Positions 1-64,000 of a DNA stretch of 64,000 nt are shown piece after piece. The first letter of the stretch is position 1. The number at the start of each line of letters is the position of its first letter. The translations under genes and the position numbers were made by a program. The notes under the pieces are model-generated. The model did not search any database and had not been told where the DNA came from. It was given only the letters and a program-made list of their open reading frames with translations. Source of the stretch: Klebsiella pneumoniae (GTDB lineage: Bacteria; Desulfobacterota; Binatia; UBA12015); assembly GCA_945872365.1 (NCBI GenBank), contig CAMBZJ010000002.1, positions 62,001 through 126,000 on the forward strand, in the 5' to 3' direction.

Positions 1-106
1 AGATGTCGCCCGGGTCGAGTCCGAGGACTTCCGAAAGGGCCTCGTTGGCGACCTGCTCCTCGGGCAGGCAGAAGCCCAGCCCGAGGATCCGGGCTTCAGG
101 CGGCAT
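1..106 (-). CDS. KAS III-like (3-oxoacyl-ACP synthase III family) N-terminus, partial
   Basis: Only the first 35 codons are in the window; the gene runs off the left edge. The start ATG (104-106, minus strand) lies inside the last codons of the upstream ferredoxin-fusion gene, an 11-bp overlap, so the two are probably translationally coupled. The visible peptide has the pattern ILGLGFCLP followed by VANEAL and LGLDPGDI. This matches the N-terminus of FabH-like condensing enzymes (I-x-G-x-G-x-x-LP then a V-x-N segment). The catalytic Cys-His-Asn residues would lie outside the window, so the exact family (FabH, OleA-type or HMG-CoA-synthase-like) cannot be decided. Confidence 0.55.
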   Translation of the reverse strand, partial: MPPEARILGLGFCLPEEQVANEALSEVLGLDPGDI

Positions 107-1508
107 TCGCAGGGCTCGCCATCCGCTGCGCGGCCGACTGCTTGAGGATCACGACGTCGAGGTCCTTCTTCGCCTGGCGATAGGTGAAGCCGATGCACGG
201 CGTTTCGAGCGGGATGCGGGTGGTGAAGTCGGCCGGGAACGCGGGGGCGCTCGCTGCCACGGTGCGCAGGCGCGGGTCAACCACCTTGCCGTGCACCTCG
301 AAGCGCCCCGCATGCAGCGCAAGGTCGAGCGCGTAGTCGGGCATTTCGTCGCCGAGTCCGAGTTCCTCCTTCACCCCCGAGGGAGGAATACGCCGCGGCA
401 ACTCCATGTGGAGGACGTAGGCGTCGGGCCGCTCCTGAAGAGTGAACACCTCGCCGTACCGACGCTCGCGCTCCTTCTTGTCGTCGAAGGAACCCGAGGT
501 CGCGTAATAGCCCTCGAACGCGACGCTGCCCGTGTCGCTCTCCCCGGCCCCCGCCTTGAGCAGCGGACCGACGAGCGGGATGAGCAGGGGGCCGGCGAGG
601 TTGCCGCGCAGGACGGTCTCCGACAGCGGACGGGCGAAGATGACGGCCTCGCGGAGTCGGACCACCGCTTCGAGGACCGCGAAGGCGAGGCCCCAGAAGA
701 ACCAGCGCTTCACCTCGGCGGAGTAGAGGCTGTGACCGCGCAGGAACACGGCGAACGCAAGCGCAATCAGCGGGTAGAGCACCAGGTGCGCCAGGATATT
801 GAGACCCGTCGCCCCGGCCGAGGTAAAGACGCTCTTGTTGTCGACGGCGGCCTCGAGCCGAGCCTTGGTCGCGGCCGGAAGCGCGCCGAGCATCGGCTGG
901 GCGAGGCTGAGCAGGAGTCGGCCCGGGCCCGCGACGGTCTTGGAGTCGCCCGGAACGGCGATTGCCAGTGCCTCCTCGAACGAGATCGGCAACTGCCCGC
1001 CGTAAGGAATCGTGCGCTCGGTCGGACGCATGAGCGGGGCGGAGGTCTTCTTCTCGACCTTGCCGAGCCTGGCGACCGGGGCGACCGGGGCGGCCGCCAC
1101 GGGGGCCGCAGGCTTCGCGGCCGGACTCGGGGCGGCAGTTGCAGCCGCGGCGGCTGCCGGCGCGGCCGCCGCGCCATCCTGCTTGAAGCGCGAGGGCGCG
1201 TCGTCGGCGAAGGTCTTGTCGGGGTGGATCTCGCGCGCCCGCTGGAGCAGGAGCGATTCCGCCTCGACGATGTTCGGATTGGGCACGCAGCAATCGACGG
1301 GGCAGACCGCGGCGCAGGCTTCGTGATCGTAGAAGCCCACGCACTCGGTGCACTTCTCGGGCACGATGTAGAAGAACTCGTTGGTCAGCGCGGCGTGGTT
1401 ACCGCCCTGCCACTCGTACTCGACCCCGCCCTGGTAGATCGCGGTGTTCGGGCACTCCGGCTCGCAAGCGCCGCAGTTGATGCATTCGTCGGTGATCATC
1501 GTCGCCAT
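96..1508 (-). CDS. YfhL/Alv-type 2[4Fe-4S] ferredoxin fused to a membrane segment and an Hsp20-like C-terminal domain
   Basis: 470 residues from ATG 1508, chosen because GGGAGG lies about 10 nt upstream and because the ferredoxin motif starts at residue 9. Residues 9-19 carry CxxCxxCxxxCP. Residues 53-69 carry CxxC, eight residues, then CxxxCP, the pattern of YfhL/Allochromatium-type ferredoxins, so two [4Fe-4S] clusters are expected. A long Ala/Pro-rich linker follows, then two likely transmembrane helices near residues 236-258 and 266-284. The C-terminal region from about residue 346 (motif YVLHMELPRR, later IPLETP and KDLDVVIL) loosely resembles an alpha-crystallin/Hsp20 fold; that part is inference. 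Known YfhL proteins are only about 85 residues, so the fusion is unusual. It is coupled to a KAS III-like gene, which hints at an electron-transfer role in lipid metabolism at the membrane. Confidence 0.8.
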   Translation of the reverse strand: MATMITDECINCGACEPECPNTAIYQGGVEYEWQGGNHAALTNEFFYIVPEKCTECVGFYDHEACAAVCPVDCCVPNPNIVEAESLLLQRAREIHPDKTFADDAPSRFKQDGAAAAPAAAAAATAAPSPAAKPAAPVAAAPVAPVARLGKVEKKTSAPLMRPTERTIPYGGQLPISFEEALAIAVPGDSKTVAGPGRLLLSLAQPMLGALPAATKARLEAAVDNKSVFTSAGATGLNILAHLVLYPLIALAFAVFLRGHSLYSAEVKRWFFWGLAFAVLEAVVRLREAVIFARPLSETVLRGNLAGPLLIPLVGPLLKAGAGESDTGSVAFEGYYATSGSFDDKKERERRYGEVFTLQERPDAYVLHMELPRRIPPSGVKEELGLGDEMPDYALDLALHAGRFEVHGKVVDPRLRTVAASAPAFPADFTTRIPLETPCIGFTYRQAKKDLDVVILKQSAAQRMASPANAA

Positions 1509-1743
1509 GGCGACAGAACCTCCCCCGTATGGGACCGCGGCCGGGTTCCCGGTGGACCGGGAGCCGGGCACTCGCTGAGCGACCGCACGTCCTTACCGAG
1601 TGGCCGTCGGAGAGACAAGAACGCCCCGACGGCAGGGCCGGGTTGAATCTCCGCCGATCGGGGCTATCGTTTCAGCCTCTCGGGTCCCATGGCGACACGC
1701 CAGGCGGGGCCCGCAACCCTCGTTCGCAAGGAGAATTAGGCAC

Positions 1744-3378
1744 ATGGCGGCAAAGAGCATCCACCTACATGAAAAGGCCCGCAAAGGCCTGTTGGCCGGC
1801 CTGAACCTGGTCGCCGACGCGGTAAAGGTCACCCTCGGCCCGCGCGGTCGAACCGTACTCATCGCAAAGCCCTGGGGCGCTCCGATCGTGACCAAGGACG
1901 GCGTCACCGTGGTCAAGGAAGTCGAGCCCGAGGGTAAGTTCGAGGCGATGGGCGCGAAGGTGCTGCGCGAGGCCGCCACCAGGACCGCCGACCTCGCCGG
2001 CGACGGCACGACTACGGCGACGATCCTCGGCCGTGCGATCGCCCAGGAGGGGTTGCGCCTCTGCGCCGCGGGCTACGACCCGATGCAGTTGAAGCGCGGC
2101 ATCGACAAGGCCGTCGAGGTCGTGATCGCCGACCTCGAAAAGCAGAGCAAGCCGGTCAAGGACCGCCAGCGCATCGCCCAGGTCGGAACGATTTCCGCCA
2201 ATGGCGAGTCCGAGATCGGCGAGATCCTCGCGGATGCGATGGAGAAGGTCGGCAAGGACGGGGTGATCACGATCGAGTCCGGGCAGGCCCTCGACACCAC
2301 GCTCGAACTCGCCGAGGGCATGCGCTTCGACCGCGGCTACCTCTCGCCGTACTTCGCGACCAACCCGGCGAAGATGACCGTCGAGCTCGAGGATCCCTAC
2401 ATCCTGATCCACGAGAAGAAGATCTCGAGCATCCACGACCTCCTGCCCGCTCTCGAAAAGGTCGCCCAGACCGGGCACCCCATCCTGGTGATCGCCGAGG
2501 ACGTCGAGGGCGAGGCGCTCGCGACCCTGGTCGTGAACCGCATGCGCGGCATCCTGAAGTGCGCCGCCGCCAAGGCTCCGGGCTTCGGCGACCGCCGCAA
2601 GGCCATGCTCGAGGACATCGCCATCCTGACTGGCGGACGCATGATCGCCGAGGAACTCGGCCAGAAGCTCGAGGGTGTGACGCTCGCCGACTTCGGCCGC
2701 GCCAAGCGTGTCGTCCTCGACCGAGACAACACGACGATCATCGCGGGCGCAGGCAAGAAGGCCGACATCGAGGGGCGCGTAAAGCAGCTCCGGACGCAGA
2801 TCGAGGAAACCACCTCGGACTACGACCGAGAGAAGCTGCAGGAGCGCCTCGCCAAGCTCGCGGGCGGTGTCGCCGTCATCAAGGTGGGCGGCGCGACCGA
2901 AGTCGCGATGAAGGAGAAGAAGGACCGGGTCGAGGACGCGATGTACGCGACACGCGCCGCAGCCCAGGAAGGCGTCGTCGCCGGCGGCGGCGTTGCCCTG
3001 CTCCGCGCGGCCCAGGCGCTCGACAAGCTCAAGGTCGACGGCGAACAGTCCTACGGCGTCGAGATCGTGCGGCGCGCCCTCGAAGAGCCGCTGCGCCAGA
3101 TCGCGACGAATGCCGGCCAGCATGCGCCGGTTGTCGCGGCAAGGGTTCGCGAAGGCAAGTTCGACTTCGGGTACAACGCCGCGACCGACTCCTACGAGCC
3201 GCTCATCGCCGCCGGCGTGATCGATCCGACGAAGGTCGTGCGCACCGCCTTGCAGAACGCGGCGAGCGTCGCAGGCCTGATCATCACGACCGAGGCCGCC
3301 ATCGCCGAGAAGCCCTCCAGGATGAGCGGCGGCGAGGGCGGGCACGACCACGACCACGGCGACATGGACGACTTCTAG
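1744..3378 (+). CDS. groEL: 60-kDa chaperonin GroEL (no adjacent groES)
   Basis: 544 residues from ATG 1744, preceded by AAGGAG about 9 nt upstream. It carries the chaperonin signatures [14 protein letters not shown] and AGDGTTTAT, whose Asp is the conserved catalytic ATPase residue, and [12 protein letters not shown] in the C-terminal equatorial domain. It forms a double-ring ATP-driven folding chamber in the cytoplasm. The usual Gly-Met-rich tail is replaced by a His/Asp-rich tail ([13 protein letters not shown]). The N-terminus differs from typical GroEL, with [12 protein letters not shown] where most have a K-N-V-V-L-x-K-x-x-G-x-P pattern. No groES precedes or follows it and no CIRCE operator was seen upstream, so it may be a secondary groEL copy. 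The gene is divergent from the ferredoxin fusion, with 235 bp between the two starts. Confidence 0.95.
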
Positions 3379-3425
3379 ACGGTCGCGCGGACCCCGGCCC
3401 GGGCGCGCCGTCGGCGGCGGCGCGC

Positions 3426-4031
3426 TCAGGTACGCGGGGAGAGGTGCGGGAGTGCCGCCCAGACTTCCGCGCAACGGGCGCGAGTTTCCGCGGGGGTACC
3501 CACGTTCTCGACGACATGGTCGGCGAGGGCGGCCTTCTCGGAGAGCGGCATCTGCGAGAGCACCCGGTCGCGCGCCTCGTCCTCGGAGAGTCCGTTTCGA
3601 CCGCGCAGTCGACGCATCTGCAATTCCGGCGTCGTGGTGACGACGACAAGCGGGCGCCAGCCCTCGGCCTGCCCGTTCTCGACCAGAAGTGCCGACTCGT
3701 AGACGACGATCGGCGCTCCGGAGGCCTCCGCGGCAGCGAGACGCTCGAGCAGCAGTTTCGCGATCGCCGGAAAGGTGATCCCCATGAGCCGACGGCGGCG
3801 GGCATCGTCGGCGAACACGATGCGACCGAGCCGAGGTCGGTCGAGCGTTCCGTCGGGCAGGAGGACGTCCCGGCCGAATTCGGCGACCACGGCCAGCAGA
3901 GCCTCGCTCCCGGGACCCACCGCGTCGCGCGCCGCCTGGTCGTCGTCGACCACCACGGCACCCATTTCGCGCAGGAATCCCGCGACCAGGCTCTTGCCGC
4001 AAGCGATCCCGCCGGTCAGTCCGACGCGCAT
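3426..4031 (-). CDS. coaE: dephospho-CoA kinase
   Basis: 201 residues. It phosphorylates the 3'-hydroxyl of dephospho-CoA, the last step of CoA synthesis. The N-terminus MRVGLTGGIACGKS holds the P-loop (GGIACGKS). VDDDQAARD is the usual lid/substrate region, and ALLVEN with a following VVVTTTPELQ strand matches the family core. ATG 4031 was chosen because it puts the P-loop at residue 8; the reading frame stays open upstream to 4139 but that part is not family-like. Length is normal for CoaE (about 200). It is convergent with groEL, 47 bp apart, with no strong terminator visible. Two CoA-transferases lie just upstream in the opposite orientation, but coaE is housekeeping. Confidence 0.93.
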   Translation of the reverse strand: MRVGLTGGIACGKSLVAGFLREMGAVVVDDDQAARDAVGPGSEALLAVVAEFGRDVLLPDGTLDRPRLGRIVFADDARRRRLMGITFPAIAKLLLERLAAAEASGAPIVVYESALLVENGQAEGWRPLVVVTTTPELQMRRLRGRNGLSEDEARDRVLSQMPLSEKAALADHVVENVGTPAETRARCAEVWAALPHLSPRT

Positions 4032-4141
4032 ACCGAGGTGCCGTAGCCACCGCCAAGCCATCCCGGCAAGCCCGGGGCGCGATCGCGCTCCGCGAAGCCG
4101 ATCCTTGCCCGGTCCGGTCGATCCCGATATGCGGGGCACCG

Positions 4142-4402
4142 ATGTACCTCGTCACGATCGCAAAACAGGGATACGTGCAGTTCGCGACCACGCCCCACGG
4201 ACGCGCGGCCTTCGGTCTCACCGACGCGGGTGTCGTGCGGCTGCTCGGCCCGGGTGAGACGCACGGGGAATGGCGGACACTGCGCGAGTGGAACAACACC
4301 GCATTTGCCCACACCGACTTGGTGGTGCTCCTCGGGCGACTTGCCGAGCCCGAGATCGGCGAGGATCTGCTCGCAAAGCTCCCGGCCGCGACGGCGGGTT
4401 GA
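4142..4402 (+). CDS. small hypothetical protein
   Basis: 86 residues, soluble, no signal peptide or transmembrane segment. The sequence has a natural composition (YLVTIAKQGYVQF at the start, EWNNTAF in the middle) and low Arg/Pro bias, unlike shadow ORFs in this window, so it is probably real. Its stop lies 8 nt upstream of the first CoA-transferase start, so it may be the first gene of that operon. It is divergent from coaE with 110 bp between. No family was recognised. The ribosome-binding site is weak. Confidence 0.55.
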   Translation: MYLVTIAKQGYVQFATTPHGRAAFGLTDAGVVRLLGPGETHGEWRTLREWNNTAFAHTDLVVLLGRLAEPEIGEDLLAKLPAATAG

Positions 4403-4410
4403 CGAGCGCC

Positions 4411-5637
4411 GTGTCTGTTCACCCCGGACCGCGCGACGCCCTCGAAGGCATCCGCGTGGTCGAATGTGGCGACTTCGTCGCGCCGAGTTACGCGACCAAG
4501 CAATTGGCCGACCTCGGGGCGGAGGTGGTGAAGATCGAACACCCTCGCGGCGGCGACACCGCGCGGCGGCGCGGGCCCTTCGCCGGGGGGGTCGAGAACC
4601 CCGATGCGAGCGGACTCTTCCTCTACCTGAACACGAACAAGCGAGGCATCGCCGTCGACCTGGAGTGCGCCCCCGGCCGCGAGATCCTGGCACGGCTCTC
4701 CGAGCAGGCCGACCTGGTGCTGCATGACGTGGCACCCGCCGAGATCAAGAGCCGCGGGCTCGACGCGGACGCGCTGCGCGCTCGCAACCCCCATCTCGTG
4801 GTGACGTCCATCAGCCCCTTCGGTCTCGACGGCCCCAACCGCGACCTGCGGGCGCACGATCTCAACCTCTGGTGCGCGGGCGGGCTCGCCACGCTCAACG
4901 GCGGGGGGCCGGGCAGCGACGACCTTCCGCCGCTCAAAGCCTTCGGCCAGCAGGCGGGCTTCCAGGCCGGGCTGAACGCCGCGGTGGCCTCGCTCGCGGC
5001 GCTCTACGAAGGGCTCGCGAGCGGCGAGGGGCAACTCGTCGAGATCTCGGCCCAGGAGTGCATCACCTCGATCCTCGAGATGACCTACGAGTTCTTCCCC
5101 TACATGGGCCTCGTCGCCTCTCGGCTTGGCCAGAAGCCGATCCAGCCGCTCGACTTTCTCGAGTGCAAGGACGGCTGGATCTTCATCTGTTGCGTCGAAG
5201 AGCACCAGTGGCAGCGCTTCATCGAGATGATCGGGAGTCCCGAGTGGGCCTCGATGGAACTTTTCGAGAACCGCATGACACGCGCCGCGAACTGGGACGC
5301 CCTGCAGATCTTCCTGAACCAGGTGACGGCCGAATACACGGTTGCCGAACTCTACCACGCGGCGCAGAAGCGGCGGATCCCGTTCGCACCCGTCTCGACG
5401 ATGGGCGACCTGCTCTCCTCCGAACACCTGAAGACGCGCGGCTTCTTCGCGACGATCCCGGACCCCGACGGCCAGCCGGTAACGATGCCGGGAGCACCCT
5501 ACCGCCACTCGGCGACGCCTTGGCGCATCCGGCGTCGTGCGCCGCGCCTCGGCGAGCACACAGACGAGGTTCTGAGCGAGATCGGCTACGCCGCCGACGA
5601 CATCCGTCGGCTGCGCACCGAGGGGGTGATCGCATGA
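4411..5637 (+). CDS. CaiB/BaiF (class III) CoA-transferase family protein, probable non-catalytic subunit
   Basis: 408 residues from GTG 4411; TTG 4399, overlapping the previous stop, is the alternative. The family core is clear: ALEGIRVVECGDFVAP, then QLADLGAEVVKIEHP near the N-terminus, SISPFG in the middle, and SGEGQLVEIS. Class III CoA-transferases use an Asp that forms a CoA-aspartyl intermediate, in a segment read as AD-x-x-xGL. Here the same segment reads QQAGFQAGL, giving Gly183 where Asp is expected. The next gene, overlapping by ATGA and of exactly equal length, keeps the Asp (D179). This pattern resembles heterodimeric transferases such as BbsE/BbsF, where one subunit lacks the nucleophile. 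The substrate is unknown. Confidence 0.85.
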   Translation: MSVHPGPRDALEGIRVVECGDFVAPSYATKQLADLGAEVVKIEHPRGGDTARRRGPFAGGVENPDASGLFLYLNTNKRGIAVDLECAPGREILARLSEQADLVLHDVAPAEIKSRGLDADALRARNPHLVVTSISPFGLDGPNRDLRAHDLNLWCAGGLATLNGGGPGSDDLPPLKAFGQQAGFQAGLNAAVASLAALYEGLASGEGQLVEISAQECITSILEMTYEFFPYMGLVASRLGQKPIQPLDFLECKDGWIFICCVEEHQWQRFIEMIGSPEWASMELFENRMTRAANWDALQIFLNQVTAEYTVAELYHAAQKRRIPFAPVSTMGDLLSSEHLKTRGFFATIPDPDGQPVTMPGAPYRHSATPWRIRRRAPRLGEHTDEVLSEIGYAADDIRRLRTEGVIA

Positions 5638-6860
5638 ACACCCGAACGGGCCGCAGGCGTCCGCTAGAGGGCCTGCGCGTCGCCGATTTCAGCTGGGTAT
5701 GGGCGGGGCCGTTCTGCACTCTGCAACTCGCCCACCTCGGCGCCGAGGTCATCCGCGTCGAGACCGGCTCGCGCGCCTGCGTCACCCGCATGCTGCCGCC
5801 CTGGCCGGACTTCGCGCCGGGCGTGAACCGCTCCGGCTACTTCAACCAGTACAACCAGGGGAAGAAGAGTCTCGCGCTGAACCTGAAGGACGCGCGCTCC
5901 CTCGAGGTGGCTCGAGACCTGGTCCGCGCAAGCGATGTCGTGGTCGAAAACTTTGCCGCCGGCGTAATGGAGCGCATGGGCCTCGGCTGGGAGGTCTGCC
6001 GCGGCTTGCGATCGGATGTCATCATGATCGCGCTCTCGGGCTACGGGGCGACCGGCCCGGAATCGGAGTTCGTGTCGTACGGGCCGGCCCAGGTGCCGCT
6101 CTCCGGGTTCTCTTCGCTCACCGGGTATCCCGAGTGGCGGCCGATGCACGTCGGCATCTCCTACGGGGACCCGACCGGCGGCCTGCACGGGGCGGTGGCC
6201 GTCCTGGCCGCACTCTTCCACCGACGCCGTACCGGCGAAGGGCAGTACATCGACCTGTCGCAGTGGGAGGGGACGATGGCGATGCTCCCCGAGGGCATCC
6301 TCTCCCAAACCATGACCGGCACGACGCCCGGTCGGCACGGCAACCACGACCCGCTGTGGTCGCCGCATGCCGTCTACCGATGCGCGGGCGAGGATCGCTG
6401 GCTGTCGATTGTCGTGACCGACGACGGCGAGTGGCGCACTCTCTGCTCGATCGTCGATCCGGGTCTCGCATCCGATCCGCGCTTCGCCACGGCGCCATCG
6501 CGCAAGCATAACGAACCGGCGCTCGACGCCATCCTCTCCGCGTGGTGCGCCCCGCGTTCGGCCGAGGCGACCGCCCGCGAGTTGCAGGCGGCGGGCGTGG
6601 CCGCATTCATCGTCATGAACGCACAGGACCTCGACGGCGATCCCCACCTCCGCGGACGCGGCTACTTCGTCGAACTGCCGCACCCCGAGGTCGGCGTACG
6701 GCGACACGCGGGCATCCCCTACCGGCTGCACGGCAGTCCGGTCGAGGTGCGCCGCGCTGCGCCCTGCCTCGGCCAAGACACCGACGACGTGCTGCGCGGG
6801 GTGCTGGGATACGACGACGCGCGCATCGCGTCGCTGCGCGCCGCGGGACTTCTCGAGTAG
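5634..6860 (+). CDS. CaiB/BaiF (class III) CoA-transferase, catalytic type
   Basis: 408 residues from ATG 5634, which overlaps the previous stop as ATGA, so expression is coupled. The N-terminus reads PLEGLRVADFSWVWAGP, followed by QLAHLGAEVIRVE. The expected nucleophile is D179 in ISYGDPTGGL, followed by TGEGQYIDLS. The C-terminal part (LQAAGVAAFIVMNAQDL, RGYFVELPHP) is typical of the family. It moves CoA between organic acids in the cytoplasm. Acceptor and donor acids cannot be read from the sequence. Pairing with the upstream member suggests an obligate heterodimer. Convergent with the exchanger gene, 23 bp apart. Confidence 0.9.
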   Translation: MNTRTGRRRPLEGLRVADFSWVWAGPFCTLQLAHLGAEVIRVETGSRACVTRMLPPWPDFAPGVNRSGYFNQYNQGKKSLALNLKDARSLEVARDLVRASDVVVENFAAGVMERMGLGWEVCRGLRSDVIMIALSGYGATGPESEFVSYGPAQVPLSGFSSLTGYPEWRPMHVGISYGDPTGGLHGAVAVLAALFHRRRTGEGQYIDLSQWEGTMAMLPEGILSQTMTGTTPGRHGNHDPLWSPHAVYRCAGEDRWLSIVVTDDGEWRTLCSIVDPGLASDPRFATAPSRKHNEPALDAILSAWCAPRSAEATARELQAAGVAAFIVMNAQDLDGDPHLRGRGYFVELPHPEVGVRRHAGIPYRLHGSPVEVRRAAPCLGQDTDDVLRGVLGYDDARIASLRAAGLLE

Positions 6861-6883
6861 GTACCGCCGCCGGGACCGGGGCT

Positions 6884-8089
6884 TCAGGCCCGGTCGACCT
6901 CGGGCGTCGGGCGACGCTGCGCGAGGATGTCCGCCATCCCGCGGCGATGCTCCGGACTCCACGCGAGCAGGAGCCCGGCGAGGCCGACGTAGGCCCAGCA
7001 GAACCACGTCCTGTGCTCCGGATCGGTCGAGAAGAGTTGCGCTAGGAAGAGCACGGCGAGCATGCCGGCCTCGGCGAGGGTGAAGCGGAAGTTCGCCAGG
7101 ACCGTGAGAGCGAAGAGCGACTGCGCCGCGGTGAGGAATACTTCCTCGACCTGCCGGGCATCGAAGCGGAGTGGCTGCATCCCCGCCCCACCGAGTGCGT
7201 AGGCGATCGGCAGCATGCCGACGAGGAGCGTCCACTGGTTCACCTTCGACGACAAGAGCGCCCGCAGGCCCGCCCTGGCCTTGCCCGAGAGCGCGAAGAT
7301 GATCGCCACGATGAACTCCGGCGACTCCGAGGCGAGTGGTGCCAGCCACTGTACGAGCAGGAATTCCTCGACGCCGAATTGCCGCCCGATCCCGAGCAGC
7401 GACTCGGCGAACGGTTCCGCCGCCGAGAGGATGGTGAGGCCGGCGAACAGGAACATCCCGATGACCGCCGCGCGGCGGGCCATCGTCGACAGGCCGGTCG
7501 CGAGCGCCTCGGGGACGCCGTCGAGATCGACCTCTTCGTGCGCGCTGCGGGCCGCTGAAACCATGTAGTAGACGAAGAGGGCGAGCAGGGCGATCGCATC
7601 GACCAGTCCGAGCGACCCCTTCCACGCGACGACGAAGGCGTAGAGGGTTGCGACAGCGAGGCAGGTGAGTTCGAGCATCTGGTTGCGATCGAGTTCGATC
7701 GCGTGGCCGCGCCGCCCGAGCCACAGCGCCACGACGACCGCCGGCCAGCCAAGACCGATCAGCAGGCGATTCGCACCCGTCATGTTCGCGGTCGCGAAAG
7801 GCGCGTACTCCGGCTGGGAGCCCGCCTTGTAGGCGAAATAAAGGTCGACCGCGTATTCCGGCAGCACGGCGACGAGTGCCAGGAAGGCGAGCGCCAGGGC
7901 CTGCGGGATGTCGACCTGGCCCGCTTCGGCGGCCCAAGAGAGCAGGAAGGCCGCGCCGAAGATCGCGGCGCCGGCCGAGATGGCGTGGACGACGTGGCCC
8001 GCATGCCCGCCGAAGCCGAGCATGCCGAACCACTGCAGCGGGAACAGGGACACGAGGGCGATGAAGACCAGGGCGCGACGCAGGGACAT
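6884..8089 (-). CDS. sodium/calcium exchanger family (CaCA) membrane protein
   Basis: 401 residues with roughly ten hydrophobic segments. The two inverted alpha-repeats of the CaCA superfamily are visible. The first is around ALAFLALVAVLPEYAVDLYF with NMTGANRLLIGLG, and the second around PLASESPEFIVAIIFALSGK with SSKVNQWTLLVGMLP. The acidic residues in LPEYAVD and ESPEFI correspond to the ion-coordinating Glu positions of Na+/Ca2+ exchangers. An acidic loop (HEEVDLDGVPEAL) sits between the halves. It probably exports Ca2+ or another cation across the inner membrane against Na+ or H+. The ATG lies close to the stop of the upstream acylase homologue (14 bp), so the two may be co-transcribed. 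Confidence 0.88.
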   Translation of the reverse strand: MSLRRALVFIALVSLFPLQWFGMLGFGGHAGHVVHAISAGAAIFGAAFLLSWAAEAGQVDIPQALALAFLALVAVLPEYAVDLYFAYKAGSQPEYAPFATANMTGANRLLIGLGWPAVVVALWLGRRGHAIELDRNQMLELTCLAVATLYAFVVAWKGSLGLVDAIALLALFVYYMVSAARSAHEEVDLDGVPEALATGLSTMARRAAVIGMFLFAGLTILSAAEPFAESLLGIGRQFGVEEFLLVQWLAPLASESPEFIVAIIFALSGKARAGLRALLSSKVNQWTLLVGMLPIAYALGGAGMQPLRFDARQVEEVFLTAAQSLFALTVLANFRFTLAEAGMLAVLFLAQLFSTDPEHRTWFCWAYVGLAGLLLAWSPEHRRGMADILAQRRPTPEVDRA

Positions 8090-8103
8090 GGGGATCGTGT
8101 AGC

Positions 8104-10578
8104 TCAGCCGGCGACCAGGTCGAGGATCTCGCCGACGGGTGTCGTGGAAAGGTCGAGTTCATGGGCCGGACCGCGTCCCGGGTCCGCCGCCGGAGCTTCG
8201 GAGGGTGGCGCATCGGGCGCCCCGCCGGCCCCCCCGGCGAGCGACGCGCGATAGTAGGGCTCGGAGAGGATGCTCGAAGCCCACCGGGCGGGTGCGAGTT
8301 CGACGGCGAAGGGAAGGCCCGGCCCGCGCCAGTCGAGCATCGCGAGCGAAGCGGGCGACCCGCAGGCGTTACTCAGGACGGCCGGCTCGATGGACGGCTC
8401 GTCCGCGTGCGGGTGGCGGCGCTCTTGTCCGAGGAGCGCGGCACAGTCGAGGCGTCCGCTGGTCGACTCGGCCCGCGCGAGCCATGCTGCCGAACGCAGC
8501 AATGCGGCTGCCACCGCGCGGTCACGGCTCGATGCGTCGGAGAACCAAGGCGACGACTCGGCGGAAAGGATGCGCGCCGTCGCCGCGACGGAGAGCCTGG
8601 GAAAGGAAGCCAGGGCGCCGAAGGCGGCGAGCGGAAACAACTCGGCGGGGAGGAAGTGATAGACAGCGGCGAGCGCCACCGCCGCCGAGTGGCCGTCCGA
8701 TCGAGGGGCGCCGTCCCAGGCCGTGAGCGCCTCGCGCAGCCCGGCTGCCGCCGGATCCGATTCGGTCGCGGCGAGTGCCTGCCGAAGGACCGGAAGGAGG
8801 CCGCGCACGACGGGATCCACCTCGTCGCGGTGCCATGCCCCGAGCGAATCGGCGCCGGCCGAACGCAATTCGCCGAGTCTGGCGAGACGGCTCCCCGGCG
8901 CCGTCGCCCGCGCCGTTTCGCCGCAGGCGGCGACGAAGCCGGGGTCGCCGGGGTCGCCGGGGTCGCCGGGGTCGGAACCGGGGGCCGACGCCGTCTCGGC
9001 CGCCGACGCCGCTCGCACCGCGGTCCAGGCACCCTCGCCGGTCCAACCGAACAGCGGGAGCGGATGACGGGCGTCGCGGACCGGGACGCTACCGGCGGTC
9101 CAGGAGCCGACCCGACCTCCCGCGTCGCCACCGACCAGTCGCACGGGGTGAGTGGAGCGCTCGAAGGCAGCGGCCGCCGCACCGAGTTCGTCGACGTCGC
9201 CGGCACGGGCAACCGCGAGCCAGGAGGCCACCGACGAGAAGAGCGAACCCGCGCCCCAGTGCACGGCGATTGCGGGCGATCGCGCGTCGGGCGCAAGCCC
9301 TCCCAACTGTCGCGCGAGGTGCGACACCAGCGGGCCGTTGCGCGTCTCGACGACCTCGATCGTCAGCGAGTCGCCTTCGCGCACGCGCACCGTCTCGCGG
9401 CGCACGGCAAGTTTCTCCCACCCGGAGGGCGTGCGGTGATGGCCGATCCCGTCGAGTTCCTCGAGGAGCACGTCGCAGTCGTCGACGATCGCCGCGACGC
9501 CTGCCCATGCGCAGGATCGGTTGCGACCGACCGGAAACACCGGAACCCCGAGGAGGGCGGTGCCGGCGACGTCGAGCCCCGGAGCTTCGAGTCGCGCCTC
9601 GTAGAAGGCCGACGGCAGCCACGGGCTCGCGTGGAGTGCTGCGGACACCTCGAGACCTGCGGGCCCGCAGGCCGCCCAGGCGGTCCCCTCGATGCCCGCA
9701 TCGAACCCAAGGCCGGCGACGAGTTCGGTCACCGAGGGGTCGATCGCACGCCAGGCCGCAACCCGCTCGGCGGCGAGCAGTCGGGAATCGAGCGGTGCCC
9801 GCGCGATCCAGCCGGTCCGCGTGCTTCCGCCGTGCGCGACGGCGCGCGCCAAGAGCAGCTTCTCCGGCCAGGTCCGCAGCGCGACCGACCATGCGCGCAG
9901 GATCTCGATCGCGATGGAATCCGCGATCGTCCAGGGTTCGATCGTCGACGTGGGCGGGACCTGCTGGCGTGGTGCGCCCTCGGCAAGCACTGCGTTCACC
10001 CCGGAGGTGAACGCCGCAAGGACGTCGTTCGCGGCACCCGTCAGTCGCCCGGCCGCGACCAGTGCACGGCGCGGGACGCCCGCGGTGCGGACCATCGCGT
10101 CGTGCGCGGCGACGCTGCGTCCGAGGAGCTCCGCCGCGCGGCCGTTGGCGAGACGCCTCAGCAGGTCGAGCTGCCGGATCCGGTCCTGCGCCATGCACCA
10201 TCCGAGCGCCGCCCATGCATCGCGCTCGCTCTTGGCGGCAATGTGCGGGACACCCGTCAGGCCGCGCGTCACGCGAACGGCTGCACCCAGCGCGGCGAGG
10301 GACTTGCGCGGGTAAAGCGGCTTCTCGGGCACGCGGCGACGGCGCGGCCCTTCCTCCTCTTCAAGGTCGTCGGGTCCAGAACCCTCGTCCTCGACGGGCT
10401 CGATCTGCGTCGGCTCGGCGCGCCAGGCGCTGCTGCCAAAGGGCCTTCCGCCGGTCGATGCGAGGGTGCTGCCTAGGGGGAGCCCCAGCGTCGCGCCACC
10501 CCAGCGGGTGGCGGCGGGCGAGCCGCTCGTGGCGGGGGCATCGCCCTCAACCGCGGACCGGGGGTCGCGGCGGTTCAT
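8104..10578 (-). CDS. penicillin acylase family (Ntn hydrolase, S45-like), divergent
   Basis: 824 residues. Family signatures are VTRGLTGVPHIAAKSERDAW, then GWCMAQDRIRQLDLLRR and ANGRAAELLG in the alpha subunit. Later come SAFYEARLEAPGLDVAGTAL, PVFPVGRNRSCAWAG and ETRNGPLVS. In this family an internal Gly-Ser (or Cys/Thr) is cleaved to expose an N-terminal nucleophile. Here the equivalent site reads EGTAWAACG, so Thr is the candidate. The usual NDPH motif after it is replaced by LHASPWL. The first about 95 residues are low complexity and acidic/Arg-rich with no recognisable signal peptide, although most relatives are exported, so the true start may be further in. A four-copy Asp-Pro-Gly run comes from a DNA repeat. 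Activity on beta-lactams or N-acyl-homoserine lactones is unproven. Confidence 0.75.
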   Translation of the reverse strand: MNRRDPRSAVEGDAPATSGSPAATRWGGATLGLPLGSTLASTGGRPFGSSAWRAEPTQIEPVEDEGSGPDDLEEEEGPRRRRVPEKPLYPRKSLAALGAAVRVTRGLTGVPHIAAKSERDAWAALGWCMAQDRIRQLDLLRRLANGRAAELLGRSVAAHDAMVRTAGVPRRALVAAGRLTGAANDVLAAFTSGVNAVLAEGAPRQQVPPTSTIEPWTIADSIAIEILRAWSVALRTWPEKLLLARAVAHGGSTRTGWIARAPLDSRLLAAERVAAWRAIDPSVTELVAGLGFDAGIEGTAWAACGPAGLEVSAALHASPWLPSAFYEARLEAPGLDVAGTALLGVPVFPVGRNRSCAWAGVAAIVDDCDVLLEELDGIGHHRTPSGWEKLAVRRETVRVREGDSLTIEVVETRNGPLVSHLARQLGGLAPDARSPAIAVHWGAGSLFSSVASWLAVARAGDVDELGAAAAAFERSTHPVRLVGGDAGGRVGSWTAGSVPVRDARHPLPLFGWTGEGAWTAVRAASAAETASAPGSDPGDPGDPGDPGFVAACGETARATAPGSRLARLGELRSAGADSLGAWHRDEVDPVVRGLLPVLRQALAATESDPAAAGLREALTAWDGAPRSDGHSAAVALAAVYHFLPAELFPLAAFGALASFPRLSVAATARILSAESSPWFSDASSRDRAVAAALLRSAAWLARAESTSGRLDCAALLGQERRHPHADEPSIEPAVLSNACGSPASLAMLDWRGPGLPFAVELAPARWASSILSEPYYRASLAGGAGGAPDAPPSEAPAADPGRGPAHELDLSTTPVGEILDLVAG
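8939..8974. repeat. four perfect 9-bp tandem repeats inside the acylase homologue
   Basis: The unit ccggggtcg occurs four times without mismatch. On the coding strand it gives repeated Asp-Pro-Gly. Unit length is a multiple of three, so copy-number change would keep the frame and vary a linker in the protein. Confidence 0.9.
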
Positions 10579-10618
10579 GCGGGCGCCGCCCCGGGCCGCC
10601 GGGCTGTGACGACCCGGC

Positions 10619-11086
10619 TCAACGCTTGGTCCGACTCTCGCCGGTCGGAACGATCAGGACCGGGCACTGCGCGTGGCGGGCCACGCGCTCCGCCACGCTT
10701 CCCATGACCAGATGCGCGAGGCCCGAGCGCCCGTGGGTCCCGATGACGATCAGGTTCGACCGCCCCTTGCCGCCGGTCTCGCAGATGACGTCGGCCGGGC
10801 GGCCGAGTTCGACGGTCGCCTTGGCCCCGGCGAGGCCCGAGAGCCGCTTGGCGCGCAGGGTCTCCATCTCCGCCTTGGCCTGGCGCAGGTGCTCCTCCAC
10901 GATCGACTGGGTCGCGACCGGGGCCCCGCCGAACACGTCGATCCCCGAGAATTCGAGGGGCTCGACGACGTAGAGCACATGGATGCGCGCGCCCACGTCG
11001 CCAGCGAGGTCGATCGCGTAATCGAGCGCGAGGCGGGAAAGCTTCGAGAAATCAATCGCGACGACGATGCGCTTGATCGCTGACAT
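10619..11086 (-). CDS. universal stress protein (UspA family), ATP-binding type
   Basis: 155 residues from ATG 11086, which has GGGGGT about 10 nt upstream and gives the usual start MSAIKRIVVAIDFSKLS. The C-terminal half carries GTHGRSGLAHLVMGS, the G-2x-G-9x-G-S nucleotide-binding motif of ATP-binding Usp proteins. The ending CPVLIVP is typical. Single Usp domain, cytoplasmic, usually dimeric and linked to stress survival. It lies just upstream of the acylase homologue on the same strand, with 40 bp between. Confidence 0.93.
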   Translation of the reverse strand: MSAIKRIVVAIDFSKLSRLALDYAIDLAGDVGARIHVLYVVEPLEFSGIDVFGGAPVATQSIVEEHLRQAKAEMETLRAKRLSGLAGAKATVELGRPADVICETGGKGRSNLIVIGTHGRSGLAHLVMGSVAERVARHAQCPVLIVPTGESRTKR

Positions 11087-11209
11087 GTTCTGCGAACCCC
11101 CGGACCGCGGACGTCGCGGCCCCATCCCGAGCCGGAATCTTAGGCCAAGAGCGCGTCTGCTTCCACCGGCGAGGTCGACAAGCTAGTCTACATCGTAGCG
11201 AGGTGGCCT

Positions 11210-12775
11210 TTGGCAGACCGAGTCGACGACGCGCCCCGGCCGATGCAGGCCCCTTCGCAGGACGCCGACGGGACCGACCTTCTCCTGCGCGTGCTGCCCG
11301 AAGGTCTGCGCCAGGCGCTGGGAGGGCGCGCCGATCTCCCCTCGCTGCTCGAAGTGGTTCTCGACCTGGCGCGGGTCGCCGAGGCCCGCCTCGCCCATGG
11401 CACCGTTCGACTCGGCGAAACCGCGGTGACCCGCGAGGATCTCTCCCACGTCACGGCCTCGCTCGGTGCGTTCACGAGCGACAACCGTGCCGGCATCGAG
11501 CGGACTCTCCACCGCGTCTCGGCGATCCGCAACCGGGCGGGCGACGTGATCGGACTCACCTGCCGCGTCGGGCGCGCCGTGCGTGGTACCGCGGAAATCC
11601 TGCGCGACGTGATCGAGTCGGGCCATAGCGTGCTCCTGCTCGGGCCTCCCGGGATCGGCAAGACGACCTTGCTCCGCGAAGCGGCCAGAGTGCTGTCCGA
11701 CGAGGTCGGGCGGCGGGTCGTCGTCGTGGACACCTCCAACGAGATCGGCGGCGACGGCGACATCCCGCACGCCGGGATCGGGCGCTCCCGTCGCATGCAG
11801 GTCGCGAGCCCGGAGCGCCAGCACGCCGTCATGATCGAGGCGGTGGAGAACCACATGCCCGAGGTCGTGGTCATCGACGAGATCGGGACCGAGGCGGAGG
11901 CCGCGGCAGCTCGCACGATCGCGGAGCGCGGCGTGCAGTTGGTCGCGACCGCGCACGGACGCTCGCTCGAAAACCTGCTCTCCAACCCGACGCTCGCCGA
12001 CCTCCTCGGCGGCGTCCACGCGGTCACGCTCGGCGACGAGGAGGCGCGGCGACGCCAGAGTCAGAAGACGGTGCTCGAACGCAAGCAGGCGCCGACCTTC
12101 GACGTGCTCGTCGAGATCGAGAGCCGCGACCGTTTCGTCGTCCACCACGACGTCGCCGCGGCCGTGGACGCATTCCTGCGCGGACTGCCGCCACGGCCGG
12201 AGATCCGCGAGCGCGACGCCTCGGGGGACGTCCTCGTCACGGCGCCCGCACCGCCGATTGCCGCCGCGGCAGCCCCGATTCCCCGCCGGGCCGCCGCGAC
12301 CCTGCGAATCTTCCCGTACGCGATCGGCGAGGAGCGGCTCGAACGGGCGATCCGCGCCACCGGGGCACGTGCCACCGTCGCCCACTCCTCGCGCGACGCC
12401 AACGCGATCCTGACGCTGCGTGCCTACGCGCGTCGCCAACCGCCGAAGCTGCGCGATGCACTGGCGCGCGAGATCCCGGTGCACATGCTGCGCAGCGGTA
12501 GCAGCTCGGAGATCGAGCAGTTCCTGCGCGAGCATGCCGGGCACCTCGAGGACGGCGTCGACACCGGGGGGGTGCCCGGTTTCGGACTCGAGGAGGATCT
12601 CGACGCGGCGGTGCGCGCCGTTCTCGAGAGCGGCCGTGCGGTCGAGTTGCGGCCTCAACCGGCATCCCGGCGACGCCTGCAGCATGCCGCCGCCGAACGC
12701 CACGGCCTCGCGTCGATCAGCCGCGGGCGCGAGCCCCACCGCCGCGTCGTCCTGCTGCCGGCCGACGAGCGCTGA
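11210..12775 (+). CDS. AAA ATPase with C-terminal R3H domain (Ycf45/SpoIIIAA-like)
   Basis: 521 residues from TTG 11210, supported by GAGGTGG just upstream; ATG 11243 is the alternative. The SpoIIIAA-like ATPase core has Walker A GPPGIGKTT (K151), a DTSNEIGGDGD motif, and Walker B VVVIDEIG near residue 225, followed by ATAHGRSLENLL. A Pro/Ala-rich linker leads to a domain of about 180 residues. The extreme C-terminus RLQHAAAERHGL with SISRGREPHRR fits an R3H single-strand nucleic-acid-binding domain (Arg and His three residues apart). Close relatives are found in cyanobacteria and plastids (Ycf45) and in many bacteria, with no settled function. Probably a nucleic-acid-associated ATPase. Confidence 0.85.
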   Translation: MADRVDDAPRPMQAPSQDADGTDLLLRVLPEGLRQALGGRADLPSLLEVVLDLARVAEARLAHGTVRLGETAVTREDLSHVTASLGAFTSDNRAGIERTLHRVSAIRNRAGDVIGLTCRVGRAVRGTAEILRDVIESGHSVLLLGPPGIGKTTLLREAARVLSDEVGRRVVVVDTSNEIGGDGDIPHAGIGRSRRMQVASPERQHAVMIEAVENHMPEVVVIDEIGTEAEAAAARTIAERGVQLVATAHGRSLENLLSNPTLADLLGGVHAVTLGDEEARRRQSQKTVLERKQAPTFDVLVEIESRDRFVVHHDVAAAVDAFLRGLPPRPEIRERDASGDVLVTAPAPPIAAAAAPIPRRAAATLRIFPYAIGEERLERAIRATGARATVAHSSRDANAILTLRAYARRQPPKLRDALAREIPVHMLRSGSSSEIEQFLREHAGHLEDGVDTGGVPGFGLEEDLDAAVRAVLESGRAVELRPQPASRRRLQHAAAERHGLASISRGREPHRRVVLLPADER

Positions 12776-12866
12776 TCCCCGGGGCACCACCACGCGCATC
12801 CGAGGTCGCGCCGACCCTCGCGCCAACCCTCGCGCCGGGTCGACGGCTGGGCTACGAGGGAAACGG

Positions 12867-13901
12867 GTGGGCAACGAGCGCGGGAACGACCGTCGACCTC
12901 GGCCGCTCGAGGACGTCGCCGGACGCATCCTCGGCACGGCCCTCGACGTGGGCTGGACCCTGTGGAATGCAGGGCTAGAGGCCGCCGACTTCGCGGTGCG
13001 GGCGGTGCGGGCGACGCGGGACGTCATCCTCGACGCAGCACTGCCCGCGGCGGGTTCGCGACCGCAGGCCCCGAACGACGGCACACCGGCAACCGGCAGG
13101 CCTGCCTCGCAACCGACGAACCCACGTTCGCCGATCACCGCGGCCGAGGGTGACCGGGCCGTCGCCGTCGCGCCCGCCTCCGGCCTCGACGGCGAGGGTG
13201 CCCCCGGCGAAGAGGTCGAGACGGGTGCGCCCGCTGCGAGCGGGGGGACACACGCGGCGGGCGTTCACCGCGGAGCGCTTCCGGTGACCGGCGCCAATAC
13301 CGGAGACACCGTGGCAGCGCCGAGTGGTGTCGACCATGATCCGTTTGCTCCGCCGCTGCCGGAGGATCGGGGCCCGGAGCGCATGGTCGCCCTCGAACGG
13401 GATCCCGACACCATCTTCGCCTGGTGGGAGACGAAGGCGCCACGAGCCGTCGAGCGGATCAACGGGAGACTCGCGCCTGTGAGCGGCGCGCCCGGGCTCG
13501 GACGTACCGGCCCGGTCCTGCGCGTTGCGGTCGAGGACGCGCCGGTCCTGGAGATGCGGCTTTCGGAGTTCGCGACGAGCGCCTACATCGAGCGACCAGC
13601 GGACGGCCGAGCGCTCGAGATCACGCTCGGTCTGGCCGATGACGGATGCTTCGTGCCCGTCCTCGGCCCGGTCGCGGTACCGGCGCGAGCCGATGCGACG
13701 ACCCCGAAGGGCGCGACGCGTTGGCGACGGGTGGGCGACGCAAGGGCCACCGGCTCGGAACCCGCGCCCTTTCCGATCCCGTCGCGCGAGCAAGCCCTCA
13801 CCCTGCTCGGACTCGCCACCGGTCGCCCGGCCACCGGCTCCGGCGACTGGCCGGGCCAAGGCCCGGAACGCCGGGGCCCGACGGGGCTCCCCGGTTCCTG
13901 A
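12867..13901 (+). CDS. DUF4912 domain protein
   Basis: 344 residues from GTG 12867, with GAGGG 8 nt upstream. The first about 170 residues are a low-complexity linker that starts with a short helix (VAGRILGTALDVGWTLWNAG). The DUF4912 core begins at MVALERDPDTIFAWWE, the hallmark aromatic segment, and continues with VLRVAVEDAPVLEMRLSE. DUF4912 genes commonly stand before GH57 alpha-glucan branching enzymes, exactly as here (25 bp gap), so a role in glycogen-type polysaccharide handling is likely. Mechanism unknown. Confidence 0.8.
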   Translation: MGNERGNDRRPRPLEDVAGRILGTALDVGWTLWNAGLEAADFAVRAVRATRDVILDAALPAAGSRPQAPNDGTPATGRPASQPTNPRSPITAAEGDRAVAVAPASGLDGEGAPGEEVETGAPAASGGTHAAGVHRGALPVTGANTGDTVAAPSGVDHDPFAPPLPEDRGPERMVALERDPDTIFAWWETKAPRAVERINGRLAPVSGAPGLGRTGPVLRVAVEDAPVLEMRLSEFATSAYIERPADGRALEITLGLADDGCFVPVLGPVAVPARADATTPKGATRWRRVGDARATGSEPAPFPIPSREQALTLLGLATGRPATGSGDWPGQGPERRGPTGLPGS

Positions 13902-13926
13902 GCCGTCGCGGACGCAGGTCGCCGTG

Positions 13927-15537
13927 ATGGAACACGACGCCCCGACCCTCGCGCTCGTCCTGCACGCGCACCTGCCCTTCGTGCGCCACCCGGAGCACGA
14001 TGACTTCCTCGAGGAGCGCTGGCTCTTCGAGGCAATCGCCGAAACCTACGTCCCGCTGCTGCGCGTTCTCGACGGCCTGGTCGTCGATCGCCTGCCCCAC
14101 CGCCTCACCCTCTCGATCAGTCCGACGCTCCTCGACATGTTGTCCGACCGACTGCTGCAGGCGCGCTGTGTTCGCTACCTCGACCTCCGTTGCGCCTTCG
14201 CGGAAAAACAACTGCGGCGCAACGAGCGAGACGACCGCATGCAGCGTGTCGCCCTGCTCTACCGCGACCTGCTGGCGCGCACGCGCACGTTCTTCGTCGA
14301 GGCCCTGGGCTGCGAACTCGTCCCGGCCTTCCGGCGACACCAGGAGTCGGGTGGTCTCGAGATCATCGCCTGCGCTGCGACCCACGGGTTCCTGCCCGCA
14401 CTGCGCTCGCAGCCCGCCGCGGTCGAGGCGCAGATCGCGATCGGAATCGACGAGTACCGGCGCTTCTTCGGCCGTGACCCGCTCGGCTTCTGGCTGCCGG
14501 AATGCGGCTATGTACCGGGCTTCGAGGAGATCCTCGCACGCCACGGCATTCGCTGGTTCCTGGTCGAGTCGCACGGGCTCCTCGAAGCGACGCCGCGACC
14601 GCTCTACGCCACCTTCGCACCGGTCATCACGCCCGCAGGCGTGGCCGCCTTCGGCCGCGACGCCGAGTCGTCGCGCCAGGTGTGGAGCGCCGTCGAAGGC
14701 TACCCCGGCGACCCCTTCTATCGCGACTTCCACCGCGACCTGGGTTTCGATCTCTCGCTCGAGGATCTCGACCCGCTCCTGCCGGCACCCGGGGTCCGGG
14801 TCGCGACCGGTTTCAAGTACCACCGCGTGACCGGCCCCGGCAGCGAGAAGGACGTCTACGATCCCGAGCGCGCAGCCGAACGGGTCGAAGCGCATGCCGC
14901 GCACTTCGTCACCGAGCGAACGCGCCAGTTCGCGGCGGCCGCCGCGGCAATGCGGCGGCCGCCGATCGTCGTCGCGCCCTACGACGCGGAACTCTTCGGG
15001 CACTGGTGGTTCGAGGGCCCGGCATGGCTCGACCGCGTGATGCGCCTGGTCGCGCAGGGCGATCGGGGGTTCTCCGTCGGCACGCCGGGCGATCACCTCG
15101 CCCGCCACCCGGTCGCCCAGGAGGCGACCCCGGCTGCCTCGACCTGGGGCGAAGGGGGGCACGCAGCGGTCTGGCTGTCACCGGCCAACGACTGGGCCTA
15201 CCGCCACCTCGACGCTGCGGCGGAGCGCATGGTCGGTCTGGCGAGCGCACACCGTGCGGCGTCCGGCGACGAGCGAGAAGCCCTCGAACAGGCCGCGCGC
15301 GAATTGCTGCTCGCACAGGCGAGCGACTGGGCCTTTCTCCTCTCGCGGGGGACCGCCCCCGACTACGCAAGGCAACGAATCCGTACCCATCTCGGACGCT
15401 TCGCGAAAATCTGCGACGGAATGCAGGGCGGAGGACTCGACCGCCAATGGCTGGCCGAGATCGAGCGGCGTGACGACGTCTTCCCTGGAATCGACGTCAC
15501 AGCCTTCGTGCGAAGGCCCGAAGGCCGCCGGGACTGA
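13927..15537 (+). CDS. GH57/DUF1957 family 1,4-alpha-glucan branching enzyme-like protein
   Basis: 536 residues from ATG 13927. The N-terminus LALVLHAHLPFVRHPEH contains the conserved HxH of GH57. The predicted nucleophile is E192 in FWLPECGY and the acid/base is D353 in APYDAELFGHWW. Both contexts match GH57 branching enzymes of the Thermus/Thermococcus type. The C-terminal helical domain (WAYRHLDAAAERM onward) is also typical. It should make alpha-1,6 branches in glycogen or another alpha-glucan in the cytoplasm. It stands directly behind the DUF4912 gene and likely shares its transcript. No glycogen synthase is in the window. Confidence 0.88.
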   Translation: MEHDAPTLALVLHAHLPFVRHPEHDDFLEERWLFEAIAETYVPLLRVLDGLVVDRLPHRLTLSISPTLLDMLSDRLLQARCVRYLDLRCAFAEKQLRRNERDDRMQRVALLYRDLLARTRTFFVEALGCELVPAFRRHQESGGLEIIACAATHGFLPALRSQPAAVEAQIAIGIDEYRRFFGRDPLGFWLPECGYVPGFEEILARHGIRWFLVESHGLLEATPRPLYATFAPVITPAGVAAFGRDAESSRQVWSAVEGYPGDPFYRDFHRDLGFDLSLEDLDPLLPAPGVRVATGFKYHRVTGPGSEKDVYDPERAAERVEAHAAHFVTERTRQFAAAAAAMRRPPIVVAPYDAELFGHWWFEGPAWLDRVMRLVAQGDRGFSVGTPGDHLARHPVAQEATPAASTWGEGGHAAVWLSPANDWAYRHLDAAAERMVGLASAHRAASGDEREALEQAARELLLAQASDWAFLLSRGTAPDYARQRIRTHLGRFAKICDGMQGGGLDRQWLAEIERRDDVFPGIDVTAFVRRPEGRRD

Positions 15538-15625
15538 TCACCGCCACGAGCTGGGGTACACGGATCGCCGCTAGGCGAGGCCCCGAAACGGGCGACCGGG
15601 TGCGTTCACCTGCCGCCAAACAAGA

Positions 15626-15656
15626 GGGGGGTGGAAGACCTCGTCTTCCACCCCCC
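15626..15656 (-). terminator. strong hairpin downstream of the sigma factor gene
   Basis: A perfect 14-bp stem (GGGGGGTGGAAGAC paired with GTCTTCCACCCCCC) with a CTC loop. On the minus strand it is followed by a T-rich stretch (TCTTGTTTGG), so it fits a terminator for the sigma gene. It may also end the GH57 transcript. Confidence 0.8.
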
Positions 15657-15688
15657 TGCACGGGAACGATCGTGGCTCGCGACGCTCG

Positions 15689-16936
15689 TCAGGCTTCCAG
15701 AAAGGACTCCAGCCCGGCCGATCCACAGAGGTCGCGCAGGCGCGAGAGTGCCTTCGCCTCGAGTTGGCGGATTCGCTCGCGGCTCACGCCATAGCGCACG
15801 CCGATCTCCTCGAGGGTCTCGACCTGGTCGTCGTCGAGGCCGAAGCGCAGGCGGATAATCGCCTGCTCGCGATCCGGGAGTTCCGTCAGCACGGTCTCAA
15901 GGTGGCGCGAGAGGTCTCCCGCGAGGCTACGCGCCTCGGGCCGATCGCCTTGCTCGTCGGGGATGACCTCGGCCAGCGTGCGGTCGTCGTCGTGGCCCAG
16001 TTCCATGTCGAGCGAGAGCACGTGGGCCGGCTCGGCCATCATGTCGAGCTGACTCTGGTCGATGCCACCCGCCTGCACGATTTCGTCCTTCGACGGCGCC
16101 CGGTGCAGCTTGCTCTCGAGCGCCTGCGAGAGGCGTCCGACCTTGCGGCGCAACTCATGCCAGTGGACCGGCGTACGAACCACCGAGCGGTCGTTGTCGA
16201 TCGATCGGGCGATGTACTGCCAGATCCACCACACCGCGTAGGTCGAGAACTTGATGTCCTTGGCCGGGTCGAACTTCTCGACCGCACGCAGCAGGCCGAG
16301 CGTCCCCTCCTGGATGAGATCGGGGAGCGGCAACCCGCGACGGGCATGCTTGCGGGCGATCGCGGCGACCAGGCGCAGATTGGCGCGAAGCATCTGGTCG
16401 CGGGCGTCGCGGTACTTGTTCAGCCGGGAATTCAGGTCCTTGGCGAAGGTGGCCACCGTAGCCCGCGAGAGCTTGGCTTCGCGCAGCTTCGAAGGGCTCC
16501 GGGCGAGCCGGCGGGCGCGTTCCGCGACGAGCAGGATCTCACGCTCGCGGAACTCCTCGGCCGGGTGGATCACGCCGCGTCCGCGCTCGAAGAGCGTCGC
16601 CGTAACTATGGGAGCATTGGCTTTCATGGCGAGGAGCTTGCGGACCTTCTCGCGCGCGTCGCTGATCTCGCGGGTCAGCTTGCGCTCCTCCTCGCGGTCG
16701 AGCAGGGGCGTGCGCGCGAGATCGGCGTAAAACCGACCGAGCACGTCGAGGTCGCCGATGAGCGGCTCGACGGCGGTGCTCGCCACGGCCCCGGTCTCGA
16801 ACTCGCCCAGGTCCTGCGCTGACGGAGTCGTTCCCGCAGCTGCTTCCTCGGTCGGCGCCTCGGTCCAGTCCCCGGTCTCGGCATCGGCCGGAAAGGCTGC
16901 GGGCGTCTGCGCCTCTTCTCTGTCTTCCACGTCCAT
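15689..16936 (-). CDS. RNA polymerase sigma factor, sigma-70 group 2 (RpoD/RpoS-like)
   Basis: 415 residues from ATG 16936, supported by AAGGTGG 7 nt upstream; the frame is open further but less convincing. An acidic N-terminal stretch (residues 1-60) precedes region 1.2 (LGRFYADLARTPLLDREEE). Region 2 is complete: MLRANLRLVAAIARKHARRG, LPDLIQEGTLGLLRAVEKFD, FSTYAVWWIWQYIARSID. Region 4 ends with the helix-turn-helix TLEEIGVRYGVSRERIRQLE. Region 1.1 of a housekeeping RpoD is absent and about 80 residues are inserted between regions 1.2 and 2. This points to an alternative, possibly stress or stationary-phase, sigma factor. A 665-bp upstream region suggests elaborate regulation. Confidence 0.92.
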   Translation of the reverse strand: MDVEDREEAQTPAAFPADAETGDWTEAPTEEAAAGTTPSAQDLGEFETGAVASTAVEPLIGDLDVLGRFYADLARTPLLDREEERKLTREISDAREKVRKLLAMKANAPIVTATLFERGRGVIHPAEEFREREILLVAERARRLARSPSKLREAKLSRATVATFAKDLNSRLNKYRDARDQMLRANLRLVAAIARKHARRGLPLPDLIQEGTLGLLRAVEKFDPAKDIKFSTYAVWWIWQYIARSIDNDRSVVRTPVHWHELRRKVGRLSQALESKLHRAPSKDEIVQAGGIDQSQLDMMAEPAHVLSLDMELGHDDDRTLAEVIPDEQGDRPEARSLAGDLSRHLETVLTELPDREQAIIRLRFGLDDDQVETLEEIGVRYGVSRERIRQLEAKALSRLRDLCGSAGLESFLEA

Positions 16937-17164
16937 TGACCCACCTTCGCTCGCCTCGGCGCGTGCCGGATCCGGCTCCACCGGGCCTCAAAGCCCGAAG
17001 CGATCGAGCCGAGCTCCGAGACCGCAGCGGGAAAAGTCCACAACGTCCACTCCGGGACCGCCGCGCCGTCCTTCGTAAACCCGGACGACTGCGTCGAACC
17101 CCCGATTCACCATCGACCGCCCCACCACCCGGCCTTAACCGGGGAGTTTGAAGGTAGCACGATT

Positions 17165-17179
17165 TGACTCGGCGAGTCA
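17165..17179. promoter_or_regulatory. 15-bp palindrome upstream of the sigma gene, possible operator
   Basis: TGACTCGGCGAGTCA has seven-base arms around one central base. It sits in the AT-rich patch about 230 bp upstream of the sigma start. A weak minus-strand promoter can be drawn with TACCTT as -10 and the palindrome over the -35, so a regulator could block or activate there. Inference only. Confidence 0.35.
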
Positions 17180-17479
17180 TCAGTCGGCGAGCCTTTTTTT
17201 CATGCTTTTTACTCATTTCGACGTTTATCTATTCCACCGCCTAAACCTGGGGGCGTACGGCCGGCGCCCCTCGAACGCCGCCGCTTGCAAGGAACGCCCT
17301 GCGGACAGGCTTCCCTCGCATCTCCGCTCGATCCCGGGGCGCCAAAAACCCGGCCGGATCCTGCACACGCTACTGGCACCGAGGCTGCAGTGCGTCGACC
17401 ACCGACGGCGTGAATTCGCGACCGTCCGCCGGCGCTTCTCGCAGCTTCGGAGCCACTCCCATCGGTGGCTCCGATGCCC

Positions 17480-17514
17480 GGGGGGCGGGTGCCCCCCTCA
17501 CACACCCGCCCCCC
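17480..17514. terminator. GC-rich hairpin, terminator-like without U tract
   Basis: GGGGGGCGGGTG pairs perfectly with CACCCGCCCCCC around an 11-nt loop. There is no T-run on either side. It lies about 90 bp before the small ORF at 17603. It may end an upstream transcript or fold within a leader. Confidence 0.4.
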
Positions 17515-17602
17515 GTCCAAGCTTGCGCGGTGCTCCACCAGCGACTATCCGCAGGCATCCGGGGCGTTGTCGTCGCCCCCCAGAACGGGGAGAATCAGGG
17601 CC

Positions 17603-17845
17603 ATGGCCGAGAAGAAACTCAGCAAAACAGCGCGCGCTTCGACCCGCGGCAAGGTCGTCCTGAAGGCCTGGCACGTCGCTCGCGACTCGGGCGAGACCGT
17701 AAGCCGCGTGAAGCTGGTGAATCACCTGATCGACGGCAAGGCCACGACCCGCTTCGGCTGGGTGACCGAGGGCGGCCGGGTGCTGCTCGATAACCAAGTC
17801 GAGTACCGTTGGGCCGATGGGGCCCGCGCCGCCGAGGGCGTCTAG
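17603..17845 (+). CDS. small basic hypothetical protein
   Basis: 80 residues. The first part is Lys/Arg-rich (MAEKKLSKTARASTRGKVVL), followed by a compact region with WHVARDSGETVSRVKLVNHL and TTRFGWVTEGGRVLLDN. Composition is normal and Lys is frequent, so it is likely real. No transmembrane segment. Basic charge suggests nucleic-acid binding, but this is a guess. The gene overlaps the convergent methyltransferase stop by four bases. No family recognised. Confidence 0.6.
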   Translation: MAEKKLSKTARASTRGKVVLKAWHVARDSGETVSRVKLVNHLIDGKATTRFGWVTEGGRVLLDNQVEYRWADGARAAEGV

Positions 17846-18582
17846 GCCTTCGACCCGGATCGGCTCGGGCCGCTTCGGCGGCGCATCGCCACGAGTCGGA
17901 TCCGCACCAGGGTCCCCTCCTCTCGGGTCTCCTCGATGCCAAGTTCCCTCTCCTCGAAGCCGAGCTCGGCGAGCGCATGGAAGAAGCCGGAGGTGTCGAC
18001 CCGGCGGGCATCGGCGAGGATGATGCTTCCGCCCTCGGCGAGGGCTGCATCGAGTGAGCGGGCGAGCGGTGTGAAGCGCTCTCGCTCGTAGAGCAGTTCG
18101 GCGCACAGCACGAGATCGAAACGCCGATCGAACGACGCTTGCTCCAGGTCGGCGACGATCGCGCGGAGCGGTAGTTCATGGCGCTTCGCCGTTGCGCGCA
18201 GGAACTCGATCGGGGTGGCCTCCCGGTCGATCGCCGTCACCCGGCCTCCTTGGCGCGCCGCAGCGACGGCGACCGCGCCGAGCCCGCAGCCCACGTCGAG
18301 GATCTCGCGCCCCGCGCAGGCGACGTCGCCGCCGAGTCGGCGCGCGAGGGCGACCGAGCCGCCCCAGACGAGCGCCCAGTAGGGTGGAACGTATGCGTCG
18401 TCGTGCAGCAGGCGATCGCGGTCCAAGCGGCTCTCGAGGTCGCGCACGGTCACGAGTTCGATCGCGAGACCCTTGGGGTCGACCAACTCGATACGCGTGC
18501 GGAAGCCGCCGATCGAATCCGGGATTTCCGCACCGGGCTTGCTCGGGTCGGCGAGAGCCGTCGGTGGGGCCGGACGTTCCAC
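17842..18582 (-). CDS. class I SAM-dependent methyltransferase (NNT1/ETFBKMT-like)
   Basis: About 246 residues if translation starts at GTG 18582; in-frame GTGs at 18603 and 18618 are alternatives, and the frame is open further over tatA. The SAM-binding motif I is [16 protein letters not shown], with acidic motif II VTAIDRE and motif [14 protein letters not shown]. The segment [21 protein letters not shown] before motif I, with aromatic Pro-Tyr-Trp, is typical of the family with protein-lysine methyltransferases such as ETFB-KMT and nicotinamide N-methyltransferases. The target is unknown. Divergent from tatA with about 105 bp between. Confidence 0.82.
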
Positions 18583-18653
18583 AGAGCATCTCGTAACCGG
18601 CACCGTGGCGACCTTCACCTGGCGCGGACCAGTGGCGGTCGCACCGCGACCGG

Positions 18654-18682
18654 TTGACAGAACTTCGCCCGAAGTGTCCAAT
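18654..18682 (+). promoter_or_regulatory. sigma-70 type promoter of tatA, possibly leaderless
   Basis: A consensus -35 TTGACA (18654-18659), a 17-nt spacer and a -10 TCCAAT (18677-18682). The expected start site falls at or near the tatA ATG at 18689, and no Shine-Dalgarno sequence is visible, so the mRNA may be leaderless. The spacer contains the palindrome ACTTCG-CC-CGAAGT (18662-18675), a possible repressor site. Confidence 0.5.
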
Positions 18683-18688
18683 CCCGCC

Positions 18689-18910
18689 ATGTTCGGACTC
18701 GGCGTTCCGGAGTTGGTCGTCATCTTGGTGATCGCGCTCCTAGTTTTCGGTCCCGGCAAACTTCCGGAGGTCGGAAAGTTCCTCGGCAAGTCGCTGCACG
18801 AGTTCCGCAACGCGATCGAGAACCGCGACGGCGACGGCGAGCGGTCAGCCGGTGCTTCGGCGAAGGTGACCGACAAGACCAACTCGGACAAGTCGAGCGG
18901 CGGCGCCTGA
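18689..18910 (+). CDS. tatA: Sec-independent translocase subunit TatA
   Basis: 73 residues. The N-terminus [21 protein letters not shown] is the standard TatA/B start with one transmembrane helix, the [10 protein letters not shown] hinge, and an amphipathic helix ([16 protein letters not shown]). A polar tail follows. TatA forms the pore of the twin-arginine export pathway in the inner membrane. tatB and tatC are not nearby; it stands alone. No ribosome-binding site is visible before the ATG. Confidence 0.93.
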
Positions 18911-18934
18911 AGCCCCGGGGGCGCAGCGCTCCCA

Positions 18935-20017
18935 TCAGAATCCGACCGCGGAGAGGACCACGCCCCTCGCGTCGATCGTGACGGCCCGACCTCCCTCGTA
19001 GGTCCAGGTGTATTGGCCGTTGGGATTGCTCTCGACGTGGAGCGGCTCCCCCATCAAGCGCAGGACCTGCTTCGCCGAGTACCCCCGGCTCACCCGGTGC
19101 AGGGCCGGCGAACCACGGCGCGGTGGCGGAGCACCAACCGATTCGTCGCGCGCCTCGCGCTCGGCCAGAACCGGTCCGGCAACCGCCTCCAGAACCGCGA
19201 CGCGATCGACGAGTTCGTCGATCGCACCCTCCACCGCTTCCAGACGACGGGCGACCGACGCCAATTCCTGTCGCAGGAGCGCGAGTTCACCGGTGCTGCC
19301 GAGGGCCGCGCCGTCGTCGGGCGCCTGGTCCTCCGCCGGCAGGCCCAGACGAGCCGCCGCGTCGCTCGCGGAAAGCGGCTTCGCCCTGGGGCGCTCGACG
19401 TCCACCCGCACACCGCCACCTGCGGCAAACGAAGTCGCTGCCGCGGGATCGCCCTCCGGCGGACCACTTGCGACGATCTCGCTGCGCGACGGGCGTGGCG
19501 TCGTTGCGCGGGAAGCCAATGCCTGTCCCGCCTCGGCGGGCATCGGCTCCCGTTCCGGCGCCGTCGAGAGGGAATCGACTCGGCCCGCCACCGCGTCCGC
19601 CGGGACGGTACGCGGTCGGGGCGACGCGACCGCGCGGGCCGAGCGCGCGATCGGCGCGGCAGCAGGGCCGGCGGCGATCGCGATTGCCCCAACGTCGCGC
19701 ACCTCGATGCGCGGTCGCCCGTTGCGCTCGACGATCCGGCCCCGCACCCGGACGTCGCGCGCTTCGTAGGTCGCCTCGGGGTCGGGAAACTTCGGCACGG
19801 CGTCGCCGGGAATCGCGACCACGAGGCCGCCGAAGCCGGGCTCGAACGAGATCAGGCAAGCCATGGGCGAGCACACGACACTGTCGACGTGCCCCTCGAC
19901 CTCGACGGTTTCCCCCACGTGCTGCGCCGCCTGGCTCGGCGCGATGGCGGCCGACGCGGCCCCGGCACCGACCAGCAGGCAGGCCGCCGCAAAGGCCACC
20001 GCGAGCCGCCGTCGCAT
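18935..20017 (-). CDS. secreted protein with OB-fold-like N-domain, coiled coil and SmpA/BamE-like C-terminus
   Basis: 360 residues from ATG 20017. A signal peptide is evident (MRRRLAVAFAAACLLVGAG, AxA cleavage). Residues about 30-115 (VGETVEVEGHVDSVVC, VRVRGRIVERNGRPRIEVRD) look like a small OB-fold domain. A long Ala/Pro-rich linker follows, then a coiled coil (LRQELASVARRLEAVEGAID with VAVLEAV). The C-terminal 50 residues (SAKQVLRLMGEPLHVESN, YTWTYEGGRAVTI) resemble the SmpA/OmlA fold. Probably periplasmic. Function unknown. Divergent from the DUF971 gene with 42 bp between starts. Confidence 0.7.
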   Translation of the reverse strand: MRRRLAVAFAAACLLVGAGAASAAIAPSQAAQHVGETVEVEGHVDSVVCSPMACLISFEPGFGGLVVAIPGDAVPKFPDPEATYEARDVRVRGRIVERNGRPRIEVRDVGAIAIAAGPAAAPIARSARAVASPRPRTVPADAVAGRVDSLSTAPEREPMPAEAGQALASRATTPRPSRSEIVASGPPEGDPAAATSFAAGGGVRVDVERPRAKPLSASDAAARLGLPAEDQAPDDGAALGSTGELALLRQELASVARRLEAVEGAIDELVDRVAVLEAVAGPVLAEREARDESVGAPPPRRGSPALHRVSRGYSAKQVLRLMGEPLHVESNPNGQYTWTYEGGRAVTIDARGVVLSAVGF

Positions 20018-20059
20018 CGACGGCGGCCGACTGGTACGAAACGATGTCGGAGGAGACCG

Positions 20060-20386
20060 ATGGCCGCCAACGCGAGAATCCGCTCGACCCACGGCGTGGG
20101 ACACTACGCGCTCGGTGTCGACTGGGAGGACGGGCACGACTCGATCATGCCCTTCGTCCGGTTGCGCGCCCACTGCCCCTGCGACGCCTGCGCCGCGGAT
20201 CGGGCGGCCGAACGCCTGCCCGGCTCCCGCGACGTCCAACTCGACGGGCTCGAGACGCTCGGCGACGAAAGCGTCTTCCTGCGCTGGAACGACGGTCACG
20301 AGACCCTTTACCTCGTCGACGAGCTGCGTGCGCTCTGTCGCTGCGCCTACTGCGTCGGCGAGCCGGAGCGACCGATCACCGGCTGA
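20060..20386 (+). CDS. DUF971 protein (gamma-butyrobetaine hydroxylase-like N-terminal domain)
   Basis: 108 residues from ATG 20060, with GGAGGAG 6 nt upstream. The features are VDWEDGHDSIMPFVRLRAHCPC, with Cys pairs CPCDAC and CRCAYC, and LRWNDGHETLYLVDEL. DUF971 proteins are short, metal-binding relatives of the N-domain of Fe/2OG oxygenases and are sometimes linked to Fe-S cluster biology. Here it stands beside a small ferredoxin gene. Exact role unknown. Confidence 0.85.
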   Translation: MAANARIRSTHGVGHYALGVDWEDGHDSIMPFVRLRAHCPCDACAADRAAERLPGSRDVQLDGLETLGDESVFLRWNDGHETLYLVDELRALCRCAYCVGEPERPITG

Positions 20387-20412
20387 CCGCCGGGCGCGCC
20401 GGACGCCGCAGC

Positions 20413-20604
20413 TCAGTCCTCGACGCGGATCGCCTTGTTGGGGCAGCCGCGCACAGCCGCCTGGACCTTGGCACGCAGGCTTTCCGGCGGATTTTCCTGG
20501 AGGATGTAGAGGAAGTTGTCCTCGCGCACCTCGAAGACCTCCGGCGCCGCCGCCTGGCAGACCGCGTTGCTGTTGCACTTGTCGAAATCGACCACGATCT
20601 TCAC
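20413..20604 (-). CDS. small [3Fe-4S]-type ferredoxin
   Basis: 63 residues. Three Cys positions are visible: C10 and C16 in DKCNSNAVCQAAAPEVF, and C54 in RGCPNKAI. The second Cys of a [4Fe-4S] set is replaced (Asn13), so a [3Fe-4S] cluster is expected. Such ferredoxins commonly feed electrons to cytochrome P450s and appear in actinobacteria and deltaproteobacteria. No P450 gene is in the window. Convergent with the DUF971 gene and divergent from gpmA. Confidence 0.9.
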   Translation of the reverse strand: MKIVVDFDKCNSNAVCQAAAPEVFEVREDNFLYILQENPPESLRAKVQAAVRGCPNKAIRVED

Positions 20605-20700
20605 GGGAACCTCCGTTTCGTTCGCCCGGGACGAGAGACCGGGCTATCACGAATCGGCCCCGGGATCACCCCGGTGGCGCGTTCCCGAAAGGATGCATCG

Positions 20701-21315
20701 GTGCCCACCCTCGTTCTCCTTCGTCACGGCGAGTCGCAGTGGAACCTCGAGAACCGCTTCACCGGCTGGGTCGACGTGCCCCTGACCGAGAAGGGCCGCA
20801 GCGAGGCCAGCCGAGCCGGCCAACTCCTGCAGGCCACCGGGCTGCGCTTCAGCCGGTGCTTCACCTCCGAACTGCAGCGCGCCCAGGAGACCCTGCGCAT
20901 CGTGCTCGACGAACTCGGCCTCTCCGACCTCCCGGTCGAACGCGACCAGGGGCTCAACGAGCGCCACTACGGAGACCTGCAAGGTCTCGACAAGGCCGAA
21001 ACCGCCAAGAAGTACGGGGCGGAACAGGTGCACGTCTGGCGGCGCAGCTACGACGTCCCGCCGCCCAACGGCGAGAGCCTCAAGGATACGGCCGCGCGCA
21101 CCCTGCCCTACTTCGCGGCGAAGGTCGTTCCGACCCTCGAGCGCGGCGAGAACGTCTTGGTCGTGGCGCACGGCAATAGCCTGCGATCGATCGTGATGGA
21201 CCTCGAAAAGCTCACCCGCGAGCAGGTGCTGGAGTTGAATATCGCGACCGGCGTCCCGCTGGTCTACGACCTCGGCCCGGGTCTCGCCATCCGCGAGAAG
21301 CGCATCCTATCCTGA
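20701..21315 (+). CDS. gpmA: 2,3-bisphosphoglycerate-dependent phosphoglycerate mutase
   Basis: 204 residues from GTG 20701, preceded by AAAGGA about 10 nt upstream. It interconverts 3- and 2-phosphoglycerate in glycolysis. The catalytic phospho-His is H9 in LLRHGESQWN; ENRFTGWVDVPLTEKG follows. LNERHYGDLQGLDK carries the acid/base Glu, and VVAHGNSLRSIVM the second His. At 204 residues it is shorter than E. coli GpmA (250), as in many bacteria. It ends just before a convergent hairpin. Confidence 0.93.
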   Translation: MPTLVLLRHGESQWNLENRFTGWVDVPLTEKGRSEASRAGQLLQATGLRFSRCFTSELQRAQETLRIVLDELGLSDLPVERDQGLNERHYGDLQGLDKAETAKKYGAEQVHVWRRSYDVPPPNGESLKDTAARTLPYFAAKVVPTLERGENVLVVAHGNSLRSIVMDLEKLTREQVLELNIATGVPLVYDLGPGLAIREKRILS

Positions 21316-21330
21316 ACGGCGCTGCGGATT

Positions 21331-21358
21331 CCCCGACGGCGGCTCAGCGGCGTCGGGG
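21331..21358. terminator. convergent hairpin between gpmA and the PBP1A gene
   Basis: CCCCGACG pairs with CGTCGGGG around a 12-nt loop in the 64-bp gap between two converging genes. No clear U tract. Bidirectional terminator is the simplest reading. Confidence 0.45.
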
Positions 21359-21379
21359 TCCTGCCCGAGCGCCGCGCCG

Positions 21380-23719
21380 TCAGTTCGCGGCGGGAGCGGC
21401 GGGCGCGGTCGGCGACGGCGTGGAGTCGCCGGCAGCCGCTCCGCCGGCATCCTTCGGCTTCGGCTTCGGCTTCGGCACCGCCTTGGGGGCGAAGCGCTTC
21501 GGCTCGGTCCCCGCAACGAACATGTCGCTGTGCGACGGACGTCCCCGAACCGCACGAAGGCCGGTTGCGTTGTCGACCTTCACCGAGATCAACCCGTTCG
21601 GTGGCTGGAATTCACGGCGCGGGCGGCCCTTGAGGGCCTTCTGCATGAAGTTCGTCCAGATCGGGGTCGCCGCCTTGCCGCCGGTGTAGGCGCCGAGCGT
21701 GCGGTCGGCGTCGAACCCGACCCAGACCGCCGTCAGCAACTCGGGCGTGAAGCCGACGAACCAGGCGTCCTTCGCCTCGTTGGTGGTCCCCGTCTTGCCT
21801 GCGGCCGGGCGCCCGAGGCGCAGTGCGTCCTTCGCGGTTCCGCTCTCGATCACCCCGGTCATCATCTTCGTCACGATGTAGGAAGTCGCCGGGTTCATGA
21901 CGAGTTCGTGGCGCGGCTGGGTTCCCGGAAAATCCACCGGGTCGCCGTTCTCGTCGGTCACCGAGGTGATGAACACCGGGTCGAACCGACGCCCCCCCGA
22001 CGCGATCACGCCATAGGCGCGGGTCAGGTCGAGCGGCGTCACCTCGGCGGCACCGAGCGCGATCGAGTAGGCGCGCGGAAACGGCGTCGGAAATCCGAAG
22101 ATGCGCAGGTAGTCCCGCAGCGGGTCGATGCCAATCGCGAGCGCCAGGCGGACCGAAATCGTGTTGAGCGACTGCGCGAGCGCCGTCCGCAGCGGCACCC
22201 GGCCGGCGTACTTGCCACTCGAATTTTTCGGAGTCCAGCGACCGTGCTTGCCGTCGGGAAGCGAGATCGGCGCGTCCTCGACGATCGTCGACGGCGTGTA
22301 GCCCTTGTCGATCGCCGCCGAGTAGATGAACGGCTTGAAGGCGGAACCGGGCTGCCGCTTGGCCAGGGTGGCGCGGTTGAACTGACTGCGCTCGTAGTCG
22401 ACGCCACCGACGAGCGCCTTCACGAGGCCCGTCTCCGGCTCCATCGAAACCAGGGCACCCTCGATCTGCGGGTCCTGGTCGAGCGAGAAGCGCATGACGG
22501 CCTTGTCGTCGCGGCCTAGGAGGTCGAGCGACACCACGTCCCCGATGCGCAGTCGGCGCGGATCGCGTCGGTCGCGGCCGGTGCCGAGTCCTTCCTTGGG
22601 CACGTAGCCGTTTTCCCACGGGGTGCGGATCTCGATCTCCTGGCCACGGAAACCGACGACGACGCCCTGCTGAGGGCCGTCGGGCCGGCGGCTGCCGCGC
22701 TGGCGGTCGAGGTACCAGTCGATACGCTTGGCCGGCAGGTGGCGCACCGCACTGCGCGAGCCGAGGCTGCGATCGATGCTGCGCAGCCCCGCGTGCAGCG
22801 TCTTCTCCGCATCGGCCTGCATGCGCAGGTCGACCGCGGTGTGGACCCGCAAGCCCAGATCGGCGAACGACCGTCCGAACTGGTCCTCCAGAAGGCGACG
22901 GACGTGGTCGACGTACCAGGAGGCTTCGCCGGAGGTCGGCGCCTTCGTGTTGGCGAAGGTCAGGGTCTCGGCGAGAGCCGCCTCCTTCTGCTCGATCGTG
23001 ATCATCCTTGCCGCGACCATGCGGTCGAGCACGTAGTGCTGGCGCTTGATGGCCGCCTCGGGATTGCGCAGCGGGTCGCTTCGGCTCGGGGCCTGCGGCA
23101 GGCCCGCGAGGATCGCCGCCTGGGCGAGGGAAAGATCGCTCACCTTCTTGCCGAAGAGCGTCTCCGAGGCCGCGGCGATGCCGTAGGTGCCGGCCCCGAA
23201 GTAGATCTGGTTCAGGTAGAGGTAAAGGATCTCGTCCTTGGTCAGCTTCGACTCGAGTTCGAGAGCGAGCATGAGTTCTTTCGCCTTGCGTTCGAAGCTC
23301 CGCTCGGGCGAGAGCAGCAACTGCTTGACGACCTGCTGCGTGATCGTGCTCGCGCCCTGCGCGATGCCACCCTTCTGGTAGTTCGCCAGGATCGCGCGCG
23401 CGATGCCCGTCGGGTCGATGCCGCGGTGGGTGTAGAAGGAGGCGTCCTCCGCCGCGATGAAGGCGTTGCGGACGTGCGGCGGGATCTCGGAGAGCGGCAC
23501 CAGGTAGCGGCGCTCCATGTAGAACTCGCCGATCTGCGTGCCGTCGGCAGCATAGACGCGCGTCGCCGTCGGCGGCCGGTAGTCGAGAAGTTCGGCGACC
23601 GGCGGCAGGTCGTCGGAGAGTTCGCGACCGATCGCCACGAACGCCACGATCGCCATCAACGCAGCGGCGAGACCTCCCCAGAAGAGGATGCGCACCACCC
23701 ATCCGAAAAGCCATCTCAT
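21380..23719 (-). CDS. penicillin-binding protein 1A (glycosyltransferase/transpeptidase)
   Basis: 779 residues from ATG 23719, which leaves the membrane anchor LFGWVVRILFWGGLAAAL at the N-terminus. The GT51 domain has EDASFYTHRGID and QGASTITQQVVKQ. The transpeptidase has the SxxK motif at S459-K462 (PGSAFKPF), SLN in LAQSLNTIS, and KTG at K642 (AAGKTGTTNEAKDAWFVGFT). An OB-like domain sits between them. It polymerises and cross-links peptidoglycan at the outer face of the inner membrane. A Pro/Lys/Ala-rich tail (KPKPKPKDAGG) ends the protein. It follows the DUF748 gene with a 22-bp gap, so both may form an envelope operon. Confidence 0.94.
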   Translation of the reverse strand: MRWLFGWVVRILFWGGLAAALMAIVAFVAIGRELSDDLPPVAELLDYRPPTATRVYAADGTQIGEFYMERRYLVPLSEIPPHVRNAFIAAEDASFYTHRGIDPTGIARAILANYQKGGIAQGASTITQQVVKQLLLSPERSFERKAKELMLALELESKLTKDEILYLYLNQIYFGAGTYGIAAASETLFGKKVSDLSLAQAAILAGLPQAPSRSDPLRNPEAAIKRQHYVLDRMVAARMITIEQKEAALAETLTFANTKAPTSGEASWYVDHVRRLLEDQFGRSFADLGLRVHTAVDLRMQADAEKTLHAGLRSIDRSLGSRSAVRHLPAKRIDWYLDRQRGSRRPDGPQQGVVVGFRGQEIEIRTPWENGYVPKEGLGTGRDRRDPRRLRIGDVVSLDLLGRDDKAVMRFSLDQDPQIEGALVSMEPETGLVKALVGGVDYERSQFNRATLAKRQPGSAFKPFIYSAAIDKGYTPSTIVEDAPISLPDGKHGRWTPKNSSGKYAGRVPLRTALAQSLNTISVRLALAIGIDPLRDYLRIFGFPTPFPRAYSIALGAAEVTPLDLTRAYGVIASGGRRFDPVFITSVTDENGDPVDFPGTQPRHELVMNPATSYIVTKMMTGVIESGTAKDALRLGRPAAGKTGTTNEAKDAWFVGFTPELLTAVWVGFDADRTLGAYTGGKAATPIWTNFMQKALKGRPRREFQPPNGLISVKVDNATGLRAVRGRPSHSDMFVAGTEPKRFAPKAVPKPKPKPKDAGGAAAGDSTPSPTAPAAPAAN

Positions 23720-23741
23720 CCGCGCACCACCGCCCGCACTT

Positions 23742-26700
23742 TCAGTCCCGCCCCGATGGGGCGCCACCGCTAGCCGCTGGACGAGCCGGGGCGATGCCCG
23801 CTGGCGCGACCGCCCCGGCGTTGCCCGCCGCCCCAGAGGCCGGCGCGAGCGTGGCCGCCCGGGACGCCTCGTCGATCACCGTGAGCCTGACGATCGGCTG
23901 GCCACCGGCGGGTTCCACGCGATCGATCACGATCCTGCGCCGCGAGATGCCATGATAGTCCGACAGTCGATTCGCGGCGCGGGAAATTCGCGCCTCGCGC
24001 AGCGCCTGCAACTCGGCCTGGCCGATCGGTGGCCGCTCGGCCAGATACTGCTGGAGTTCCTCCTCGTCCTCGCCGGCGAGCAGCCCCGGCAGCCCCTGGG
24101 CGCGCGCTGCGAGTGCCGCACGGATGCGCTCGCGGGTCGCGCCGACCCCGAAGGCGCGCAGCACGCCGCGCAACGCGTCGGGCCGGGAGAGATCCTGGGC
24201 GAGCGCCTCTTCGGCAAGCCAACGGCGGTCGGCGGCGGCGATCGCCGTCGAAAGCTGGACGACCAGTTCGGGCCGGGAGAGCAACGTCTTCGCGACCGAG
24301 GAGACCTGCTCCACGCCTGCCTGATTCAGGTCCGACCGCCCAGGCGAGAAAAGGACGTCGAGGCGGGCGACCTCGGCGCGGCGCCGCGCCGGCCCGGGCG
24401 TCGCGCGCGGTGCGGGTCGGGGGGCCGGGGGCGGTGCGACGTCGTCGTCGTCGGCTTCGGCCGCCGTGACCGGGGGGCGCGGCGGCGCGAGCGCGATGCG
24501 CCGGATCTCCTCGCGAACGCCGGTCGCCACCTTCTGGACAAGGAGCCCGGAACGCGCGACGTCGCCTGAGGAGAGCGGCAGACGAACGGTCACGTTGCCG
24601 CTCAAGTCCCGCAACTCGGAGAGTGCCCGGGGAATCGTGCGGCCGATCGCGTCCTCCAGACCACTCACCGCGCCGACGAAGTGCGGATCGCGCAGGGTGA
24701 TCTCGGTGTCCGCCGTCCAGTCGGCCTCGCCCACCGAGATCCGCGTATCGACTGCGCCGCTGCCACCGCCGAATCGGAACGGCAGGCCGGCGAGTTGGAG
24801 ATAGGGCGTCGCGGCCGCGAGCAGCATGCCCTGGGCGGTAAAGTCCCAGCCGCTGCGGCGTTCGCCGCGGCGGATCGCGAGTTGGACGTCGCCGAAACGG
24901 GGGTCGTGGCCGGCGAGTCGCAGGCCGTCGATCGCGGGCGACGGCACGCGCACGTCGCGGCCCGACACGTCGAGACGGGAGACGTCCCAGGTGACCGCCG
25001 GCTGGGGAACACGATCGACGACGTAGAGCCGGCCGCCGCTCGCCCGGACTCCGCTCAACACCAACTGGGGGGACATCTCCGCGAACGAGGGCGCGGCCAC
25101 ATCGCCCGAATGGTCGGCGTCGTCGGCCGACTTCTCGCGCGCCGCCCCGCGGTGGCGCCCGGGGCGCGGCGTCGCCGCGGGCACCGGGGTCGGCGTGGCA
25201 TTCGCCGCTGCCGCCTCGGCGACCAGGTTCTCCGCCGCGATCGGGATCGACCAGCCATCGGGGCCGCGGGCGAGTTGCAGATAGGGCTGCTGGACTCGGA
25301 CGTCGGAACAGCGCAACGCGGTGACCGTGGCGGGCTTCGCCCCGCGGCCCCGGATCGAGACCCCGGAAACGGTCATGCTGGCTTCCGAGGCCCCCGCCGA
25401 GAAGTCCTCGGGCACCGGCCCGACGAGCGCCAGATCGGTCAGGAGGAGCGGCCCGCTCGCGTCGATCGGCTGGCCCTCCCGGTCGCCGGTGTCGATCTGC
25501 ACGGAGAGGTCCGCTGCAAGCCTTCCGCCGCGCACCCACTCCGCACCGTGCATGCCGACCGCGCGTGAGACCTGGCCCACGTCGACGCCACCGGCCGTGA
25601 TCCGGCCATCGGCCGCGAATTCGCTCCCGATCCGCGCGGTGCCCTCGAAGACCGCGGCGCCTTCGCCCCCCCAGAGGCGAACCTTGAGGGGCGACCAGTA
25701 GGCGCGCGGTCCGAGGTTTTCGCCGGAAGCCCGCGCATGGGCCTCGACGACGCCGGTCGGCGTCACCGATCGCACCCGTCCGTTGGGCGTGTCGAACTTC
25801 TTCACGATCCACACCCAGGGGGCCGCCTTGTCGTCTTCCTTGGCCGTTGGCTTGTGCTTATGCGCGTGCGCCGGCTTGGGCGGAGGCGGCGCCATGCGCG
25901 AGCCGAAGAGCGGGATCGGGTCGTCCGCGTCGGGCCGAACCGCTAGCGAGCCTCCCTGGAGGACGAGTGATCCGATGCCGACGTGGCGCTCGACCAGATC
26001 GACGGCATCGACGTCCGCCGTCGCACGTCGCACCAGGAAGGCAGGTGCGTCAAAACCGGGTACGCGCACCTCGCCGCGTCGCAGGATGAGCCGCCCCGAA
26101 ACCTTGTCGCGCCGATCGGGGTCGCGCTGCCATCGCATGAGACCGGAGAGAAGTCCCGAGATCTCGCCCCACCCGAGGTCCGGCAGGTTCGCGAACGCCT
26201 CCGCGACCGGGACGTTCTTCATACGCGTGCGAAGGTCGACCGAGAGTCCGTCGTCCCCGACCTCGTAGCGGCCGTAGGAGGCGAGCCGGCCGGAGCCGAC
26301 GTCGGCATCCAGGCGCAGGTTCGCCGTCCGGCCGAAGGCCGTCGCCCGGCGGTGGAGGCCGGAGATCTCGCCCTCGCGTACCCGCATCTCGAAGGGCTTC
26401 GCGCCCGTGGCGGCGGGATCGCGCAGGCGCACGCGCGAGTCGCGCAGCGCCACGCGATCGAGTTCGAATCCCCAGCCCGCGGGCAGGCCGCGGGCCGCGT
26501 CGGGCTCGGTCACTCCGGCAAGTCCCAGGCCTCCGTCGGCGAGCCGGACCATTTCGACGTCGGCTCCCTCGAGGACCAGTTCGCGCAGGCGCAGCGTCTG
26601 ATGGAAAAGCGGCAGCCACTGTACGTCGGCTCGCACGATCTCGGCGACCACCGGCGTCACCGCCCCGTCCGTAGCGGCGTCCGCCGCGGGCATTACGCGT

Positions 26701-27059
26701 ACGCCGCGCAACGTGAACACGGCGTCGAGCGGCTGGAACCCGAGGTCCCGGACCTGGACTTCGGTCCCCAGCGCCCGCGACAGGCGCTGCGCGACGAACG
26801 GAGCGATCACCAGTGGGCGCACGAGTCGGAGTCCGGCCACGGCTGCCGCGAGAAGGGCCCACTTCACCCACCACAGCGACCGCCGCCTGGGCCCGCCGGA
26901 GGGTGGTTCGGGCGGAATCTCGTCGCGCAATTCAATCGGCTCGACGGAGGCCTCGTCCGGGTTCGAATCGGGCGGACGCGGCTCCTCCGCCTGTCCGGGA
27001 CGCGCCGCTGCCGGTCCGCCCTCGCGGGGCGGGTGCGGCCATGAAGGAGAACCGGTCAA
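23742..27059 (-). CDS. AsmA-like DUF748 envelope protein
   Basis: 1105 residues if started at TTG 27059; the start is uncertain because the first about 60 residues are a low-complexity cytoplasmic tail. One transmembrane helix (KWALLAAAVAGLRLV, about residues 66-85) is followed by AsmA-type beta-rich repeats, e.g. LSRALGTEVQVRDLGFQPLD. The C-terminal region LDVLFSPGRSDLNQAGVEQV resembles the OmpA-like end seen in DUF748 proteins. AsmA relatives are thought to span the periplasm and help move phospholipids to the outer membrane. This role is inferred from the family. It lies directly upstream of PBP1A. Confidence 0.8.
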   Translation of the reverse strand: MTGSPSWPHPPREGGPAAARPGQAEEPRPPDSNPDEASVEPIELRDEIPPEPPSGGPRRRSLWWVKWALLAAAVAGLRLVRPLVIAPFVAQRLSRALGTEVQVRDLGFQPLDAVFTLRGVRVMPAADAATDGAVTPVVAEIVRADVQWLPLFHQTLRLRELVLEGADVEMVRLADGGLGLAGVTEPDAARGLPAGWGFELDRVALRDSRVRLRDPAATGAKPFEMRVREGEISGLHRRATAFGRTANLRLDADVGSGRLASYGRYEVGDDGLSVDLRTRMKNVPVAEAFANLPDLGWGEISGLLSGLMRWQRDPDRRDKVSGRLILRRGEVRVPGFDAPAFLVRRATADVDAVDLVERHVGIGSLVLQGGSLAVRPDADDPIPLFGSRMAPPPPKPAHAHKHKPTAKEDDKAAPWVWIVKKFDTPNGRVRSVTPTGVVEAHARASGENLGPRAYWSPLKVRLWGGEGAAVFEGTARIGSEFAADGRITAGGVDVGQVSRAVGMHGAEWVRGGRLAADLSVQIDTGDREGQPIDASGPLLLTDLALVGPVPEDFSAGASEASMTVSGVSIRGRGAKPATVTALRCSDVRVQQPYLQLARGPDGWSIPIAAENLVAEAAAANATPTPVPAATPRPGRHRGAAREKSADDADHSGDVAAPSFAEMSPQLVLSGVRASGGRLYVVDRVPQPAVTWDVSRLDVSGRDVRVPSPAIDGLRLAGHDPRFGDVQLAIRRGERRSGWDFTAQGMLLAAATPYLQLAGLPFRFGGGSGAVDTRISVGEADWTADTEITLRDPHFVGAVSGLEDAIGRTIPRALSELRDLSGNVTVRLPLSSGDVARSGLLVQKVATGVREEIRRIALAPPRPPVTAAEADDDDVAPPPAPRPAPRATPGPARRRAEVARLDVLFSPGRSDLNQAGVEQVSSVAKTLLSRPELVVQLSTAIAAADRRWLAEEALAQDLSRPDALRGVLRAFGVGATRERIRAALAARAQGLPGLLAGEDEEELQQYLAERPPIGQAELQALREARISRAANRLSDYHGISRRRIVIDRVEPAGGQPIVRLTVIDEASRAATLAPASGAAGNAGAVAPAGIAPARPAASGGAPSGRD

Positions 27060-27209
27060 GTGACTTCACTGCCTCGCGGCCCGATGGGCCGACTAACGCG
27101 CCACACTATCACAACGCTCCGCCATCGGCTTCTCCCGGACCAGACCCCGACCGGCGGCGGCAGCGGGCGCACTCCTCCCGATCGACTCCCGCCGCCGACC
27201 GCCGGCGCC

Positions 27210-27246
27210 GGTCAGGGCGCTGCCCGTTCCGGCCGGCGCCCTGACC
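27210..27246 (-). terminator. hairpin between the ETF fusion gene and the DUF748 gene
   Basis: GGTCAGGGCGC pairs with GCGCCCTGACC (11 bp) around a 15-nt loop, in the 275-bp gap downstream of the ETF gene. No U tract follows, so the call is tentative. Confidence 0.35.
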
Positions 27247-27334
27247 GATCGGCTGACAGAAACACCATGAGCTTGCGAGGCGACGCGACTCCCGAACACA
27301 CGACCGGTGCGAGCGGATCCCGCCGGCCGGGAAC

Positions 27335-29314
27335 TCAGTGCGCTTCCAGCGCTGCGCGCAGGCTACGGGCGAAGTCGCGGGCATCGCCCACCACCCCGAG
27401 ATCGCAGCCCGCGAAGACCTCCGCCTCCGGATCGCGATTGACGGCGATGATCGCGCCGGCGCGTCCGACGCCCACCATGTGGTTGAAGGATCCGCGCACG
27501 CCGAGCGCCAGGTAGAGCGCGGGCGCGACGCTGCGCCCGGAGATTCCGATCTGCGCCTGGCGCGGCAGCCAGCCCAGGTCGCACACGCGACGCGTCGCGC
27601 CGGTCGCTCCGCCCATGCTTCGGGCGAGTGCGATGGCATCGGGTACGCCTTCGCGACCGAGTCCGAAGCCCGCGCAGACGACGCTCCGCGCGGCGTCCAG
27701 CGCCGCCGCCTCCGGGTCGACCTCGGACTCGAAGGAGATCCACCGCGGCGCCTTCCAGTCCAGGAAGGGCCCATCGAGCTTGAAGGGCCGCGCCGGCGGT
27801 CGCAATCCGTCGGGGCGCACCGGGTCGAGCATGCCAGGGCGGATCGTCGTCATCTCCGGGCGCGTCCGCGAGAGGATCGGCGCCACGACCTGGCCGCCGA
27901 AGGCCGGCTTGAGTTGCAGGAGTTCCCCGTCCGGCGACAACTCGACGCCGATCGCATCGCCAGTGAGTCCGAGCCGCATCTGCGCCGCGAGGCGCGGCAT
28001 GATGTCGCGTCCCAGCGAACTGGCCGGGGCCAGCACAATGCGCGGCCTCAAGGCGATCAAGGCCATCACGAGGAGCGGCGTGAACTCGTCTGGCGGGATC
28101 GCGAGCCGATCCGACGGGTGCAGCAGGACATCGGCCCCCAGGCACCCGAGATCGGCGGCGATCGAATCGACGGACGCCGAGTCGACCGCCGGGGCGCGCA
28201 GGGGACGCAGCAGGTCGTCCGGCAGCGATTCGACGACGAGGGCGGCGACGCCCGTTGCGAGTTGCCCCGCGAGTTCGTCGGCGGCGCCGAGGAGTTCGCT
28301 CGCCGAAGTCCGCAGCGCGCCCGACGGGGCGCGTTCCGCGACCACCCAGACGGCTCCGTAGGGATCGGCGATCCTGCGGTGGTCGGGCACGCGACCGCGG
28401 GTGGACTCCGCGTTTTCCGCAAGTATCTGCCGAACCAACTCGACTGCCGCCCGGACACCCTCGTCGGGATTCCCACGCGCATCGACGATGCGCCGGGTGC
28501 GCGAGACCTCGACCGGGCGCACCTCCGAAACCCAGGTGGGCGAGCCCGCCTGCCCGTACTCGGATGCGGCGCCACCCAGGCTCTCGACGGTCCACCGCTC
28601 GACAGGGGCGCTCGCCGCACGATCGGCGTCCGGCAGGACGAGGGGAACCCGGGTGCGCCAGCGATCCGTGCAACTGACCACGGCGGGCAACTCGGCTTCG
28701 AGGGCCACGCTCCCGTCGTCATTCTCGCATTCGACCCGCAGTTTCGGCGCCCCCGCAACCGGGGGGGCCGCGCTTTCGCCGAGCCTCGCCCCGACCGGGC
28801 CGGCTTCGGACGCGGCCCCGCCGCCCGGGAGGGATGCGGCTTCGAGCGGAGCGCCCGCCGCGTCGACGAGCGACATCCGCCGGACCCCGCCCAGAAAAGT
28901 CGCGTCGAGGAACTCGGCGAGCTGCGGCGCCACCTGCCCGGTCTCGGCATCGATGCTGTAGCGGCCCGCGAGGACGAGATCCGCACCGATCTCGGCGATC
29001 GCGCGCGCGAGCGTCCGCGCCGTGGCGAGCGTGTCGGACCCGGCGAAGCGGGCGTCGCAGAGGTGGATGGCGCGATCGACACCGAGGCCCAGGCACTCCC
29101 GAAGCGCTGCCTCCGCGGCGGGCGGGCCCATGGAGAGCGCGACGACGGTCGCACCGATCTCCGCCTTCAGGCGCAGCGCTTCGAGCAGCGCACGGCGGTC
29201 GAAGGGGTTGATCGCGAGCGGGACGCCGTCGCGGCGCAGCCTCCCGGTCGCCGGATCGAGCGCCAGTTCGGCGACCTCCGGCACCTGCTTCACGCAGACG
29301 AGTACCCTGATCAA
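27335..29314 (-). CDS. single-chain electron transfer flavoprotein (EtfB-EtfA fusion)
   Basis: 659 residues from TTG 29314, supported by GGGGTGG just upstream. The N-terminal half is EtfB: IRVLVCVKQVPEV, AINPFDRRALLEALRLK, GSDTLATARTLARAI, AETGQVAPQLAEFL. From about residue 325 it becomes EtfA: VWVVAERAPSGALRTSASEL, LAPASSLGRDIMPRLAAQM, then the FAD domain with CAGFGLGREG, QIGISGRSVAPALYLALGV and NRDPEAEVFAGCDLGVVGD. ETF normally is two proteins that pass electrons from acyl-CoA or other dehydrogenases to the quinone pool. The order is beta-alpha in one chain. No ETF-quinone oxidoreductase is nearby. Confidence 0.9.
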   Translation of the reverse strand: MIRVLVCVKQVPEVAELALDPATGRLRRDGVPLAINPFDRRALLEALRLKAEIGATVVALSMGPPAAEAALRECLGLGVDRAIHLCDARFAGSDTLATARTLARAIAEIGADLVLAGRYSIDAETGQVAPQLAEFLDATFLGGVRRMSLVDAAGAPLEAASLPGGGAASEAGPVGARLGESAAPPVAGAPKLRVECENDDGSVALEAELPAVVSCTDRWRTRVPLVLPDADRAASAPVERWTVESLGGAASEYGQAGSPTWVSEVRPVEVSRTRRIVDARGNPDEGVRAAVELVRQILAENAESTRGRVPDHRRIADPYGAVWVVAERAPSGALRTSASELLGAADELAGQLATGVAALVVESLPDDLLRPLRAPAVDSASVDSIAADLGCLGADVLLHPSDRLAIPPDEFTPLLVMALIALRPRIVLAPASSLGRDIMPRLAAQMRLGLTGDAIGVELSPDGELLQLKPAFGGQVVAPILSRTRPEMTTIRPGMLDPVRPDGLRPPARPFKLDGPFLDWKAPRWISFESEVDPEAAALDAARSVVCAGFGLGREGVPDAIALARSMGGATGATRRVCDLGWLPRQAQIGISGRSVAPALYLALGVRGSFNHMVGVGRAGAIIAVNRDPEAEVFAGCDLGVVGDARDFARSLRAALEAH

Positions 29315-29503
29315 GACACCACCCCCCGCCGCGCACCGGCCATCCGCTCGGCGCTGCCATCGCGCCGTCCACCCCTGTCAGAATCCCGACGCGCCATCCC
29401 GGCGCGAGTCGGGAAACCTGACGCCCGGGCCCGCTCGACTCCCGATTTCGCCAATGAATCCGTGGACTGCGCGCTGGCACGCAGACTGCACAACGCACCC
29501 GGC

Positions 29504-29683
29504 ATGATGAACTCGACGAACACGCAGCCCAAGGACCCCCGTCGCCTCCTCGCCTCCGGTTCCCGTATCCGCGGGGTCTGGCAGGTCCGGGTGCGGGGAA
29601 TGAAGGACCCCTTCTCCGCCGACGGCGACCGCCCCGGCTTCGGCCGCAAGAGCGACGAGACACGCCGCCCGACCGCGCGCTGA
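29504..29683 (+). CDS. possible small basic protein
   Basis: 59 residues, Arg-rich, with the segment RIRGVWQVRVRGMKDPF. It lies in the 409-bp gap between the ETF gene start and the hydrolase stop. The ribosome-binding site is poor and GC-rich sequence readily gives such ORFs. The rest of the gap shows nothing else. Low confidence. Confidence 0.25.
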   Translation: MMNSTNTQPKDPRRLLASGSRIRGVWQVRVRGMKDPFSADGDRPGFGRKSDETRRPTAR

Positions 29684-29723
29684 GCGATACCCCGCCTGGA
29701 CCCGCAAACATGCGGCGCAACCC

Positions 29724-30584
29724 TCACGCGACGGGCCCCGGTGCGAGAAACCCGCGCAGCAACTCGACCGTGCGTTCCGGCGCCTGCATCGGCACGAAGT
29801 GTCCGACGCCCGGCAGCATGACGAGTTGCGCGTCGCGCATCATGTCCCGCGCATGCAGAGCGAGAGTGGCGGGGAGTACGTCGCTCGCCTCCCCCGACAC
29901 GATCAGCGTCGGGATCTCGATCTCCGGCAGGAAGGCAAGGCTCGACGAACGCGCGGCCGCCTCGTAGACGCGCGCCTCGATCTCTCCCGGGCACTTGAGG
30001 CGCGCACGACCGTCGGTGCCGGCGGCGAGACCGTGTTCCGCATAGGCCGCAAGCACGTCTTCGCGCCAGTACGAGAACGGCGGGCGACTTCCGAGCGAAG
30101 CCAGGAACGCCTCGCGGCTCTCCCAGTCCTCGCGACGCCGGCGCGCACCCGCAACGAGTCGATTGCTCGAGCCGCGCTCGACGCCGAGCGACGCCGGCGG
30201 AATCAGGACGGGGTCGATCAGCGCGATACGCCCGAGTCGGCCCGGGAACCGAGCCGCCGCGCCGGCGACCGCGGCCCCGCCCATCGAGTGCCCGGCGGCG
30301 AAGGCCGTGGCGGAGCCGATCGCGTCGAGTACTCCGGCGAGATCGGCGGCGAAATCCGTCCAGGCGTAGGCCGTGTCGGGCTTGTCGCTGTCGCCGTGGC
30401 CGCGCTGGTCGAAGGTGATCACGCGGAAGCGATCGGCGAGCGCCGGCACGAGCGGCTCCCAAACGCCGCCGCAGAAGCCGGTCGCGTGCGCAAGCACGAG
30501 GGCGGGACGATCGCCCCGCCCGGGGGCGTGGTCGGTGACGGCGAGGCCTACACCGTTCATCTCGAGGCGGAACCTCCGTGGCAT
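29724..30584 (-). CDS. alpha/beta hydrolase
   Basis: 286 residues. The fold is clear: VLAHATGFCGGVW (oxyanion region HATG), TFDQRGHGDSDKP, and nucleophile S100 in GHSMGGAAV. The likely acid is the Asp in GEASDVLP, and the base is the His in PGVGHFVPMQAPE. A 40-residue lid lies between. No signal peptide, so cytoplasmic. The substrate is unknown; relatives include esterases, haloperoxidases and epoxide-hydrolase-like enzymes. It sits 25 bp after serS on the same strand. Confidence 0.9.
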   Translation of the reverse strand: MPRRFRLEMNGVGLAVTDHAPGRGDRPALVLAHATGFCGGVWEPLVPALADRFRVITFDQRGHGDSDKPDTAYAWTDFAADLAGVLDAIGSATAFAAGHSMGGAAVAGAAARFPGRLGRIALIDPVLIPPASLGVERGSSNRLVAGARRRREDWESREAFLASLGSRPPFSYWREDVLAAYAEHGLAAGTDGRARLKCPGEIEARVYEAAARSSSLAFLPEIEIPTLIVSGEASDVLPATLALHARDMMRDAQLVMLPGVGHFVPMQAPERTVELLRGFLAPGPVA

Positions 30585-30609
30585 CGCGACCGCCGGGATC
30601 GCCCGTGCC

Positions 30610-31884
30610 TCAGGGCGCGACCAGGCGGCCGTCGCCGCCGAAGAACGGCACCAGGGCGGGCGGCAACCGTACCGACCCGTCGGCCTGCTGCCAGGTTTCG
30701 AGGAGAGCGATCAACACCCGCGGCAGGGCAAGCCCCGAGCCGTTCAGTGTGTGCACCAGTTCGGGCTTAGCGCCGGGCGACGGCCGGTAGCGGATGTTCG
30801 CGCGGCGCGACTGGAAGTCGCGGAAGTTCGAGCAGGAACTCACCTCGAGCCACTCCTTGCAGCCCGGCGCCCAGACCTCGACGTCGTACTTGATCGCCGC
30901 GGTGAAACTCAGGTCGCCGGTGCACATCTGCACGACCCGCCAGGTGAGCCCGAGCCGTTCGCAGACCTTCTCGGCGTTGGCGAGCAGGGCCGCGAGTTCG
31001 GCGTCGGAGTTCGCGGGCTCGACGAACTTCACCAGTTCCACCTTGTCGAACTGGTGTCCGCGCTTGATGCCGCGCACGTCGCGCCCGGCCGACATCTTTT
31101 CGCGCCGAAAGCAGGGCGAGTAGGCTACGTGCCGGATCGGCAGGCGCGCGGCGTCGAGGATCTCGTCGCGATACATGTTCGTCACCGGCACCTCGGCGGT
31201 GGGCACGAACCAGAAATCCTCCTCGGCGTCGCGGTAGAGTGCGTCGCCGAACTTCGGCAGGTTGCCGGTGCCGACCAGGCACTCGCGCTTCACCATCGCC
31301 GGCGGATAGACCTCGACGTAGCCGTGCTCGCGGGTGTGGAGGTCGAGCATGAAGGCGATGACCGCGCGCTGCAGGCGGGCCCCCTGCCCGACGAGCAGGT
31401 AGAAGCGCGAGCCCGAGATCTTCACGCCGCGCTCGAAGTCGATCGCTCCGAGTGCCGGGCCGATCTCCCAGTGCGGCCTGGGCTCGAAGGGAAACCGCTT
31501 CGGCTCGCCCACCACGCGCAGGATCGTGTTCTCGGTGTCGTCGACGCCGACCGGGACCGACTCGTGCGGGAGGTTGGGGACGAGGAGCATCGCTTCCTCG
31601 AAGCGCCGCTCGGCGGCCGCGGCCGTAGCCTCACCCGCGTCGATCGCGTCGCCGAGCGACTTGAGCGACGCACCGGCGGACTTGCGCTCCCCGGGCGGCA
31701 GGGCTCCGATCTCCTTCGATCGGCGCGTGCGATCGGCGCGATTTTCCTCGAGCGAGCGCAGGGCCTCGCGACGCAGGCGATCGGCCTCGAGGACCTCGTC
31801 GACGAGCGACGGCGGGCTCTGCACCTTGGCGAGTTCGGCCTTGACGAAGTCCGGGCGCTCCCGGATCAGCTTGACGTCGAGCAT
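30610..31884 (-). CDS. serS: seryl-tRNA synthetase
   Basis: 424 residues from ATG 31884, which gives the standard start MLDVKLIRERPDFVKAELAK. The N-terminal tRNA-binding coiled-coil arm is present (residues 25-105). Class II motif 2 is CFRREKMSAGRDVRGIKRGH and motif 3 is LNGSGLALPRVLIALLE. VPTAEVPVTNMYRDEI and EVSSCSNFRDFQSRR match SerRS. It charges tRNA-Ser and the selenocysteine tRNA. Length is normal. The ribosome-binding site is weak. Confidence 0.97.
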   Translation of the reverse strand: MLDVKLIRERPDFVKAELAKVQSPPSLVDEVLEADRLRREALRSLEENRADRTRRSKEIGALPPGERKSAGASLKSLGDAIDAGEATAAAAERRFEEAMLLVPNLPHESVPVGVDDTENTILRVVGEPKRFPFEPRPHWEIGPALGAIDFERGVKISGSRFYLLVGQGARLQRAVIAFMLDLHTREHGYVEVYPPAMVKRECLVGTGNLPKFGDALYRDAEEDFWFVPTAEVPVTNMYRDEILDAARLPIRHVAYSPCFRREKMSAGRDVRGIKRGHQFDKVELVKFVEPANSDAELAALLANAEKVCERLGLTWRVVQMCTGDLSFTAAIKYDVEVWAPGCKEWLEVSSCSNFRDFQSRRANIRYRPSPGAKPELVHTLNGSGLALPRVLIALLETWQQADGSVRLPPALVPFFGGDGRLVAP

Positions 31885-32009
31885 GACGCGGCGTTCTACC
31901 AACCCCGGGATGCGACGCCAGCAAGGTCCCCCGGTCGCGTGCCGCGCCACCGGGCCCGGAAGCGTTCTCGCCCTTGGTCGCCACGACGTTCGCGGGCACG
32001 CGAGTGGGC

Positions 32010-32408
32010 CTAGAGAGGGCTTTCGAAGGCGTTGCGGACAAGCACCAGTCGAGGTTCGCCCGCGCACCAGTCCACGCCGATCACGTCGAAGCGGGCGGGT
32101 GCCTCGCCCCGCCCGGTGCGGGCGAGGTAGACCGCGGCCGCGCGCGCGATGCGCGCCTGCTTCACGGCACCCACCGTCTCGAGCGGGCCGCCGTGCCCGC
32201 GACCGGACCGGGAACGAACCTCCACGAAGACGATCGCATCGCCGTCACGGGCGATCACGTCGATCTCCGCGCCGCCGAGCCGGACGTTGCGGGCGAAGAT
32301 CTCGTAGCCGAGCCGTTCGAGGTGACGCACGGCTGCGTCCTCGGCCGCGCGCCCGAGTGCCGCGCGCGGGTCGGGGATGCGATCGGAAGCGGTCTTGCGT
32401 GACGGCAT
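32010..32408 (-). CDS. YraN family (UPF0102) putative endonuclease
   Basis: 132 residues from ATG 32408. The family core is GRAAEDAAVRHLERLGYEIF, then NVRLGGAEIDVIARDGDAIV with FVEVRSRS. These hold the E-D-ExK type nuclease residues. YraN proteins share the restriction-endonuclease-like fold with Holliday-junction resolvases. It lies upstream of serS on the same strand with a 125-bp gap. Confidence 0.92.
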   Translation of the reverse strand: MPSRKTASDRIPDPRAALGRAAEDAAVRHLERLGYEIFARNVRLGGAEIDVIARDGDAIVFVEVRSRSGRGHGGPLETVGAVKQARIARAAAVYLARTGRGEAPARFDVIGVDWCAGEPRLVLVRNAFESPL

Positions 32409-32503
32409 GCCGAGGACATCGCACCCCGGCCTCCGCTGCGAACCTGCGCGCGTAACGGCAGGGCCGGCCTTTCCCCGCCCGGATCGGGTAAGGACCGGGC
32501 TGC

Positions 32504-34696
32504 ATGCGCGACCGCGAACCGGTTGCGAAGTCCGCATGCCCTGCGAGAAGATCCGTCGTGGACCCCGGGGGCGGCAGCGCGGCGGGGTACCGCCCCGACG
32601 TGGACGGACTGCGCGCGGTCGCCGTGCTCGCGGTCATCCTTTTCCACCTCGATACGCGCCTCGTCCCCGGCGGGTTTGCCGGCGTGGACGTGTTCTTCGC
32701 GATCTCCGGCTTTCTCATCACCCGGAACATCCTTCTCGAGTCGGCGGCGGGCCGCTTCCGGCTCGGCGAGTTCTACGGTCGACGAGTGAAGCGGATCGCG
32801 CTTCCGATGCTCGCGGTCGTCGGTGCGACCGTCGCCGCCGCACAGGCGATGCTGCTGCCGGAGGACGCGCTGCGGGCGGCCTGGTCGGGACTCTGGGCCG
32901 TCGCCTCGCTCGCGAACGTCTACTTCTGGAGACATCTCGACGGCGGCTACTTCGCCGCGGACAGCCGTCAGGTCCCGCTGCTCCACCTCTGGTCGCTCGG
33001 CGTCGAGGAGCAGTTCTACCTGCTGTGGCCGGCCCTGCTGACACTCGCGCTGCGCCTCGGGGGGTGTGGCACGGTCGCGCGCGACGCGGCGGGGCCGGGT
33101 TGCGGCGAGTCCCAACCCGCACCGATGCGGCCCTGGCTCGTCGCCACCATCGCCGCGGCGACACTCGGGTCGTTCGTGCTCGGCGAGTTCCTCATGCGGC
33201 GCGATACCGCATTCGCGTTCTACATGCTCCCGACCCGCGCCGGAGAACTCCTGGTCGGCGGGCTCGCCGCGATCGCGGTCGCGCACGACAACCTCCGGCG
33301 CGTCGGCCCAATCGCGGCAAGGGTGGCCGGCTGGTGCGGTGCGGCCATGGTCGTCGCTTCGCTCGCGCTGTTCTCCGACGAGTCGCCCTTCCCGGGGCTT
33401 AGGGCGATGGCACCGACGCTCGGGGCAGCACTCCTGCTGCTCGCCGGAGAGCGGCCGGTATCCGTCCCGTCTCGCCTGCTGTCGTCGCGGCCACTCGTCG
33501 CGATCGGGCTCGTCTCGTACTCGGCCTACCTCTGGCACTGGCCGCTCCTCGCGTTTTACCGGTACGGTCCGGGCGAGATCGGGTGGGCCTCGGGCGCGGC
33601 GATCCTCGGCCTCACCTTCGTGCTCGCTCGGGCGAGTTGGCGCTGGATCGAGCAGCCGGCGCGACGGTCGACCGCCCCTCCCGTGCGCGTGCTGCTGGTC
33701 CAGTACGCGCTGCCGGCAGCGATTGTGGGCGCGATTGCGCTCACGGCGATCATGACCGGGGGCTTCGGCCCACGCGCGCTGTCGAAGACCTACCGGGCGG
33801 ATCTCAAGCGCCTGCGCGACCGATCCCTGCTCTCGGGACACGTGGGCCTCGCCTGCGACCGCAAGATGCTCACCGCAAAGGACACGACCGACCCGAAATG
33901 CCTCGTCGGCCCGCCGGGTGCTCCCGAAGGAATGCTGCTCTGGGGCGATTCCAACGCGGCGCACTACGTCGGGCTCCTCGAGAGTTTCGCGTGCGCGGGC
34001 GGCTTCCGCTTCCGCAACCTAGACACCTACGGCTGTGCGCCGATGGCGGGCGATCCTTCGCCGTTCATCCCGGCCGACCGCGTCGAGGACTGCATCGCCT
34101 CGCAGTCGATCGTCCTCCCCTCGCTCCCGACGTTCCCGGTCATCGCCCTCGCCGCGGTGTGGCAGGGTTATGGCGACCGGCCGCCCTTCCTCGAAGAGAC
34201 GCTCCGGCTCGCAGGCAGGCTGGCCGGGGATGGCCACCTCGTGATCCTGCTCGGGAAGGTTCCCACCCAGCCCGGCTGGGACCGACGCTGCGTGGAGAAG
34301 GCTCTCTCCTTCCCCTTCCTCGGCTGCCCGACGTCGCTCGAACAGTCCCTCGACCCGTCCATCGCGCAGGCGAACGCCCGACTGCGCGAGTTCGCCGGGA
34401 CGATGCCGGGGGTCGAGTACTTCGACCCGAACGACCTGCCGTGCGACGCACACGGTCACTGCTCCGCTTTCGACACCGACGGCCAGCCACTCTACTTCGA
34501 CGCTTCGCACCTGACGCTTGCGGGTTCGCGGGCCCTCGGCGATCGCTACCTGCGCGAGAAGGGACTGCCGCCCCCGTTCGACACGATCGCGGCGAGGCTG
34601 CGCGAGCGAACCGGTCAGGCGCCCGCGGCGTGGAGTGCGTCGCTCGCAGCGATCGGATCACCGGTGCGATCGAAGACCGAGCGCCACGAGCCATAG
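32504..34696 (+). CDS. OafA/YrhL-type acyltransferase with C-terminal SGNH domain
   Basis: 730 residues from ATG 32504, with AAGGA 10 nt upstream. The N-terminal acyltransferase-3 domain starts YRPDVDGLRAVAVLAVILFH and has FAGVDVFFAISGFLIT and LWSLGVEEQFYLLWPALL, with about ten transmembrane segments. The C-terminal SGNH hydrolase-like domain has S483 in LLWGDSNAAHY and the D666-x-x-H669 pair in FDASHLTLAG. Such two-domain enzymes O-acetylate lipopolysaccharide, capsule or peptidoglycan in the periplasm. Target unknown. The last 82 bases overlap the convergent metal-hydrolase gene. Confidence 0.92.
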   Translation: MRDREPVAKSACPARRSVVDPGGGSAAGYRPDVDGLRAVAVLAVILFHLDTRLVPGGFAGVDVFFAISGFLITRNILLESAAGRFRLGEFYGRRVKRIALPMLAVVGATVAAAQAMLLPEDALRAAWSGLWAVASLANVYFWRHLDGGYFAADSRQVPLLHLWSLGVEEQFYLLWPALLTLALRLGGCGTVARDAAGPGCGESQPAPMRPWLVATIAAATLGSFVLGEFLMRRDTAFAFYMLPTRAGELLVGGLAAIAVAHDNLRRVGPIAARVAGWCGAAMVVASLALFSDESPFPGLRAMAPTLGAALLLLAGERPVSVPSRLLSSRPLVAIGLVSYSAYLWHWPLLAFYRYGPGEIGWASGAAILGLTFVLARASWRWIEQPARRSTAPPVRVLLVQYALPAAIVGAIALTAIMTGGFGPRALSKTYRADLKRLRDRSLLSGHVGLACDRKMLTAKDTTDPKCLVGPPGAPEGMLLWGDSNAAHYVGLLESFACAGGFRFRNLDTYGCAPMAGDPSPFIPADRVEDCIASQSIVLPSLPTFPVIALAAVWQGYGDRPPFLEETLRLAGRLAGDGHLVILLGKVPTQPGWDRRCVEKALSFPFLGCPTSLEQSLDPSIAQANARLREFAGTMPGVEYFDPNDLPCDAHGHCSAFDTDGQPLYFDASHLTLAGSRALGDRYLREKGLPPPFDTIAARLRERTGQAPAAWSASLAAIGSPVRSKTERHEP

Positions 34697-35538
34697 CTCG
34701 ACATCTCCTCGATCATCCAGGGGTGGAAGCCCGGCCGGTAGTACCGGAGGTAGAAACCGAGCGTCGGGGGAAACAGGCCGCCCGGGCCCCAAAGCCACCC
34801 AAGCCCCTTCGCCCACAGCCGCAGGCGAGCGCGCGCGTCGAAGCCGTCCACCCGCAGCATGTGGTCGATGATCCGGCAGACGTCGAAGGAGAATCCGAGG
34901 GTGAGCAGCAGCATCGTGCTCGCGCGCAGCAACCAGCGCGCACCGGCGACCTTGGTCAGCACGTCGTAGGCGACCGACTTGTGCTCGATCTCCTCGATCG
35001 CGTGCCACGCATAGACCGCGCGGATGCGCGGGTCGCAGTCGGCGAGAACGTCGCGCCGCTCGAAGAAGCAGGTGCCCATCATCGCCGTCAGGTGCTCCAG
35101 CGCGGCCGTGACCGAGAGACGCCAGATCGCGGGCAGCCGCTTCTGCCGCTCCCCGAAGAGGTCTTCCTCCAGGCGTCGATGAATCCCGGCGACGTCGATG
35201 CCCTGCGCGGCGAGACGCGCATTGTAGCGCCGGTGCACCTTGCTGTGCTGCCCCTCCTGGCGCGTGAAGTCGTCGACCGCGGCCCGCAGGTCCGGATCCT
35301 CGATCCGGTCGGCATAGGCGCGCACGCTCTCGATGAAGAAGCGCTCGCCCTGCGGGAAGAGCGTGGACATCGCGTCGAAGAAGCGGGTCTTGAAAGGATC
35401 GCCCGCCATCCACCAGCGCGGGATTTCGCCATCGAGGCCGAAATCGAGTCCCTCGCGGGGCACGATCCCGAGGGGGGCGGTCGGCTGGGAGGCCACGCTT
35501 GGCCGGGCGCCTCCGCGCGAGTTGCCGTGTTCTCTCAT
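34615..35538 (-). CDS. predicted metal-dependent hydrolase (PF10118 family)
   Basis: 307 residues from ATG 35538. The family has a ferritin-like helical pattern with Glu/His metal ligands: FIESVRAYADRI, RQEGQHSKVHRRYN, AALEHLTAMMGTCFF, and WHAIEEIEHKSVAYDVL. The motif E-x2-H followed by EEIEHK suggests a di-metal site. Substrate unknown. These genes are frequently under TetR-type control, and a 19-bp palindrome lies about 60 bp upstream. The 3' end overlaps the acyltransferase on the other strand. Confidence 0.85.
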   Translation of the reverse strand: MREHGNSRGGARPSVASQPTAPLGIVPREGLDFGLDGEIPRWWMAGDPFKTRFFDAMSTLFPQGERFFIESVRAYADRIEDPDLRAAVDDFTRQEGQHSKVHRRYNARLAAQGIDVAGIHRRLEEDLFGERQKRLPAIWRLSVTAALEHLTAMMGTCFFERRDVLADCDPRIRAVYAWHAIEEIEHKSVAYDVLTKVAGARWLLRASTMLLLTLGFSFDVCRIIDHMLRVDGFDARARLRLWAKGLGWLWGPGGLFPPTLGFYLRYYRPGFHPWMIEEMSSYGSWRSVFDRTGDPIAASDALHAAGA

Positions 35539-35598
35539 GGGACTCACCCGACCCCGATTCCGGGGGCCATCAACGGGGCGGCTGGACCGCCCCGATCT

Positions 35599-35617
35599 GT
35601 ACCGAACAGTACGGAAC
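35599..35617. promoter_or_regulatory. 19-bp TetR-operator-like palindrome
   Basis: GTaCCGaACaGTaCGGaAC is symmetric at every position except the lower-case ones, giving 14 of 19 symmetric bases. This pattern is common among TetR-family operators. It lies between the divergent metal-hydrolase (start 35538) and secreted-protein (start 35725) genes and could control either. No TetR gene is in the window. Confidence 0.5.
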
Positions 35618-35724
35618 TTACGCCGCGGGGCAGGTCCTGGCAAGCGCGCGCGATCGCGTTGCGATCCGGACGGGGTCGTGAGAGCTTCGTCGCGGTGCGA
35701 GTGTATGCACCGGAGGGGAACGAG

Positions 35725-36162
35725 ATGACCAAGTCTTCGAACCGCATCCTGGCAATGGCATGGGCGATCGGCCTCGCGACGACGGCGACGGCAACCGCCG
35801 GGGGCGTGCCGGTGGTGCCCGGCGTGCCGCATGCCTGCTCGACGGCCACGTTGAAGGGAACCTACCTCTACTCCCTGAGCGGTGTCCTCGCCGGGAAGCC
35901 CTATGCGGAGAGCGGGCGCGAGATTTTCGACGGCACGGGTCGCTCGTCGCTGACCTACACCGGCTCCGACGGACGGACCACGACCACGACCGGTCACTAC
36001 GAACTCGAAGCCAACTGCGACGGGCAGACCCATTACCCCGACGACACCAACTACCGTGTCTACGTGAGTCCCGACGGCAGCCGGCTCAGTTACACCCTGA
36101 TCCCGGCCTCGAAGGACACCGAGACCGCGATCGCGGGAACCGAGATCCGCGTCGCGCGCTGA
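35725..36162 (+). CDS. secreted protein of unknown function
   Basis: 145 residues from ATG 35725, with GGAGGGG close upstream. A signal peptide (RILAMAWAIGLATTATATAG) precedes a compact domain with CSTATLKGTYLYSLSG, FDGTGRSSLTYTGSDG, GHYELEANCDGQ and YTLIPASKDTETAIAG. Two Cys residues may form a disulfide. Beta-rich, probably periplasmic or extracellular. The GTY and DGTG repeats resemble small secreted beta-barrel domains of unknown function in environmental bacteria. Confidence 0.75.
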   Translation: MTKSSNRILAMAWAIGLATTATATAGGVPVVPGVPHACSTATLKGTYLYSLSGVLAGKPYAESGREIFDGTGRSSLTYTGSDGRTTTTTGHYELEANCDGQTHYPDDTNYRVYVSPDGSRLSYTLIPASKDTETAIAGTEIRVAR

Positions 36163-36259
36163 GGCGCCAAGCGATCCGCGAGGGGCCAGGCCGCGGGGGG
36201 AGTCCGGCCCGCACCCGGCCACACCCGTGGCGCCTCGGCCCCGCGGAAGGGGGAACGGG

Positions 36260-39200
36260 TCAGCCCCCGGTACCGCCCGCCTCGGGACTCTCGCCCGCGA
36301 GGCGCAGTCCGACCGGCAGCGACTCGGAGAGCACCAGCGCCTGCTCGCGCACGTCGAGGGCAAGACGCTCGCGCAGAAGGCGCGCGAACTTGCGGGTCTC
36401 GGGAGTCGCCTCGAGCCGCGCCGCGAGGTGCTCGCGAAGTTCGGGTGAGAGATCGCGGACGCGGTCGCCGGTCAGACGCGCCGCCTGGGCGATCGCTAGG
36501 GCGGCGACCGTCGGCTTCTCCCACGCGATCCCGCCGAGACTTTCCATCCAAATCGCAATCGCTTGCGGGTCGACGACGGTGTTCGCCGGACCGAAGACCG
36601 GCGCACGCGCCGCGAGCCGGCCGAACGACCACCAGTCGGCGTCGCCGCCCTTCCCGGCGACCAGCCGTGGCGCGAGGACGCGCAGCATCTCGAGCTTCGT
36701 CCCGGCAGCGACCCGCTCGAGCGCACCCGCCACCTGCCACATCTCGCGCATCTCCTGAGCCCCGCCCTTCCAGCGGCTCGGCCTCGCCTTCTTCTGCGCC
36801 TCGGGCAGGATCACCGGCCGGATCTCCTGGTACAGGCCCTGCTGCTGCTGGCGCGTGAGCCCGCCCGCGACCCGCTTCCAGAGCGTCCACCACTCGGCCC
36901 GCCCCTGGGTCGCGCCCGGATGCGCGAGTCCGCGCTCGAAGATGCGCCAGAGTTGCTCCATCCGCCAGGGGTCGCGCGCCTCGCCCGAACCGGGGCGGAG
37001 CAGGAATCCCGCGAGGTTCAGCCAGCGCGCCTCGTGGGCCGGCGTGCGGGCGCGACCGCTCTCGAGCGAGAGGAGCGCATCCCACAGGTCGCGGATGCAG
37101 GCAAGCGGCCAGGACTCCTTGCCCGCATCGAGGATGTCCTCCAGTTCCCGGGTGAGGCGCATCGGGTCGACGCCACCCGCCGCGCCCGCGAAACACGCCT
37201 CGATCCGCTCCCGCGCGGCGGCGAGTCGCTCGGGTGCGACCACGATCTCCCCTACCGCGGCGGCCGCCGCGGGTTCGTCCGCGGGGCTGCCCTCCTCGCC
37301 CGCCGCGGCGTCGCGAACACCGGGATGCGGCGCGCCAGCCCCGACCGGCGCGCCCTGGCCCGCCATCGTCCCACCGGCCGGGAGCGCGGCGCGCAGGTCG
37401 AAGCTCATGCGCCAACGGTGGTCGGTCGTGCGCGACTCGCACCAGAGTTCGAGAACCCCGGTCTCCGTGAGGTGCGAGCGCAGGTGTACCGCGACCGGCC
37501 GCGCCTGCAGCGATCGCCCGTAACGCAGCACCGTCGCGATCGGCGGCAACTCGACCAGAGTCGCGGGATCCGCCTCGACGATCGCGCCACCGGGCTCGCC
37601 GACACGCAGCGTCGAGGCATAGATCGGAAAGCGCACCGGGGCGTTGGCGAGCACCTCGAATTCCGGTGTCGCGATCTCGATCGACTCGCCCTCCTCCATG
37701 CCGCGTGGTGCGACGCAGAGCACGCGGCGTCCGGCCGGGCCCCCGACCGTCGCACCGGCTCCGACGGTCGCCCCCCCGGCGCCGCCACGGCCCGCGAGAC
37801 CGACGTAATACGAGCGTGCCGCGCCGCCGCCGATGCGCACGCCGATGCCGCGCAGCGCGAGCCCGTAGGCCGCCGCCCCGCGGGCGACCGCGAAATCGAG
37901 GTCGGTGCCGGCGAGCTCGACGGGTCGCTTGCCGCACCAGTCGGCGAGTGCGTCGAGGATGCGGTCGCGCACAGCGGCCGGCTTGAGGGCGCCGCCGTTG
38001 AAGAGCACCGCGTCGGGCGCGACCAGTCCACCGGCGATCGGCGGCAGCGGCCGATCCCCGGCCTCCGCGCCGGGCGCCTCGCCCGCACCGCGCGACGATT
38101 CCTCCTCGGCGAGACGTCGCGCCGCGCGCGCGAGGAATTCCGCGAGGTGCCGCGTGATCTCCGGGTCACTCGCGAAGGGCAGGCCGAACTCGGCGAGCGC
38201 GAGACCGGCATCACCGCGCGGACGCGCCCCCGCCTCGACGAGCGGGAAGAAGCCGTCGCGCACCACCGCGAGCGCCTCCTCGGCGGTGATCGCATCGGCG
38301 ACCGCGCCGGCCACGACCCCGCGACCGCGACCGGCGAGCGAGATCGCGACCTGCTCCGGTGCGCCGACCCCGAGCAGCCTCTCCTTGGCGTCGCGGCACT
38401 GGTCCACCAGTTGCTGCCAACGCGCCGCATCGAGCGAGGAGGCAGCCGAGCGTCGCTCCGCGACCCGGCGCGCGAGCGCGATGTCCATGTTGTCGCCGCC
38501 GAGCAGCAGGTGGTCGCCGACGGCGACCCGCTCCAGGGAGAGCCCGCCGGCAGCGCGTCGCACCGCGACCAGCGAGAAGTCGGTCGTCCCGCCGCCGACG
38601 TCCACGACGAGCACGAAGCGCACGCTGTCGAGAAGGCTGCGCCAGTCCTCGTGTGCCGAGATCCAGGCGTAGATCGCCGCCTGCGGCTCCTCGAGCAGGC
38701 GCAGGGAGCCAAGCCCGGCGTCGGCCGCGGCCCGCACCGTGAGTTCGCGTGCGACCTCGTCGAACGACGCCGGCACCGTGAGGACCACTTCCTGTTGCGC
38801 GAGCGGGTCGTCGGGGTGAGCCGCGTCCCATGCGTCGCGCAGGTGCTCGATGATGCGGGCCGACGCAGCGACCGGCGAGAGCCGCGGTGCGTCGGCCGCC
38901 CCGCCCCAGGGCAGGATCGCCGCCGTGCGATCCACCCCGCCATGGCACAACCACGACTTGGCTGACGTGACGAGACGACCGGCCACGCGCGCGCCGAGAC
39001 GGCGGGCGTGACCGCCGACCGCGAAGCGTTCGTCGGCGCGCCATGGAAGTGCCAGGCTGCCAGCGGCGACGTCGTGCTCGCCGGCCAGGTAGATGGCCGA
39101 GGCGAGGGCGTCGCACTCGCGAACCTCGGCGTCGGCGACGAGCTGCGGGATCGGGACCGGCCAGACGGTGTGGCCTCGGGCGGGCTCCGCAGCCGCGACG

Positions 39201-39268
39201 GCGGAATTCGTCGTGCCGAGGTCGATCCCGACCGTGTAGCGCGCGCGAACGCGACGCGGCTCGCTCAT
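36260..39268 (-). CDS. large Hsp70-family protein (second Hsp70 of operon)
   Basis: 1002 residues from ATG 39268, overlapping the stop of the upstream Hsp70 as ATGA. The Hsp70 ATPase signatures are YTVGIDLGTTNSAV, VLVVDVGGGTTDFSLV and VLFNGGALKPAAVRDRI. Also AKSWLCHGGVDRTAAILPW and LLLGGDNMDIALA are shared with the first Hsp70. No DnaK-type peptide-binding domain or EEVD tail is seen. Instead the last about 370 residues form a helical domain (EARWLNLAGFLLRPGSGEA, RAEWWTLWKRVAGGL), matching the DUF3731-type C-terminus of this subgroup. Function unknown. The operon has no DnaJ or GrpE. Confidence 0.88.
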   Translation of the reverse strand: MSEPRRVRARYTVGIDLGTTNSAVAAAEPARGHTVWPVPIPQLVADAEVRECDALASAIYLAGEHDVAAGSLALPWRADERFAVGGHARRLGARVAGRLVTSAKSWLCHGGVDRTAAILPWGGAADAPRLSPVAASARIIEHLRDAWDAAHPDDPLAQQEVVLTVPASFDEVARELTVRAAADAGLGSLRLLEEPQAAIYAWISAHEDWRSLLDSVRFVLVVDVGGGTTDFSLVAVRRAAGGLSLERVAVGDHLLLGGDNMDIALARRVAERRSAASSLDAARWQQLVDQCRDAKERLLGVGAPEQVAISLAGRGRGVVAGAVADAITAEEALAVVRDGFFPLVEAGARPRGDAGLALAEFGLPFASDPEITRHLAEFLARAARRLAEEESSRGAGEAPGAEAGDRPLPPIAGGLVAPDAVLFNGGALKPAAVRDRILDALADWCGKRPVELAGTDLDFAVARGAAAYGLALRGIGVRIGGGAARSYYVGLAGRGGAGGATVGAGATVGGPAGRRVLCVAPRGMEEGESIEIATPEFEVLANAPVRFPIYASTLRVGEPGGAIVEADPATLVELPPIATVLRYGRSLQARPVAVHLRSHLTETGVLELWCESRTTDHRWRMSFDLRAALPAGGTMAGQGAPVGAGAPHPGVRDAAAGEEGSPADEPAAAAAVGEIVVAPERLAAARERIEACFAGAAGGVDPMRLTRELEDILDAGKESWPLACIRDLWDALLSLESGRARTPAHEARWLNLAGFLLRPGSGEARDPWRMEQLWRIFERGLAHPGATQGRAEWWTLWKRVAGGLTRQQQQGLYQEIRPVILPEAQKKARPSRWKGGAQEMREMWQVAGALERVAAGTKLEMLRVLAPRLVAGKGGDADWWSFGRLAARAPVFGPANTVVDPQAIAIWMESLGGIAWEKPTVAALAIAQAARLTGDRVRDLSPELREHLAARLEATPETRKFARLLRERLALDVREQALVLSESLPVGLRLAGESPEAGGTGG

Positions 39269-41205
39269 GCGCGCGCCCCCTCGCGAACGTTGAACTCGAG
39301 GCGCCAGCGATCGCCTTCGCCCGGCGGCGCGAACCACAGCTCGAGAGTTCCGATCTCGGTCACATGCGCGGCGAGTCGCACCGGCACGCGAGCAGCCGGG
39401 GCGGTCGAGGCGGCGACAGCCGGTGCGCCGCCGCCGACCGCGGCAGCCCCCGCATCCGCGCCGAGTTCCACCCGCAGCGGGGCGAGTTCGTCGAGCTCGC
39501 CGGTCTCCCACTCGTCGAGTACGTCGCCCATGCGGTCCTCGCGCCGGGTCGACGACGCGAAGAACCGGAAGGTCGCGCCTTGCCCGACCAGCAGCCCGAA
39601 TTCTGCGCCGGGTACCGGGAGACGGCTCCCCTCCTCCACGCCGAACGGAACGACGCACAGGGCCTTGATCGGCGGCGGGTAGCCGGGCACGGCGGGCATC
39701 GCGCTCGCGACCCCGACGTAATAGGAGCGCGCCGTACCGCCGCGGATGCGCACCCCACGGCCGCGCCGCGAGAGTCCGAAGTAGGCGGCTCCGCGCGCGA
39801 CCGCGTGCTCGAGATCGACCCCCTCGAGCACGCGCGGGGGCTCGGCTCCAGCCTCGTTGCTCCAGCGGCCCAGGATCCCGGCGACCCGGTCGCGAAGCCG
39901 GGCCGCGCGCATGACGCCGCCGTTGAAGAGGATCACCGACGGAAGCGCTGCAACCGCATCGCGAGCCGGTGCGGGAACCGCCGGTGCCCCGCCCCCACCT
40001 GCCGCATCGACCTGCGCTGCGAGAAAGCTCGCGAGGTGGCGCGTCACCGCAGGGTCGCTCGCATAGGGAAGGCCGATCTCGGAGAGACCCGCCGCGCGAT
40101 CCACGGTCGCGCGCGCATCCCCGCCGACCTCGGGAAAGAAGCCGTCGAGCAGAATGCGCTCGAGGTCGGTACGCGCGAGGTCGGTCTTGATCGTGCCGCC
40201 GATGAGCTTGCGGCCGCGCCCGAGCACGACGAGCGGAACCGACTCGGGCGGCGTCGCCGAGAGCAGGGCTTCCTTGGCTTCGCGGCACGAGAGCACGAGC
40301 CCGCGCAACTTCCAGGCGTCGATCCGGGTACCCGCCCCGGCGAGCCGCTCGCGGACGTGGAGGGCGAGCGCCAGGTCCATGTTGTCGCCGCCGAGAAGCA
40401 GGTGGTCGCCCACCGCGACGCGGCGCAGTGCCAGTTGCCCGCGCTCGTCCTCGACGGTGACGAGGCTCAGGTCGGTCGTCCCGCCGCCGAGATCGCACAC
40501 CAGCACCAGGTCGCCGGCGCGCACCTGCTCGCGCCACTTGTCGCCGCCTGCCTCGACCCAGGCGTAGACGGCGGCCTGCGGCTCCTCGAGCAGGTGGACG
40601 CGGTCGAGACCCGCTTCCGCGGCGGCCAGGCGCGTGAGTTCGCGCGCGGCAGCGTCGAAGGACGCGGGCACCGTGAGGTAGACGTCCTGCTCCTCGAGCC
40701 GCGCGCCCGGATCGTCGACCGCGTGGGCATGGTTCCATGCGTCGCGGAGGTGGGACAGGTAGGCCGCCGACGCCGCGACCGGCGAGACCCGTCGCACCTC
40801 GGTCTCCGGTGCCCCCGAGCCCGCAGCGACCCAGGGAAGGATCGGTGCGAGCCGGTCCACGCCAGGATGACAGAGCCAGGACTTGGCCGAGGTCACAACC
40901 TGGTCGGGCACCTCGGCCGCGCGACGTGAAGCATAGACGCCGGCGATCTCCCCCGCGCTCCCCCACGGCAAGGCCGACGCCGCCTCACCCGCCGCCGTCA
41001 GGTACAGGAAGGAAGGCAGCAAGGAGCGATCCTCGACGCTGCCCGACGCCGTCCACTGCGGAATCGCGAAGGTGCGTATGCGCGGAGCGGCGCCCGGGGC
41101 ACCCGGCTCCGCGGTGTCCACCCAGGCGAGCGCGCAATTCGTCGTCCCGAGGTCGATGCCGACGACGAAGCGGCTCGGCTCGCCCGGGGCCGCCGGATCG
41201 GTCAT
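39265..41205 (-). CDS. Hsp70-family protein (first Hsp70 of operon)
   Basis: 646 residues from ATG 41205, overlapping the DUF2760 stop as ATGA. The ATPase motifs are FVVGIDLGTTNCALAW, LVCDLGGGTTDLSLVTVE and ILFNGGVMRAARLRDRV. AKSWLCHPGVDRLAPILPW and LLLGGDNMDLALALHVRE are nearly the same as in the second Hsp70, so the two arose by duplication. About 120 residues of a beta-rich C-terminal part (RVPVRLAAHVTEIGTLELWF) follow the ATPase. Helical lid absent. Probably acts with the second Hsp70. Confidence 0.9.
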   Translation of the reverse strand: MTDPAAPGEPSRFVVGIDLGTTNCALAWVDTAEPGAPGAAPRIRTFAIPQWTASGSVEDRSLLPSFLYLTAAGEAASALPWGSAGEIAGVYASRRAAEVPDQVVTSAKSWLCHPGVDRLAPILPWVAAGSGAPETEVRRVSPVAASAAYLSHLRDAWNHAHAVDDPGARLEEQDVYLTVPASFDAAARELTRLAAAEAGLDRVHLLEEPQAAVYAWVEAGGDKWREQVRAGDLVLVCDLGGGTTDLSLVTVEDERGQLALRRVAVGDHLLLGGDNMDLALALHVRERLAGAGTRIDAWKLRGLVLSCREAKEALLSATPPESVPLVVLGRGRKLIGGTIKTDLARTDLERILLDGFFPEVGGDARATVDRAAGLSEIGLPYASDPAVTRHLASFLAAQVDAAGGGGAPAVPAPARDAVAALPSVILFNGGVMRAARLRDRVAGILGRWSNEAGAEPPRVLEGVDLEHAVARGAAYFGLSRRGRGVRIRGGTARSYYVGVASAMPAVPGYPPPIKALCVVPFGVEEGSRLPVPGAEFGLLVGQGATFRFFASSTRREDRMGDVLDEWETGELDELAPLRVELGADAGAAAVGGGAPAVAASTAPAARVPVRLAAHVTEIGTLELWFAPPGEGDRWRLEFNVREGARA

Positions 41206-42011
41206 CCGACCTCGACCTCCGCCGGCATCAGTACCGCCGGATCGCTGCCGGAGGATGGCTGCGGCAGGCGCGCCGCACGGGCACGCCAGCCGCCGTGGCG
41301 AAGGACGCCGCGGAAGGGCGGCTCCCCCGACGGACGGCCCGTGATGCGGATCCGCCCAGGGTCGAAGCCAGCCGGAACCTCGACCGTGTCGCCATCCTCG
41401 CCGGCGAGGATCGGCTCGAGGTCGAGACGCTCGGCGAGTGCCTTGCGCAGCGAGGCATGGATGCCCCGGACCGCGCTGCCGACCTGTTCGTCGGAGTACC
41501 CGGCGATGTCCTCGTGTACGAAGTCGAGCAGCCTGGCCTCCTCCTGGAGTGCGGCGAGCAGCCGCAGGCCGATCTCCGGCGAGGGTGGAGGCGGCGGGGC
41601 GACGACCGGCTTGCGCTTCTTCTCCGCGGCAGACGCCGCGGACTTCGCAGCGGCCGCGCGCTCCTCGCGCTCGGTCGTCTCCTCGATGGCCAAAGGGTCG
41701 GGCGTCGGGGCGGATGCGTCCGCAAGTATGGCTGCCACGCGACGGCGCGCGGCGAGCCCCAGGACGAGTGCCGCGAGCAGGGATCCGAGCACCGGGATCA
41801 GCAGCCACGGCAGGGCCCCGCCTTCCATCGCGCGACGGACCGCCGCGGCGACGTCCCCGGTGCGCAGGAGTTCGAGCGCATCCCGCGCCGCCGGGTCGAC
41901 AGCGCCGGTCCCGAGTTGCCAGACCGACCACCCATTGGCGACGGCGAGCAGCAGCAGGAGAAGACTCGAGAGTGCGGCTCCGGAGCCGCGGCGCGGGGCT
42001 TGGTCGCTCAT
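41202..42011 (-). CDS. DUF2760 membrane-associated protein
   Basis: 269 residues from ATG 42011. Two hydrophobic segments (LSSLLLLLLAVANGWSVW near the N-terminus; LPWLLIPVLGSLLAALVLGL about residue 70-90) are followed by a charged, Pro-rich linker. The DUF2760 core is ARLLDFVHEDIAGYSDEQVG with AVRGIHASLRKALAE. DUF2760 genes are found next to Hsp70 pairs in many proteobacteria, as here. It may tether the Hsp70s to the membrane. This is inference from gene order. First gene of the three-gene operon. Confidence 0.88.
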   Translation of the reverse strand: MSDQAPRRGSGAALSSLLLLLLAVANGWSVWQLGTGAVDPAARDALELLRTGDVAAAVRRAMEGGALPWLLIPVLGSLLAALVLGLAARRRVAAILADASAPTPDPLAIEETTEREERAAAAKSAASAAEKKRKPVVAPPPPPSPEIGLRLLAALQEEARLLDFVHEDIAGYSDEQVGSAVRGIHASLRKALAERLDLEPILAGEDGDTVEVPAGFDPGRIRITGRPSGEPPFRGVLRHGGWRARAARLPQPSSGSDPAVLMPAEVEVG

Positions 42012-42134
42012 GGCGTCGATCCTTCGTGTTTGGCAGGACGGGCACAAGCGGCCGGGCCCGACGGCGTCCGCGACCGGATCCATCGGGCCCGGGCAAAATT
42101 GCCGTCCCGCGCTCGGGCGTGGTAACGATAACAG

Positions 42135-42422
42135 ATGTCGGTTTCCCTGAAAGACGTGCGGCACATTGCCCTGCTGGCCCGCCTCGGCCTCGCCCCGGAA
42201 GAAGAGGAAGCGCTGCGGTGCGACCTCGACTCGATCCTCGGCTACGTGGCCGCGCTCGACGCGCTCGACACCTCGGGCGTCGAGCCGACCGCGCACGTCG
42301 TGGATCTGCCGAGCCCGCTTCGCGATGACCGCGTGACCAATCCGGAGGCCGCCGAAGCCATGGTCGAGAACGCCCCCGACCGGGACCGCACCTTTCTTCG
42401 GGTGCCCAAGATCATCGAGTGA
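42135..42422 (+). CDS. gatC: aspartyl/glutamyl-tRNA amidotransferase subunit C
   Basis: 95 residues. It matches Gat[40 protein letters not shown] and [13 protein letters not shown]. GatC wraps GatA and stabilises the GatCAB amidotransferase that makes Gln-tRNA-Gln or Asn-tRNA-Asn from misacylated tRNAs. It heads the gatC-gatA-gatB cluster, with 88 bp to gatA. Divergent from the DUF2760 operon. Confidence 0.95.
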
Positions 42423-42510
42423 CCCGGGCCCCGCGCGCGGGACAGCGCCCGACGATCGCCGCCCACCACTGCGCCCCCACGCGACCGCGCCCTTCCCGCT
42501 GCGAGCATTC

Positions 42511-44010
42511 ATGAATCCAAGTGAACCCACGACCTGGACGATCGCCGAGGCCCGTGCCGCGCTCGACGCGGGCTCGACAAACGCCGTCGACCTGGCGCGC
42601 GCCTTCCTCGACCGCGCGGCCGCGGTCGAACCGGCCGTGCACGCACTCCTCGAACGCACGACGAACCGTGCACTCGCCGATGCGCGGGCGGCCGACGAGC
42701 GACGCGCCCGCGGCGAGCGCGGCCCGATGCTCGGAATCCCGGTCGTCCTGAAGGACATCTTCGCGACCCGCGGCATCCCGACGACCTGCGGCTCGCGCAT
42801 CCTCGAAGGCTTCGTCCCGCCCTACGATGCCGACGCCGTGGAGCGGCTGTCGCGCGCCGGCGCGGTGCTGGTCGGCAAGGCGAACCTGGACGAATTCGCG
42901 ATGGGCTCGTCCACCGAGAACTCGGCCTTCGGGCCGACGCTGAACCCCTGGGACCTCGGGCGTGTCGCCGGCGGCTCCTCGGGCGGCTCGGCCGCCGCCG
43001 TCGCCGCCGGCGAGTGCCTGGCGTCGCTCGGGACCGACACCGGCGGCTCGATCCGGCTTCCGGCGAGTTACTGCGGCGTCTGCGGCATGAAGCCGACCTA
43101 CGGGCGGGTGTCGCGCTACGGGGTGATCGCCTACGCGTCCTCGCTCGACCAGGTCGGCCCTTTCGCCCGCAGCGTGGCCGACCTCGCCGACGTACTCGGC
43201 GTGATCGCGGGCCACGACCCGCGCGACTCCACGTCGGTGCCGCGGCCGGTGCCCGATTATGCAGCGGCACTCGACGGCAACGTGCGCGGGCTGCGCATCG
43301 GCGTCCCGCGCGAGTACTTCGTCGAGGGCATGTCACCCGAGGTAGAGGCAGCCGTCCGCGCGGCGATCGAACGGCTGCGCGAACTCGGCGCCACCGTGGT
43401 CGAGATCGGGTTGCCGCACACCCGCTACGCGGTCGCGACCTACTACCTGATCGCACCCGCCGAGGCGTCCTCGAACCTGGCGCGTTACGACGGCGTGCGC
43501 TTCGGACTGCGCAGGGCGGCGCGCGACGCGAATCTCCTCGACATGTACCGCAAGACGCGCGACGCGGGCTTCGGCCCGGAGGTGAAGCGGCGCATCCTGC
43601 TTGGCACCTATGCGCTGTCGGCCGGCTACTACGACGCATTCTACCTGAAGGCCCAGAAAGCCCGGACGCTGATCCGCGAGGACTTCACGAAGGCGTTCGC
43701 CGAGTGCGATGTGATCGCGACCCCGACCGCGCCGACGGTCGCCTTCGGACTCGGCGAGAAGACCGCCGACCCGTTGCAGATGTACCTCTCCGACGTGCTG
43801 ACGATCTCGGTGAACCTGGCCGGACTGCCGGCCCTCGCCCTACCCTGCGGCTTCGACGGTGCGGGTCTGCCGATCGGGCTGCAACTGATCGCGCCCGCCT
43901 TCGCCGAGGAGGTGACGTTGCGGGTCGGCGACGCCTACCAGCGCGCCACCGACTGGCATGCGCGCCGGCCGCTCACGCGCGAGGCGCTTGGGAAGGGAGA
44001 CGCCAGATGA
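42511..44010 (+). CDS. gatA: Asp-tRNA(Asn)/Glu-tRNA(Gln) amidotransferase subunit A
   Basis: 499 residues. The amidase Ser-cisSer-Lys triad can be placed at K81 ([12 protein letters not shown]), S156 ([12 protein letters not shown]) and S180 ([12 protein letters not shown]), matching K79, S154 and S178 of the Staphylococcus enzyme. [14 protein letters not shown] follows. It releases ammonia from glutamine for the amidation done in GatB. Length is normal. The stop overlaps the gatB start as ATGA. Confidence 0.97.
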
Positions 44011-45470
44011 GCGCAACGCCCGACTACGGCGACTGGGAACCGGTCATCGGACTCGAGGTCCACGCCCAGATGCTGACCGAGTCGAAGCTCTTCTGCGGCT
44101 GTTCGGCGAGTTTCGGCGCCCCGCCCAACGCGCATACCTGCCCGGTGTGCATGGGCATGCCGGGCGTGCTCCCGGTCCTCAATCGCCGCGCCGTCGAGTT
44201 CGCGACGAAGACCGCCCTGGCGACCGGCTGCGAGATCCCACCGGTCGCGCGATGGGCCCGCAAGAACTACTTCTACCCGGACCTGCCCAAGGGCTACCAG
44301 GTCAGCATGTACGAGGAACCGCTCGCGGTCCGCGGCGCGATCGAGATCGAAACGCCCGACGGGACACGCCGCATCCGGCTCACCCGCATCCACATGGAGG
44401 AGGACGCCGGCAAGAGCGTCCACGACGCGCACGACGCCCACTCGCTGGTCGACCTGAACCGGGCCGGCGTACCGCTCATGGAGATCGTGAGCGAACCCGA
44501 CATCGCGTCGGCTGCGGACGCCGCCGCCTATCTGCGCGCGCTGCACACGATCCTCCAGTACCTCGCCGTCTGCGACGGCAACATGGAGGAAGGCAGCATG
44601 CGCTGCGACGCCAACGTCTCGATCCGGCGGCGCGGAGCGACGGAACTCGGCACGCGCACCGAGATCAAGAACATGAACTCCTTCCGCAGCGTCGAGCGCG
44701 CGATCGACACCGAGGTCCGACGCCAGATCGAGGTGATGGAGAGCGGCGGCCGGATCGTGCAGGAGACCCGGCTCTGGGACGCCGACCGCGCCCAGACCTT
44801 CCCGATGCGATCGAAGGAGGGGGCCCACGACTATCGCTACTTCCCGGAACCCGACCTGCTGCCCTTGGTCGCCGACCCGGCGTGGATCGAGTCGGTACGG
44901 GCGAGCCTGCCCGAGTTGCCGGTCGCGCGGCGCAACCGCTTCGTGCGCGATCACGGGATCCCGGTCTACGACGCCGAGGTGCTGACGGCACGGCGCGACG
45001 TCGCCGACTACTTCGAGGCGGCGGTCGCGGCCCACAGCAACCCGAAGGCGCTCTCGAACTGGATCATGGGCGACATCCTGCGGCTCGTACGCGAGCGCAA
45101 GCTCGACGACTCGTTCGTCATCACCGACTGGCCGGTCGCTCCCGGTGCGCTCGCGAGACTGGTCGCGCTCATCGACGACGACACGATCAGCGGCAAAATC
45201 GCGAAGGCCGTCTTCGAGGAGATGGTCGCCAGCGGCGGGGAGCCCGCGGCAATCGTCGAGAAGAAGGGCCTGAAGCAGGTCACCGACACCGGGGCGATCG
45301 AGACCGCGATCGACGCGGTGCTCGCGGCAAGCCCCGACAAGGTCGCCGAGTATCGCTCAGGCAAGGACAAGCTGTTCGGTTTCTTCGTCGGACAGGTGAT
45401 GAAAGCGACCGAGGGCAAGGCGAATCCCCAGGCGGTGAACGACCTGCTGCGCGCGAAACTCGCGGGCTGA
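44007..45470 (+). CDS. gatB: Asp-tRNA(Asn)/Glu-tRNA(Gln) amidotransferase subunit B
   Basis: 487 residues from ATG 44007, with GGGAAGGGAG upstream. The motifs are [65 protein letters not shown] and the C-terminal YqeY-like domain ([13 protein letters not shown]). The Cys residues (CGC, CPVC) belong to the family zinc site. GatB activates the tRNA-bound Asp or Glu with ATP. Which tRNA is used depends on the synthetases, which are outside the window. Confidence 0.97.
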
Positions 45471-45495
45471 AGGCGGCGCGAAGAAGGAAAAGCCG

Positions 45496-46206
45496 ATGAT
45501 CACGACGACGCAGAAACGTTCCGGCTGGCTCGAGGCGCTGGGCTTCCTCGGGCCCGCGCTCATGATCGCGGGCCCGCTTCTCGCCTGGATGCGCCGCATC
45601 CCTGGACTGCCCGGCTTCGGCCTCTATGCGCTGGGCGGACTGCTCGCGGTCGCGGTCGCGGCGAGTACGCTCGTCGCCTCGGCGCGCAGCCGGCCTTATG
45701 GGCTCGGCCGTTCGCTCTCGCTGCCCGCCGCGATGGCCTTCCTGATCTCGCTGTCCGGGGGCTTCGGCAAGCCCCGCATCAACGACTTCACGACCAACCC
45801 GACCGATCCGCCGGCATTCGCGAAGGCCGCGTCGCTGCCGGCGAATGCAGGCCGCGAGATGGGTTACCCGGCCGACTGGGCCGCGCTCCAGGCGGAGTGC
45901 TGCGCGGACCTGCGCCCCGCACGCCTGCAGACGGGGCCCGTCGCGGCCTTCGCCGCAGCGCGCAAGGCGGCCGAGCGCATGCCGGGCTGGGAGGTCGTGG
46001 GGCTGGACGAGTCCAACGGCACGATCGAGGCGGTCGCGACGAGCACCGTCTTCGGCTTCCAGGACGACGTCGCGATTCGCGTGCGTCCCGATGGCGCCTC
46101 CTCGGTGGTGGACGTGCGCTCGAAGTCCCGGGACGGCAAGGGCGACCTGGGCGCCAATGCCGAGCGCATCCGGCAGTACGTGGCCGTGGTCGAGACCGCT
46201 CGCTGA
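45496..46206 (+). CDS. DUF1499 membrane protein
   Basis: 236 residues from ATG 45496, with GAAGGAAAAG upstream. Three hydrophobic segments lie in residues 1-90 (LGFLGPALMIAGPLLAWM, GLYALGGLLAVAVAASTLV, SLPAAMAFLISLSGG). The DUF1499 domain follows: INDFTTNPTDPPAF, then MPGWEVVGLDESNGTIEAV and DVAIRVRPDGASSVVDVRSK. DUF1499 proteins are membrane or periplasmic with no established activity. It lies 25 bp after gatB, so it may be in that transcript. Confidence 0.88.
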   Translation: MITTTQKRSGWLEALGFLGPALMIAGPLLAWMRRIPGLPGFGLYALGGLLAVAVAASTLVASARSRPYGLGRSLSLPAAMAFLISLSGGFGKPRINDFTTNPTDPPAFAKAASLPANAGREMGYPADWAALQAECCADLRPARLQTGPVAAFAAARKAAERMPGWEVVGLDESNGTIEAVATSTVFGFQDDVAIRVRPDGASSVVDVRSKSRDGKGDLGANAERIRQYVAVVETAR

Positions 46207-46218
46207 TACGGCGCCGGA

Positions 46219-46245
46219 CCTGACGGGCGCACCTCGTCCGTCAGG
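46219..46245. terminator. hairpin between convergent DUF1499 and GH84 genes
   Basis: CCTGACGG pairs with CCGTCAGG around an 11-nt loop. The right arm covers the GH84 stop codon. No U tract. Tentative. Confidence 0.35.
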
Positions 46246-47263
46246 CGCACACCCGAAGCGCTCCCGAGATCTCCTCGAACAGGTCCGAGAAGCGATCGAC
46301 ACCGTCGGCGGGGGTGATGCCGTCGAAGAAGGCGAATGCCTCACCGGGGGGCGCCCGCGCGCCCGCCTCCGGCGTTGCACCGAGGGCGCGCCCGGCCAAC
46401 TCGTGCAACGTGGCCGCATCCGCTCGCGGGGCGAGTACCGGATGGGAGCGGTGATGGTCGACGAAGACGCGAAGCGCGTCCGCACCGGCCGCACCCACCT
46501 CCTCCACCGCCTGCGCATGCGAGGACTCGGGGTCGTAGGCGAGCGGATCGCGCAGGAAGTCGGCGACGGTCCAAAACTCGGCGGCATCGCCCGCATCGAT
46601 GCGGGCGGAGAAGACCGCCGGACCGGTCCACCCGACCGGCACCTCGGCCGGGACCCGCTCGGCATAGGCGTCGAACCAGTCGCGCGGGTGCCCCGGGTAG
46701 AGCCCGGGAAACGCCACCCGCCCAGCCTCCAGGTCGCGCCCGCGACCGGCGTAGTGGTTGCCGATGAACCAGAAGGCGTCGCGACAGGGGCCCGCCGGCA
46801 GGAGTTCGCGTACCTGCGCGACCAGGTCGGCCTGGACGACCGGGTTCAACGCGCTGCTGTCGGCAGTCAGGTCGTCGAAGAGCAGCGCGATGCCGTGGAC
46901 GCCCGCGTCGAGCAATTGCCCGATCTTGCCGGCGAGACGAGCAAACTCCGAAGGATCCGACGCGGCGTAGCTCAGGCCGGGTGCGATCGCGTAAACGAAG
47001 CGCACGCCGCAGGCCGAGGCGATGCGCGCGAGTCGCACGAATCCCTCGATGTCGGCGCGCGCGTAGAGATCGCGCCACTGCGCGCGGTGCAGCGGATCGT
47101 CCTTCGGCGCATAGACGTAGGTGTTCATGTCGCACGCACCGATGAACCTGACGAGCGTGGCGCGTTCGTCCCATGAGTAGGGACGACCGTAGAAGCCCTC
47201 GATCACGCCGCGCGTGCGGAAGGTGGGCGACGGGTTCGTCGCAGCGACCGGTGGCGTCTTCAT
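46241..47263 (-). CDS. GH84 family beta-N-acetylglucosaminidase (hyaluronidase/OGA-like)
   Basis: 340 residues from ATG 47263, preceded by AGGAGG. It matches the GH84 catalytic domain: TRGVIEGFYGRPYSWDERA, MNTYVYAPKDDPLHRAQWRD, and the two catalytic Asp residues D130-D131 in ALLFDDLTAD. WFIGNHYAG and PVGWTGPAVFSARI match later substrate-site strands. GH84 enzymes remove GlcNAc by a substrate-assisted mechanism. No signal peptide is visible, so the protein is likely cytoplasmic. Bacterial substrates of stand-alone GH84 proteins are poorly known; cell-wall or glycan turnover is possible. Confidence 0.92.
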   Translation of the reverse strand: MKTPPVAATNPSPTFRTRGVIEGFYGRPYSWDERATLVRFIGACDMNTYVYAPKDDPLHRAQWRDLYARADIEGFVRLARIASACGVRFVYAIAPGLSYAASDPSEFARLAGKIGQLLDAGVHGIALLFDDLTADSSALNPVVQADLVAQVRELLPAGPCRDAFWFIGNHYAGRGRDLEAGRVAFPGLYPGHPRDWFDAYAERVPAEVPVGWTGPAVFSARIDAGDAAEFWTVADFLRDPLAYDPESSHAQAVEEVGAAGADALRVFVDHHRSHPVLAPRADAATLHELAGRALGATPEAGARAPPGEAFAFFDGITPADGVDRFSDLFEEISGALRVCA

Positions 47264-47623
47264 CGCGGCCTCCTACTCGCACGCTCTTCGATCAAACGCA
47301 CCGGACTCGGCGGTCGCCCGCCGTTGCGGTGGCGAAACTTGAACCCGCCCTCTCTCCGCGCCCCTTACGCGCCGCCGCCTCGAATGCGCGCATCCTCCGC
47401 GGCCCACGACGTCCACCGCGGCACGCGCGTCGCGGAGGTCCCCGCTTCGGGTCGGACCTTCCTCGCCAGCATCGAGAGGCGGGGCGTGTCAAGCCTTGCT
47501 GGCTGCGGATTTTCACATCGCCAATCACGATTTTCCTTGACAGTCCTGAACGGCTTTCGTAATACCGCCTGCTCCGGCAGGACTGGCAGTCGGAATTCAA
47601 ACCCGAGAGGGGGGCGTGCAAAC
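47264..47623 (+). other. 360-bp intergenic region holding the HU promoter and leader
   Basis: Between the divergent GH84 and HU-like genes. From 47510 on it is clearly AT-richer than the surroundings and holds the near-consensus promoter at 47537-47565 and a 50-nt leader with a G-rich ribosome-binding site. Nothing else could be supported. Confidence 0.6.
47537..47565 (+). promoter_or_regulatory. near-consensus sigma-70 promoter of the HU-like gene
   Basis: TTGACA (47537-47542), a 17-nt spacer and TAATAC (47560-47565). The predicted start is near 47572, giving a leader of about 52 nt with GAGGGGGG before the ATG. This is the best promoter match in the window and suits a strongly expressed nucleoid protein. 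Confidence 0.8.
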
Positions 47624-47911
47624 ATGACGAAGTCGGAACTCCTTGGAAAGTTGGCAGCGGAAGCGGACCTTTCGAAGAAGCAGGTCGAAGCGGTTCTCCT
47701 GTCCCTGGTGGACGTGGCGCAGAAGTCGATCAAGAAGGGCGACCCGGTCAAGCTGCCGGGCTTCGGCATCCTTCGCCTGCGCAAGATGAAGGCCCGCATG
47801 GGCCGCAATCCGCAGACCGGCGAGGCCATCAAGATCCCGGCCCGCAAGAAGGTCGGATTCACCGTGTCGAAGTCCTTCAAGGACTCGGTGCTCGGAACCG
47901 CCAAGAAGTAA
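47624..47911 (+). CDS. HU/IHF family DNA-binding protein
   Basis: 95 residues. The HU fold is complete: MTKSELLGKLAAEADLSKKQ (helices 1-2), KLPGFGILRLRK, the DNA-binding arm GRNPQTGEAIKIPARKKVGF, and the closing helix VSKSFKDSVLG. The arm keeps the NP motif whose Pro kinks DNA. It packages and bends DNA in the nucleoid. It has its own strong promoter and a strong terminator. Confidence 0.95.
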   Translation: MTKSELLGKLAAEADLSKKQVEAVLLSLVDVAQKSIKKGDPVKLPGFGILRLRKMKARMGRNPQTGEAIKIPARKKVGFTVSKSFKDSVLGTAKK

Positions 47912-47933
47912 TCCGCGGTCGATCGAGAGAGAA

Positions 47934-47972
47934 GGGCCGGGGACACGCGAGGCGTGCCCCCGGCCCTTTTTT
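47934..47972 (+). terminator. intrinsic terminator of the HU-like gene
   Basis: GGGCCGGGG-A-CACGC, loop GAG, GCGTG-C-CCCCGGCCC, then six T. A 14-bp stem with one mismatch and a T6 tail. It could also stop transcripts from secA on the other strand. Confidence 0.9.
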
Positions 47973-48003
47973 CATCGGGCGGTCGCCAGGGGGCGCCCGC
48001 AGC

Positions 48004-50751
48004 TCAGCGCCCGTGGCACTTCTTGAACTTCTTCCCGCTCCCGCAATAGCAGGGGTCGTTGCGACCGATCTGCTGACCGTCGGGCGTCCGATCGCCCGCC
48101 GCGGCTTGTGCCGGGGCCGCCTGGGTCACCGCGCCGTGGCTCAGCGTCACCGTGCGCGGGGGGCGCTTCTGCTGCTCGAGGCGCTCGACCTGCTCCTCGA
48201 GGCGCTGCGGATCGGGCTCGCGTACGAGTTGCACGAGCAGGAGCCGGCGAAGCGCGTCGGCGTCGATGCGCGCGAGCATCGCCCCGAACATCTCGAAGGC
48301 CTCCTTCTGATAGGCCTGAAGCGGGTTCTGCTGGGCGTAGCCGCGCAGCCCGATGCCCTCCTTCAGGTGATCCATCTCGCGGAGATGGTCCTTCCAGTGC
48401 TCGTCGATCGACTGGAGCAGGATCACCCGCTCGAGATGGCGGAGGATCGGGGTACCGAATTCGCTCTCCCTCTGCGCGAGGGCCGAGCGAAGCCGATCGG
48501 CGATCGCGGCGGCGAGCTGTTCGCGATTCATTCCGGCCCGCTCGTCCTCGGGGACGTCGAGCTCGAAGCCGAAGCGCTCCTGGACGGCGGTCGAGATCGA
48601 CCCCCAGTCCCACTCGGCCGCCGATGGCTCGCCGGCCGTCGCAAGCTCCGCCACGCCGGCGGCGATGTCGTCGATCTTCTCGAGGAGGTCCTCGTGCAGG
48701 TCCTCCTCGTCATCGAGGGCCTCGCGGCGGCGCAGGTAGATGACCTCGCGCTGCTTGGTCAGGACGTCGTCGTATTCCAGGAGATGCTTGCGGATGTCGA
48801 AGTTGTGCCCTTCCACCTTCGACTGCGCGTTGGCCACGGCGCGGGTGATCATCTTGTGCTCGATGGGGACGCCTTCCTCCATGCCGAGGCGCTCCATGAG
48901 CCCCTGGATCCGCTCGGCGCCGAAGATGCGCAGCAGGTCGTCCTCGAGCGAGAGGTAGAAGCGCGACGAGCCAGGGTCCCCCTGTCGGCCGGAGCGACCG
49001 CGCAGCTGGTTGTCGATCCGGCGCGACTCGTGACGCTCGGTGCCGATGATGTGCAGTCCGCCCGCTTCGACGACCTTCTCGCGCTCCTCGGCGCAGACCT
49101 CGTGGTAGCGGGCGAGCGCCTCCTCGAAGCGCTGCAGCGCCTCCGCCTGCGCCTCCCCCGACGTGTCGACCTCGCTGCGGGCGAGCCCCTCGGCGTTGCC
49201 CCCGAGAACGATGTCTGTGCCGCGGCCGGCCATGTTCGTCGAAATCGTCACTGCCTCGAAACGCCCGGCCTGGGAGATGATCTCGGCCTCGCGGTCGTGG
49301 TGCTTCGCGTTCAGGACGTGGTGGCGGATACCACGGCGCTTTAGCAGACCGGAGAGCTTTTCGGACTTCTCGATCGAGATCGTACCGACGAGGACCGGCT
49401 GGCCTCGCTCGTGGCACTCCTCGATATCGTCGATCACCGCATCGAACTTCTCGCGCTCGGTCTTGTAGACGACGTCGGGAAGGTCGTCGCGGACCATGTC
49501 CTGGTTCGTCGGGATCACCATCACGTCGAGGTTGTAGATGCTCTTGAACTCGACCGACTCCGTGTCGGCCGTGCCGGTCATGCCCGAGAGCTTCTTGTAC
49601 ATGCGGAAGTAATTCTGGAACGTGACGGTCGCGAGCGTCTGGTTCTCGTTCTGGACCTTGAGCCCCTCCTTCGCTTCGACCGCCTGATGGAGACCGTCGG
49701 ACCAGCGCCGGCCCGGCATCATGCGGCCGGTGAACTCGTCGACGATGATGACCTCGCCGTCCTTCACCACGTAGTCGATGTCGTTCTTGAAGAGCGCGTG
49801 TGCGCGCAGGGCCTGATTCACGTGATGCAGCGTTTCGATCTGGCCCGGGTCGTAGAGGTTGTCCACGCCGAGCAGTTCCTCGCAGCGGGCCACGCCACCC
49901 TCGGTCAGGATGACCGAGCGGACCTTCTCGTCGACCGCGAAGTCGCCGTCCTCCTCCTCGCCCTTCTCGACCTTTCGCCCCTGGTGCAGTCGGGGGATGA
50001 TCTGGTCGATGATCCGGTACTTCTCGGTCGACTCCTCGGCGGGACCGGAGATGATGAGCGGCGTGCGGGCCTCGTCGACCAGGATCGAGTCGACCTCGTC
50101 GACGATCGCGTAGTTGAGTCCCCGCTGGACGCGCGAGTCGATGAGATTGCCCTCGGGGTCGCGCTCGAAGGGCACCCACATGTTGTCGCGCAGGTAGTCG
50201 AAACCGAACTCGTTGTTCTGGCCGTAGGTGATGTCGGCGGCGTAGGCACGCTTGCGCGTGAGCGGGTCGATCCCGTGGAGGACGACGCCGACCTCGAGCC
50301 CGAGGAAGCGGTAGAGCCGGCCCATCCACTCGGAGTCGCGCCTAGCCAGGTAGTCGTTCACGGTGACGACGTGCACTCCGAGACCCGACAGGGCGTTCAG
50401 GTAGGCCGGCAGGGTGGCGACGAGCGTCTTGCCCTCGCCGGTTCGCATCTCGGCGATCTTGCCGCTGTCGAGCACCATGCCGCCGACCAGCTGCACGTCG
50501 AAGGGGCGCATGCCGAGCACCCGTCGGGAGGCCTCGCGGGCGGTCGCGAACGCCGGGATCAGCAGGTCCGGCAGTTCGGCCCCCTGCTCCAGTTGCTCGC
50601 GGAAGGCCACGGTCTGGTGGCGAAGCTCCTCGTCGGAGAGCGCCTGGATCTGCGGCTCCAGCGCGTTGATCTCCGCGACGATCGGCCAGAGCTTCTTCAG
50701 CTCGCGATCGTTCTTGGTTCCGAAGACCTTCCTGACCAGGGCACCCAGCAT
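48004..50751 (-). CDS. secA: preprotein translocase ATPase SecA
   Basis: 915 residues from ATG 50751. Walker A is MRTGEGKT (residues 102-109). [34 protein letters not shown] and [20 protein letters not shown] are SecA hallmarks. The C-terminal zinc tail is intact ([19 protein letters not shown], with C-x-C and CH ligands). SecA drives export of unfolded proteins through SecYEG and binds SecB with the tail. Length is normal. The alternative start at 50817 adds a non-conserved stretch. Confidence 0.98.
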
Positions 50752-50898
50752 GGACGGGACAGCGCTTTCTCTCGGGACGGCGGTCACGAGGCACACCCGC
50801 GCGCGAATCGCCCGCACCGCGGTTATGACCGGGGTTTATACGAAGGCGGAGGGCTTCTCAAAAGCCCCGGGCAGCCCGCCGCCCGCGACCGACCTCGG

Positions 50899-51807
50899 TC
50901 AGGAGACGCGGCGGCGGCGCGGCGACACGCTCTCCGGTCGCAGCACGATCCGCACCGCCGAGGCGACGCTCGCGCCGTAAAAGCGTTCGCCGAGGCGCGC
51001 GAAACGCTCGGCGGTGTCGGTGACGAAGAAACTCGCTCCGCCCCTGCCACGGGTGCGCAGACCGGGGCCGGCCTGCAACGAGCGCTTCACCTCGCGCGCG
51101 GTCTCCTCGGCCGAGTCCACGATCCTTACCCCGGGCCCCATGCAGGACTCGATCGCCGACCGGAGCAGTGGGTAGTGGGTGCAGCCCAGGATCAGCGTGT
51201 CGATGCCGCTGCGCTTGAGGCTCGACAGGTAGAGCGACACGGTGCGTCGCGCGACCTCGTTGTCGGTCCAGCCCTCCTCGGCGAGCGGCACGAAGAGCGG
51301 GCAGGCGCGGGTGAAGATCTCGACGTCGGGCTCGAGATCGCGCAGGGCCCGGGCGTAGGCTCCGCTGGCGATGGTCGCCTCGGTGCCGATCACACCGATC
51401 CGCCCGCGCCGCGTCGCCTTGATCGCCGCGCGCGCGCCGGGTTCGATCACGCCAAGGACCGGCACCGGGTAGCGCGCGCGCAGGATGTCGAGCGCGATCG
51501 CCGAGGTGGTGTTGCAGGCGACGACCATGAGCTTCACGTCGCGCTCGGCGAAGAAGTCGCCGGTCTCGACGGCGTAGCCGGTGACGGTGTCGGCGGATTT
51601 CGAGCCGTAGGGGACTCGTGCCGTGTCGCCCAGGTAGAGCAGGGTCTCGCGCGGCATGCGCACAGAGAGGGCTTTCAGGACCGTGAGGCCGCCGACACCG
51701 GAGTCGAAGACGCCGATCGCACGGTCGGCGGAACCGCGGGAGTCGACAGCGGACGATCCGGGCGTGCGGACGCGTGCAAGCGGTTGCTTGGTGACCGGGC
51801 GCCCCAT
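50899..51807 (-). CDS. murI: glutamate racemase
   Basis: 302 residues. The catalytic Cys pair is C98 (VVACNTTSA) and C209 (LILGCTHYPLL), with D35 in IGVFDSGVGGLTVLK. PYGSKSADTV binds the substrate. It makes D-glutamate for peptidoglycan. A 29-residue tail precedes the fold, so the true start may be a little further in. It lies between secA and the O-antigen ligase-like gene on the same strand. Confidence 0.95.
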   Translation of the reverse strand: MGRPVTKQPLARVRTPGSSAVDSRGSADRAIGVFDSGVGGLTVLKALSVRMPRETLLYLGDTARVPYGSKSADTVTGYAVETGDFFAERDVKLMVVACNTTSAIALDILRARYPVPVLGVIEPGARAAIKATRRGRIGVIGTEATIASGAYARALRDLEPDVEIFTRACPLFVPLAEEGWTDNEVARRTVSLYLSSLKRSGIDTLILGCTHYPLLRSAIESCMGPGVRIVDSAEETAREVKRSLQAGPGLRTRGRGGASFFVTDTAERFARLGERFYGASVASAVRIVLRPESVSPRRRRVS

Positions 51808-51890
51808 CGACCGATGAGCCTAGCGAAGGGGCGCATGCGCAGCCAACTGCCGACTGCCGGAATTCCCCCCGGACCGGTCCTCGCCAAGGG

Positions 51891-53738
51891 TCATTGCGCC
51901 AGGATGGAGGGCAGACCCGCGACCAGCGGTGCTCTCGACCGCGCGCCCCGGAACCACTCCTCCGCGCTTCGTTTCCCCCCGAGTTCCCCCGCCGCGGCGA
52001 GGTGAAGGTGCGCCTCTGCGAGCAGCACCGCACGGTCGGCATCGGCCGGATTCCAGTGATCGCGCGACTCGCCGATCTCCGTCGCGTGGCGCAAGACCTC
52101 GATCGCACTCGCTCGGGCAGGCTCCGACGTCGCAAACCGCACGTCGTCGAGCGACTCGCGCAGCGACCGCGACGTCGACTCTGCCCATGCGTCGCGAATC
52201 GAGAACAACGCAACGACCAGGCATGCCAAGGCCAGCGCCACCCCCGAACGAAGTCTTCGCGCACGTCCCTCCGGTCGCGAGTCCGAAACCGCCTCACCCC
52301 TCCCTTCCGAGAAGACCAGGCCTGCGAGCAGGCACGTCATCAGCGCGTTCGCCGGCACGTGCATGTTCCAATCGAACAGCGAGTGGAGCGCGATGGCCGC
52401 GAGCGCCGCCCACGCCCCCGCCGCGACCAGGCTGCTCGCCGGTGGCCGGCGCAGAAGGAGGCGAAGGGCCGAGAGGAGAATCCCCGACAGGGCCGCCAAG
52501 CCGAGTGAGCCCAGGAACCCGGTTTCGCCCAGCAGTTCCGCATAGTCGTCATGGGCGTGGGCCGTCGGATCCCCCCCGCTCTCGATCCGCGGCTGTACAC
52601 TCCGGTAGGTACCCAGTCCCATCCCGACGAGTGGAGACGCGCGGAACATGCGCAGGGCTGAGGCGGTGAACACCTGGCGACCGTCCGAAAGAATTCTGGA
52701 AAACCCGGGCCGCAGAAGGCCCGGAACCAGGCGGTCAGGCACCTCGATGGCGCCAAAGAAAGCCACGACAGCCGTCGCCAGAAACAACGCGTAGCTCCCC
52801 GTCGCCGCGGCCCAGAGCCGTCGGGCGGCAACCGTCCGACACGCGAGCGTCGCGAACACGAGTGCCGCCATGAACATCGCGGCGCCCCCGGCGCGCGAGC
52901 CCGCGGCGAAGCACACCGTCCAGGTCGCCGCGGCGAAAACGACCCACGCGAGCGTGATGCCCGCCGGTCGAGGTAGCCATCTTTGCGACCAAGCGAGGAT
53001 CGCGCCGAGGAGAACGGGCACGGTGAGAGCCATCCCTCCTGCGAAGTGATTGCTCACCACATAGGAGCCCGTCCCGTCCCCGACCGACCAGTAGGTGAGC
53101 GGATACCAGGCATCCCCCACGGTGATGCGATCGACCAGGCCTGCACCCGAGGTCTGCTCCGGGCGGACCACGGAGGTGCGCAGCCACCAATCAGGATCCT
53201 TGCGGGGATCGCCGAGGTTGATCGAGCCGAGCAGGACGTGTCGCGGGTTTCGCGGAAAGGCGATCGCGAGGCCCCAGATGACAAGCGCCGAGAGCACCAA
53301 GGAGGCCGTGAGCAGCCGCCGGCAGCGGGGATCGCGACACAGGTCGCTCACGGCGACGACCGTGGCCAGCCCGAGAAACACCTGTCGGATCGCCGCCGCA
53401 GTCGCGTGCGGATCCACCGAGATGGTGCCCCACGCCGGCGAGTCACCTCGCGCCGCAGCCCAGATCCGCGCCGACGGCGGCGCGACCCACCCGAGAATCG
53501 AAGCCGGCAACGGGAGGAGTTGCAGCGAAGCCAGAGCAGCCGCGGCGAGCGGGAGGCGAGAGAGCCTCGCCGGCGCGGCTGCGAAGAGGGCCCAGGTAGC
53601 GACCGCACACGCGACCGCGACATCGAGTGCTGCGCCGACCGACGGCGGAGTTCCGCCGAGAGCCACCGGACCGAGCACGGCGCATCCCCCGAAGAGGGCG
53701 ATGGCGCACAGCCCGGCCGAGGCCCGGGTGGCGCTCAC
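51891..53738 (-). CDS. O-antigen ligase/polymerase family (Wzy_C) membrane protein
   Basis: 615 residues from GTG 53738, which overlaps the engB stop as GTGA. About eleven hydrophobic segments are seen, e.g. LCAIALFGGCAVLGPVAL and LTVPVLLGAILAWSQRW. The family signature in the large periplasmic loop is AHDDYAELLGETGFLG (His and Arg/Tyr motif of WaaL/Wzy_C), and VGMGLGTYRSVQP precedes it. The C-terminal about 130 residues form a soluble tail. It probably joins or polymerises surface glycans in the inner membrane. Confidence 0.85.
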   Translation of the reverse strand: MSATRASAGLCAIALFGGCAVLGPVALGGTPPSVGAALDVAVACAVATWALFAAAPARLSRLPLAAAALASLQLLPLPASILGWVAPPSARIWAAARGDSPAWGTISVDPHATAAAIRQVFLGLATVVAVSDLCRDPRCRRLLTASLVLSALVIWGLAIAFPRNPRHVLLGSINLGDPRKDPDWWLRTSVVRPEQTSGAGLVDRITVGDAWYPLTYWSVGDGTGSYVVSNHFAGGMALTVPVLLGAILAWSQRWLPRPAGITLAWVVFAAATWTVCFAAGSRAGGAAMFMAALVFATLACRTVAARRLWAAATGSYALFLATAVVAFFGAIEVPDRLVPGLLRPGFSRILSDGRQVFTASALRMFRASPLVGMGLGTYRSVQPRIESGGDPTAHAHDDYAELLGETGFLGSLGLAALSGILLSALRLLLRRPPASSLVAAGAWAALAAIALHSLFDWNMHVPANALMTCLLAGLVFSEGRGEAVSDSRPEGRARRLRSGVALALACLVVALFSIRDAWAESTSRSLRESLDDVRFATSEPARASAIEVLRHATEIGESRDHWNPADADRAVLLAEAHLHLAAAGELGGKRSAEEWFRGARSRAPLVAGLPSILAQ

Positions 53739-54355
53739 GTCCCGGGGCGCTGCGGGGTGGTGCCCCGAGACGTGACGGACGCGAGCCGAACGAGCCGGGC
53801 CCAGACGTCCGCCTCGCCCTCCCCCGACAGCGCCGAGAACGCCACCACGTCGGCGACGCGTGCGCGCAACGCCGCAAGCCCGCGCACCCGCTCGCCCTGA
53901 CCCAGCTTGTCCACCTTGCTCGCGACCAGCACGACGGGTCGGCCGAGCGCGTCGAGGTAGTCGACCAGTGCCGCGTCGTCCTCCTCCAGCCCCCGGCGCG
54001 CATCGACGATCACCACCACGCCACGGAGTTCCGCACGGTCCTCGAGGTACCCCTCGATGAGCGCCTTCCATGACTCGCGGATCTGCACCGGGACGCGGGC
54101 GAAGCCGTACCCGGGCAGGTCCGCGAAGACGAGTTCGTCGCGTCCCGCGAAGAAGTTGATCTGCTGGGTGCGACCAGGCGTGCGGCTCGTGCGGGCGAGG
54201 CGGGGCGAACGGGTCAGCCGGTTGATGAGCGAGGACTTACCGACGTTGGAGCGTCCCGCGAAGGCGATCTCGGGCAGCCGCAACAAGGGCGGCGTGCCGC
54301 CGGGGCTCACCGCCCCGGCGAACCGCCACTGCGCGCCTCGAGGCGGACCGGCCAA
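53735..54355 (-). CDS. engB: YihA/EngB ribosome-biogenesis GTPase
   Basis: 206 residues from TTG 54355, two bases after the upstream stop. This start keeps the short family segment before the G1 loop, whereas GTG 54310 would cut it. G1 is AFAGRSNVGKSS, G2 RTPGRTQQINFF, G3 DLPGYGFARV, G4 VASKVDKL and G5 FSALSGEG. EngB is needed for 50S ribosome assembly. It is coupled to the SRPBCC gene upstream and the O-antigen ligase-like gene downstream, an unusual grouping. Confidence 0.93.
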   Translation of the reverse strand: MAGPPRGAQWRFAGAVSPGGTPPLLRLPEIAFAGRSNVGKSSLINRLTRSPRLARTSRTPGRTQQINFFAGRDELVFADLPGYGFARVPVQIRESWKALIEGYLEDRAELRGVVVIVDARRGLEEDDAALVDYLDALGRPVVLVASKVDKLGQGERVRGLAALRARVADVVAFSALSGEGEADVWARLVRLASVTSRGTTPQRPGT

Positions 54356-54357
54356 GC

Positions 54358-54990
54358 TCAGACCGCGCGGGCCGGCTGCGGCGCGCTCGAGACGATCTTG
54401 CCCTCGTCGGCCAGATACTTCTTGATCGCCTTCATGAGGTTCGCAAACTGCTCCTTGATCGCGGAGCGCTCGACGTCCTGCGGGATCGGCAACGGCAGCT
54501 TGTTCCTCTGGGTCGCCGTGTAGGTGACCAGCGTTCGCTTGCCGTCGGGCGACGCCGAGAGCTTGTACTTGCCGTCGATGTCGATCGCACCCTCGACCGT
54601 CTTGATCCCGATCACGTTGCCGGTCTTGTCGTAGTCGAGCTCGACCGTGAAGACCTGCAGCTGGCCGAGCGTCGTGATGTGAAACTCGACCTGTTTCTTC
54701 GTGCCGGAGGTCGAAACGACTCTCGCCTGCTTGATCTCCGGGACGCGCCCCTCGGACTTGTCGGGAGCCTCGAAGGCCGCAAAGACGGCGTCGATCGGGG
54801 CGTCGATCCGCGAGGTCATCTCGACGCGCGTCAGGTCGCCTTCCTTGCGGATGTTTTCGCTCGCGACCTCGGGCACCGGGCCGTCCCACTTCACGGCCGC
54901 CTGCTGCAGCCCGCGCATCCTGGAGTAGAGGTATCCGCCAGCGAGCAGCGCGAGAAGAAGCGCCGCGATCGCGATGCCGCGTCCTTTCAT
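54358..54990 (-). CDS. membrane-anchored SRPBCC/START-like protein
   Basis: 210 residues. A single N-terminal transmembrane helix (GIAIAALLLALLAGGYLY) is followed by a START/SRPBCC fold: TRVEMTSRIDAPIDAVFAAF, YKLSASPDGKRTLVTYTATQ, and a C-terminal helix (REQ-like IKEQFANLMKAIKKYLADEG). The fold binds hydrophobic ligands, so the protein may carry or sense a lipid on the periplasmic side. It is the first gene of a run with engB. Confidence 0.8.
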   Translation of the reverse strand: MKGRGIAIAALLLALLAGGYLYSRMRGLQQAAVKWDGPVPEVASENIRKEGDLTRVEMTSRIDAPIDAVFAAFEAPDKSEGRVPEIKQARVVSTSGTKKQVEFHITTLGQLQVFTVELDYDKTGNVIGIKTVEGAIDIDGKYKLSASPDGKRTLVTYTATQRNKLPLPIPQDVERSAIKEQFANLMKAIKKYLADEGKIVSSAPQPARAV

Positions 54991-55074
54991 CGTGTCGATC
55001 CTTTCGGGCCACGCAGGCGGCCACTCGTCCGGTGGCCGCGGCCGATCCGCGGGTCTCCGGGCCCCATCGGGGTG

Positions 55075-55806
55075 CTATTCGGTCCGGACGATCGACCCGG
55101 CCGGCAGGAGAGCCACCAGGCGGTCGAAGGCACGTCGCGCATACGCCTCGTCCTTCGATTCGATCGTCAGTTTCACCATGTACTCTGGATGTCCGATCTT
55201 CGGATAGCTGCCGAGCATGAGTTCGGGAAACTCGCGCACGACCTGGTTCAGCGAATCGGCAATCGTGCTCTCTCCCTGCGAGGTGTAGATGACGTGCAGG
55301 TGGAAGGGGTCGTCCTGGAAACGGAGACGCATCCCCTCGAACTTCTTGTACAGGATCTCGGGGATGCCGGGCAGGATGTAGACGTTGCCCAGCAGGATGG
55401 TCGGGAATCCGAGATTGGCGTCGGGGACGAGTTCGGCCCCCTCGGGGACCTCGGCCATCTTGAGATGGTGCGCATTCAGGCGGTCGCCCAGGTAGCGGCG
55501 AAGCCCCGCCTCGAGTTCGGGGTGCCGCACGACACGCCGGCCGAAGCCGCGCGCGATGCCTTCGATCGTCACGTCGTCGTGGGTCGGCCCCACCCCGCCC
55601 GAGGTAAAGACGTGGTCGAAGGCGGTCGAGAACTCGCGCACCGTATCGCCGATCACGTCGAGTTCGTCGGGGATCGTCACGATGCGACGCAACTCGACCC
55701 CGAGCGCCCGCAATTCCTTCGCGAGGAAGGGCGAGTTCGTATCCGCCACCTTGCCCGAGAGGATCTCGTTGCCGATGACGACGATGCCGGCGGTGCGCGC
55801 GGCCAT
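55075..55806 (-). CDS. CinA-like/molybdopterin-binding (MoCF) domain protein
   Basis: 243 residues from ATG 55806. It matches the CinA N-terminal domain: TAGIVVIGNEILSGKVADTN, FTSGGVGPTHDDVTIEGIAR and LPGIPEILYKKFEGM. The C-terminal nicotinamide-nucleotide amidase domain of full CinA is missing; this short type resembles the eukaryotic FAD-synthase MoCF domain and archaeal relatives. Pyrophosphatase activity on NAD- or FAD-related nucleotides is likely by family. It starts two bases after the TPP enzyme stop, so translation is probably coupled. Confidence 0.87.
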   Translation of the reverse strand: MAARTAGIVVIGNEILSGKVADTNSPFLAKELRALGVELRRIVTIPDELDVIGDTVREFSTAFDHVFTSGGVGPTHDDVTIEGIARGFGRRVVRHPELEAGLRRYLGDRLNAHHLKMAEVPEGAELVPDANLGFPTILLGNVYILPGIPEILYKKFEGMRLRFQDDPFHLHVIYTSQGESTIADSLNQVVREFPELMLGSYPKIGHPEYMVKLTIESKDEAYARRAFDRLVALLPAGSIVRTE

Positions 55807-55808
55807 GG

Positions 55809-57458
55809 CTAAACCGAGATCGCGTCCTTGCGGAACTCGCTCGTCCCGATCTTGATGTTCACGACGGCCGGCTTGCCCGCGGAGAGCGCGCGCTGGAGGG
55901 CCGGGCGGATCTCGCCGGGCTTCTCGACCCACTCGCCGTGGCAGCCCATCGCCTCGACCGCCTTGTCGTAGCGCGTGTAGTCGAGGCCGCAGGCGATCGC
56001 GCGGTCGGGCCCGTAGATCTGCACCTGCCCACGCCGGATCTGCTGCCAGGCGGCATCGTTACCGATCACGCCCACGACGTCGATCTTCTGGCGCGCCATG
56101 GCCTCGAACTCGAAGCCGTTCAGGCCGAAGGAGCCGTCGCCGTAGACGATGATGACCTTGCTCTTGGGGAAGGCGAGCTTCGCCGCCATCGCGTAGCCGG
56201 GGCCGGCGCCGAGGGTGCCGAGCGGCCCCGCGTCGAGCCAGTGGCCCGGCTTCCTGATCCGCAGCACGTTCGCGGCGGTACCGACGAAGTCGCCGCCGTC
56301 GCCGATCACGATCGTGTCCTCGTCGAGCACGGCGTCGATCTCGGCACAGGCGCGCACCGGGTTGATCGGCTCGGAGTCCGACTCCATCTCCGACTTGTGG
56401 ACGTCGCGCTTCTCGACGTCGATGCGGCGGATGTCGTCGGTCCACGCCTTGTGGAGTTCCTTCTGGAAGCCCGACTTCTTCGCGACGGCCGTCATCTGCT
56501 CCATGACGAGACCGGTGTCGCCCACGATGCCGACCTCGATCGCGCGGTTGCGGCCGATCTCGCCGCCGTTGAGATCGACCTGGATGATCTTCGCGTCCGG
56601 GTTGATGTGGGTCGCGCGGCCGTAACCGATGCGGAAGTCGAGCGGGGTGCCGAAGATCAGGACCGCGTCCGCGCCGCGCAGCGCGTCCTTGCGAGCCATC
56701 GTCATGCCGTAGGGGTGCCCCGGCGGGATCGACCCGCGCGCCATCCCGTTCACGAAGGTCGGCATGCCGAAGGTCTCGAGAAAGGGCATGTAGGCGTCGC
56801 GACGGCGCGACCACCAGTACTGGCTGCCGACCAGGCACACCGGGCGACGGGCGTCGCGCAACACCTCGACCGCCCGCTCGATGTAGTCTGGGTCGCCCGC
56901 GATCCCGGCCTCGGTGCGGTATTTCGTCGGGAAGACGCAGCGCTCCTCGTCGACCGAGTCGAAGAGGAAGTCGAGCGGCATCTCGAGGAACACCGGCCCG
57001 GGGACGTTCGTCGTCGCGATGCGGAAGGCGGTCGAGACGTACTCGCCGAGCCGCTTCGAGTCGGGCACGGCGACCGCCCACTTGGTGATCGGCCGCATGA
57101 GCTCGACGTGGTTCATGTCCTGGAGCCCGCCCATGTCCTGGTAGGCGCGCGGGGCCTGGCCGCCGATGATGACCATGGGGGCGTTGGCGCGGTGGGCGGT
57201 TGCGACACCGGTCACGGCGTCGGTCAGGCCCGGTCCCGCGGTGACGATCGCCACCCCGGGCTGGCCGGTCACCCGGCCCCAGCCGTCGGCCGCATGCGCC
57301 GCCGTCTGCTCATGGCGCACGTCGACGACGCCGATCCCTTGGTCGATGCAGCCGTCGTAGATCGACATGATGTGGCCGCCGCAGAGCGTGAAGACGTACT
57401 TCACCCCCTCGTTGGCGAGCGCTCGGGCGACGATCTGACCACCGTGAAGCTGTCCCAT
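55809..57458 (-). CDS. thiamine-pyrophosphate enzyme, acetolactate synthase/2-hydroxyacyl-CoA lyase family
   Basis: 549 residues from ATG 57458. The catalytic Glu is E50 in VVDVRHEQTAAHAADG. GVAIVTAGPGLTDAVTGVAT follows. The TPP/Mg2+ motif is GDGSFGLNGFEFEAM from about residue 440. The central domain has the fold seen in oxalyl-CoA decarboxylase and ILVBL. Residues for FAD binding cannot be judged. The GGHIMSIYDGCID region after the N-terminus is typical of HACL/ILVBL-like enzymes rather than anabolic IlvB. Carbon-carbon lyase or ligase on a 2-keto or 2-hydroxyacyl-CoA substrate is likely. Coupled to the CinA-like gene. Confidence 0.85.
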   Translation of the reverse strand: MGQLHGGQIVARALANEGVKYVFTLCGGHIMSIYDGCIDQGIGVVDVRHEQTAAHAADGWGRVTGQPGVAIVTAGPGLTDAVTGVATAHRANAPMVIIGGQAPRAYQDMGGLQDMNHVELMRPITKWAVAVPDSKRLGEYVSTAFRIATTNVPGPVFLEMPLDFLFDSVDEERCVFPTKYRTEAGIAGDPDYIERAVEVLRDARRPVCLVGSQYWWSRRRDAYMPFLETFGMPTFVNGMARGSIPPGHPYGMTMARKDALRGADAVLIFGTPLDFRIGYGRATHINPDAKIIQVDLNGGEIGRNRAIEVGIVGDTGLVMEQMTAVAKKSGFQKELHKAWTDDIRRIDVEKRDVHKSEMESDSEPINPVRACAEIDAVLDEDTIVIGDGGDFVGTAANVLRIRKPGHWLDAGPLGTLGAGPGYAMAAKLAFPKSKVIIVYGDGSFGLNGFEFEAMARQKIDVVGVIGNDAAWQQIRRGQVQIYGPDRAIACGLDYTRYDKAVEAMGCHGEWVEKPGEIRPALQRALSAGKPAVVNIKIGTSEFRKDAISV

Positions 57459-57580
57459 GGCGAGTGGTTCCAGTCCTTGGAGAAGGCGCCCCACCGCGGA
57501 GCGACCCCTCCCCTTATCCGCGGCCGTCGGGGGGGGCAAGGCCAGCGCGGGCGCGCCGCCGGCATGCTACGCGATGCGCC

Positions 57581-57862
57581 ATGAGCGAGCGCATCGATCG
57601 CATCGTGGAACGGCTGCGTGCCGGACTGGACGCGCTCGTGGTCGAGGTCGGCGACGACAGCGCCCTGCACGCCGGGCACGCCGGGGCGCGAGGTGGCGGC
57701 GGTCACTACCGGGTGGTCGTGGTGTCGGAGCGCTTTGCGGGCCTAGACCGGGTGGCCCGGCAGCGCCTGGTCTACGCGGCCCTGGGGGACATGTTCCCGG
57801 GCGAGATCCACGCGTTCTCGGCGCGGACGATGACGCCGGCGGAGGCGGAGGCAAAGCCCTGA
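57581..57862 (+). CDS. BolA family protein
   Basis: 93 residues from ATG 57581. The BolA core is DSALHAGHAGARGGGGHYRV with VVVSERFAGLDRVARQRLVY and the C-terminal helix end GEIHAFSARTMTP. The HAGH segment has the His of Fe-S-binding BolA proteins, which work with monothiol glutaredoxins. Divergent from the TPP enzyme with 122 bp between starts. Confidence 0.93.
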   Translation: MSERIDRIVERLRAGLDALVVEVGDDSALHAGHAGARGGGGHYRVVVVSERFAGLDRVARQRLVYAALGDMFPGEIHAFSARTMTPAEAEAKP

Positions 57863-57975
57863 TTCGGACATGACCCGTCTCGTACCCTCCGCCACCACCG
57901 CGGCGGCCCCCCGGGGAAACCCTGAGTAGCGGTCGCCGTGCGACCTCTCCAGATTGCACTCAACGGGTCAGGCTA

Positions 57976-58020
57976 CCGCGGGCCAAAGGCCCACGGCGGA
58001 AGGTCCCGGCGCAGAGGGAC
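57976..58020 (+). promoter_or_regulatory. two small hairpins in the leader of the Cys-rich protein gene
   Basis: The first is CCG-C-GGGCC, loop AAA, GGCCC-A-CGG (57976-57996). The second pairs GTCCC (58003-58007) with GGGAC (58016-58020) and would bury the GAGGGA ribosome-binding site. A translation-control role such as an RNA thermometer or riboswitch is possible. No known class was recognised. Confidence 0.35.
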
Positions 58021-58025
58021 ATCGC

Positions 58026-58292
58026 ATGGAAATCCGGATCACTGCCGCGACTATTGCTGCCAGCCTCTTCCTCTTGGGGGAAGGCGGTATGGCGAGGGCC
58101 GGCTCGCCACCAGGCAAAGCTCCCGAACCCAACGCGAAGCCGAGCGGCGCGAGCCATGTCACCTGCTGCCTGCCTGTTGACGACGGCGGCGCCCAGTGCG
58201 ACGAGCGCACCCCGGAACGTTGCGCCCTCGAGGGTGGAACCATTCCGAAGACCGACGGTTGTCTGGCCGCAGCATGCGGCGCCCCGGCCTGA
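58026..58292 (+). CDS. small Cys-rich secreted protein
   Basis: 88 residues from ATG 58026, with GAGGGA upstream. A signal peptide (MEIRITAATIAASLFLLGEG, AxA-type end ARAG) precedes a short domain with six Cys: HVTCCLPV, AQCDERTPERCALEGG and DGCLAAACG. This pattern fits a small disulfide-bonded or metal-binding protein exported to the periplasm. It lies 5' of the DUF3300 gene. No family recognised. Confidence 0.6.
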   Translation: MEIRITAATIAASLFLLGEGGMARAGSPPGKAPEPNAKPSGASHVTCCLPVDDGGAQCDERTPERCALEGGTIPKTDGCLAAACGAPA

Positions 58293-58428
58293 ACGGCGAC
58301 ACCCAAGCCGGCTTGCAATGCCACGGGGATGATGAACACAGAGTAGGGCGGGACCGCAGATCCTCCACTCCCCCCGAACGACGCATCAGGCGTGCCCCCA
58401 CAGCCGACCTCCGAGGCCGAGGAAACCC

Positions 58429-59682
58429 ATGCGAGACTTACACCGACCGAAGCTGCAGGCGCTCATCGCCTGCGTAGCACTGCTCGCGTCGAGCGCGCAG
58501 GGCGCGGCCTACGCCCAATCGGCGCAGGGCGAGCCCGATGCCGGCCTTGAGAAGCTCGTGGGCCCCATCTCCCTCTACCCAGATCCGCTCATCGCCCAGA
58601 TTCTTCCGGCATCGGCCTATCCGGTGCAGGTCGTCGAAGCTCAGCGAGCCCTTTCGAGCGGTGGGCGCCCGGACCAGAGCGTCGCTTCTCAATGGGACCC
58701 GAGCATTCAGGCCCTGCTGTCCTATCCCCCGGTTCTCAAGATGATGAGCGACAAGATCGACTGGACGACGCAGCTCGGCCAGGCGGTCGCGTCGAACCAG
58801 TCGGCGGTCATGGCCGCGATCCAGGCGGATCGCGCCGCGGCGCAGAACGCCGGCAACCTGATGAGCAACTCCCAGCAGGTCGTTTCGACGGATACATCGA
58901 GCGGTTCCACGGTGATCGTGGTTCAGCCCGCCAACCCTCAATACATCTACGTCCCGCAATACGACCCAACACTCATGTACGCGGCCGTGCCCTATTACGG
59001 CTACCCTTTCATGACCTTCGGTGCGGGCTTCGTTGCCGGGGCCGCTACGGCCTATGGCTGCAGCTGGGGGGCTTGGGGCGGATCGCTCACCGTGAACAAC
59101 AACTACGGCTACCACTACGGAAACGACTACGCGGCCTACCACCCCGCGAGCGGCACTTACACCGGATACGATGCACGCACCGGGACCTACGGAGCCTACA
59201 ATCCGGCCACTGGAAAGTACGGAACCTACAACCCGTCGAGCGGAGCCTACGACAAGGACGGCCAAACCGGAACCTGGAAGCCGCCGGCGTCGGACCAGGT
59301 CGGAAGGTCCACCGAAGGCTACAACGCGAACCAGTACCGCGCAGGGGACACGGGGGACTGGGGAAGCCGAAGCGGTTCGGACAGCGGCTTTCTCGGCGGA
59401 GACGGGGATCGCTCGTTCGGGAGCGGTGACGACGATCGTGGCTTCGGTGGCGGCAACTCCGACGGTGTCAATCGTGGGTTCGACGGCGGGGGCGTGGGGT
59501 CTGGCGGCTCCGGCTCCGGAGACGCCTTTCGCGGTGCGGGCGGCGGAGGCTGGGGGTCCGGCATGGCCAGCGATCGGGGCTCCGGCGGCGGCGGGGGATT
59601 CGGCGGTGGCGGGGGCTCCGGCGGCGGCGGGGGATTCGGCGGCGGCGGGGGCTTCCGCGGTGGCGGCGGCGGGCGACGTTAG
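58429..59682 (+). CDS. DUF3300 secreted protein with Gly-rich tail
   Basis: 417 residues from ATG 58429, with GAGGAAACCC upstream. A signal peptide ends at about AYAQ. DUF3300 core: LEKLVGPISLYPDPLIAQIL, ASAYPVQVVEAQRAL, LSYPPVLKMMSDKIDWTTQL, and IVVQPANPQYIYVPQYDP. Then a Tyr/Gly-repeat (TGTYGAYNPATGKYGTYNPS) and a long tail of Gly with Ser/Phe. DUF3300 proteins are exported, of unknown role, and commonly sit beside DUF2950 genes as here (17 bp). Confidence 0.9.
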   Translation: MRDLHRPKLQALIACVALLASSAQGAAYAQSAQGEPDAGLEKLVGPISLYPDPLIAQILPASAYPVQVVEAQRALSSGGRPDQSVASQWDPSIQALLSYPPVLKMMSDKIDWTTQLGQAVASNQSAVMAAIQADRAAAQNAGNLMSNSQQVVSTDTSSGSTVIVVQPANPQYIYVPQYDPTLMYAAVPYYGYPFMTFGAGFVAGAATAYGCSWGAWGGSLTVNNNYGYHYGNDYAAYHPASGTYTGYDARTGTYGAYNPATGKYGTYNPSSGAYDKDGQTGTWKPPASDQVGRSTEGYNANQYRAGDTGDWGSRSGSDSGFLGGDGDRSFGSGDDDRGFGGGNSDGVNRGFDGGGVGSGGSGSGDAFRGAGGGGWGSGMASDRGSGGGGGFGGGGGSGGGGGFGGGGGFRGGGGGRR

Positions 59683-59699
59683 AGGGAGCGGGCACATCC

Positions 59700-60650
59700 A
59701 TGGGAAATTCGCAGTCGCGGCGGCTACCGCTAGGAATCCTCGGAATCTCGGCCCTGTTCGCCAGCAGTTTGGGCGGGGGCTGCGCCCATCACGGAGCCGT
59801 AGCCAAGGCACCGCTGACACCACCCATGCCCCCTTCCGCCACGATCGCACCTTCGGGCGGAGGTCGGCTCTTCGCGGACCCCAGAGGCGCCGTCGACGCG
59901 ATTCTGGCGGCCTGTCTCTCCGGCGACGAAACTCAGGTCGTGGCGATCTTCGGCGAACCGGCGCGCAAACTCGTGAGCACGGGCAACGCCGAGAAGGACC
60001 GTGAGCGCTGCAAGCGCTTCGTCGAGGCTTCGAAACAGATGACGAGAGTCGATCCCGACGCGCCCGGCAGGGTGCACATCGTCGTCGGGCAAGACGATTG
60101 GAAGCTCCCGATACCACTGGTGCAGACCACCGGCGGATGGCAATTCGATTGCGTCGCCGGGGCAAAAGAGGTCGCCGCGAGGAGAATCGGCGCGAACGAA
60201 CTCGAGGCAATCCGTGTCCTGCGGGCGTTCGTCGCCGCACAGCGGGAGTACAAGACGACGCACGGCTCCTATGCCCAACGGTTTGCGAGCACACCGGGGC
60301 GCCAAGACGGACTTTCCTGGGCAAGCCGTCGCGGTCGGCCCTCTAGTCCGTTCTCCTCGGAGTTTGGCGCCGCCATGCAGAAGACCGGCTGGTCCGGATA
60401 TCGCTACAAGATCCTCACTGCGCGACGCGAGAACGTCGCGGGCCAGCCCCGCCAGGTGCACGGGAAGAGGACGGAGGGATTCGCGCTACTGGCCTGGCCC
60501 ACCGCGTACCGTGCGACCGGCATGACAAGCTTCCTCGTGGACGACAGCGGGAAAATCCTCGAAAAGGATCTGGGCGAGAGCACTCCCGCGATCGCTTCCG
60601 GGATGACCAGGTACGACCCCGACTCTTCCTGGAAGCCGGTCTCGAACTGA
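59700..60650 (+). CDS. DUF2950 lipoprotein
   Basis: 316 residues. The N-terminus ends in a lipobox (ASSLGGGC), so it is probably a lipoprotein. DUF2950 core: GWQFDCVAGAKEVAARRIG, NELEAIRVLRAFVAAQREY, SYAQRFASTPGRQDGLSWAS, and the late AWPTAYRATGMTSFLVDDSG. Function unknown. It probably works with DUF3300 on the outer side of the membrane. Confidence 0.9.
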   Translation: MGNSQSRRLPLGILGISALFASSLGGGCAHHGAVAKAPLTPPMPPSATIAPSGGGRLFADPRGAVDAILAACLSGDETQVVAIFGEPARKLVSTGNAEKDRERCKRFVEASKQMTRVDPDAPGRVHIVVGQDDWKLPIPLVQTTGGWQFDCVAGAKEVAARRIGANELEAIRVLRAFVAAQREYKTTHGSYAQRFASTPGRQDGLSWASRRGRPSSPFSSEFGAAMQKTGWSGYRYKILTARRENVAGQPRQVHGKRTEGFALLAWPTAYRATGMTSFLVDDSGKILEKDLGESTPAIASGMTRYDPDSSWKPVSN

Positions 60651-60732
60651 CCACGGCCTTCCGCCACGCGTCTTCGGCGATTCAGCCGATCCCCCGCGAG
60701 CACGGGGTGCCGCGAACGGGAGCCGATAAGCC

Positions 60733-61527
60733 ATGTTCGACGTGAGTTTCCTGAATCGCCTGAGGAACGCCGAACTCGATCTTATACTCCCCCACCTTCC
60801 TGCCGGCGCTCGGCTGCTGGAATTCGGTGCGGGTACTGGAATCCAGGCGCGACGTCTCGCCGATCTGGGTTTTGACGTGACGGCCGTGGATCTCGCTACC
60901 TCGGAATATTCCGGGCACCGCCAGTTCCCGATCCTGGACTACGACGGGCAGCGCATCCCGCTTCCGGACGCTTCGGTCGACGTCGTGTACTCATCGAACG
61001 TGCTCGAGCACGTACCGAAGATCCAGGAGACGCTCGTCGAATTCCGACGCGTCACGAAGCCCGGGGGACACGGCGTACACCTCATGCCATCCGTCGCTTG
61101 GCGATTCTGGACTTCTACCGCAGGCCCCTTCACATCGGCACAGGCGGCCCTCCACCTCCTGCGCCTCCTGCGGCCCTCGCCGAATCCGCGAACGAGTCGG
61201 GGTGCCGAAGCACGCAGGGCGCTGAAGTTTCTTCTCGCAGGCCTCCTTCCGCTCGCACATGGAACGTCGCGCGACGCCTTTTCGGAGCTCTGGACCTTTC
61301 GCGCGGCTGCCTGGCGCCGAACCTTCGCAAGAGCGGGCTTCGAGGTGGACTCCATCCGGCCAACGGGCCTGTTCCACTCCGGGCACATGCTGATGGGTCC
61401 TGCTCTCGGAATCACGTCGCGAACACGCCTCGCTCGCCATCTCGGCAGCGCCGCCAACCTTTACAAGGTACACACGAAGCCCCTCGACGATCGCCCGGTC
61501 CTGCCTGGCCGGAAGGACAGCAAATGA
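60733..61527 (+). CDS. class I SAM-dependent methyltransferase
   Basis: 264 residues from ATG 60733. SAM motif I is LLEFGAGTGIQARRLAD; DVVYSSNVLEHVPKI and EFRRVTKPGGHG are the post-I and motif III features. The C-terminal half is longer than usual. Probably methylates a sugar or lipid precursor because acyltransferase and FrhB-like genes follow. The stop overlaps an ATG (ATGA, 61524) that would be the natural start of the next gene. GC content is lower than in the rest of the window. Confidence 0.88.
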   Translation: MFDVSFLNRLRNAELDLILPHLPAGARLLEFGAGTGIQARRLADLGFDVTAVDLATSEYSGHRQFPILDYDGQRIPLPDASVDVVYSSNVLEHVPKIQETLVEFRRVTKPGGHGVHLMPSVAWRFWTSTAGPFTSAQAALHLLRLLRPSPNPRTSRGAEARRALKFLLAGLLPLAHGTSRDAFSELWTFRAAAWRRTFARAGFEVDSIRPTGLFHSGHMLMGPALGITSRTRLARHLGSAANLYKVHTKPLDDRPVLPGRKDSK

Positions 61528-61579
61528 GTCCCCGGGGTACCGGAGACACCACCACGAGCCATGGCTGGACGCCGTCCGA

Positions 61580-62617
61580 GTGCTGGCCTGCCTGCTCGTG
61601 ATCGTGATCCATTCTCCAATGATCCGAAATGGTCAAGGAAGCTTCTGGTTGTCGGCATTCAACTATCTCGCATCGCCCTGCATCGGACTGTTCTTCATGA
61701 TCTCGGGGGCGACTCTTCTCCCCATTCGCGTGAGCACCAGGAGCTTTTTGCGATCTCGCTTCGGCCGCATCGTCCCACCGCTGGTCACATGGTCGATCCT
61801 CTACCTCGGGGTCGCCGTCCTGTACGCCGAGACGTCACCGGGGGACGCCCTTGCCGCAGCCCTTCGGATTCCTTTTGCCGCAGTGGGTAACGGCGCCTTC
61901 TGGTTCCTCTACTCGCTGCTCGGACTCTACCTCTTCCTGCCGTTCCTATCGCCCTGGATCGCAGGTGCGACGCCAGCAATGCTGCGACTATACCTCGGGG
62001 CCTGGGTCCTTGCGCTCGGCGTTCCCTATGTCGACGCACTCCTCCCTGGCGTCTCCCAGGCATTGGCGACACCGGATGGACTGCTCGCGAACTTCCAGAG
62101 CTATGCGGGATACGCGGTTGCCGGCTTTTACCTGCGCAAGTATCCGCCCGATCACGCAACCCGCCTTCTTACACCACGTCGCGCCATACCATTCACTCTC
62201 GTCTCGGTCGTGATCCCGGTACTATTCTACCTCGGCGTCTTTCGTGGGCTCGAGAACAGAGTCCTTTACGGCTACCTGACCGCCAATGTTGCACTGCTGG
62301 CAGTTGGCTTGTTTCGCATCATGCAACGCGGGGCACCACACCTTGTTCAGTGGAAGACCCCGCTTCAACAAGTGGGAGCGGACACGTTCGGCATCTACCT
62401 CGTACACCTGATGATTCTCCGGCGCGTCGTTCAACCGATCGTCATCGCTCACGGTCCGGAGTTTCCGCTGCTCCAGATTCCAGCCACCGCCGCAGCGACC
62501 TTCCTGCTGTCCCTTTGCCTCGTCGAGCTGATCCGTATGCTCCCCGGGTTCCTGCCCTATCTGCTGCTGGGCACGGACGAGTCGAGTCATCCCGCTGGCA
62601 CTTTCGGCGGAGGTTGA
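61580..62617 (+). CDS. acyltransferase-3 family membrane protein, 5' end appears frameshifted
   Basis: 345 residues are visible from GTG 61580, but the family start (EPWLDAVRVLACLLVIVIHS) is coded in the same frame upstream with no ATG, GTG or TTG. An ATG at 61524, overlapping the previous stop, is one frame off. A single missing base in CCCCGGGG (61530-61537) would join it to the correct frame. So the gene is either broken or affected by a sequencing error. The rest is intact, about ten transmembrane helices (CIGLFFMISGATLLP, FLYSLLGLYLFLPFLSPW). It probably acylates surface glycans. Confidence 0.8.
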   Translation: MLACLLVIVIHSPMIRNGQGSFWLSAFNYLASPCIGLFFMISGATLLPIRVSTRSFLRSRFGRIVPPLVTWSILYLGVAVLYAETSPGDALAAALRIPFAAVGNGAFWFLYSLLGLYLFLPFLSPWIAGATPAMLRLYLGAWVLALGVPYVDALLPGVSQALATPDGLLANFQSYAGYAVAGFYLRKYPPDHATRLLTPRRAIPFTLVSVVIPVLFYLGVFRGLENRVLYGYLTANVALLAVGLFRIMQRGAPHLVQWKTPLQQVGADTFGIYLVHLMILRRVVQPIVIAHGPEFPLLQIPATAAATFLLSLCLVELIRMLPGFLPYLLLGTDESSHPAGTFGGG

Positions 62618-62629
62618 AGCCCTTCGCCA

Positions 62630-63349
62630 TCAGGCAAGCTCCGGTACGTCATCGCGGCGCCGGAAGACCCCGATCCAGTAGTTAGCCGGCAGGCCGCAAA
62701 GTCTCGCAAACGCATCGAGGCCACCGAGAGCCATAAGCGACGCGGGATTCTCCCCGAGGGCATAGCTCGGCAGAAACGTGCAACCCCGTGTCTCCACGGG
62801 CTCGTACCCGCAACGGTCGAAGAGCCTGCACACGCCCGGTTGGTCGAGCGCGCCCCGGTTGAACACCCCATCGAGCCAAGGCCGGTCACGATAAAAGGCT
62901 CGGTAGTTGGGACCATCGAGGTCATCGCAGACCACGACGACATGGCGGAAGCGTCCCCGATTCGAACGGAACAGGCCCTGAACGTCATCCAGAAGGAACA
63001 GGGAATTCACGATGAGCCACACGTCGCGATTGGACCGGCTCCGCAGGGGAATGTGCCGAACGTCCGCGCAGCGGATCGCATTCTTCAATCGCGGGATCCT
63101 CTGTCGCGCCAGGTGGACGGCTTCCTCCGAGAGATCGAGCAACTCGAGATTCCATGTTGGTCGCCAGCGCTGGAGCCAGTAGGAGATGACTCCGGAACCG
63201 CAAGGTGCGTCGACGATCGTCGCTTCGGGTTCATGGACGCAGTCGAGGATCTGCAGAATCTCGCGAGCCCATGGCTTGTGAGGGTAGGAGTGATTCGTCA
63301 GCCAGCGGAGAAGCGGTGTCGCGATACCCGTCCCCATGGCTGGCCTCAC
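62630..63349 (-). CDS. class I SAM-dependent methyltransferase
   Basis: 239 residues from GTG 63349, which overlaps the upstream stop as GTGA; ATG 63337 is the alternative. The SAM motif is TIVDAPCGSGVISYWLQRW, then LELLDLSEEAVHLARQRI and the ADVRHIPLRSR strand. NSLFLLDDV is the post-motif III helix. The C-terminal half has GVFRRRDDVPELA. Substrate unknown; the neighbouring FrhB-like gene points to a surface glycan or cofactor pathway. Confidence 0.85.
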   Translation of the reverse strand: MRPAMGTGIATPLLRWLTNHSYPHKPWAREILQILDCVHEPEATIVDAPCGSGVISYWLQRWRPTWNLELLDLSEEAVHLARQRIPRLKNAIRCADVRHIPLRSRSNRDVWLIVNSLFLLDDVQGLFRSNRGRFRHVVVVCDDLDGPNYRAFYRDRPWLDGVFNRGALDQPGVCRLFDRCGYEPVETRGCTFLPSYALGENPASLMALGGLDAFARLCGLPANYWIGVFRRRDDVPELA

Positions 63350-64000
63350 CGGAACATCCGTCGGACCCGGGACGCCACTCTCCGAAGCACGTCGGCCGCC
63401 CGTCGCTGGATCGACGGCCGCAACATTCGACGGTACCGCTTCACGCGGGGGCGCATGGCGTCGAGAAAGACGTCGAGATCGTCGGCCTCTCGCGCACGGC
63501 GGAAGGCATCATGGCTCGCCGCCGCAAGCAGCGTCCGCATCTCGTAAAGGCGCCTCCGACGACGCGAGATCCCGGCCGACGACGGCAATACCCGCTTTGG
63601 CGGTCGCCAGCGGCCCTTGCTGTCCTCGAGTTGCAGCCGATGAGCGAGCCCTTCGCGGCGGTGGCGGAAGCCACCCGCCTGAGAAGCCACGACCTCATCG
63701 ACGCTGATCTGCTCGAGGTGGACTCGCCCCTCGACACTTGCCCTCTCCAGCATGCGCGCAACGGCTCTCGACCGCACCACGACTAGGTTCGTCCCCTTCG
63801 GATCGCCATCGTAACGAGGCAACCAGGCGTCCCCGATCGATACGTCGCTCGTCTCTCCCACGACGTCGTCGCAGAACTCGCACGCCCTGCTCTTGAACAT
63901 TCCTTCGCCCCATTGGCTCGCGAAGTATTCGCCTGCGGCGTTCTCGACGACCACCGGATTCCGCCCCGATCGCCCCGAGATCCTGACGCCATAGCGACTC
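63346..64000 (-). CDS. FrhB/FdhB C-terminal family (coenzyme F420 hydrogenase beta-subunit-like), partial
   Basis: The frame stays open to the right edge, so the 5' end is outside the window; an internal GTG at 63954 is not the true start. Visible motifs are SRACEFCDDVVGETSDVSIG with DAWLPRYDGDPKGTNLVVVR, then QISVDEVVASQAGGFRHRRE. This matches the FrhB_FdhB_C domain with two Cys of a cluster site. Relatives occur both in F420 hydrogenases and in polysaccharide clusters, where their role is unclear. Here the neighbours favour the latter. A basic Arg-rich tail ends the protein. Confidence 0.75.
   Translation of the reverse strand, partial: SRYGVRISGRSGRNPVVVENAAGEYFASQWGEGMFKSRACEFCDDVVGETSDVSIGDAWLPRYDGDPKGTNLVVVRSRAVARMLERASVEGRVHLEQISVDEVVASQAGGFRHRREGLAHRLQLEDSKGRWRPPKRVLPSSAGISRRRRRLYEMRTLLAAASHDAFRRAREADDLDVFLDAMRPRVKRYRRMLRPSIQRRAADVLRRVASRVRRMFR

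Follow-up and report, generated by a model that had tools for sequence, protein, structure and literature searches.

The window, the 64,000-nucleotide stretch of DNA analysed here, carries an electron transfer flavoprotein (ETF) in which the beta and alpha subunits are one chain, and this single-chain, beta-alpha ETF is real and conserved rather than an assembly error. By its motifs and its position in the tree the protein seems to descend from two-gene bifurcating (group 2) ETFs, and on the sequence evidence the fused clade is set apart by residue changes at both flavin sites. The first-pass annotation had noted neither the bifurcating-type ancestry nor the residue changes that run through the clade at both flavin sites.

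A conserved fusion of EtfB and EtfA

The gene is a single open frame of 659 residues without internal stops (Table 1), in which Pfam recognises ETF twice and ETF_alpha once (E-values of 6e-53 and 4e-22), so that the beta domain, EtfA domain I and the FAD-binding ETF_alpha domain are all present and membership of the ETFs is clear. The NCBIfam matches are to ETF subunits only, each under its curated cut-off. A phmmer search of the PDB places EtfB chains on residues 1-158 and EtfA chains on residues 317-657, and the order is thus beta then alpha; the first-pass call of a single-chain ETF in that order is borne out on both counts. No ferredoxin domain was found in the protein by Pfam or by inspection of the sequence, and the junction (residues 266-318) contains no cysteine.

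GC contents of 0.78/0.55/0.86 at the three codon positions are as expected for a real gene. Against a genome of the same genus (G001, locus L039), pN/pS is 0.175/0.487 in the beta half, 0.284/0.506 in the junction and 0.223/0.502 in the alpha half. With L116, a more distant locus, the junction comes out near neutral (0.587/0.602) and both halves are still conserved, a linker-like behaviour. The Ala/Gly/Pro-rich loop of the beta half is mostly missing from relatives and gapped in the family alignment.

Table 1. Parts of the fused ETF gene in window coordinates, with residue numbers of the 659-residue chain.
Feature	Position	Strand	Basis or remark
Whole fused ETF gene	27335..29314	-	TTG start at 29314, stop 27335-27337, 659 aa
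Beta half, domain III, residues ~1-265	28520..29314	-	Structure and sequence matches to EtfB chains
RxGV motif, here RDGV, residues 28-31	29222..29233	-	R28 and G30 invariant in the relatives' alignment A1
RxFxG (NAD motif) counterpart, ARFAG, residues 88-92, first Arg lost	29039..29053	-	
Beta-FAD motif counterpart, DAETGQVAP, residues 122-130	28925..28951	-	Bifurcating form: DGDTAQVGP
Ala/Gly/Pro-rich beta-half loop, residues 155-190, ~36 residues, variable, low-confidence	28745..28852	-	
SPT motif, residues 258-260, invariant (SPTWV 258-262)	28535..28543	-	
Junction, 53 residues, 266-318, with the EtfB-arm helix (283-302) and the alpha linker	28361..28519	-	
Alpha half, residues ~319-659, domains I and II	27338..28360	-	Pfam, PDB phmmer, structure alignment
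Lys469 in KPAFGG, at the place of the N5-contacting Arg of RPxFGG	27908..27910	-	
Alpha-FAD region, residues 574-616, with R575, H612 and clade-typical R607	27467..27595	-	Putative site

The unbroken beta-alpha frame recurs in 37 of 58 genomes (the host's own, 2 of the same genus, 11 of the same family and 44 of the same class), a count that rests on open reading frames read: 11 of 14 within the family and 26 of the 44 class members outside it. In the other 21 genomes the gene is cut at contig ends (G002, G005 and G010), frame-shifted (G052) or absent (17 genomes). The same continuous frame in independent genomes means that the fusion is no assembly artefact, and it answers, indirectly, the question of read support that the first-pass annotation had raised. 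That two adjacent genes were joined by a frameshift or a missing stop, or that an internal start also yields a free alpha subunit, is very improbable given this recurrence, even with GGAG upstream of a GTG at codon 324, for a Shine-Dalgarno sequence plus start near the alpha start occurs in 3 of 34 fused genes and in 87 of 1145 control windows, which is chance level. An internal start making a free alpha subunit was accordingly discarded as a candidate.

Flavin sites and ancestry

An AlphaFold2 model computed with 34 class-type sequences (pLDDT 88, pTM 0.89; disordered loop at residues 162-181 with pLDDT <50), which represents the protein without its flavins, suggests that the chain would fold into the usual three ETF domains. 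In VIA-align the closest solved relatives of its beta half are the bifurcating EtfB chains 4kpu (Z 28.5, 219 residues, rmsd 2.1), 5ol2 (28.4, 222 residues, 1.7) and 7koe (28.3, 225 residues, 1.6), at 39-40% identity, with the non-bifurcating 1o96 tied with them (Z 27.7). For the alpha half the best among the matches listed is human 2a1u (Z 26.2, 310 residues, rmsd 2.3).

The best PDB matches are group 2 ETFs (Bcd-EtfAB, 5ol2 and 4kpu; CarDE, 6fah; LctBC, 7qh2; T. maritima EtfABCX, 7koe), with which it shares the fold, RxGV, D122/T125/Q127/P130, SPT and the alpha-FAD Arg and His. Unlike them it is one chain, with Gly123 replaced by Ala or Ser, the N5 Arg by Lys and Ser607 mostly by Arg; unlike some of them it is without a ferredoxin domain, and its NAD motif is partly lost. 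The motifs expected of bifurcating ETFs (DGDTAQVGP, RxFxG, SPT and the N5 Arg) are set out in the available text of PMC9232219, the role of the N5 Arg also in that of PMC5691135, and RxGV and RPxFGG in that of PMC10734219. RDGV and SPTWV match RxGV and SPTxV, and against DGDTAQVGP the residues D122, T125, Q127, V128 and P130 are kept, with D124 changed to Glu and Gly123 to Ala. The full RxFxG motif is not found in the window protein.

Across the 37 fused sequences D122, T125 and S258-P-T260 are invariant, as are Arg575 and His612 of the putative alpha-FAD site, whose counterparts we take to be FAD contacts in known ETFs. Position 123 is Ala in 28 and Ser in 9, never Gly; Gly in 44/44 of the separate 'DG.T.Q' comparison set holds by construction, as that set was picked by Gly123. 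Position 469 is Lys in all 37, and the bifurcating N5 Arg of RPxFGG was thus not found in the clade; Arg stands there in 40/44 separate DG-motif ETFs and 45/56 other separate ETFs. Position 607, which from canonical ETFs we assume to sit by the alpha-FAD, is Arg in 30 fused sequences, Ser in 6 and Gly in 1, and Ser in all 106 rows outside the clade (44 DG-motif, 56 other separate, 6 archaeal fused). In the NAD motif 20/37 retain Arg88 and 37/37 retain Gly92; the two sequences of the sister family f8 that were aligned with the window protein read PLLAG and AVLAG.

A FastTree phylogeny of 143 non-redundant ETFs gathers the 37 class-type fused proteins into one clade (support 1.0), with separate ETFs as its sister (0.88), most of which carry an N-terminal alpha extension of about ferredoxin-domain length. 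An IQ-TREE analysis of 62 rows gives the fused clade (22 rows) an SH-aLRT of 100%, and its grouping with 8 separate bifurcating-motif ETFs 98. Short or gappy rows (L014, L062, L081, L089), duplicates and the divergent fused L090/L152 were left out of the counts and trees.

The host carries a second, separate EtfB/EtfA pair on its contig C27 (L135:8143-12432), with the canonical-looking motif DDDANQVGQ; the next gene encodes an EtfD-type CCG/Fer4 protein, a name that rests on domain content and position. A canonical group 1 ETF with an acceptor of the EtfD/EMO type has the same general carrier role, and differs from the fused protein in its beta-site motif and its branch. That the fused protein is itself a canonical ETF with bound AMP, serving acyl-CoA dehydrogenases and fused incidentally, would fit the ETF fold and the retained Arg575 and His612. 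We regard this as improbable, given that DAETGQVAP is non-canonical beside the motif of the host's separate pair and that the tree groups the fused protein with bifurcating-type ETFs; IQ-TREE places the pair L135 away from it. The available text of PMC12630350 has a small residue at position 123 in the bifurcating motif and a bulky one, the canonical group 1 mark, favouring AMP; all 37 fused sequences have Ala or Ser there, and the host's canonical pair has Asp.

Neighbouring genes and distribution

Upstream of the fused gene in the window are an a/b hydrolase and serS, downstream a PBP1A-like gene and a DUF748 gene (by Pfam, with serS and PBP1A named by reading the sequence), and none of these neighbours is a redox gene. 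In family f1 serS is kept upstream, in some genomes with the a/b hydrolase. In sister family f8 four of the six genomes have a GlcD-like FAD dehydrogenase gene 13-15 bp upstream: G032, G039, G045 and G025, where the contig start truncates it. G020 lacks it there, and the neighbour reading covered these five. The f8 dehydrogenase has FAD_binding_4 and FAD-oxidase_C domains; the three complete proteins are 71-78% identical pairwise, with GlcD as best NCBIfam match, below cut-off. Single cases elsewhere are SdhA/SdhB downstream (G053), a Zn-alcohol dehydrogenase upstream (G018) and isocitrate dehydrogenase upstream (G057), and a glycosyltransferase is also found in other families. One common operon partner was considered and dropped, as the neighbours vary between families, and this variation leaves no single partner supported. 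The first-pass suggestion of a special electron donor has indirect backing from f8. In the host, a search for an orthologue of the f8 dehydrogenase gave best long matches of 31-38% identity, too low to be accepted as close orthologues. The fixed stoichiometry that it also proposed follows trivially from one chain.

The host genome (3.1 Mb, 97% complete) encodes two haem-copper oxidases, which makes aerobic respiration likely. The ETF-QO models PF05187 and PF21162 have zero matches in the assembly and the FixC model NF007542 only weak partial ones, and no FixC or FixX stands beside the fused gene; the first-pass remark that no ETF:quinone oxidoreductase is nearby therefore extends to the whole assembly.

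In the phylum sample 180 of 198 genomes have a match, and 20 of the best hits outside the class, read as open reading frames, are all separate ETF genes, in agreement there with the first-pass statement that ETF subunits are nearly always separate. As a general statement it is too sweeping: in this family the fused form is the norm, and archaea have a second fused type. Members of the same fused clade outside the class are on contigs titled archaeon RBG_16_50_20, Blastocatellia and Frankiales, and in G477; these may reflect transfer or misbinning. The phylum of L038 gives 178 of 199 genomes with a match and 2 fused among 20 loci examined, that of the archaeal genome of L037 gives 100 of 200, with 6 besides L150 fused among 20 loci. 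Fused beta-ferredoxin-alpha proteins, suggested by long open frames, were rejected, the five such loci that were read being separate genes; three of the five came from the L038-phylum sample.

The archaeal fused ETF (L160-L164, L167; presumably Sulfolobales) is a beta-alpha protein in one frame, as is the class type. It is a separate branch that keeps Gly123, Arg469 and Ser607 in 6/6, unlike the class type, and is followed, in both loci read for gene order (L208:7055-10363, L209:6942-10243), by two genes that Pfam and NCBIfam mark in L208 as FixC-like and FixX-like; such genes are absent beside the class-type gene. It forms its own clade in both FastTree and IQ-TREE. Two independent fusions, suggested by this position, are not claimed, since a topology that joins all fused rows in a single clade survives the AU test (p-AU 0.257).

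Several further fused ETFs were seen in passing. Within the phylum and outside the class, G132 has one of 665 aa with another motif type, SDGDTAHVP (L226:2577-4571). An Anaerolineae MAG has a divergent one of 644 aa at 26% identity (L090:1057-5023); the gene directly upstream, which is quinone-reductase-like and encodes an EtfD-like CCG/Fer4 protein, shares 20 bp with it. In an archaeal MAG (L037:1670-4600) a fused ETF, which could be there by transfer or misbinning, has a Rieske ferredoxin 32 bp downstream, with a redoxin next in line.

A literature search, with subscription papers largely outside it, brought up no description that we recognised of a fused EtfB-EtfA; the available text of PMC6085437 has neither 'fused' nor 'fusion', and that of PMC11323534 no 'fused'. 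Fused ETFs are already known as a kind, also in archaea, and the class-type protein is a fresh variant.

Probable role and significance

We favour, with a probability of roughly 0.55, a single-chain, bifurcating-derived ETF without ferredoxin domain that does not bifurcate and is dedicated to two-electron transport for an FAD-linked dehydrogenase. Domain II with the alpha-FAD would swing between the electron donor and a base carrying the second nucleotide, probably still FAD. On the way from a two-gene bifurcating ancestor the ferredoxin domain would have been lost and the residues round both flavins changed, so that parts needed for NADH-driven ferredoxin reduction were lost or altered and the second nucleotide site was retained. 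In f8 the donor would be the GlcD-like 2-hydroxyacid dehydrogenase. Electrons may pass to the quinone pool via the EtfD-like Fe-S protein, or to another acceptor; that protein is a candidate because it is the sole ETF-oxidising candidate found in the genome, and electron transfer to it is our guess by exclusion.

A working bifurcating or confurcating flavoprotein is distinctly less probable. Such an enzyme would resemble Ldh-EtfAB (LctBCD) of Acetobacterium woodii, in which a dehydrogenase whose domain type we take to be FAD_binding_4/FAD-oxidase_C adjoins the ETF, as in f8; the f8 order, most of the group 2 motifs (RxGV, D122/T125/Q127, SPT and, in part, RxFxG) and the bifurcating motif of the nearest separate relatives all point that way. 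Its parts, no better placed than the whole, would be NAD(H) at the beta-FAD, the GlcD-like dehydrogenase or an acyl-CoA dehydrogenase on the high-potential side and a soluble ferredoxin or flavodoxin on the low-potential side. The loss of Gly123 and of the N5 Arg in all 37 sequences, the missing ferredoxin domain, the altered NAD motifs of the window and f8 proteins and the terminal oxidases of the host all weigh against it. LctC and LctB, in the available text of PMC9232219, are separate and have a [4Fe-4S] domain, Gly123 and Arg205, unlike the fused protein. Replacing the N5 Arg by Ala, Gln or Met abolishes bifurcation in known enzymes according to the available text of PMC9232219 and PMC10734219, the latter with Gln and Met variants unable to reduce ferredoxin. 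For bifurcating enzymes the former text names 'arginine/lysine' at the position, and Lys469 keeps the positive charge, which leaves bifurcation some probability.

A broader formulation, to which we give tentative and less than even credence, is that of a separate, undescribed lineage, probably of aerobic uncultured bacteria, with one chain, two flavins and bifurcating descent, in which Lys469, Ala/Ser123 and Arg607 would re-tune both potentials, either for a respiratory carrier or for bifurcation with a new partner.

It is not settled which residues let an ETF split electrons, and the chief interest of the fused clade lies in its paired changes at both flavin sites. It is a natural experiment in which, over 37 sequences, the bifurcation signature is mostly kept, the critical Arg has become Lys and the critical Gly has become Ala or Ser, in a single chain that allows simple 1:1 expression. 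The flavins, potentials and partner of the fused ETF would directly test the proposed roles of the changed residues, and the clade could show how bifurcating ETFs become ordinary carriers.

Follow-up and report, generated by a model that had tools for sequence, protein, structure and literature searches.

Three overlapping genes occupy the reverse strand of the window (the whole 64,000-nucleotide stretch of DNA that was analysed). The first encodes a DUF2760 protein of 269 residues (41202-42011; Pfam PF10816, E 9.3e-43), the second a lidless Hsp70 of 646 residues designated HspA (Hsp70-A; 39265-41205; PF00012, E 6e-18), and the third a protein of 1002 residues designated HspB (Hsp70-B; 36260-39268), in which an Hsp70 (PF00012, E 6e-21) is joined to a DUF3731 domain (PF12531, E 3.2e-75). 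As the preliminary description had it, both junctions consist of an ATGA overlap of 4 bp on the reverse strand, at 41202-41205 between DUF2760 and HspA and at 39265-39268 between HspA and HspB. With start codons picked by script, 30 of 55 homologous DUF2760/HspA junctions and 13 of 60 homologous HspA/HspB junctions scored as -4 overlaps. No CIRCE heat-shock operator lies within the window, and a search for RNA families gave no match.

Of 80 related loci from other genomes, 55 contain all three genes in the order DUF2760-HspA-HspB, so the arrangement is not a product of chance. These complete loci come from Desulfobacterota, Myxococcota, Planctomycetes, Lentisphaerae, Acidobacteria, and beta- and gammaproteobacteria, and the complete trio is also carried on conjugative Bradyrhizobium plasmids. 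Among 297 genomes examined, DUF2760 and DUF3731 are present in 42 and 40, respectively, and occur together in 39 of the 43 positive genomes (Fisher p 5e-44); in three single-contig genomes (G213, G254, and G316), both are present with their genes 250-560 kb apart. Two-gene forms also exist, namely DUF2760 with HspB in Desulfobacula and Acidobacteria and DUF2760 with HspA on a Thiodictyon plasmid. In nine further loci, HspB has at least 3 kb of upstream sequence in which neither DUF2760 nor HspA is detected; there, the partners may sit elsewhere in the genome. Conserved order, co-occurrence, and plasmid carriage strongly support the earlier proposal that the trio is a dedicated Hsp70 machine.

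No neighbour besides the trio itself is conserved among the 80 loci, an observation that bears on whether the cassette serves mainly a mobile element, in plasmid maintenance or anti-phage defence, instead of housekeeping chaperoning. Its carriage on conjugative plasmids, and the partial copy on Thiodictyon pTs485 that adjoins anti-phage and TIR genes, would fit such a role; however, most copies are found on chromosome-like contigs amid unrelated neighbours, and comparison with PADLOC families gave no match above weak noise. A mobile-element role is thus highly improbable, and identification of the trio as a defence system was rejected, since the PADLOC matches are weak and ATPase-like and the 80 loci have no conserved defence neighbours. 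Phage records contain no copies of the cassette, only a distant HscA, and the viral_contigs collection contains no relatives of it.

Both Hsp70s have an N-terminal ATPase domain, spanning residues about 10-480 in HspA (39766-41178, reverse strand) and about 9-475 in HspB (37844-39244, reverse strand; delimited from the model, superposition on DnaK, and invariant residues). Their PF00012 matches and their conserved phosphate and catalytic residues place both proteins in the Hsp70 superfamily: the equivalents of DnaK D8, T11, K70, E171, D194, T199, and D201 show no variation, wherever they occur, among 58 HspA and 75 HspB homologues, and HspA thus keeps all catalytic residues. Among NCBIfam models, those closest to the two ATPase domains are HscA models, at 85-100 bits and far under their cut-offs. 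An MreB or actin-filament identity was rejected because MreB profile matches are weak, at or below cut-off, and because a substrate-binding beta domain (SBD-beta) is predicted. In a FastTree phylogeny, all 58 HspA sequences form a single clade (support 0.999), although the long outgroup branch makes rooting on DnaK unreliable. That HspA and HspB are ancient paralogues forms part of the explanation favoured below, and shares its standing as fairly probable.

The preliminary description held that neither Hsp70 possesses a DnaK-type substrate domain, and this does not stand. The AlphaFold model of HspB superposes on ATP-state DnaK (4b9q_D) with Z 31.1 over 459 residues (HspB 9-627 against DnaK 2-506), compared with about 350 residues for the ATPase domain alone, and thereby predicts a divergent SBD-beta at residues about 486-624 (37397-37813, reverse strand). 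The corresponding region of HspA (residues about 491-640; 39286-39735, reverse strand) is assigned by homology only, its match to the HspB domain being very strong (hhalign prob 100, E 5.3e-44). Both proteins are therefore predicted to have the C-terminal beta-sandwich of the superfamily, HspB by model and HspA by homology, with which they may bind peptides. What is missing is only the canonical helical lid and the VLLLD linker. HspA ends after SBD-beta, HspB continues with a disordered linker and DUF3731, and both have a conserved RIRGG/RIGGG-x-x-R-S-Y in place of VLLLD. The preliminary description had staked its reading on neither Hsp70 showing an ordinary peptide-binding domain; the HspB model does show a peptide-binding domain, though not an ordinary one, given the absence of lid and linker.

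Its account of a DUF3731-like helical end on the second Hsp70 is, by contrast, accurate. This alpha-helical domain occupies residues about 685-990 of HspB (36299-37216, reverse strand; PF12531 at residues 743-990), in the position of the lid, and helices are modelled with high confidence over residues 679-980. Comparison of DUF3731 with PDB sequences gave marginal matches only, to the repeat protein PF16 (E 0.003, with no significant stretch) and to FliG (E 0.18).

Two diverged paralogues in constant order, with an ancient split between them, DUF3731 on one only, and HspA lidless, are also what would be expected if HspA and HspB formed an asymmetric heterodimer like Hsp110-Hsp70 or like Ssz1 in the yeast RAC, one of the pair being a regulatory non-chaperone and DUF2760 an anchor only. 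One yeast RAC structure, 7x3k, does appear among the structural matches, at rank 48. This arrangement is nevertheless quite unlikely, with all catalytic residues being retained in both copies and with the two-gene forms pairing DUF2760 naturally with HspB or with HspA; because either Hsp70 occurs alone beside DUF2760, a heterodimer is not obligatory.

The AlphaFold model of DUF2760 (pTM 0.47) consists of an N-terminal membrane anchor, an Ala/Pro linker, and a C-terminal head that resembles GrpE. Two hydrophobic segments lie towards the N terminus: a weak one at residues 9-27 (41931-41987, reverse strand; hydropathy 1.63 over 19 residues) and a strong, transmembrane-like one at residues 70-88 (41748-41804, reverse strand; hydropathy 2.49 over 19 residues), the latter within a model helix at 71-99. 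The membrane linkage suggested in the preliminary description is thus supported for this genome, but it is not universal: hydropathy indicates a clear transmembrane segment in 26 of 60 DUF2760 proteins and no certain one in the other 34, and many DUF2760 proteins start instead with a brief stretch of hydrophobic or amphipathic character. The head begins with a short helical part at residues 145-195 (41427-41579, reverse strand; model helices 145-159, 161-166, 174-177, and 179-195) and ends with a beta-wing-like domain of seven model strands at residues 196-268 (41208-41426, reverse strand). Confidence in the head is high (pLDDT 92-97 in most blocks), and within its beta domain pLDDT is mostly 87-97 with one block at 71. 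The consensus of homologues has conserved FDA, HRGW, and PAEVE motifs in this beta domain.

GrpE is the factor that resets the ordinary bacterial Hsp70. A Foldseek search with the DUF2760 model places human GrpEL1 at rank 1 (E 0.033, probability 0.85), and VIA-align places GrpE structures at ranks 1-4 of 541 aligned chains, with Z 6.3, 6.3, 5.6, and 5.4, values around 6 lying in the range where a common arrangement of elements alone can give a match. Over these four, 99-103 residues align from DUF2760 residue 144-147 onwards, with an rmsd of 5.0-5.5; below rank 4 stand unrelated chains at Z 4.6 and lower, with Thermus GrpE at rank 7. Superposition on 4ani gives 25% identity over 103 residues. 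The long, dimer-making stalk of GrpE is absent from the DUF2760 model, which has anchor helices and the linker in that place. Homology to GrpE on the basis of sequence was rejected: hhalign finds no link (prob 0.1-0.2%), and none of 60 DUF2760 members matches the GrpE profile PF01025. In a block-shuffle profile test, lenient gap costs yielded z about 3 and strict ones no signal. Three motifs follow the same order in DUF2760 and GrpE (FDP/FDA, GY/GW, and PAxV/PAEV), a likeness that is only suggestive.

DUF2760 could instead be a mere membrane tether or adaptor with a fortuitous likeness to GrpE, nucleotide release being spontaneous as in HscA and HscC. The lack of sequence similarity, the modest Foldseek E and Z values, and the ability of HscA and HscC to function without an exchange factor (review, PMC8215388) would all accord with this. 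We regard it as unlikely. The best four of the 541 aligned chains are all GrpE, even though GrpE accounts for just 7 of 177,635 distinct PDB sequences, and the order of elements and their C-terminal placement agree with GrpE. Furthermore, it is the head, not the anchor, that is best conserved in DUF2760, and the head is retained in some homologues that have no clear transmembrane anchor. By fold, DUF2760 is therefore probably a divergent GrpE-like partner. The claim that the system has no GrpE accordingly stands for a canonical GrpE gene in the neighbourhood and probably fails for function, because the predicted fold of DUF2760 is GrpE-like.

The absence of a DnaJ nearby was also noted at the outset, and correctly so. 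No J-domain gene lies within the window, which is part of contig C2; this genome has three J-domain genes, located on contigs C6, C15, and C7, and its canonical GrpE adjoins DnaK on C15. Nor does the window contain a gene for a dedicated membrane J-protein of the kind that serves HscC, or the set of 80 loci a conserved neighbour that could be one. DnaK contacts its J-protein through R167, N170, and T173 (PMC4022485). At the N170 position, all 133 HspA and HspB proteins have Glu, and T173 is mostly replaced by Gln; at the R167 position, 42 of 58 HspA proteins have Thr and 33 of 75 HspB proteins have Arg. The combination of VLLLD linker and J-protein contact residues that marks the DnaK subfamily is thus not found in HspA or HspB.

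Taken together, we consider it fairly probable that the trio is a self-contained, specialised Hsp70 system with DUF2760 as a divergent GrpE-like exchange factor. DUF2760 would be a GrpE reduced to its functional head of short helices and beta-wing, the stalk having given way to a flexible linker and, at the N terminus, a hydrophobic anchor that in this genome would be transmembrane. HspA would have no lid, and DUF3731 of HspB would sit where a lid belongs. In the ATP-bound state, HspA and/or HspB would hold an open, docked SBD-beta and capture a client close to the inner membrane, after which ATP would be hydrolysed. The beta domain of DUF2760 would then push into the ATPase domain between its lobes, expel ADP, and reset the Hsp70 at the membrane. 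Such a cycle would need hardly any input from a canonical J-protein, or none, and its clients are possibly oxidatively damaged or envelope proteins. The fullest form of this idea—a membrane Hsp70 system in which a tethered exchange factor of the GrpE type serves two lid-less Hsp70s and the canonical J-protein step is dispensed with, DUF3731 replacing the lid or J-protein stimulation—is put forward tentatively, and we would hesitate to call it likely.

A hint of physiological function comes from Myxococcus xanthus MXAN_5323, a 925-residue Hsp70 of class cd10170, deletion of which reduces sporulation and H2O2 resistance and which cannot substitute for E. coli DnaK (PMC8265645). As the HspB of a congeneric Myxococcus (L056) is exactly 925 residues long, MXAN_5323 is, judging from length and class, probably an HspB orthologue. 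The main text of that study does not name the DUF2760 and DUF3731 families, and the open-access library that was searched contains no paper naming either. The trio looks like a complete but hitherto uncharacterised protein-folding machine that recurs across many phyla and on transferable plasmids, and the proposal gives two Pfam domains of unknown function testable roles, that of a divergent exchange factor for DUF2760 and that of a substitute lid for DUF3731. If true, it would also raise the question of whether an Hsp70 can run without J-proteins.

Accounts of bacterial Hsp70 biology centre on DnaK, HscA, and HscC. With DnaK-DnaJ-GrpE, the trio shares an Hsp70 ATPase with a predicted docked SBD-beta and, probably, a partner of GrpE-like fold, and the same ATP/ADP cycle would apply; it differs in having two Hsp70s, no canonical lid, VLLLD linker, or J-protein gene, and an often membrane-anchored DUF2760 with no detectable GrpE sequence or stalk. 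Hsp110 and Ssz1-Zuo1 (RAC) likewise involve unequal paired Hsp70s, one of them lidless, but neither HspA nor HspB has lost its catalytic residues, and either can be found alone with DUF2760. HscA-HscB is similar in that HscA models are the nearest in NCBIfam to the two ATPase domains; HscA, however, possesses a lid and is served by a dedicated J-protein, and it uses no exchange factor. The GrpE-signature loop is deleted in HscA, as it is in HscC (PMC8215388), whereas the corresponding region is present in HspA and HspB, with a strongly conserved GxG..IGG. HscC of E. coli, with DjlB/DjlC, is also a second, specialised Hsp70 that its co-chaperone links to the membrane (PMC8215388). Its membrane partner is a J-protein and it requires no exchange factor, whereas the trio encodes no J-protein and a putative exchange factor. 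GrpE is evenly spread in the E. coli cell (PMC8215388); an exchange factor placed at the membrane for a specialised Hsp70 pair, and found on plasmids as well as in many phyla, would represent a distinct solution.

The DUF2760, HspA, and HspB genes most likely encode a stand-alone Hsp70 machine. They lie on the minus strand of the window at 41202-42011 (DUF2760; 269 aa; Pfam DUF2760, E 9e-43), 39265-41205 (Hsp70-A, or HspA; 646 aa), and 36260-39268 (Hsp70-B, or HspB; 1002 aa), with Pfam HSP70 matches at E 6e-18 and 6e-21 for the Hsp70 pair. At each junction, the stop codon and the next start have the four bases ATGA in common, and HspB additionally matches Pfam DUF3731 at residues 743-990 (E 3e-75). 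The gene coordinates, both overlaps, and the DUF3731-like end had all been put forward in a preliminary description and are present as claimed. Searches of NCBIfam and PADLOC gave no better name for the three proteins; HscA and DnaK are the closest NCBIfam models, with scores far under the cut-offs. Divergent from the cassette, and separated from the start of DUF2760 by about 120 bp, positions 42135-45470 encode products resembling GatC (42135-42422), GatA (42511-44010), and GatB (an in-frame part of 43014-45470), an adjacency that is not kept in other loci.

An HspB alignment was used to scan GTDB species genomes, which yielded 80 loci; their gene content was scored with profiles made from relatives. 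Conservation of the neighbourhood across genomes, set as a test by the preliminary description, is borne out: the complete trio, with order and strand unchanged, occurs in 55 of the 80 loci, with titles including Desulfobacteraceae, Myxococcota, Planctomycetes, Lentisphaerae, Acidobacteria, Burkholderiales, and Vibrio. The DUF2760/HspA junction overlaps by 4 bp in 30/55 and by 1 bp in 8 more (start codons being picked by script). Other loci contain DUF2760 and HspB only (4/80), HspA and HspB (5/80, with HspA truncated by the contig start in three), HspA only (1/80), or HspB with the contig ending close upstream (6/80). In a further nine (L049, L055, L068, L075, L093, L105, L109, L114, and L118), neither partner of HspB was detected despite at least 3 kb of upstream sequence; here DUF2760 and HspA may be elsewhere in the genome. 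All-against-all comparison of flanking reading frames across the 80 loci revealed no other gene kept beside the trio. In Rhodoferax sp. OV413 (L087, 7217-9889), a natural insertion of around 2.9 kb separates HspA from HspB and contains frames that, named by eye from the sequence, are ClpP-like protease, sigma-factor-like, and DUF1016-type-nuclease-like.

The two domain families also co-occur. Of 297 same-phylum genomes, 42 contain DUF2760, 40 contain DUF3731, and 39 contain both (Fisher p 5e-44); the corresponding counts for 58 closer relatives are 32, 35, and 31 (p 5e-11), and neither family is in any of 14 well-known control genomes. This link is independent of adjacency, since three genomes that consist of a single contig, G213, G254, and G316, have the genes about 250 kb, 556 kb, and 248 kb apart, respectively. 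The full trio is carried on conjugative Bradyrhizobium plasmids (L187 and L189), the proteins of which are named by NCBI only as 'DUF2760 domain-containing' and 'Hsp70 family protein'. The cassette is cargo on these plasmids, one copy adjoining trb conjugation genes and the other lying around 1 kb upstream of groES-groL. On pTs485 of Candidatus Thiodictyon syntrophicum (L190), DUF2760 accompanies HspA alone, without HspB; neighbours there are a DUF1156 anti-phage-associated gene, a phospholipase D-like anti-phage gene, and a TIR-domain gene. The existence of single-Hsp70 forms with DUF2760 suggests that either Hsp70 is able to pair with it.

HspA forms a single clade (58/58, support 0.999; the root position is not reliable), and the two-paralogue state is therefore old. 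Wherever they are present, the equivalents of DnaK D8, T11, K70, E171, D194, T199, and D201 do not vary across 58 HspA and 75 HspB proteins. An AlphaFold model of HspB (75 sequences; mean pLDDT 85, pTM 0.85) comprises the ATPase domain, a beta domain at approximately 486-624, a disordered linker (624-675), and the helical DUF3731 region (679-980). Its closest structural counterparts in the PDB are full-length DnaK and BiP, both in the ATP-like docked conformation, with the alignment extending over 9-627 (459-472 residues, vs about 350 for the ATPase domain alone). Because this alignment reaches past the ATPase domain, the modelled beta domain is identified as a divergent form of the beta-sandwich substrate-binding domain, SBD-beta. 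HspA carries a homologous domain (profile comparison with HspB, E 5e-44) and stops right after it; the earlier claim that both Hsp70s lack a DnaK-type substrate domain is thus not supported. Truly missing from both are the canonical helical lid and the DnaK interdomain linker VLLLD, in place of which is a conserved RIRGG or RIGGG.

DnaK residues R167, N170, and T173 are implicated in J-protein action (PMC4022485). The N170 equivalent is Glu in all 133 HspA and HspB proteins and that of T173 is mostly Gln, so a canonical J-protein would be unlikely to act on either in the usual mode.

In DUF2760 proteins, a variable N terminus is joined by a low-complexity linker to a conserved C-terminal domain. 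Hydropathy indicates a clear transmembrane segment in 26/60 members, one of which is the window protein (residues 70-88, with a weak hydrophobic segment at 9-27); in many others, the first residues form a short stretch of hydrophobic or amphipathic character. In Vibrio/Photobacterium members (L085, L090, L102, L103, L107, L108, and L112), anchor and head are joined by repeated VEKIVEVEKPVEKIVEVEK, which likely serves as a charged, rigid helix or spacer, whereas the linker elsewhere is Ala/Pro. The C-terminal domain is modelled as short helices (145-195) followed by seven strands (196-268), with pLDDT of 92-97 in most blocks and lower values of 87 and 71 around residues 241-260. The top Foldseek match to this model is human GrpEL1 (E 0.033, probability 0.85). 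GrpE proteins fill VIA-align ranks 1-4 (Z of 6.3, 6.3, 5.6, and 5.4; rmsd 5.0-5.5 over 99-103 residues), namely those of human mitochondria and Geobacillus and that of a GrpE-DnaK integrative model, although Z near 6 can arise from a common arrangement; Thermus GrpE is at rank 7. Sequence profiles detect no DUF2760-GrpE similarity. GrpE accounts for only 7 of 177,635 distinct PDB sequences and DUF2760 is overlap-coupled to two Hsp70 genes, so coincidence does not easily explain why GrpE emerges as the top match to the predicted fold. The GrpE stalk touches the Hsp70 linker and one beta-wing touches the lid (PMC11685456; PMC12987570). Stalk (in DUF2760), linker motif, and lid (in HspA and HspB) are all missing from the cassette; both sides are therefore altered in a matching way. 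HscA and HscC have deleted the GrpE-signature loop (PMC8215388), whereas HspA and HspB keep the region of Hsp70 that bears it, with GxG..IGG strongly conserved. If the structural prediction holds, DUF2760 would work in a GrpE-like manner.

In the proposed mechanism, two ATP-driven Hsp70s with SBD-beta would be reset by the GrpE-like DUF2760 head, tethered in the source genome at the inner membrane, and DUF3731 may serve as a lid, client platform, or regulator. The source genome also encodes an ordinary DnaK, GrpE, and J-protein (contig C15), another J-protein (C6), and an HscA-like Hsp70 accompanied by a J-domain gene (C7), which makes the cassette an additional system.

An experimental hint comes from Myxococcus xanthus, in which six Hsp70 genes have been studied (PMC8265645). 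MXAN_5323, a 925-aa cd10170 protein (PMC8265645), is probably the HspB orthologue, as it equals in length the HspB of a congeneric Myxococcus (L056; 925 aa). Deletion of MXAN_5323 lowers sporulation and H2O2 survival without reducing growth at high or low temperature, and it fails to substitute for Escherichia coli DnaK; expression rises with H2O2 and development, while transcriptome and qPCR disagree on heat shock (PMC8265645). This fits a specialised, non-essential chaperone, but the other four nonessential Hsp70 deletions give similar phenotypes (PMC8265645), making it weak evidence on specificity.

No paper naming DUF2760 or DUF3731 was found in the open-access library searched. By sequence, DUF2760 does not qualify as a GrpE family member. 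HspA and HspB belong to the known Hsp70 superfamily and, by the features tested, are not of the DnaK, HscA, or HscC type.
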